Part shown: piece by piece, positions 1 through 20,816 of the stretch
Numbering within the stretch: the first letter of the stretch is position 1
Layout: the number at the start of each line of letters is the position of its first letter
NCBI GenBank assembly: GCA_002369155.1
Contig: DFEM01000096.1
Location: 1 to 20,816 of the forward strand
Origin: Lachnospiraceae bacterium UBA3802
GTDB lineage: Bacteria > Bacillota > Clostridia > Lachnospirales > Lachnospiraceae
Reading direction: 5' to 3'
DNA length: 20,816 nucleotides
Program-made: the position numbers and the translations under genes
Notes under the pieces: model-generated
Database searches by the model: none
Told to the model about the DNA's origin: nothing
What the model saw: only the letters and a program-made list of their open reading frames with translations

Positions 1-376
1 AATATGCCTGAGCGATGGCTGAGTTTAATTTATGGCTTCCAGAAGTATTGTTACCTTCGAATTTGTAGTAAATATGTGCGGGTGTTCCAAGCTTCTTCTC
101 AAGGCAGTAAGCTCTGACCAAAGGTGAAGGGCGGAACATCTTGTAAAAGTCTCTGATTTCCTGAGGGATTTCAATAAATCTGGTCTCATTGTCAAGCTCC
201 TGCTTAACGAGTTCATCGCAGAATACTGCTGATAATTCCTCTGCCGTCATCGGCTTTAATGTGCCGGGGTTGAGCAAAGGTGCGGGCTTGTTAATCATGT
301 CTGCGCGAAGGTTGTACCAAGCCTTCGGCATCTCGCTTTCTTCAAGATAAATTTTGTAAGGGATTTCCTGTGACAT
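1..376 (-). CDS. trpB2: Tryptophan synthase beta chain, TrpB2 type (partial, N-terminal 125 residues)
   Basis: The gene runs off the left edge of the window, so only the first 125 residues are visible. TrpB2 is the PLP enzyme that joins indole and serine to give tryptophan. The N-terminus (IPYKIYLEESEMPKAWYN, then RPSPLVRA) is the long form of TrpB2 rather than classical TrpB1. The PLP-lysine region is present as NTSGSHKLN, with Lys116. The ATG at 376-374 has an AAAGGAGA ribosome binding site five bases upstream. A Trp-specific T-box and its own promoter lie directly in front of it, which agrees with a tryptophan function. TrpB2 often stands alone without trpA; whether trpA follows here cannot be seen. 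Family identification is confident, the exact in vivo role less so. Confidence 0.9.
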   Translation of the reverse strand, partial: MSQEIPYKIYLEESEMPKAWYNLRADMINKPAPLLNPGTLKPMTAEELSAVFCDELVKQELDNETRFIEIPQEIRDFYKMFRPSPLVRAYCLEKKLGTPAHIYYKFEGNNTSGSHKLNSAIAQAY

Positions 377-429
377 GTCTGTCTCCTTTCATTTAAAACC
401 GCGCTTCGAGAAAAGGATTAAGAAAAATA

Positions 430-465
430 AAAAGACCTATCCTTGCTTCTTTGCAAGGACAGGTC
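430..465 (-). terminator. T-box intrinsic terminator
   Basis: On the minus strand a 13-bp stem (465-453 with 446-434, one G-U pair) closes a six-base loop and is followed by a U-run. Its 5' arm contains the antiterminator strand, as required of a T-box switch. Confidence 0.92.
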
Positions 466-706
466 TGAACTTTTAAACCTGCGGTGCCACCCTGCTTGGT
501 GAATATCACCCTCTTAGCGCATACCAACATATGCCGGATTTGTTTACGGGGTTCCAGCCCCGGCGCCTATACTCCGAATTGCTTCGTTTCCTCTTGCCCT
601 CAAAAGCCCATTCAACTTAACATTTCAATACCGCTTTCTCAGCTACGGCGATTCTCTGTATCCGAAAGAGGATAAGTCTACTTACACTTTTTCATTGGTT
701 TACAAC
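434..706 (-). promoter_or_regulatory. T-box riboswitch, tryptophan specific
   Basis: The leader of trpB2, read on the minus strand, carries the T-box core AGGGTGGCACCGC at 482-494. Stem I can be traced: AAAAG/CTTTT at the base, the AGTAGA bulge, then ACTTA pairing with TAAGT, and the apical AGAGAAT...GCTGAGAAAGCGG motif. The 3' side of the specifier loop reads GAATGGGC, giving UGG (610-608), the Trp codon. The antiterminator pairs GCAGGG (495-490) with CCTTGC (458-453), and the same CCTTGC is the upper part of the terminator 5' arm, so the two folds are mutually exclusive. Uncharged tRNA-Trp would stabilise the antiterminator and allow trpB2 transcription. Left and right limits are approximate. 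Confidence 0.93.
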
Positions 707-712
707 AATAAT

Positions 713-741
713 TTTATATCACTTCAAATTTTTTGTGTCAA
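713..741 (-). promoter_or_regulatory. Sigma-70/SigA promoter of the trpB2 T-box transcript
   Basis: TTGACA (741-736), 17 bases, TATAAA (718-713). This is a near-perfect housekeeping promoter. It lies just behind the stop codon of the upstream membrane-protein gene, so trpB2 is an independent unit even if some aro operon transcripts read into it. Confidence 0.88.
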
Positions 742-758
742 TATGTTTTCAAAAAGAA

Positions 759-2564
759 TCATCTGGGTTTAAGGATTTCGTACACAAAACCGTTGGAACT
801 TACAAATGTATCGACAACTTCGATTTTTGTTCCCGGGAAATGTTCCTCAAAATAGTAATCGAGGAAATCTCTCGTATCAAAATCAACCTGCTGATAAATA
901 ATATAAACTTTGTCTTTTTCGAGCAGCCCTTCTGTGGGAGTCTCAAATCCCCAAGCCTTCATTTTATTGTTATACCAAGGGCTGTTTGGCATCCAGCTTC
1001 CCATGTAAACATAGTTTTCATATGGTTTCTTTTCGAAGGAAAGCGTATCTTCGGTATAGTATAAATGTGACATATCAAAGAAATAGAAATTGTCGGGATG
1101 CGCCGAAAGATAATCTTCCAGTTCGACAAAACAGGTACTCATAGCCCTGGAGCCTTTAATCGTATTGTAATTATTTTTCATGACGGGAATTCCAAATCGG
1201 ATACCCGATGCTGCAATCATCAAAAGCATAATTGCAAATACAAAATTAAAGCCTGCCTTTTCAAAAATATTTTTCTTTTCTTTATCCTTTTTCCTTACAG
1301 GATTTTGCCAAAGTTCATATCTTAAGATAATTGCAATCAAAAGAAGTGCTTCGGCAATATAGATTATCTGCGTAACTCTGAAAGGGTATCTTCCGATCCA
1401 TACAAGATATACCCAGTCAACCATTCTCGCACCAATCAAAAAGCCCAAATCTCTTAAGGCTTTATATCTTTTAAGTAAAAGCGAAAGAGCAAAAACAAAA
1501 AGATATAAAAGATAAACGGGAATATTAATCGGTCTGTCCTGATATTCGAATAAATTAATATTTACTATCCCTTTTATAACACCGACTGTCTTGGAAACAA
1601 AAGAAAGCTTCTCATCTTTTTTATTATTCTTTGAAATTTCGGATAAAGCCTCCATACTGTTTGCATTAATATTTTCATCAAGAATCAAATTGTAATGTTT
1701 TGTAAGGGCTTCATATGAAGATTTCGAAATTCCGAGACTGTCATAAGCGCTTTTATTTTCCTCGTATAACGGAAAACCCGAATAATCCACAATGGATTCC
1801 CTGTCACTGTTGTATTGCCTGTAATCTTTCCATTCCTCTTTTGAATATGCCGCAAAGTCAAGCAAAAAGACTGCAATATTGGTTGCGATGAACAATGAAA
1901 AAACGATAACCGTTCTTTTCAAAAATGTTTTGTCTTTTGATTTTAAAGCATCTAAAAGCAAACCAAGAAATACAATACCGAAAAAAGGAAACAGCATAAA
2001 GAATGCCTTTTGTCTCATGCCTGCTGCCCATGCAGACAATAAAACAAACGGCAAAAGATTAAGAATAAATTCTTTGTTTCCGACTTTTTTATAATCAGTC
2101 GCAGCAAAAAGAAACAATGCTCCCGCCCCGATTATTCCGGTAGCCAAAGTATATTGTGTCATTGCGAAATACTGATAAAAGAAGCTCACAAAAGAGATAA
2201 GGAAAACAACAAAAAGAACCGCCTTTTTCCAAATATTGTCTGAAACAGACAATGTTTTATACATCATTAATACCATGGTAACGGCAATTGATGCGCATAA
2301 AAGAATTCCAAACCAGGGAACGCCGTTGCCTGTAACGGTATAAAGAAGTTTTAATACCAACCCCGAAAGAATCGTCATATGATTAAGATGCGCTTCGGGT
2401 ACTCCCGTCATTTCTCCGGAAGCGATGGTTTTTAAATAGATATTGTCGTTATCAAGTTGAAAAGGAGCAAAAAGCTGCCAAACAATAACAAGTACAAGTA
2501 CTGTTATTGCCGACAGCATAAGCATTAAATATTTGTGTTTTTGATTCTTCTTTTCTTCGATCAT
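759..2564 (-). CDS. Polytopic membrane protein of unknown function, last gene of the aro operon
   Basis: I do not recognise a named family. The 601-residue protein has a basic N-terminal tail, a first membrane helix at about 13-35, then roughly 11 further helices up to about residue 456. There is a large hydrophilic loop at about 237-345 and a soluble C-terminal domain of about 145 residues. The loop after the first helix holds an acidic pair (LDNDNIYL, about 37-44). That layout, many helices with acidic residues in the first outer loop and a C-terminal outer domain, resembles GT-C-type glycosyltransferases; this is only an architectural resemblance. It follows aroF by 19 bases on the same strand, so it is probably cotranscribed with aromatic amino acid genes. 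No transporter signature was recognised, so a transport role is only a guess from context. Confidence 0.85.
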   Translation of the reverse strand: MIEEKKNQKHKYLMLMLSAITVLVLVIVWQLFAPFQLDNDNIYLKTIASGEMTGVPEAHLNHMTILSGLVLKLLYTVTGNGVPWFGILLCASIAVTMVLMMYKTLSVSDNIWKKAVLFVVFLISFVSFFYQYFAMTQYTLATGIIGAGALFLFAATDYKKVGNKEFILNLLPFVLLSAWAAGMRQKAFFMLFPFFGIVFLGLLLDALKSKDKTFLKRTVIVFSLFIATNIAVFLLDFAAYSKEEWKDYRQYNSDRESIVDYSGFPLYEENKSAYDSLGISKSSYEALTKHYNLILDENINANSMEALSEISKNNKKDEKLSFVSKTVGVIKGIVNINLFEYQDRPINIPVYLLYLFVFALSLLLKRYKALRDLGFLIGARMVDWVYLVWIGRYPFRVTQIIYIAEALLLIAIILRYELWQNPVRKKDKEKKNIFEKAGFNFVFAIMLLMIAASGIRFGIPVMKNNYNTIKGSRAMSTCFVELEDYLSAHPDNFYFFDMSHLYYTEDTLSFEKKPYENYVYMGSWMPNSPWYNNKMKAWGFETPTEGLLEKDKVYIIYQQVDFDTRDFLDYYFEEHFPGTKIEVVDTFVSSNGFVYEILKPR

Positions 2565-2583
2565 AATATCTGAAAACTGTCAA

Positions 2584-3612
2584 TTAAAGCAAATCCGCAA
2601 TTTCATAGATGAGTTTTTCTGTCTTCTCCCATCCGAGGCAGGGATCGGTGATGGACTTTCCGTAAACGCCGTCGCCGATTTTCTGACAGCCGTCTTCGAT
2701 GTAGCTTTCAACCATGAAGCCTTTAAGGATTTTCTTAACTCTCTCATCATGTCTTGTGGAGTAAAGAACATCTTTGATGATTCTGGGCTGCTCGAAAGGA
2801 TTCTTTCCGGAGTTCGCATGATTGGTATCGATAATAACCGCAGGGTTTGTAAGGTTTCTCTCATCATACGCATCGCAGAGTCTGATTAAATCCTCGAAAT
2901 GGTAGTTGGGCTGGGACTCGCCGTGCTTGTTGGTATAGCCTCTGAGGATTGCATGAGCATAAGGATTTCCTTCTGAATGAACTTCCCATCCTCTGTAAAT
3001 GAATGAATGTGCATTCTGAGCTGCCAGAATACCGTTCATCATAACACTTATATCGCCACTGGTAGGATTCTTCATACCTACGGGCGCATCTATTCCGCTT
3101 GCCGTAAGACGGTGCTGCTGATCCTCTACAGATCTTGCTCCGACTGCAACATATGCAAGCACATCATCAAGGTATTGATAGTTCTCGGGATAAAGCATCT
3201 CGTCTGCACACGCAAAACCGGTCTCTTCGATTGCACGCATGTGCATGTGTCTTGTCGCAATGATACCTTTGAATAGATCGGATTTTTCATTGGGATTGGG
3301 CTGATGAAGCATGCCCTTGTATCCTTCTCCCGTTGTTCTCGGTTTGTTGGTATAGATTCTCGGAACGATAATAATCTTATCGGCAACTTTTTCCTGAATG
3401 GGGCAGAGTCTTGAAATATAATCTATTACACTGTCCTCGTTATCCGCGGAACAGGGTCCGATGATAAGAATCAATTTGTCGCTTCTTCCGGAAAATACGG
3501 ATTCCATCTGTGCTTTTCTGTTTTCAACTAGTTCGCCCATCTTACCGGTCATCGGATACATTTCTTTTAATTCTGCAGGCAGTGCCAGTTTTTTAATAAA
3601 ATTTAGTCTCAT
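2584..3612 (-). CDS. aroF: 3-deoxy-7-phosphoheptulonate (DAHP) synthase, class I AroFGH type
   Basis: DAHP synthase condenses PEP with erythrose-4-phosphate, the first committed step of the shikimate pathway, in the cytoplasm. Counting from the ATG at 3612, GPCSA (from 52, metal-binding Cys54), PRIYTNKPRTTGEGYKG (about 84-100), GARSVEDQQHR (158-168), MKNPTSG (180-186) and DTNHANSGK (262-270) match the AroF/G/H family. The 342-residue length is normal for it. A GTG at 3621 would add three residues. I prefer the ATG because the purine-rich GGGAGAAAGGATA is 23 bases from it but only about 9 if the small hairpin between them folds. The gene is 40 bases behind tyrA and 19 bases ahead of the membrane-protein gene. 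Feedback specificity (Phe, Tyr or Trp) cannot be read with confidence. Confidence 0.95.
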   Translation of the reverse strand: MRLNFIKKLALPAELKEMYPMTGKMGELVENRKAQMESVFSGRSDKLILIIGPCSADNEDSVIDYISRLCPIQEKVADKIIIVPRIYTNKPRTTGEGYKGMLHQPNPNEKSDLFKGIIATRHMHMRAIEETGFACADEMLYPENYQYLDDVLAYVAVGARSVEDQQHRLTASGIDAPVGMKNPTSGDISVMMNGILAAQNAHSFIYRGWEVHSEGNPYAHAILRGYTNKHGESQPNYHFEDLIRLCDAYDERNLTNPAVIIDTNHANSGKNPFEQPRIIKDVLYSTRHDERVKKILKGFMVESYIEDGCQKIGDGVYGKSITDPCLGWEKTEKLIYEIADLL

Positions 3613-3655
3613 TTTCGTCACAGCGAATTATCGCTTATCCTTTCTCCCTTTGGGA
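3613..3655 (-). promoter_or_regulatory. Structured intergenic element, copy A, in front of aroF
   Basis: On the minus strand this stretch reads: a short hairpin TCCC-AAA-GGGA, the purine run GGGAGAAAGGATA, a perfect 5-bp hairpin AGCGA-TAAT-TCGCT, then GTGACGAAA and the aroF ATG. A second copy with the same order stands in front of aroQ. Folding of the second hairpin would bring the purine run to about 9 bases from the ATG, so it may set ribosome access. The function is inferred. Confidence 0.5.
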
Positions 3656-3661
3656 ATACAC

Positions 3662-4537
3662 TTATTTGTTTTTATTGTTCTGATTGAATTTGGATCTTCT
3701 CTTTGTGGAAAGTCTCATCTTTTCTTTAATTGCTTCCTGATCGTCTTTATCGATGAGATTTCTTAGTTGTGTCAGTTCGTTTATAAACAAATCCATCTCT
3801 TTAAGAAGCGGTTCTTTGTTGACATGGAAAAGTTCACTCCACATGTTTTCGTTTATTCTTGCAATTCGTGTAAGGTCTCTGAACGAATCACCCGTATAGT
3901 CCTTTAAATGCTCGTTGTCCTTGCATGTCATAAGCGAAATAGCGATACAGTGAGTAAGCTGCGATACATACGCAATCATCTCATCATGCTCTTCGGGGCT
4001 TAATATGCTGACTTTGTTAAAGCCAAGAATCTGTCCGAGATTTTCGCACCAGAGGATGGCTTCCTCGGTATTTTTATCCGTCGGTACAACAATGTAGTTG
4101 GCATCTCTGAATATTCGATCGTCTGCATTTTCCACACCGCTTGTTTCCTTGCCGGCCATCGGATGTGCCGCTATGAATTCTGCCTTGTCACCGAGTATTT
4201 CCTGAATCTTATATACGATGCAGCTTTTAACACCGGTAACATCCGTCAAGCGAATGCCTTCCTTCATGTTGTCAACATGATTTTTCACCCATTCGATGGC
4301 AGCATTCGGATAGAGCGCAAGTATTATGCAGTCTGCTTCCTTTACGAAAGAAGCCTCATTTTCTTCCTTAAATGTGCCGTCGTCGATAATGTTATTGTCT
4401 ATGGCAAATTTGATTGTATCTTCGCTTTTATCGATGGCAGTCACGCGACATCCAATCCTTTTTAAAGCTTTCGCATAGCTTCCGCCCATAAGGCCGAGAC
4501 CGACTATAAGGACGTTTTGTTTGTTAATCCATTCCAT
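3662..4537 (-). CDS. tyrA: Prephenate dehydrogenase
   Basis: TyrA oxidatively decarboxylates prephenate to 4-hydroxyphenylpyruvate with NAD(P), giving the tyrosine precursor. The N-terminal Rossmann motif GLGLMGGS is at 13-20, with Asp36 at the end of the second strand (AIDKS), which favours NAD. AAHPMAGKETSG (His125) and SQLTHCIA (His196) carry the conserved histidines, followed by SFRDLTRIA. At 291 residues it has the dehydrogenase domain only: the C-terminal ACT domain seen in many Bacillota TyrA proteins is absent, so direct Tyr feedback through that domain is not expected. The tail is strongly basic. The ATG at 4537 starts right at the MEW...VLIVGLG beginning typical of the family; AAGAAAGGG lies about 16 bases upstream, further than usual. 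Confidence 0.95.
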   Translation of the reverse strand: MEWINKQNVLIVGLGLMGGSYAKALKRIGCRVTAIDKSEDTIKFAIDNNIIDDGTFKEENEASFVKEADCIILALYPNAAIEWVKNHVDNMKEGIRLTDVTGVKSCIVYKIQEILGDKAEFIAAHPMAGKETSGVENADDRIFRDANYIVVPTDKNTEEAILWCENLGQILGFNKVSILSPEEHDEMIAYVSQLTHCIAISLMTCKDNEHLKDYTGDSFRDLTRIARINENMWSELFHVNKEPLLKEMDLFINELTQLRNLIDKDDQEAIKEKMRLSTKRRSKFNQNNKNK

Positions 4538-4669
4538 GATTTATACGAGCCTGAACCCTTTCTTTCTTTATTTGTTATATGTTATTCTCTGTTAATTATT
4601 TGATATTTATTATTTATTATTCCTTATTTTTATCTCTTGTTTATTCCTGTTTTTCAATTTAATAATATC
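4538..4669 (-). other. AT-rich spacer between aroA and tyrA
   Basis: This is the longest gap between the operon's enzyme genes (132 bases). It is very AT-rich and, on the minus strand, almost pyrimidine-poor with repeated AATAA-like runs. I see no terminator hairpin, no open reading frame and no promoter that I would defend. Confidence 0.6.
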
Positions 4670-5956
4670 CTAATCCGACACGGAAATGCCGAGCTTTTTG
4701 ATATCTTCAAAGAATCCGGGATAACTCTTTCTTACTGCTTCGGCCTCCGTTATTTTGCCTCCTGTTAATGATAAAAGGAGGGATAACGACATTACGATTC
4801 TGTGATCGTTGTGTCCGCAAAGTTCTTCGCTTGGAGTTTGTATTCCGCTTCCGATTTCAATGCTGTTTTCTTCCATGTGTGTTTTTATTCCAAACTTTGC
4901 AAGCTCCTCACACATGACACTTCCGCGATCGCTCTCTTTAATCTTAAGTCTCGCTGTGGAAGTGAATATTCCACCGTTGTTGGCTGCTGCCACTGCAAAG
5001 AGCACGGGTCCGAGATCCGGACAGTCCGCTATGTCAAGCGTGGCCTTTTCAAGAAGAAGCTTCTCGAAATAATCCTTGTATATCTTATCGCCCTGAAGGC
5101 TTTCTTCGTTTAATCCAAGCACCTTAACTTCGCCGCCGATAAGATTAAAAGCATCCAGAAAAGCGGCATTGGAATAATCGCCTTCGACTTCGATGTTTCT
5201 GTTTATGAAACAGCAGCCCTCTTTAACATAAAGAGTATTTTCATCAAGCCACCCGGTATTTATGCCGAACTCGTTTAATGCCTGAATCGTCATATTGATA
5301 TACGATCTGCTTTCAACGGGAGGAATAAGCTTTATGCTTCCTCCTTTTCCTTTAACGGATAATGCAAGAAGAAGGCCTGTTATAAACTGGCTGCTTATAT
5401 TTCCCGCAACCTCAAAATCCGTATCGTTTAACGGACCTTTTATCGCAATTTTATCATCCAGACGTTTAAAGAAACATTCACCGTTTCTGTCATCATCATT
5501 ATTTTGCAATTTTGAACCGTCTGCTGAATTCAGTATACTCTCATAAATTCCGAAAGGTCTTTTTCTTAAAGTTTCGCTTCCGTAAAATTCACTTGTAACG
5601 GGAAGAATCATCGCGATTCCCATAAAGAAACGCATCGTGCTTCCTGATTCGCGACATTCAAATACTAAATGTGTATTATCATCTGCTTTTTTATCTGCAT
5701 ATTCCGCGCCAAAGTATTGATTCAAAATACTGTCTTTTCCGTCGACAAAAACATTTGATCCATCCACTCTGACATTGGCTCCGAGTGTCTTAATACAATC
5801 GATTGTAGCTTTTATGTCTTCCGAAAAATCAACATTGGAAATAACACTCTCGCCCTTTGTCAATGCTGCGCAGATGATGTATCTGTGCGCCATGCTTTTT
5901 GAGGGCGGCGCTTTAACTGTTCCTTTTGCAATTGATTTATTAATTATTTTTTCCAT
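4670..5956 (-). CDS. aroA: 3-phosphoshikimate 1-carboxyvinyltransferase (EPSP synthase)
   Basis: EPSP synthase transfers enolpyruvate from PEP to shikimate-3-phosphate. Family motifs are all present: PPSKSMAHR (17-25, Lys20 and Arg25), RESGSTMRF (102-110), the SSQF region of the second half, KESDR, GHNDHRIVM and the terminal KSYPGFFED. The 428-residue length is normal. A polar insert of about 20 residues rich in Asp/Asn sits near 143-163, where many homologues are shorter. The start ATG follows the stop of the upstream ACT-MBL gene by one base (TAAAATG), and no good ribosome binding site is visible, so translation is probably coupled to that gene. Confidence 0.95.
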   Translation of the reverse strand: MEKIINKSIAKGTVKAPPSKSMAHRYIICAALTKGESVISNVDFSEDIKATIDCIKTLGANVRVDGSNVFVDGKDSILNQYFGAEYADKKADDNTHLVFECRESGSTMRFFMGIAMILPVTSEFYGSETLRKRPFGIYESILNSADGSKLQNNDDDRNGECFFKRLDDKIAIKGPLNDTDFEVAGNISSQFITGLLLALSVKGKGGSIKLIPPVESRSYINMTIQALNEFGINTGWLDENTLYVKEGCCFINRNIEVEGDYSNAAFLDAFNLIGGEVKVLGLNEESLQGDKIYKDYFEKLLLEKATLDIADCPDLGPVLFAVAAANNGGIFTSTARLKIKESDRGSVMCEELAKFGIKTHMEENSIEIGSGIQTPSEELCGHNDHRIVMSLSLLLSLTGGKITEAEAVRKSYPGFFEDIKKLGISVSD

Positions 5957-5957
5957 T

Positions 5958-7397
5958 TTAGTCTACTCTGAGGCTGTATTCCTTTACCTGACCGTGAGCT
6001 CCGAAAACTTTCCATTCTCCGACTCCCAGTCTTTGCATGATTGCCTTTCTCTCTTCAGCGCATAATTGCGGATCGGTATCAACTGACGTCATCAAAACCG
6101 GAGCATATTTATTATACTCAGCCTGCTCGGGTGTCATTTGATGAACATTGACATATATATCTCCCGTAAAAGCTATCTTGCGGGCGTAATCAATAAGTAC
6201 CGTCTCTCCGGGAAGATGTCCGCCCTTGCCCTGATAAACTTCAAAATGCAATTCTTTGAAATCAAAGAATCCTATCTGCTCAAGGACTTCCTCCTGATTA
6301 TGTCTCGTCTCCCCGAGAGTTATTATTTTCTCTGACTTTGCCGGAGAATATAATGTTAAAGTCTTACAGATATTGACATAGGGTTTGTGAAGCGGATTTT
6401 GTTCTCTAAATCCGTTTTCACCGTTTTCTTCAGCCTCAAGACACTCTTTAGTTAGTCCCGAAGCATATATCTCATCAAAAAGATTTAACAATCCGCAATG
6501 ATCGACATCCGCATGCGTCACGAAAATCCTTTTTTTGATATTGTCATAATCCGGAACAATCTTTTTAAATAGAGCCTGCATTTCTTCCTTGTACAATGCA
6601 TATCCGCAATCGACAAAAAGCACTTCATCCATACTTTTAATAATAGCCGTATTGCTTCCGCAGGGAGGCTCAATCAAAGTAACAGAAGTTTTGTCCGTAA
6701 TATCATATCTGCTGATTCTTGGCTTGAATTCTTCTTTTCTGCATTTGGACAAAAGTTCCGCAAATTTGCTTATGCTCTCAAATGTTTTGAAAGAAGATAC
6801 TCCTTTTTCGTCAAGCATCTGCATAATGAGATTGGAATTAACAAGCAAATCGTTCCTTTTTTCTTCGGGAAGATCCGAAAGCTGCATGAGTCCCGATACA
6901 AATGACTGGTAGAAAATACTGTTGTCAAATACTCTTTCGGAATGATTATAATCAATAACTCTTACGGGACAGATTTCCTGTGCTTCCTTAAGAAAATCTT
7001 CGATATTCTGCTCGTTTTCCACAAACAATCCCATTTTGAATGCCTGATAAGACGAGCCGTTTTCCTGCGAACTGATGTATGAAATATTCAATCGATAACT
7101 GTCTATCAATCGAAGAATCCTTGTTACGCTGCCGGGTTCATCCTTTAACATGAATTCCAAAAGCACTATGCTCTTGTTATTCTTTTCGCTTCGTAGATAC
7201 CCGATTTTCTCAAGTTCTATGTCTGCTTTTTTTAATTGTTCTTCTTCGCCTTCGGCATCTATGAAAAGCGTATGCGAATCAATCGCTTTATTGTAGCTGA
7301 CGCGTGTGATATTTATTCCGAACGATGCGAGGCATTCGCTTGCTTTTAAGAAAGCTCCGATATGGTTTGGCATCGTTGTTATATATGTTTTTCTCAT
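5958..7397 (-). CDS. Tandem ACT domain protein fused to a metallo-beta-lactamase-fold domain
   Basis: The 479-residue protein has three parts. Two ACT-like domains occupy about 1-72 and 77-148; the second contains DEPGSVTRILRLI, the usual ligand-loop region. A helical linker (150-235) leads to a metallo-beta-lactamase fold (about 238-479). The metal site looks complete but variant: THADVDH gives His295, Asp297, Asp299 and His300 in place of the usual HxHxDH, followed by His394 (GGHLPGE), Asp413 (FTGD) and His468 (AHG). ACT domains usually bind amino acids and regulate the attached enzyme. The gene lies between aroQ and aroA, 25 bases after the first and one base before the second, so it is almost certainly part of the aromatic operon. 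The substrate is unknown to me; none of the classical pathway steps is left for it. Confidence 0.88.
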   Translation of the reverse strand: MRKTYITTMPNHIGAFLKASECLASFGINITRVSYNKAIDSHTLFIDAEGEEEQLKKADIELEKIGYLRSEKNNKSIVLLEFMLKDEPGSVTRILRLIDSYRLNISYISSQENGSSYQAFKMGLFVENEQNIEDFLKEAQEICPVRVIDYNHSERVFDNSIFYQSFVSGLMQLSDLPEEKRNDLLVNSNLIMQMLDEKGVSSFKTFESISKFAELLSKCRKEEFKPRISRYDITDKTSVTLIEPPCGSNTAIIKSMDEVLFVDCGYALYKEEMQALFKKIVPDYDNIKKRIFVTHADVDHCGLLNLFDEIYASGLTKECLEAEENGENGFREQNPLHKPYVNICKTLTLYSPAKSEKIITLGETRHNQEEVLEQIGFFDFKELHFEVYQGKGGHLPGETVLIDYARKIAFTGDIYVNVHQMTPEQAEYNKYAPVLMTSVDTDPQLCAEERKAIMQRLGVGEWKVFGAHGQVKEYSLRVD

Positions 7398-7422
7398 TTT
7401 TTACCCGATGTTTTTCTTTTGA

Positions 7423-7860
7423 TTACTTTTCTTCGTACTGTAAAAGATAATCAATGGCTTCAAGATATCCGTCCAATCCGTGCCCTGAAATAGTTTTCTG
7501 ACATGCGGCTCTTATATAGCTTATCTGTCTGAAATCTTCTCTTGAATCAACATCCGAGATATGCACTTCAACCATTGGGATTCCTACGGCTTTGGCGGCA
7601 TCGAGAATTGCCACGCTTGTATGTGTATATGCTCCGGGATTTATGACTATACCGTCAATGACTTTATAACTCTCCTGAATCCAGTCAACCAAATCGCCCT
7701 CATGATTGCTTTGCATTATCTGAACATTTACGCCTACCACTTCGGCATAATTTTCTATCATTTCGCAAAGAGATTTATAATCGGTCTTTCCGTAGATATC
7801 AGGTTCTCTGATTCCAAGCATGTTTAAATTCGGTCCGTTGATTACACGTATTGTTTTCAT
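7423..7860 (-). CDS. aroQ: 3-dehydroquinate dehydratase, type II
   Basis: AroQ dehydrates 3-dehydroquinate to 3-dehydroshikimate. The 145-residue size and the motifs GPNLNMLGIREPDIYG (9-24, catalytic Tyr23), SNHEG (51-55), INPGAYTHTSVAI and VEVHISD (His100) are those of the small type II enzyme, which forms dodecamers. Arg106 (DSRE) and the ISGHGLDGY end also match. The ATG at 7860 has only a weak GAAG upstream; a purine-rich GGGAGAGAGGATA lies beyond a hairpin, as in front of aroF. It is cotranscribed with aroE-aroK upstream and the ACT-MBL gene downstream. Confidence 0.96.
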   Translation of the reverse strand: MKTIRVINGPNLNMLGIREPDIYGKTDYKSLCEMIENYAEVVGVNVQIMQSNHEGDLVDWIQESYKVIDGIVINPGAYTHTSVAILDAAKAVGIPMVEVHISDVDSREDFRQISYIRAACQKTISGHGLDGYLEAIDYLLQYEEK

Positions 7861-7910
7861 ATTTCTTCACGATCCGAATTAATCGGATTATCCTCTCTCC
7901 CAAAGCTGGG
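7861..7910 (-). promoter_or_regulatory. Structured intergenic element, copy B, in front of aroQ
   Basis: On the minus strand: hairpin CCCA-GCTT-TGGG, purine run GGGAGAGAGGATA, hairpin ATCCGA-TTAAT-TCGGAT, then CGTGAAGAAAT and the aroQ ATG. The layout and the purine run (12 of 13 bases identical) repeat those of copy A at 3613-3655. The hairpin arms differ in sequence but keep their pairing, which suggests the structure matters. Confidence 0.5.
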
Positions 7911-7912
7911 TT

Positions 7913-9157
7913 TTATCTCATATTTTCGTATGCGTTTAAAACTTCGTTAACAGTCTCTTCAATTCCCTTGTCGACAATAATCTTAACATCGCATGCGGAA
8001 TTGTAAATCGGAAGTCTTTCTTCGTAAAGCTTCATTATCTTGGCCTTCTCATCCGCAAGAGGCCTGTCGCTTGTCGGAATCAGATCATCGGGATTTCGAT
8101 CAAGGAAGAAAACCGTGCCATTAGCCATAAGGTTCTTTACGTTTTCTTCATTTAAAACAGCTCCGCCGCCTGTTGAAATAATGCTGTTTTTCGCGGATGA
8201 GAGAGATTCGATTACTTCTTTTTCAACATTTCTGAAGTACTTTTCTCCGTCGGTTTTAAATATGTCGGAAATCTCTCTTTTTTCTCTCTCGACTATGAGA
8301 GCATCGGTATCAACAAATGTCCTGCCAAGGCGTTCTGCCAAAATCTTTCCTATTGTGCTCTTTCCGCTTCCCGGCATTCCGGTTAAAACCAAATTGTTAT
8401 TTGAGTCGTATATTTTTTTGTAAATCTCTTCGACTTTTTCTTTTGCTACTTTTTGGCCGGTAAAGAATTCGCATGCCGCAACCGCCTGGTAAACAAGCAT
8501 CTTTAAACCGCTGCAGGCTTTGATACCTCTTTTTTTCGCATCGATTATAAGTCTTGTTCTCAAAGGATTGTATATGACATCAGCTACACCTTCAAGGTTT
8601 GTAAATGCACTCAAATCAATCGGCTTTGAATCAAGATTGGGATACATTCCGGAAGGCGTGGTATTGATAATATATGCACCGTCTGAATGTAACTTGTATG
8701 CGTCTTCATAGGATATTGCGCCGTCTTTGGCACTTCTTGATACCTTACTGAGAAACTCTGCGCCAAGGTTGCTGCAAACGGCATATGCAGTCTTGCTTGT
8801 ACCACCGGTTCCGAGAATCAAAACTTTTTTGCCTTTTATATCAAAACCGTTTTCTTCAAGAAGCATTTTAAGTCCGAAATAATCGGTATTGTAGCCGCTT
8901 AATTTGCCGTCATTGTTGACAACCGTATTCACTGCTCCGATTGAACGGGCTTTTTCGTCAATAAAATCAAGGTGCTTGATAACTTCTTCCTTGTAGGGAA
9001 TCGTAACATTAATGCCCTTGAATTCGCGGCGTGTCATAAAAACATCAAGTCCGTCGCGAGGTATTTCTTTTAATTCATATCCGTAAAATCCGAACTCCTC
9101 GTGAATTACTTTCGAGAAGCTGTGTCCGAGGCGTTCGCCTATAAGTCCGTATTCCAT
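7913..9157 (-). CDS. aroE-aroK: Bifunctional shikimate dehydrogenase - shikimate kinase (AroE-AroK fusion)
   Basis: Two consecutive pathway enzymes are in one 414-residue chain. Residues 1 to about 250 are AroE: GERLGHSFSK (shikimate-binding Ser13, Ser15), NVTIPYKEEV with catalytic Lys56, GYNTDYFG with Asp92, and the nucleotide loop GTGGTSKTA (116-124). Residues about 254-414 are AroK: Walker A GMPGSGKST (260-268), VDTD (282-285), YFR with Arg309, STGGGAVL (328-335), the lid DRPL (364-367) and ERLPIY. Both active sites look complete, so NADPH reduction of dehydroshikimate and phosphorylation of shikimate are both expected. The join is a short charged linker near 240-253. The ATG at 9157 has a weak GGGAT upstream; no alternative fits the N-terminus. 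Confidence 0.96.
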   Translation of the reverse strand: MEYGLIGERLGHSFSKVIHEEFGFYGYELKEIPRDGLDVFMTRREFKGINVTIPYKEEVIKHLDFIDEKARSIGAVNTVVNNDGKLSGYNTDYFGLKMLLEENGFDIKGKKVLILGTGGTSKTAYAVCSNLGAEFLSKVSRSAKDGAISYEDAYKLHSDGAYIINTTPSGMYPNLDSKPIDLSAFTNLEGVADVIYNPLRTRLIIDAKKRGIKACSGLKMLVYQAVAACEFFTGQKVAKEKVEEIYKKIYDSNNNLVLTGMPGSGKSTIGKILAERLGRTFVDTDALIVEREKREISDIFKTDGEKYFRNVEKEVIESLSSAKNSIISTGGGAVLNEENVKNLMANGTVFFLDRNPDDLIPTSDRPLADEKAKIMKLYEERLPIYNSACDVKIIVDKGIEETVNEVLNAYENMR

Positions 9158-9231
9158 AGTTCTAAAATCCCGTTGTTGATTTAAGTTTTTTTAACAAATT
9201 TCGTTAATCAATAATGCCTGCTGAATGATTT

Positions 9232-10344
9232 TTATTTTTGTTCAGTAAAATAATCAGTACCGAATCTTTGCGCAAGCATATCGTAAACGGCAAGTGCGCA
9301 TACCGAATCAACCACGACTCTGGCTCTGTGTATAATCGCAGGATCATGTCTTCCTTCGATTGACAAATCGGAATTTTCAAGAGTGTTTAAATTAATGCTC
9401 TTTTGTTCCTTATAAATTGAAGGTGTGGGCTTAACCGCACATTTAATCGTAATCGGCATTCCGTTTGTTATTCCGCCGTTTATTCCGCCGTTATTGTTGG
9501 TAGCGGTAACGACTTTACCGTTTTCATTTCTGAAAGCATCGTTAAATTCGCTTCCTCTTTTGCATACCTTGTCAAACCCTGCGCCAAACTCGACACCCTT
9601 GATTCCCGGTACCGAGAAAAGGATGTGTGAAAGAATGCTTTCTGCCGAATCAAACCAGGGTTCTCCGACACCTGCGGGAATTCCGATAATTGCCGTCTCC
9701 AAAACTCCGCCGACACTGTCGGAATCTTTTGCAGCCTGAAGGATTGCATCTTCCATTTTCTTTCCCGTTTCCTCATCAAGCACGGAAAAAGTCTTTTTGT
9801 TTATTTCCGAAATAGCTTTGGATAAATCCGCTTTGGAATACTCGTCAAAAGATTTGTCCGTGATATCGGATAACTTATAAATATGTGTTCCTATCTCTAT
9901 TCCTTTTTTGGATAAAGCGCTTAAAGCAATCGCACCGCCTGCAACAATTGCCGCCGTGATTCTTCCGCTGAAATGTCCGCCGCCTCTGTAATCTTCAAAG
10001 CCGTGGTATTTGCAAAGCGCCGTATAATCGGCATGTCCGGGTCTTGCGATTCTTCCGGTCTTATCGTAGTCCTTGCTTCTTGTATTGGTATTCGGAATCA
10101 ATATGCAAAGAGGCGTACCTGTGGTTTTACCGTTAAAAACACCGCTCGCTATCGTGTATTCATCAGCTTCGACTCTGGCTGTGGAGATTGCACCCGAAGG
10201 TCTTCTAAGGGCGAGTTTTTCTTTGATGAATTCTTCATCCACCTCAATACCGGGAGCAAGTCCGTCCAAAACCACTCCGATAAACGGTCCGTGGCTTTCT
10301 CCGAATACGGTTGTCTGTAAACTTTGTCCGAATGTGTTTTTCAT
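9232..10344 (-). CDS. aroC: Chorismate synthase
   Basis: AroC removes phosphate from EPSP to give chorismate, using reduced FMN as a catalytic cofactor. Signatures are TVFGESHG (12-19, His18), RRPSG, RPGHADYTA, YRGGGHFSGRITA (about 119-131), TNNNGGINGGITNGMP and EGRHDPAIIHRA near the C-terminus. The 370-residue length fits the short bacterial form without a fused flavin reductase. AGAGG seven bases before the ATG supports the start. It follows aroB by 30 bases and precedes aroE-aroK by 74. Confidence 0.97.
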   Translation of the reverse strand: MKNTFGQSLQTTVFGESHGPFIGVVLDGLAPGIEVDEEFIKEKLALRRPSGAISTARVEADEYTIASGVFNGKTTGTPLCILIPNTNTRSKDYDKTGRIARPGHADYTALCKYHGFEDYRGGGHFSGRITAAIVAGGAIALSALSKKGIEIGTHIYKLSDITDKSFDEYSKADLSKAISEINKKTFSVLDEETGKKMEDAILQAAKDSDSVGGVLETAIIGIPAGVGEPWFDSAESILSHILFSVPGIKGVEFGAGFDKVCKRGSEFNDAFRNENGKVVTATNNNGGINGGITNGMPITIKCAVKPTPSIYKEQKSINLNTLENSDLSIEGRHDPAIIHRARVVVDSVCALAVYDMLAQRFGTDYFTEQK

Positions 10345-10374
10345 ACAATTCCTCTTTTTTTAACACTTTAACTT

Positions 10375-11397
10375 CTATAAAAGAAGCAGTTTAAGTCTCG
10401 ACGATAATTCTTCCTTTGTCATGTCTCTTAATTCATATGAACCGATTTTTGACACATATACAGTTGAGATTGTACTGCCGTTTAGTTTTTTATCATGCGT
10501 TACGGCATCCAGCGCTTCGTCAAAATCAAATTCGTATTTTACGGGGATATTAAGTACGTTCAAAATCTTTACTATTCTCTCCTTAACATCCTCATCACAC
10601 ATTACCGTCATTCCCATTCCGACGCATTCGCCGTGAAGCAGTGCTCTGTCGGTATCCTGAAGTGCCGCCTCGACGCCGTGTCCCAGGGTGTGTCCGAAGT
10701 TAAGTACTTTTCTTAGTCCCGCTTCCTTTTCATCCTTTTCTACAACGTCTGCCTTAATCTGAATTGCTTTTCCGATCACATACTCAATATCAAGGTCGTC
10801 GAATTTCTCTGCCTTTTCGAAAATCCCGAAAAGTTCTTCATCGAAGGTAGCTGCCATTTTTATCGCTTCGACAAGTCCGTTGGCCTTTTGTCTGTCCGAA
10901 AGAGTATTTAAAACATTGGGATCTATAAGCACTTTCTTTGGCTGATAAAATGTTCCGACGATATTTTTAACGCCGTTAAAATCAACCGCTGTCTTTCCTC
11001 CGACAGATGAATCAACCTGTGATAAAACCGTGGTCGGAATATTGTAAAAATCAATGCCTCTCATAAAGCAGGATGCAGCAAATCCCGCCAGATCTCCGAC
11101 CACTCCGCCGCCGAGAGCCACAACGCAGTCTTTTCTTGAAAAATTGTTTTCAAGAAGAGCTTTTTCGATGGCTGCAAAACTATCAAGATTCTTGCTTTCT
11201 TCTCCATGTTTTAAAACAAAGAGACTTGCATCTTTGCATTTTGTTTTTAATACATCCGCATACTCCGAAGGCACTCCGTCATCGGTTACAATCATAACCC
11301 TGCGGTTTAAATTAAGTTCTTCGTCTGCTCTTTTTAATATGCCTCTTTCGATTTTGATTTCATAAGCATTTATCGGAAGATTAACTTTTACGATCAT
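10375..11397 (-). CDS. aroB: 3-dehydroquinate synthase
   Basis: AroB cyclises DAHP to 3-dehydroquinate, using NAD and a divalent metal, usually zinc. The NAD-binding GGGVVGDLAGF (96-106), PTTVLSQVDSSVGGKTAV (121-138), and metal ligands Glu177 (GLVEAIK), His236/His240 (NFGHTLGHG) and His255 (LHGECVG) are present. The 340-residue length is slightly short but complete. An AAGGA sits about 10 bases before the ATG. It follows pheA by 18 bases. Nothing unusual was seen. Confidence 0.97.
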   Translation of the reverse strand: MIVKVNLPINAYEIKIERGILKRADEELNLNRRVMIVTDDGVPSEYADVLKTKCKDASLFVLKHGEESKNLDSFAAIEKALLENNFSRKDCVVALGGGVVGDLAGFAASCFMRGIDFYNIPTTVLSQVDSSVGGKTAVDFNGVKNIVGTFYQPKKVLIDPNVLNTLSDRQKANGLVEAIKMAATFDEELFGIFEKAEKFDDLDIEYVIGKAIQIKADVVEKDEKEAGLRKVLNFGHTLGHGVEAALQDTDRALLHGECVGMGMTVMCDEDVKERIVKILNVLNIPVKYEFDFDEALDAVTHDKKLNGSTISTVYVSKIGSYELRDMTKEELSSRLKLLLL

Positions 11398-11415
11398 TTT
11401 TTTTTCCTTCTGCCG

Positions 11416-12510
11416 TCAGATTTTTACGTCTTCTATATATGTGCCGATAACCTTAATCATGTTGCATTCTTTTTCAAGGTCTTTTAACATTTCGTTTCCT
11501 TCTTTGGTATCGATATTGCCCTCAACCTCGGTATAGAAATAATACTGCCAGTTTTCGTTCTTCGAAGGTCTGCTTCTTATAACCTTCATGTTGTATCCGT
11601 GTTTACCGAGAATTGCGATGGCATCCGCCAGGGAGCCCGCCTCATCTTTAACCGTAAACATCAATATAAACGCACCCGAATTCTGATTCTTTTTTAAGCT
11701 GTCGGCCTTTCTTGAAAATACAGCAAAGCGTGTCGTGTTTTGCGCACTTTCGTTTATGTCGTAATCAAGGATTGTAAGGCCGTATAGTTTGGCTGCTTCC
11801 TTGCTTGCTATGGCACCGACTGTAACATCATTCTTTTCGGCAATTTCCTTTGCTGCTACTGCAGTGTTTTCTGCCGAGATGCTCTTTAATCCGTTTCTTT
11901 TAATGTATTCGCTGCACTGATCGAGTGCCTGAGGGTGACTGACCACGGTCTTTATCGATTCGAGTGTGCTGTCCTTGATTCCAAGAAGACACTGTGATAC
12001 GCCGAGTTCATATACGCCGTTTACATGAAGGTCTCCTTTGAACATAAGATCCGTTACGGCGCCGACTTCTCCGGCATAGCTGTTTTCGATGGGAAGAACC
12101 GCAAAATCACATTCGCCTTCGCATACCGCATTGTACGCTTCGCCGAAACTTCCGTAAGAAACTCTCGTGGCATCGGGGAGAATTTTTTCAGCGGAAATGC
12201 TTGCAAAAGAGCCCTCGATTCCGCTGTATGCGACCTTAACGCCTTCCATTAATTTATGCTGATAATTCTTGGAGACATTAAGCATCCCTTCAAAGAAATC
12301 CCTGTAATAAACTTCGAATTCGCTGTTTTTTAGTTTGCCCGTGTTTCTTTCGATAAGAATCTTTTCTCTTTCCTTATCGAGAATCGGAAGGCCGTGTTCC
12401 TTTTTGTAGGAAGCGACTTTGGCGCTTATTTCCATTCTCTGTTCAAAAAGATCAATCATCGAAGCATCTATCTTTTCTATTTGATTTCTGAGTTCATCCA
12501 TTTCACTCAT
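11416..12510 (-). CDS. pheA: Bifunctional chorismate mutase / prephenate dehydratase (P-protein)
   Basis: PheA converts chorismate to prephenate and then to phenylpyruvate. Residues about 1-85 are an AroQ-type helical chorismate mutase (LRNQIEKIDASMIDLFEQR start). About 91-265 are the dehydratase, beginning VAYSGIEGSFA and ending with the catalytic NTTRF (258-262, Thr260). About 279-360 form an ACT domain for Phe feedback. In the ACT domain the GALA motif appears as AGSLAD (291-296) and the Phe-binding ESRP as RSRP (312-315). The Glu to Arg change may alter feedback, though I believe it recurs in relatives. This is the first gene of the operon, behind a Phe/Tyr-rich leader peptide. The ATG at 12510 has a GAGGAAG site; the N-terminus is full length. 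Confidence 0.96.
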   Translation of the reverse strand: MSEMDELRNQIEKIDASMIDLFEQRMEISAKVASYKKEHGLPILDKEREKILIERNTGKLKNSEFEVYYRDFFEGMLNVSKNYQHKLMEGVKVAYSGIEGSFASISAEKILPDATRVSYGSFGEAYNAVCEGECDFAVLPIENSYAGEVGAVTDLMFKGDLHVNGVYELGVSQCLLGIKDSTLESIKTVVSHPQALDQCSEYIKRNGLKSISAENTAVAAKEIAEKNDVTVGAIASKEAAKLYGLTILDYDINESAQNTTRFAVFSRKADSLKKNQNSGAFILMFTVKDEAGSLADAIAILGKHGYNMKVIRSRPSKNENWQYYFYTEVEGNIDTKEGNEMLKDLEKECNMIKVIGTYIEDVKI

Positions 12511-12555
12511 TTTTTCTTCCTCGTCTTATCGATACTTTAGGCTTAAGCCCCATTC

Positions 12556-12589
12556 ATAAAAATAGCACTGTCCCGAATAAGGACAGTGC
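12556..12589 (-). terminator. Attenuator terminator of the aromatic operon
   Basis: On the minus strand GCACTGTCC (12589-12581) pairs perfectly with GGACAGTGC (12573-12565) around the seven-base loop TTATTCG, followed by TATTTTTAT. It stands between the leader peptide and pheA, where it can stop transcription before the operon. Confidence 0.9.
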
Positions 12590-12700
12590 AAACATAATCT
12601 GATATCAGTCGGCATCTATACTTTATTCGGCATGCTTTAAACTCAAATTTTTAAAGTAAAAGGCAAAAAGGCTTACAAAATAGTAGGCCTGAATAAAGTA
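12565..12700 (-). promoter_or_regulatory. Ribosome-stalling attenuator with three competing RNA segments
   Basis: Segment 1 (12700-12687, TACTTTATTCAGGC, over leader codons 16-20) pairs with segment 2 (12631-12619, GCCGAATAAAGTA, over the leader stop) with one bulged A. Segment 2 can instead pair with segment 3 (12580-12573, TTATTCGG) in the terminator loop through 8 bp. A ribosome held on Tyr/Phe codons would hide segment 1 and let 2:3 form, disturbing the terminator. A ribosome finishing at the stop would cover segment 2 and let the terminator fold. The pairings are seen in the sequence; the mechanism is inferred from known leader-peptide attenuators. Confidence 0.75.
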
Positions 12701-12745
12701 ATAAAAACCGTTGTTCAATTTGGAATTAGCGCTGATTGTGTTCAT
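12623..12745 (-). CDS. Phe/Tyr-rich leader peptide of the aromatic operon
   Basis: This 40-residue ORF is too short for routine gene calling. It begins at ATG 12745-12743 behind a GGAGAAAG ribosome binding site and ends at TAA 12625-12623. Residues 13-31 read GFYYFIQAYYFVSLFAFYF: 6 Phe (all TTT) and 5 Tyr, that is 11 aromatic codons in 18. It lies just downstream of a promoter and just upstream of an intrinsic terminator and pheA, the classical position of a regulatory leader peptide such as pheL. The operon makes both Phe and Tyr precursors, which explains the mixed codons. There is no Trp codon. Its stop codon sits inside the segment that can pair with the terminator loop. The product itself probably has no function beyond its translation. 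Confidence 0.87.
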   Translation of the reverse strand: MNTISANSKLNNGFYYFIQAYYFVSLFAFYFKNLSLKHAE

Positions 12746-12768
12746 TGTCTTTCTCCAAATACGCTACT

Positions 12769-12798
12769 ATCTTAATCCGTATGGATGTAAATAGTCAA
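12769..12798 (-). promoter_or_regulatory. Promoter of the aromatic operon leader
   Basis: TTGACT (12798-12793), 18 bases, TAAGAT (12774-12769). Transcription would start near 12762, giving a leader of about 250 bases before pheA. The -35 begins eight bases after the stop codon of the upstream GTPase gene; no terminator separates them. Confidence 0.65.
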
Positions 12799-12805
12799 TA
12801 CTTTT

Positions 12806-13993
12806 TTATTCTTCACTTTCCTCGGAAACACCTTTGCCGTTTCTCTTAAGTCCGAGCTTGGATTTGAAAATCTGCGAAATCTTTGCTTTTCCTTCGTCGG
12901 TATCGATATCGGATACTTTCATTTCGCCCTTTGAAACCATCATCATTATGGCAATATAGGCTTCACCCAAAGCAGCGGTCAAAGCAGCCGCAACGGATGC
13001 CGAAATAACACCGCCGGCAACGCTTCCCACGCCGGGAATCATCTTTAAGAGGCTTGATACCACGCTTTTACCCATAACGGTAGTTCCGACTGTTCCGATG
13101 GTTGCCGAAAGAAGAGCCGTAACCGTGGCTTTTTCAACAGGGATTCCAAATACCGCGGTAATGGATGCAATCATTCCAATCTGCTCGGGTACGAGTACCG
13201 CTGCATCCGTAAACGGAATGGGAATGGCTCCCGTTGCAGCCGCAGCTGCTGCCGATGCGGCAACTATGGCGTTGGCTTTTCTCTTTTTCATCTTAAGGTT
13301 GGCTTTTTGAACAGCCGCAAGTGTATTTCTTAAAGCTTCGGGAATTACGTTGTTTACAATATCGATAAGTGTATCCATTCCGTAGGCTTTGATTACATAT
13401 TCATCATCTATATCCACATCCTGCGCAAGCACGGGTACGATCTGAACCACATTCAGATTTTCTTTGTCAATCTCTGCCATAAGAGTCTTGGCATCTTTCT
13501 TGGAATAAGACTGTGTCAAAACGATAATAACAGGCACGCAGTATACATTTGCTTCATCGAGGAATTTTTTGATAAACTCGATTTCAGCCTCTTCAAAACG
13601 GTGTGAAGGTGTGCTGACACAATACCAGATACAGTGAATGGATTCCGAAATACCTTTGATGGCACCCTTTGAAAGGACTTCCTTGGCTTCCTTTAAAAGT
13701 TCGTCTATCGCATTTTCACCGCCGAGTTCCAGACCCGGTGTGTCATATATCGCAAGCGGAAAATCTTCAATCTCATATTTTCTGATGGCCTGAGTGACCG
13801 GCTTTCCCACGCCTGTCTGGGCAAGGTTTCTGCTGAACACATTGTTAATCAGGGTACTTTTTCCTGCACCCGTCTTACCCATAACCATGATATTCAGTTT
13901 GGTCATATTCTTTTGAACATCTCTGATTGCAGCCATTATTCTCTCCGCTACGTTATCCGCCTGTAATCCCGTAAATCCGTCCATGCCTGTCAC
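12806..13993 (-). CDS. Era/dynamin-like GTPase with C-terminal hydrophobic DUF697-like domain
   Basis: The 395-residue protein has a P-loop GTPase domain at about 33-215: Walker A GKTGAGKST (39-47), Thr67 as a likely switch I residue, and DTPGLEL from Asp84. The expected NKxD base-recognition motif is not obvious; the corresponding strand reads IIVLTQSYSKKD, so nucleotide specificity is uncertain. Residues about 230-365 are Ala/Gly-rich with several hydrophobic stretches (IVAASAAAAAATGAIPIPFTDAA and two later segments), as in DUF697/YcjF-type proteins that associate with membranes. A charged tail ends the chain. The GTG at 13993 is five bases behind AGGAGG, while the next ATG would be 14 away, so I chose the GTG. 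A one-helix membrane protein gene lies nine bases upstream. The cellular role is not known. Confidence 0.88.
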   Translation of the reverse strand: MTGMDGFTGLQADNVAERIMAAIRDVQKNMTKLNIMVMGKTGAGKSTLINNVFSRNLAQTGVGKPVTQAIRKYEIEDFPLAIYDTPGLELGGENAIDELLKEAKEVLSKGAIKGISESIHCIWYCVSTPSHRFEEAEIEFIKKFLDEANVYCVPVIIVLTQSYSKKDAKTLMAEIDKENLNVVQIVPVLAQDVDIDDEYVIKAYGMDTLIDIVNNVIPEALRNTLAAVQKANLKMKKRKANAIVAASAAAAAATGAIPIPFTDAAVLVPEQIGMIASITAVFGIPVEKATVTALLSATIGTVGTTVMGKSVVSSLLKMIPGVGSVAGGVISASVAAALTAALGEAYIAIMMMVSKGEMKVSDIDTDEGKAKISQIFKSKLGLKRNGKGVSEESEE

Positions 13994-14002
13994 CTGCGCC
14001 TC

Positions 14003-14194
14003 CTATTTTCTTTTCTTTACTATTCTGGGCCCGTAGTTTTTATCAAATTTAACGTTTACCTTGGGCTTCTGTTTTTTGTAAATATATGAAGAGAGGAAAT
14101 TAATGAATCTCGGTGCAAACAATATAGACAATCCTGTAAATATTATCGTAATCAGAACATAAAAGAGTATGCTTGAATTGTTTCTTTCTTCCAT
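14003..14194 (-). CDS. Small single-pass membrane protein, hypothetical
   Basis: A 63-residue protein with a polar start (MEERNNSS), one membrane helix at about 9-29 and a strongly basic tail (KKQKPKVNVKFDKNYGPRIVKKRK region). The basic side suggests that the C-terminus faces the cytoplasm. GGAGG lies seven bases before the ATG and a good promoter is just upstream, so I regard it as real. It ends nine bases before the GTPase start, so the two are probably an operon and may act together at the membrane. I do not recognise a family. Confidence 0.75.
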   Translation of the reverse strand: MEERNNSSILFYVLITIIFTGLSILFAPRFINFLSSYIYKKQKPKVNVKFDKNYGPRIVKKRK

Positions 14195-14231
14195 GATATA
14201 ACCTCCGTTTTAAAGCCCCATATGTAACAGT

Positions 14232-14260
14232 ATTTTAGCATATTTTCATACTTTTATCAA
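14232..14260 (-). promoter_or_regulatory. Promoter of the small membrane protein - GTPase operon
   Basis: TTGATA (14260-14255), 17 bases, TAAAAT (14237-14232). It lies in the 74-base gap after the Nudix gene. The spacing and both boxes fit the housekeeping sigma factor. Confidence 0.75.
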
Positions 14261-14268
14261 CGAAACCC

Positions 14269-14748
14269 CTAATGGAGTTCGGTCTTTATAAGTTCATCAT
14301 TTGTATTGTAAACAAGCTTTAAGGAGAAAAATTCGCCGTCTTCCTCAAGGAGTCTGAAAAATATCTTATCGCCCTCCCAAATAGGCAGGTTGCAAACTTC
14401 CTTTATCGGTACCCAAACCAGTTCTCCCTCATCGCAGTCAATGAGTTCTCCTTCGAATTTATCCGCCGTATAAAGATGCATGTATTCAACGACATCTTCG
14501 CCGTAAACAAATGTAACGATTCCTCTGAATTTATAATCTGTCAGAGTCAGGCCCGTCTCTTCCTTTACTTCGCGAAGAAGACATTCTTCGGGGCTTTCCC
14601 CGTATTCGAATTTTCCGCCCACTCCGATCCATTTGTCTTTGTTTATGTCATTTTTCTTTTTCACTCTGTGCATCATAAGATATTTATCGTCCTTAATGAT
14701 GTGACAAAGTGTTGAAAGTACCGGAGTCTTTTTTACTTCTGTGTTCAT
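14269..14748 (-). CDS. Nudix hydrolase, MutT/8-oxo-dGTP diphosphatase-like
   Basis: A 159-residue Nudix protein. The complete Nudix box Gx5Ex7REVxEExGL runs from Gly45 to Leu67 (Arg59, Glu60, Glu63, Glu64), so it should bind magnesium and hydrolyse a nucleoside diphosphate linked to another group. The preceding MHRVKKKNDINKDKWIGVGGK is typical of the MutT-like subgroup often annotated as 8-oxo-dGTP diphosphatase. The true substrate cannot be read from the sequence. It follows the zinc-ribbon gene by 22 bases on the same strand and may be cotranscribed with it. Confidence 0.9.
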   Translation of the reverse strand: MNTEVKKTPVLSTLCHIIKDDKYLMMHRVKKKNDINKDKWIGVGGKFEYGESPEECLLREVKEETGLTLTDYKFRGIVTFVYGEDVVEYMHLYTADKFEGELIDCDEGELVWVPIKEVCNLPIWEGDKIFFRLLEEDGEFFSLKLVYNTNDELIKTELH

Positions 14749-14770
14749 CTTTCTTAATTTCCTTTATATT

Positions 14771-15793
14771 TTACCAGTCGCTTCCCCAGTCCGAATAATC
14801 CGAATCCCAGGAATCGCTTCCACCCCAGTCCCAGGAATCGTCCGATGAGCTCCAGCCTGAATCATCCGAAGAACTCCACCAGGAATCATCGCTTGACGAA
14901 CTCCAGGAATCATCGCTTGACGAGCTCCATGAATCATAATCCGAAGAACTGTAATTATATGAATTATCGTTAGAATATCCCGAGCTGTAAGAATAATCGT
15001 CGTCATCAAAATCCCATGAATTGCCGCCGTTCGAAGAACTGCCGGAAGAACCGTAATTTCCGCCTCCCAATGAGCTGTCCGATTCGTGCTCGTTAGCATA
15101 AGGAGGATAAGTCCATGTGTTGGAATTATTCTTATTAACGTTTTTGCCAATCATCGAAGAGAACACATAGATTATTATGATGAGCAGAATTCCAAACGGA
15201 ATGGCTACAGCCATAAGCGTTTCTTTTCGTTTTCTTTTGTACTCGCTTTCGGCTAAGAATTCCTGATATGCTTCATCCTTTACCGCTTTGTGTTCGGCAC
15301 TCTTTTTTATATAATCAAATGCTTGATCCTTGTCTTCTTTGCTTGCGGGTTTGTTGGTAAAATATGCGTATGCTTCTTCCTTTTCGTCTTCGGAAGCACT
15401 TTGTTTGTTCAAATGAATATTTCTTTCTTTTTGCTCGAGTATTTCGCTTTTTAAGCGCATATAAAGCTCATTAACCGCATACGCTTCATCAGTGCCTTCA
15501 TATCTTACCGCCCTGCTTCCGTCGTCCTTGTTTTTATAAACAATGAATTTGCCGGAATTCTCGTCTTTGTAGATACCGAACGCTCTGGGTCCCTTATAAT
15601 CGATGCCAATAAAAAATCTGGTAGTCTCATAAGGAGGGAGTCTCCTCGCCGAATACCAGTTTTTAAGATTCTCTATTGTCTTAGGCTGATCATATACCGA
15701 TCGATTCACATCAACATTGGAAGCGCCGCAATTGGGACATTTCTCCAATGTTTCATCAAACAAGCTGCCGCAATAATCACATTTAATCTGCAT
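14771..15793 (-). CDS. Zinc-ribbon, single-pass membrane protein with Ser/Asp/Trp repeat tail
   Basis: A 340-residue protein of unknown function. An N-terminal zinc ribbon (Cys5, Cys8, Cys19, Cys22) is followed by a folded-looking region (about 40-115), a charged helical stretch rich in Lys/Glu (115-195) and one membrane helix at about 191-213. Beyond it comes a low-complexity tail of about 125 residues, with Gly/Ser/Asn first and then repeats of the type SWSSSSDD. Positive charges before the helix put the zinc ribbon in the cytoplasm and the acidic tail outside. An upstream ATG would add ten residues, but GGAGGGG stands five bases before the ATG at 15793, so I use that. Similar ribbon-plus-helix proteins are common in Clostridia without known function. 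Confidence 0.85.
   Translation of the reverse strand: MQIKCDYCGSLFDETLEKCPNCGASNVDVNRSVYDQPKTIENLKNWYSARRLPPYETTRFFIGIDYKGPRAFGIYKDENSGKFIVYKNKDDGSRAVRYEGTDEAYAVNELYMRLKSEILEQKERNIHLNKQSASEDEKEEAYAYFTNKPASKEDKDQAFDYIKKSAEHKAVKDEAYQEFLAESEYKRKRKETLMAVAIPFGILLIIIIYVFSSMIGKNVNKNNSNTWTYPPYANEHESDSSLGGGNYGSSGSSSNGGNSWDFDDDDYSYSSGYSNDNSYNYSSSDYDSWSSSSDDSWSSSSDDSWWSSSDDSGWSSSDDSWDWGGSDSWDSDYSDWGSDW
14800..14937 (-). repeat. Imperfect tandem repeats coding for the SWSSSSDD tail
   Basis: Two nearly identical 24-base units (core TCAAGCGATGATTCCTGG on the minus strand) are followed by degenerate copies in frame, each giving Trp-Ser-Ser-Ser/Asp-Asp type residues. They lie inside the zinc-ribbon gene and probably arose by slippage within it. 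Confidence 0.75.
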
Positions 15794-15955
15794 TTTTACC
15801 CCTCCGGAAAACTCCGACACCATTTTTATTATCTCAAAAAAATATATTCATTACAAGTATGCTTTATCCTGTCTTTGCGTGACAAATATTGACTGTCAAA
15901 AAAACATTTGGTACCTTTTATTCATAATTATTTTTGAGAAACAATTCGGGTTTTT

Positions 15956-16843
15956 ATGGAATATTATTCACTCAATCAATACCTTAAGGATACCTTCCAT
16001 ACAAAGGTTTATAAGATATCAATCAACGCAGGTTTTACCTGTCCAAACCGTGACGGCACTTTGGATACGAGGGGCTGCATTTTTTGCTCGGGCGAAGGCT
16101 CGGGTGATTTTTGCGAATCGCCTTTGCTTTCAGTAAGTGAGCAGATTGAACTCGGCAAGAAAAGAGTGGCAGGAAAAATCGGCGATGGTGGCAAATATAT
16201 CGCCTATTTTCAGGCGTTTACCAATACATATGCTCCCACCCCAAAATTGCGTGAGGTTTTTACAGAAGCCATCAATCATCCCGATATTGTGGCAATATCT
16301 GTAGCCACAAGGCCTGATTGTCTTCCGGAAGATGTCTTGGATCTGCTTTTTGAATTAAACAAAATAAAACCCGTCTGGGTTGAACTCGGTCTTCAGACCA
16401 TACATGAAAAAACTGCCGAGTATATAAGACGCTGTTACCCGCTTTCGGTTTATGACAAAGCCGTGGATGAATTGAAGAAAAGAAATATAAATGTGATTAC
16501 GCATGTTATCCTCGGACTTCCGGGAGAGAGCGAAGAAGATATTCTTCGGACTGTAAAATATGTCTGCGACAAAGGAACTGACGGAATTAAGCTTCAGCTT
16601 TTGCATGTACTAAAGGGTACAGATCTCGCCAAAGAGTACGCCGATGGCAAATTTAAATGTCTTGAAATGGATGAATATATAGAACTTGTTGTTAAATGTC
16701 TCTCGATAATTCCTAAAGATATCGTCATCCACCGAATGACCGGAGACGGCGACAAAAAGATACTTATTGCTCCCGAATGGAGCGGTGACAAGAAGAAAGT
16801 TTTGAATGCTCTTACAAAAAGCATTCAAGAAAATCATCCGTAA
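15956..16843 (+). CDS. ytqA: TIGR01212-family radical SAM protein (YtqA/YhcC type)
   Basis: A 295-residue radical SAM enzyme. The iron-sulphur cysteines have the family's unusual spacing, Cx11Cx2C: Cys29 (FTCPNRDG), Cys41 and Cys44 (RGCIFCSG). YFQAFTNTYAP, VATRPDCLP, VELGLQTIHE, HVILGLPGE and KLQLLHVLKGT follow in the usual order. In Bacillus subtilis the YtqA member has been linked to tRNA wobble-uridine modification (mnm5s2U route); I recall this from general knowledge and do not infer it from this locus. The ATG at 15956 starts at the family's normal MEYYSLNQYL, although no clear Shine-Dalgarno is visible. Its 3' end overlaps the convergent antitoxin-like gene by 32 bases. Upstream, TTGACT at about 15889 could be a -35 box, but the -10 is poor. 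Confidence 0.93.
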   Translation: MEYYSLNQYLKDTFHTKVYKISINAGFTCPNRDGTLDTRGCIFCSGEGSGDFCESPLLSVSEQIELGKKRVAGKIGDGGKYIAYFQAFTNTYAPTPKLREVFTEAINHPDIVAISVATRPDCLPEDVLDLLFELNKIKPVWVELGLQTIHEKTAEYIRRCYPLSVYDKAVDELKKRNINVITHVILGLPGESEEDILRTVKYVCDKGTDGIKLQLLHVLKGTDLAKEYADGKFKCLEMDEYIELVVKCLSIIPKDIVIHRMTGDGDKKILIAPEWSGDKKKVLNALTKSIQENHP

Positions 16844-17009
16844 AAAAATCCAAGCTTGTTAACATGTTTTTCCAAGTCGAATCTTTGGGCAATAAATATA
16901 CTGATTTTCCTATTTTGTTCACACGAGCCTCATCAGAATCAAATCTGATTGTTCCAGGAAGTTTTATAATCTGATATTCGCCTTCATTAATTACTTTTGC
17001 TGTATCCAT
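16812..17009 (-). CDS. VapB-like antitoxin, apparently without a toxin
   Basis: A 65-residue protein that begins MDTAKVINEGEYQIIKLPG and continues with RFDSDEARVNKIGKSVYLLPKD, the pattern of VapB/SpoVT-AbrB-fold antitoxins (beta-strand DNA-binding dimer), ending in a DFFTDDFL segment like the toxin-binding tail of VapB. I chose the ATG at 17009 because AGGAGGTG lies six bases upstream; a longer frame from 17081 has no such site. In VapBC operons the PIN-domain toxin normally follows directly. Here the next thing is the convergent radical SAM gene, into which this gene runs by 32 bases, so no VapC is present. It may be an orphan antitoxin or a stand-alone regulator. Confidence 0.75.
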   Translation of the reverse strand: MDTAKVINEGEYQIIKLPGTIRFDSDEARVNKIGKSVYLLPKDSTWKNMLTSLDFFTDDFLECFL

Positions 17010-17030
17010 ATTCACACCTCCTTTTTCTAT

Positions 17031-17060
17031 AGTATGTATGAGATTATATACTGATGTCAA
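17031..17060 (-). promoter_or_regulatory. Possible promoter and operator of the VapB-like gene
   Basis: A TTGACA box (17060-17055) stands upstream, and an imperfect inverted repeat (AGTATGTAT ... TTATATACT, 17031-17052, 7 of 9 arm positions matching) lies between it and the start. VapB proteins usually bind such repeats in their own promoter. The -10 is not clear, so this is tentative. Confidence 0.3.
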
Positions 17061-17070
17061 TGCTGCCTGA

Positions 17071-17099
17071 TTGATATTCACCCAAATAAGAAGTATAAT
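17071..17099 (+). promoter_or_regulatory. Rubredoxin promoter
   Basis: TTGATA (17071-17076), 17 bases, TATAAT (17094-17099): consensus -10 and spacing, about 40 bases before the rubredoxin ATG. Confidence 0.85.
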
Positions 17100-17139
17100 T
17101 AGCTTACGGCAAAAAACTTTTTGAAAGGAGATTACAATT

Positions 17140-17295
17140 ATGGATAAGTATGCATGTCCCTGCGGTTACGTTTATGATCCCGAAATCGGAGATCCCGATG
17201 GCGGTATCGCACCCGGAACAGCTTTTGAAGATATTCCCGATGATTGGGTTTGCCCTGTCTGCGGAATAGGAAAAGACGGATTTGAAAAAGCTTAA
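17140..17295 (+). CDS. Rubredoxin
   Basis: A 51-residue rubredoxin, a small cytoplasmic electron carrier with one iron held by four cysteines. It is common in anaerobes, where it feeds reductive detoxification of oxygen and peroxide. The body matches the family: [20 protein letters not shown], then [18 protein letters not shown] with the second pair Cys38 and Cys41. The first pair is unusual, CPCGY (Cys6, Cys8), one residue shorter than the standard CxxCGY. An AAAGGAG site lies nine bases before the ATG, a consensus promoter precedes it and a terminator follows, so it is a one-gene unit. It is too short to be called by size-filtered gene finders. Confidence 0.95.
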
Positions 17296-17310
17296 TTAAT
17301 TATATTTCAT

Positions 17311-17343
17311 AATAAAAAACCATGCTTAGCATGGTTTTTTATT
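17311..17343. terminator. Bidirectional terminator between rubredoxin and the prepilin gene
   Basis: A perfect 15-bp inverted repeat around a three-base loop: AATAAAAAACCATGC - TTA - GCATGGTTTTTTATT. The A-run and T-run flanks make it an intrinsic terminator on both strands, serving the convergent rubredoxin (plus) and prepilin (minus) genes. Confidence 0.93.
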
Positions 17344-17415
17344 ATCTAATCTATTGATTATTTATTATATATCGGATCAAGAACATATCCTTTTTCTCCG
17401 AAAAAAGCAGCAACC

Positions 17416-18123
17416 TTAGTTCTTGTTAAAACCTTTTACAAATGTCCATATAGAAGACCAGTTATTATTTCCGGTCTTATTGGAAAGAACATAATACTGA
17501 AGTCTTTTCCCTTTAAGCGGGCCGTCAACAAATACATTGTTTTCATCAAGTATATCGTTATTCTCATTTATTCTCGGATGGTGATTGGACCAGGTTCCGT
17601 TGTAATAGAAAAGAGGTTCGGATGTCTTGGTTTCCATATAAAAGATATAGTAAACTGTATATTTGTCGTGCTTGGTTGTGGTAACTCCGGTAACCTCATC
17701 CTCGTGATTGCTTCCCAATCCAAACATTATGAAATACGGTCCTTTGCTTCCATTGCCGTTGTCAATTTTATCCAAATCCAAATCGGCAAGAATTTTCATT
17801 GCCCAAGGCTTATCTGTAGCATTTATATCCCCGTTTTTGCCATCGAAATTCTTAACGTTATCCCCGCCGATTACAGCAAATTCCTTTCCGTTTCCGCCTT
17901 GTAAAGTATCTCCGTACTTGGCATATCTTTCGACCAAATCAGCCTGTACCATGGTAAGACAATCTTTGGCTCTAAGAAGTTCTTTTCTGCTTCTTGCCCT
18001 GTCAATATACCCAAGAAGCGCAGGGATAAGAATTGCCGCAAGAATTGCCAGAATAACAAGAACCACGATAAGTTCTACGAGTGTAAATCCTTTTTTCTTT
18101 TTGTTGTTTTGCTCTATATTCAT
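17416..18123 (-). CDS. Type IV pilin-like (prepilin) protein
   Basis: A 235-residue secreted protein with a class III signal: a basic leader (NNKKKK), then GFTLVE, so a prepilin peptidase would cut after Gly12 and methylate Phe13; Glu17 is the conserved Glu5 of mature pilins. A hydrophobic helix (about 14-35) leads to GYIDRARSRKEL and a C-terminal globular part with Asn/Gly-rich loops. It could be a major or minor pilin or a type II secretion pseudopilin. The ATG at 18123 has GGAG eight bases upstream. In the next frame after the stop, open sequence continues for about 20 codons, so the C-terminus may be altered by a frameshift. A paralogue lies at the right edge of the window. No assembly ATPase or prepilin peptidase is in view. 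Confidence 0.9.
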   Translation of the reverse strand: MNIEQNNKKKKGFTLVELIVVLVILAILAAILIPALLGYIDRARSRKELLRAKDCLTMVQADLVERYAKYGDTLQGGNGKEFAVIGGDNVKNFDGKNGDINATDKPWAMKILADLDLDKIDNGNGSKGPYFIMFGLGSNHEDEVTGVTTTKHDKYTVYYIFYMETKTSEPLFYYNGTWSNHHPRINENNDILDENNVFVDGPLKGKRLQYYVLSNKTGNNNWSSIWTFVKGFNKN

Positions 18124-18209
18124 TTCATTTTCTCCGAAAAAAATCTTCCTTTATTTATATCGACATTTTACCGCAAAAATGTAGTTTTGTGATGTCTTTT
18201 TGACATAAA

Positions 18210-19556
18210 TCAATGATGTCTTATTACTTCAAAACGCTGGAGTTTTACGTCTTCGTCGTATCCGATGCCGGCTTTTCGTTTTGCTATGGCAATCTGGTCT
18301 TCAACGGTATCCACGCCGTCCAGATCAGGTAACAAAAGACCTCTTTTAAATCCTTTGGTAACTATAACGCCATACTTCTTTACATCAAGATAATCGGGAG
18401 AGGGAATATCTTCCGGTTCTCCAAGAACATCCACTGATATTTCCAATGCAGAAAGTTCATTCTCTGTTATCGCCGGAAATCTCGGATCCGAAGTGGATGC
18501 ACTTATGGCATTTTGAATAATCTCTTCTCCAACGCATCCTGTTGTCGGAAGAATTGTTCCGATGCATCCTCTTAACTGCCCGTATTTATGAATGGATACA
18601 AACGCTCCTGCTCTCTTATCAGTCATATCCTTTGGTAAATCCTTCGGAAGACTGATTTTAGTATTTTCTTTTATGAAAGTTTCTATCGTTTTCCTCGCGA
18701 GCTTTACGTACTCGTCGGATTTATCAAGTGCCGCATCCATCGTTTCTTTCTTTTCCCCCATAGGATAAAAACTGCATATTCCGTATCCTACGCCTGTTAT
18801 GTCTTCGTGTGAATATTTCGTCGCTTTTACTTCCGTTTTATCAAGAACTCCTGCCATAATCACGAATGAGCGATGTCCGCATTCGGCAGCCCTCGAGCAA
18901 AAATCTTCATCAAAATCAAAGAGTTCTCCAAAAGCCGCTCTGGAGCATACATCCATAATCCGCTCATCATATTCGGGTCCCTCTTTGACAAATCCGTATG
19001 GTCCGTATTCCTGCAGTTTATGAGATAAATCTCCGCTTGCAACGAATACTATTTTTCGATTCAGTTTATCTGCTGCTTCTTTGATTATTTCTCCAAGTCT
19101 GTAATGAGCTTCGTATGAAAGGCCTGAGAGTCCTACTCTTACTATTTTGCCGCCTTTATACGCTTTTCTTATAAAGTAAAGGGGAACCATGGTTCCATGG
19201 TCAAGCGAAGGATCTCTCTCCGCTTTTGTTCCTGCCGGGAAATTTTCGGCTTCCGCAATTTTTTCTATCTCTTTTACAAGTTCTGAATCGTAATCTTCCG
19301 AAAAAGAAACGCCCGGAGCCTGAAACATAGAAAAATCTCCGACAGTTTTTTCTCCCGGAGATATATGAAAATAGTCATAATACATTACAGAATGAGGACT
19401 CGAGATTACAATCGTATCAGGAGATAAAGCAGCGATTTCCTTCGCTACCCTCTCATACGAATCTATGGTCTTTTGAACCTTTTTTTCACTCCCCTTTCCG
19501 ATATCGGGAACGATAAGCGGCGGATGGGGTACCATAAATGCTGCTAGTACTGACAT
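18210..19556 (-). CDS. AmmeMemoRadiSam fusion protein: Memo/LigB-like domain plus AMMECR1 domain
   Basis: The 448-residue protein joins two domains. Residues 1 to about 265 are the Memo-like class III extradiol-dioxygenase fold ([10 protein letters not shown] with His11, SPHS with His55, LDHGTMVPL with His120, SGDLSH with Asp176/His179). About 280-448 are an AMMECR1 domain with the hallmark LRGCIGT (328-334), SDPRFPAIT and [10 protein letters not shown]. In bacteria these two are usually linked to a radical SAM partner (AmrS), but none is visible here; the radical SAM gene at 15956 belongs to another family. The biochemical role is not established. It starts nine bases after the EAL gene with no separate ribosome binding site, so translation is likely coupled. 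The first ATG fits the family's N-terminus. Confidence 0.92.
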
Positions 19557-19565
19557 GATATTTAT

Positions 19566-20273
19566 TTAACTTGGTCTTGCAAGATAGTATCCCTGGAAAT
19601 AATCCGCTCCTATGGATACCAGATAATCAAATTCTTCTTCTGTCTCGACACCCTCGGCTACAACCTTAACTCCGTAATCATGAAGCGTTGCAATGCTTTC
19701 CCTGCAATTAGCCTGTTTCTCAGGGTTTTTGTCGATATCACTTATCATGGATCTGTCTAATTTAACGATATCGGGTTTTATAAAATCAACCTTCTCCATA
19801 TCGTTTATTCCGGTGCCGTAATCATCCAGCGAAAACAGATTATTCATTGACCTGACGGATCGGTTTTTCTCAATCCAGTGATCCAGTGAAAAATACGGAT
19901 ACTCAAGAATCTCGATAATCATTCTTCCTCTGATGTCTTCACCGAAATATTCCCAGAAAACCTGCGCTTCATCCGGCTCCAGACAATCCGAAGGGAATGA
20001 ATTGATTGCAACTTTTTCCGTATAACCTCTCATGAAATATGCCTGCATGGCACCAAAGAATGTCGCAACCTCAATGATATGAAGCTTATCGGCGCCCTGA
20101 TATTTCGCAATAAGATCGGTGACCGTCAAATCCTTCGGACGCATTAATGCTTCCCAGGCATAGACAGTCTTTTTGTCTTTTTCGAATATGGGTTGAAAAA
20201 CATAATCAATTTGTAATTCCGCCAATGTCTTTAATATCTCTTCAGACAAGGCCAAATGCTCGTAATGAATCAT
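19566..20273 (-). CDS. EAL-domain cyclic-di-GMP phosphodiesterase, stand-alone
   Basis: A 235-residue protein made almost wholly of one EAL domain, which hydrolyses c-di-GMP to pGpG in the cytoplasm. The residues needed for catalysis are present: Glu41 in WEALMRP, Asn91 (INSFP), Glu121/Glu124 (IIEILE), Asp150-Asp151 (SLDDYGTG), Lys171 (VKLDR), Glu207 and Glu210 (AEGVET) and Gln227 (FQGYYLARP). There is no GGDEF, PAS or membrane segment; about 20 residues precede the domain. It is probably active and regulated by level or by partners. A pilin gene lies upstream and the AmmeMemo fusion follows nine bases downstream. An AGGGG six bases before the ATG is a fair ribosome binding site. Confidence 0.93.
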   Translation of the reverse strand: MIHYEHLALSEEILKTLAELQIDYVFQPIFEKDKKTVYAWEALMRPKDLTVTDLIAKYQGADKLHIIEVATFFGAMQAYFMRGYTEKVAINSFPSDCLEPDEAQVFWEYFGEDIRGRMIIEILEYPYFSLDHWIEKNRSVRSMNNLFSLDDYGTGINDMEKVDFIKPDIVKLDRSMISDIDKNPEKQANCRESIATLHDYGVKVVAEGVETEEEFDYLVSIGADYFQGYYLARPS

Positions 20274-20316
20274 ATGCCGCCCCTGGAAACCTCATAAGTA
20301 GTCATATATATCTCAA

Positions 20317-20355
20317 ATAACCCCGCAGGTCTTCCGGCCTGTGGGGTTTTTGTTT
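20317..20355. terminator. GC-rich hairpin between the second prepilin and the EAL gene
   Basis: AACCCCGCAGG (20319-20329) pairs with CCTGTGGGGTT (20338-20348) around an eight-base loop. On plus it is followed by TTTTTGTTT and the single odd pair is G-U, a good terminator. On minus, the strand of the flanking genes, the odd pair becomes A-C and the tail is only TTATTT. It probably stops pilin transcription anyway, but is better built for the plus strand. Confidence 0.65.
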
Positions 20356-20429
20356 AAGCTTTGTAAAGCTTTATTCCTCAGCTGTTATACAGTTCTTTGT
20401 ATTTATTTGTCAGTAAAGGATTTAGTCTA

Positions 20430-20816
20430 TTAATTGGATGTAGGAGCAGTTCCTACTATGGCATATGCTGTATATCCACTGGGAGTAGAAGCTGTAGTTA
20501 CAGTGTTCCATGATGAACCGTCAAACCAAAGTTTAACTCCATTCTCCTCATAATAAGCATACTTAACTGTATATGCAGCGTGATTTGATGAAACAGCTGA
20601 AGGCTTGTCTGCTGCTGTAGCATCTGTAGTACAATATGCTACAAATGTAGTTGCTGTAGAAACATCTGCTGTGTTTTTTACAACAGTTGCACGGTTTGTA
20701 AGTTCAGCCGGTTTCTTTCCTTCGCCATAAAGTGAGGAAAGTTCAGCCTGTGTTGCTGTTAAAAATGACTTTGCATTAAGTACATACTGTTTCTCTCTTG
20801 CTCTGTCGATGTATCC
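20430..20816 (-). CDS. Prepilin-like protein, partial (C-terminal 128 residues)
   Basis: The gene is cut by the right edge, so the start and the GFTLxE signal are not visible. The frame is open from the edge to TAA at 20432-20430. It begins GYIDRAREKQYVLNAKSFLTATQ, the segment just after the pilin hydrophobic helix, and matches GYIDRAR of the prepilin at 17416-18123. A second shared region is YTVKYAYY...WFDGSSWN against YTVYYIFY...FYYNGTWS. The C-terminal part is rich in Thr, Ala and Ser and ends APTSN. It is a paralogue, probably of the same pilus or pseudopilus system. No start codon lies inside the window, so standard ORF calling misses it. Confidence 0.85.
   Translation of the reverse strand, partial: GYIDRAREKQYVLNAKSFLTATQAELSSLYGEGKKPAELTNRATVVKNTADVSTATTFVAYCTTDATAADKPSAVSSNHAAYTVKYAYYEENGVKLWFDGSSWNTVTTASTPSGYTAYAIVGTAPTSN

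Follow-up and report, generated by a model that had tools for sequence, protein, structure and literature searches.

The window analysed here, a stretch of 20,816 nucleotides, is contig 46 of the 2.28-Mb draft genome of Lachnospiraceae bacterium UBA3802. It carries a run of ten ORFs on the same strand, with pheA in first position and intergenic gaps of 1 to 132 nt:

11416..12510, minus strand: pheA, chorismate mutase-prephenate dehydratase (best matches; chorismate mutase domain above its cut-off, prephenate dehydratase models below theirs)
10375..11397, minus strand: aroB (family match)
9232..10344, minus strand: aroC (family match)
7913..9157, minus strand: aroE-aroK fusion, shikimate dehydrogenase followed by shikimate kinase (models below the whole-protein cut-offs)
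7423..7860, minus strand: aroQ, type II dehydroquinate dehydratase (family match)
5958..7397, minus strand: ACT-domain / metallo-beta-lactamase protein of 479 aa, the sixth ORF, between aroQ and aroA
4670..5956, minus strand: aroA (model below cut-off)
3662..4537, minus strand: tyrA, prephenate dehydrogenase (models below cut-offs)
2584..3621, minus strand: aroF-type DAHP synthase (family match)
759..2564, minus strand: ORF of 601 aa, the tenth and last of the run (no family match above cut-off)

Eight of these ten ORFs are recognised pathway genes that lead from the DAHP synthase through the Phe and Tyr branches, and their spacing suggests that all ten are transcribed as a single mRNA. An earlier, sequence-only reading had spoken of ten genes in this aromatic operon; the run of ten ORFs is indeed present, but the sixth and the tenth are not known aromatic genes. 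A counterpart of the ACT-domain/metallo-beta-lactamase protein was listed in none of the 127 pheA loci compared (tblastn, E 1e-6), and this protein is possibly an aromatic-sensing enzyme. A strong 14-bp terminator is found downstream of the 601-aa ORF (window 433-466, minus strand) and likely marks the end of the operon transcript.

Between a GTPase gene located upstream and the start of pheA at position 12510 (minus strand) lies a leader region with the following elements:

12769..12798, minus strand: sigma-70-type promoter, -35 TTGACT, 18-nt spacer, -10 TAAGAT
12753..12756, minus strand: Shine-Dalgarno sequence GGAG, 7 nt upstream of the leader ATG
12623..12745, minus strand: leader peptide ORF, 40 aa, MNTISANSKLNNGFYYFIQAYYFVSLFAFYFKNLSLKHAE
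12687..12710, minus strand: region 1, the first aromatic codon cluster, predicted to pair with region 2 when free of a ribosome
12665..12690, minus strand: in-ORF hairpin AGGCCTAC/GTAAGCCT followed by a U-run, similar to a pause hairpin
12612..12631, minus strand: region 2, GCCGAATAAAGTATAGATGC, the switch strand, which holds the leader stop codon TAA (12625-12623)
12573..12589, minus strand: region 3, terminator 5' arm and loop, the antiterminator partner of region 2
12556..12589, minus strand: intrinsic terminator, GCACTGTCCTTATTCGGGACAGTGC plus TATTTTTAT, stem 12589-12565

The short ORF thus possesses a start codon, a Shine-Dalgarno sequence and clustered Phe and Tyr codons (six and five, respectively, in codons 14-31, FYYFIQAYYFVSLFAFYF), and an intrinsic terminator separates it from pheA. 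These coordinates bear out the description given in the sequence-only reading, namely a 40-codon ORF with this codon content in 18 residues, set between promoter and terminator directly before pheA. Relatives of the leader peptide occur in the protein collection searched (P0002-P0006), all of them without a name.

Judged by PheA, the closest named relatives are rumen Lachnospiraceae MAGs (at most 85% identity) and Lachnospiraceae bacterium G41, an isolate (80%); PheA was present in 49 of the 61 genomes searched, that of the window included. A first survey of 30 pheA loci, which covered 700 nt upstream of the gene, yielded 12 leaders of the window type (group 1, the window's own included), eight aromatic leaders of a second type (group 2), and ten loci with none within this distance. 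Group 2 stems from the same genus and another PheA lineage and has a different aromatic leader, e.g. MTSKRNAQLNTASAFAFTFFQVCNFFAGLYWRWQFKNTSVSMG. The cultured isolate G41 (L093) also carries the group-1 leader. All 12 group-1 leaders of the survey keep the core: in codons 14-31 every substitution is either synonymous or exchanges Phe and Tyr, and such swaps occur at three codons. Precisely nine codons lie between the last aromatic codon and the stop codon in each of the 12, while these codons themselves vary. The TTTGGAG sequence around the Shine-Dalgarno element is invariant in the 12 aligned group-1 sequences, and both promoter hexamers are mostly conserved in the alignment. An aromatic-rich ORF preserved amid changing flanks had been named beforehand as the pattern that would support a leader peptide, and it is the pattern observed here, with the core kept in 12 of 12 leaders and the later codons different.

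At 61 of 127 pheA loci, the 500 nt that precede an aro gene were flagged as holding an aromatic ORF followed by a terminator, and 59 of these loci were kept, so that relatives do carry the conserved ORF whose lack had been named as grounds for giving up the idea. The 59 include three second copies (L134/L105, L135/L049, L136/L051), and among the 127 a few loci were fetched twice and some end just before or inside pheA (e.g. L091, L098, L120, L124) and could show no leader. The flagged ORF of L106 and L183 (one locus, fetched twice) was judged to be no leader, and additional ORFs within pheA (L050, L171) were disregarded; L055 carries a leader but fails the terminator rule of the script. Over 1.67 Mb, the same scan rule picked out 38 further candidates, a rate at which 127 stretches of 500 nt would hold about 1.4 by expectation. 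By their labels, the leader-bearing loci derive from Lachnospiraceae, Oscillospiraceae or Ruminococcus-type bacteria, other Clostridia, and three Treponema/Spirochaetia MAG loci. Four MAGs labelled Treponema/Spirochaetia (L068, L069, L073, L124) possess pheA operons whose PheA proteins are 52-53% identical to the Lachnospiraceae query, and the first three of them carry an aromatic leader; these operons may reflect either horizontal transfer or mis-binned contigs. At L012/L061, a terminator much like that of the leader (GGCACTATCCCAAGGGATGGTGCC) stands directly upstream of pheA, and the 700-nt scan found no aromatic ORF there; this terminator may be left over from an attenuator since lost, or it may simply end the gene upstream. 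A different, Phe-rich leader (e.g. FDFFFAFT, then RRKGDL or RCKGNL) precedes pheA-aroF in L116, L117, L127, L188 and L189 and looks similar by eye to E. coli pheL.

Across the Lachnospiraceae, a PheA match was obtained in 321 of 348 sampled genomes (308 of 333 genera), and we read the scores as two sets, a smaller one of high scores that resembles the PheA of the window and a large common one. An accepted aromatic leader was present in 10 of 23 further high-scoring loci (L167-L189) and in none of 16 loci of the common set (L190-L205). Alignments of the leader peptides matched the 348 genomes 14 times (A1, own genome included) and four times (A2) at E<=0.01; nine of the matched loci (L032, L033, L035, L036, L042, L044, L046, L047, L048) were scanned for aromatic ORFs, the ORFs of three loci were listed, and L034, L037-L041 and L043 were left out of this inspection. 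Among the nine, only L032 (G343) proved to be a leader, located before pheA-aroB. The leader hence looks patchily distributed within the Lachnospiraceae and, judging from this sample, is likely absent from most genera.

The codon content of the leaders matches the products of the operons that they precede. The mean share of Tyr among the Phe and Tyr codons is 0.44 in 11 representatives whose operon includes tyrA versus 0.17 in 12 without it (Mann-Whitney p 3.4e-4), with representatives and the borders of the aromatic runs set by hand and five truncated-operon representatives left out; once related tyrA-less representatives are merged to six, p is 0.012. L180, a Tyr-rich leader without tyrA, is a counterexample, and the tyrA-less status of L073 is uncertain since this locus ends at aroF.

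Region 2 of the leader RNA has two possible partners: region 1, made up of the first aromatic codons, and region 3, which is the 5' arm of the terminator together with its loop. These alternatives were assessed in A4, an alignment of 18 diverged leaders with hand-picked rows; the structures were taken from the window's own sequence, so that the tests favour them. Over the 18 leaders, the terminator is paired in 98.8% of cells and the antiterminator, which excludes it, in 88.2%, versus 36-52% for slid controls of the antiterminator. The covariation score of either structure was reached by none of 500 shuffles and exceeds that of all slid versions. Both sides have changed at four terminator pairs (59 of 500 shuffles reach four) and at seven antiterminator pairs (16 of 500 reach seven). 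The 1:2 pairing, which involves the regulatory codons, is weaker, with 81.2% of cells paired and a covariation score reached by eight of 500 shuffles. At single loci, duplex tests gave p<0.05 against shuffles for 2:3 in 10 of 26 and for 1:2 in 10 of 26; within group 1, the 1:2 signal was obtained in the window, L050 and L052 and not in L056, and it is absent or weak in L077, L112 and L129. The single-locus test found no 2:3 pairing signal in L116, L127 and L188, and the Phe-rich leader of these loci may thus use another switch or have an independent origin. The antiterminator explains why the AAGUAUAGaUGC sequence downstream of the stop codon is conserved: in the 5' arm of the terminator, its AUAG finds CUGU/CUAU as partner and its UGC finds GCA; in L103 and L105 the UGC/GCA pair is replaced by CGC/GCG.

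By inspection, the stop codon lies inside region 2 in both group 1 and group 2, so a ribosome at the stop codon would cover this region, as a masked fold of the window likewise indicates. When the RNA was folded only through region 3, ribosome masks at codons 14, 17 and 22 gave the antiterminator, while a mask at the stop codon gave none. With masks at codons 27 or 31, region 1 emerges behind the ribosome and re-pairs with region 2, so that a clear role as sensor is left to the first codon cluster alone. In the full-length leader RNA, the terminator is part of the most stable fold at all six ribosome positions tried; hence, the switch would have to be kinetic, and readthrough would require trapping of the antiterminator. 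Such kinetic trapping is usual in attenuators.

All 18 A4 leaders contain AGGCYTRC...GYARGCYT, followed by a U-rich stretch, inside the ORF, and 93.1% of the cells of this hairpin are paired. Its versions are TAC/GTA, TGC/GCA and TGT/ACA. In its support, 7 of 500 shuffles reach the paired fraction and none reaches the covariation score, and the slid controls point the same way; the two pairs changed on both sides, in contrast, do not exceed what shuffles give (315 of 500 attain this number). Similar hairpins fold within the ORFs of L073, L082, L083, L129 and L131, and a weak one in L180. We infer that the hairpin and its U-run probably pause the polymerase so that the ribosome can catch up. 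The upkeep of the hairpin stem also explains why A-[CY]-x-x-[VAT]-[SG] is conserved in the peptide. One could view the leader product as a functional small membrane peptide, with the aromatic stretch as its transmembrane segment and a terminator that merely limits operon expression; the peptide is hydrophobic, and its conservation across lineages extends to the non-aromatic Q/K-A-x-x-x-[VAT]-[SG]. However, these non-aromatic residues are the very positions of the hairpin, whose stem stays paired while the encoded residues change from Tyr/Val to Cys/Ala and to Cys/Thr, the stop codon lies within the antiterminator strand, and the Tyr content follows tyrA, which together render a membrane peptide very unlikely.

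The conservation of some non-aromatic residues could equally be expected of a nascent chain that arrests the ribosome upon binding free Phe or Tyr, in the manner of TnaC, instead of reporting on charged tRNA. Yet no arrest motif common to the listed leaders was discerned by eye, Phe and Tyr replace each other at three codons within group 1, and arrest by an end product would need the opposite wiring in a biosynthetic operon; we therefore consider such a sensor highly improbable.

A covariance model built from A4 (R1) was searched against 53 sources, of which 36 carry a leader, one (L066) lacks it and 16 served as controls. It matched 20 of the 53 at E<0.002, each time at the leader; the window and L111 had been used in building the model. 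Among the 34 left-out leaders, R1 recognises 18 at this threshold: group 2 and its relative (L128-L133), the Oscillospiraceae-type L079, L081, L082, L084 and L085, the Spirochaetia MAG L073, and L094, L100, L107, L113, L179 and L180. L176 (E 0.015) and L109 (E 0.63) were matched weakly, and 14 of the 34 were unmatched at E<=1 (L068, L069, L075, L083, L115, L116, L127, L169, L171, L177, L178, L184, L188, L189), so that these 14 are either diverged or independent. None of the 16 control loci was matched at E<=1, and the one off-target match (L113, other strand, E 0.12) probably arose by chance. In the 348 sampled Lachnospiraceae genomes, where stricter filters applied and weak matches were lost, R1 found three (own, G343 and G014). 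Judged by these matches, the leaders would in part form a single RNA family.

In all five loci examined for group 2, a TrpB-like gene (trpB2) follows aroF at a distance of about 40-90 nt, and the group-2 leader carries two Trp codons; the three loci scanned for a T-box between aroF and trpB2 (L129, L130, L132) yielded none. L131, a relative of group 2, has neither trpB2 nor a Trp codon. Elsewhere, a T-box stands between aroF and trpB2 directly downstream of the aromatic operon (L050:16233-16480, below the gathering score at E 6e-19, and L112:13987-14228), and T-box matches are placed likewise in the genomes of L054, L061 and L093. In all five of these T-boxes UGG follows GAA, and the aromatic run of the leader is free of Trp codons in L050, L054, L093 and L112. 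A longer reading of some group-1 leaders, MFVWRK, has one Trp codon, which overlaps the Shine-Dalgarno sequence. In L066 and L110, trpB2 lies downstream of aroF at about 73 and 33 nt, respectively, and the 700 nt before pheA hold no acceptable aromatic leader; these loci thus speak neither for nor against a role of the Trp codons. Single Trp codons occur in L064, L107 and L115, which have no trpB2 after aroF, and also in the truncated loci L067, L178 and L184. Since Trp codons and a close trpB2 coincide in just one leader-bearing lineage, this coincidence is an anecdote and not a statistic.

T-box RNAs sense tRNA directly, without translation of a leader, and they were detected in all 31 genomes of the genus searched, in 30 of them above the family cut-off. 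Their occurrence in these bacteria, including before trpB2 beside the aromatic operon of relatives, invites the thought that the terminator before pheA is controlled without leader translation by a T-box, an RNA-binding protein or a riboswitch. At the window leader, however, no Rfam family reaches its gathering cut-off, the T-box model RF00230 gives no covariance-model match, and the eight sub-threshold Rfam matches (E 0.06-9.9) comprise neither a T-box nor a leader-peptide family of Proteobacteria; at gathering scores, T-boxes are likewise absent from the 16 control and 11 leaderless loci. A protein-binding site would, moreover, not account for the codon content of the leader, and control of this kind seems to us most unlikely.

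As regards chance, none of 200 dinucleotide shuffles of the window gave an ORF with 11 Phe/Tyr in 18 residues (the best reached 10, in two shuffles), while the real window has one, and the leader RNA folds at -55.7 kcal/mol versus a shuffle mean of -36.8 (z -4.65), better than all 200 shuffles. The idea of an accidental ORF beside a terminator that simply ends the GTPase gene upstream, to which only the AT-rich nature of Phe/Tyr codons and of the surrounding stretch lends itself, is therefore contradicted by these shuffles, by a promoter-like site downstream of the GTPase gene and by a core that changes solely through synonymous or Phe/Tyr substitutions, and can practically be dismissed.

We consider it very probable that the leader region is a ribosome-mediated transcription attenuator. 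The comparison of sequences documents its ORF, its terminator, the retained alternative pairings and a codon content that tracks gene content, and the parallel with pheL and trpL drawn in the sequence-only reading has held up on these grounds. What we infer beyond this is the transcription start, the stalling of the ribosome, the readthrough and the role of pausing. RNA polymerase would start a few bases past the -10 box, a ribosome would initiate the leader peptide, and the in-ORF hairpin with its U-run would hold the polymerase until the ribosome has caught up. With ample Phe-tRNA and Tyr-tRNA, the ribosome would reach the stop codon inside region 2, the terminator would form and transcription would stop before pheA. 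Scarcity of either charged tRNA would stall the ribosome on codons 14-23 and mask region 1; the freed region 2 would then pair with the terminator 5' arm and loop as an antiterminator, and the aro-phe-tyr genes would be transcribed. An untranslated leader would pair its regions 1 and 2 with each other and form the terminator.

The pheL-pheA and trpL attenuators of Gammaproteobacteria comprise a translated, codon-rich ORF and the 1:2, 2:3 and 3:4 pairings. The window leader resembles them in its short ORF rich in regulatory codons, predicted to be translated, in its predicted alternative pairings, with weaker support for 1:2, and in a stop codon so placed that a ribosome finishing translation would cover region 2. 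Unlike them, it mixes Phe and Tyr codons, precedes an operon that unites pheA, tyrA and the shikimate path, contains a separate in-ORF hairpin with a U-run and belongs to no Rfam family above cut-off. Amino-acid operons of Bacillota are usually said to be under T-box or protein control, and the sequence-only reading had accordingly considered a translated leader notable in this phylum. This view holds only in a weaker sense, for leader-peptide attenuation is not confined to Proteobacteria. One report describes a leucine-rich attenuator peptide of the S. aureus ilv-leu operon with a terminator and an antiterminator, supported by mutants, and predicts such peptides in Lactococcus and Streptococcus (PMC5794164). 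Like the attenuator proposed here, it is a case of leader-peptide attenuation in Bacillota, but it serves branched-chain amino acids and hence represents another class and another operon (PMC5794164). A second report places uORFC-13-1 before aroF on the basis of 24 examples, solely from Acholeplasma and environmental sequences, and proposes attenuation for it (PMC8632094). Compared by description, it shares with the window leader an aromatic-pathway gene, an upstream ORF with Phe codon(s) and a terminator directly 3' of it; it differs in its position before aroF and in the mention of at least one Phe residue (PMC8632094). In the B. cereus group, operons for tyrosine biosynthesis are preceded by a T-box (PMC2494555). 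It serves the same purpose, in that an RNA leader adjusts aromatic biosynthesis to one particular amino acid, but the window leader gives no T-box match. A statement from 2005 held classical attenuation of aminoacyl-tRNA synthetase genes to be absent in Firmicutes (PMC1262725). A literature search by title and abstract, which covered subscription papers in small part, found no description of a pheA leader peptide in Clostridia. The pheA leader element hence appears to be new, with its priority not certain, whereas the type of mechanism is already known in Bacillota.

More tentatively, and with somewhat less than even confidence, we propose that the leaders represent an undescribed homologous family of attenuator RNAs over the pheA operons of several families of gut Clostridia, having reached Spirochaetia by transfer. 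Its codons would have been retuned upon gain or loss of branch genes, with Tyr codons accompanying tyrA and Trp codons appearing when trpB2 joins without a T-box, and the in-ORF hairpin with its U-run would act as a translation-sensitive pause or early terminator.

Bacteria that use T-boxes elsewhere, as all 31 genomes of the genus searched do, thus appear to run their main aromatic operon by a translated leader, and relatives put a T-box with a UGG specifier right beside this operon. The relation between leader codons and operon genes offers a natural experiment on the evolution of attenuators, for which a cultured isolate, G41, is available.
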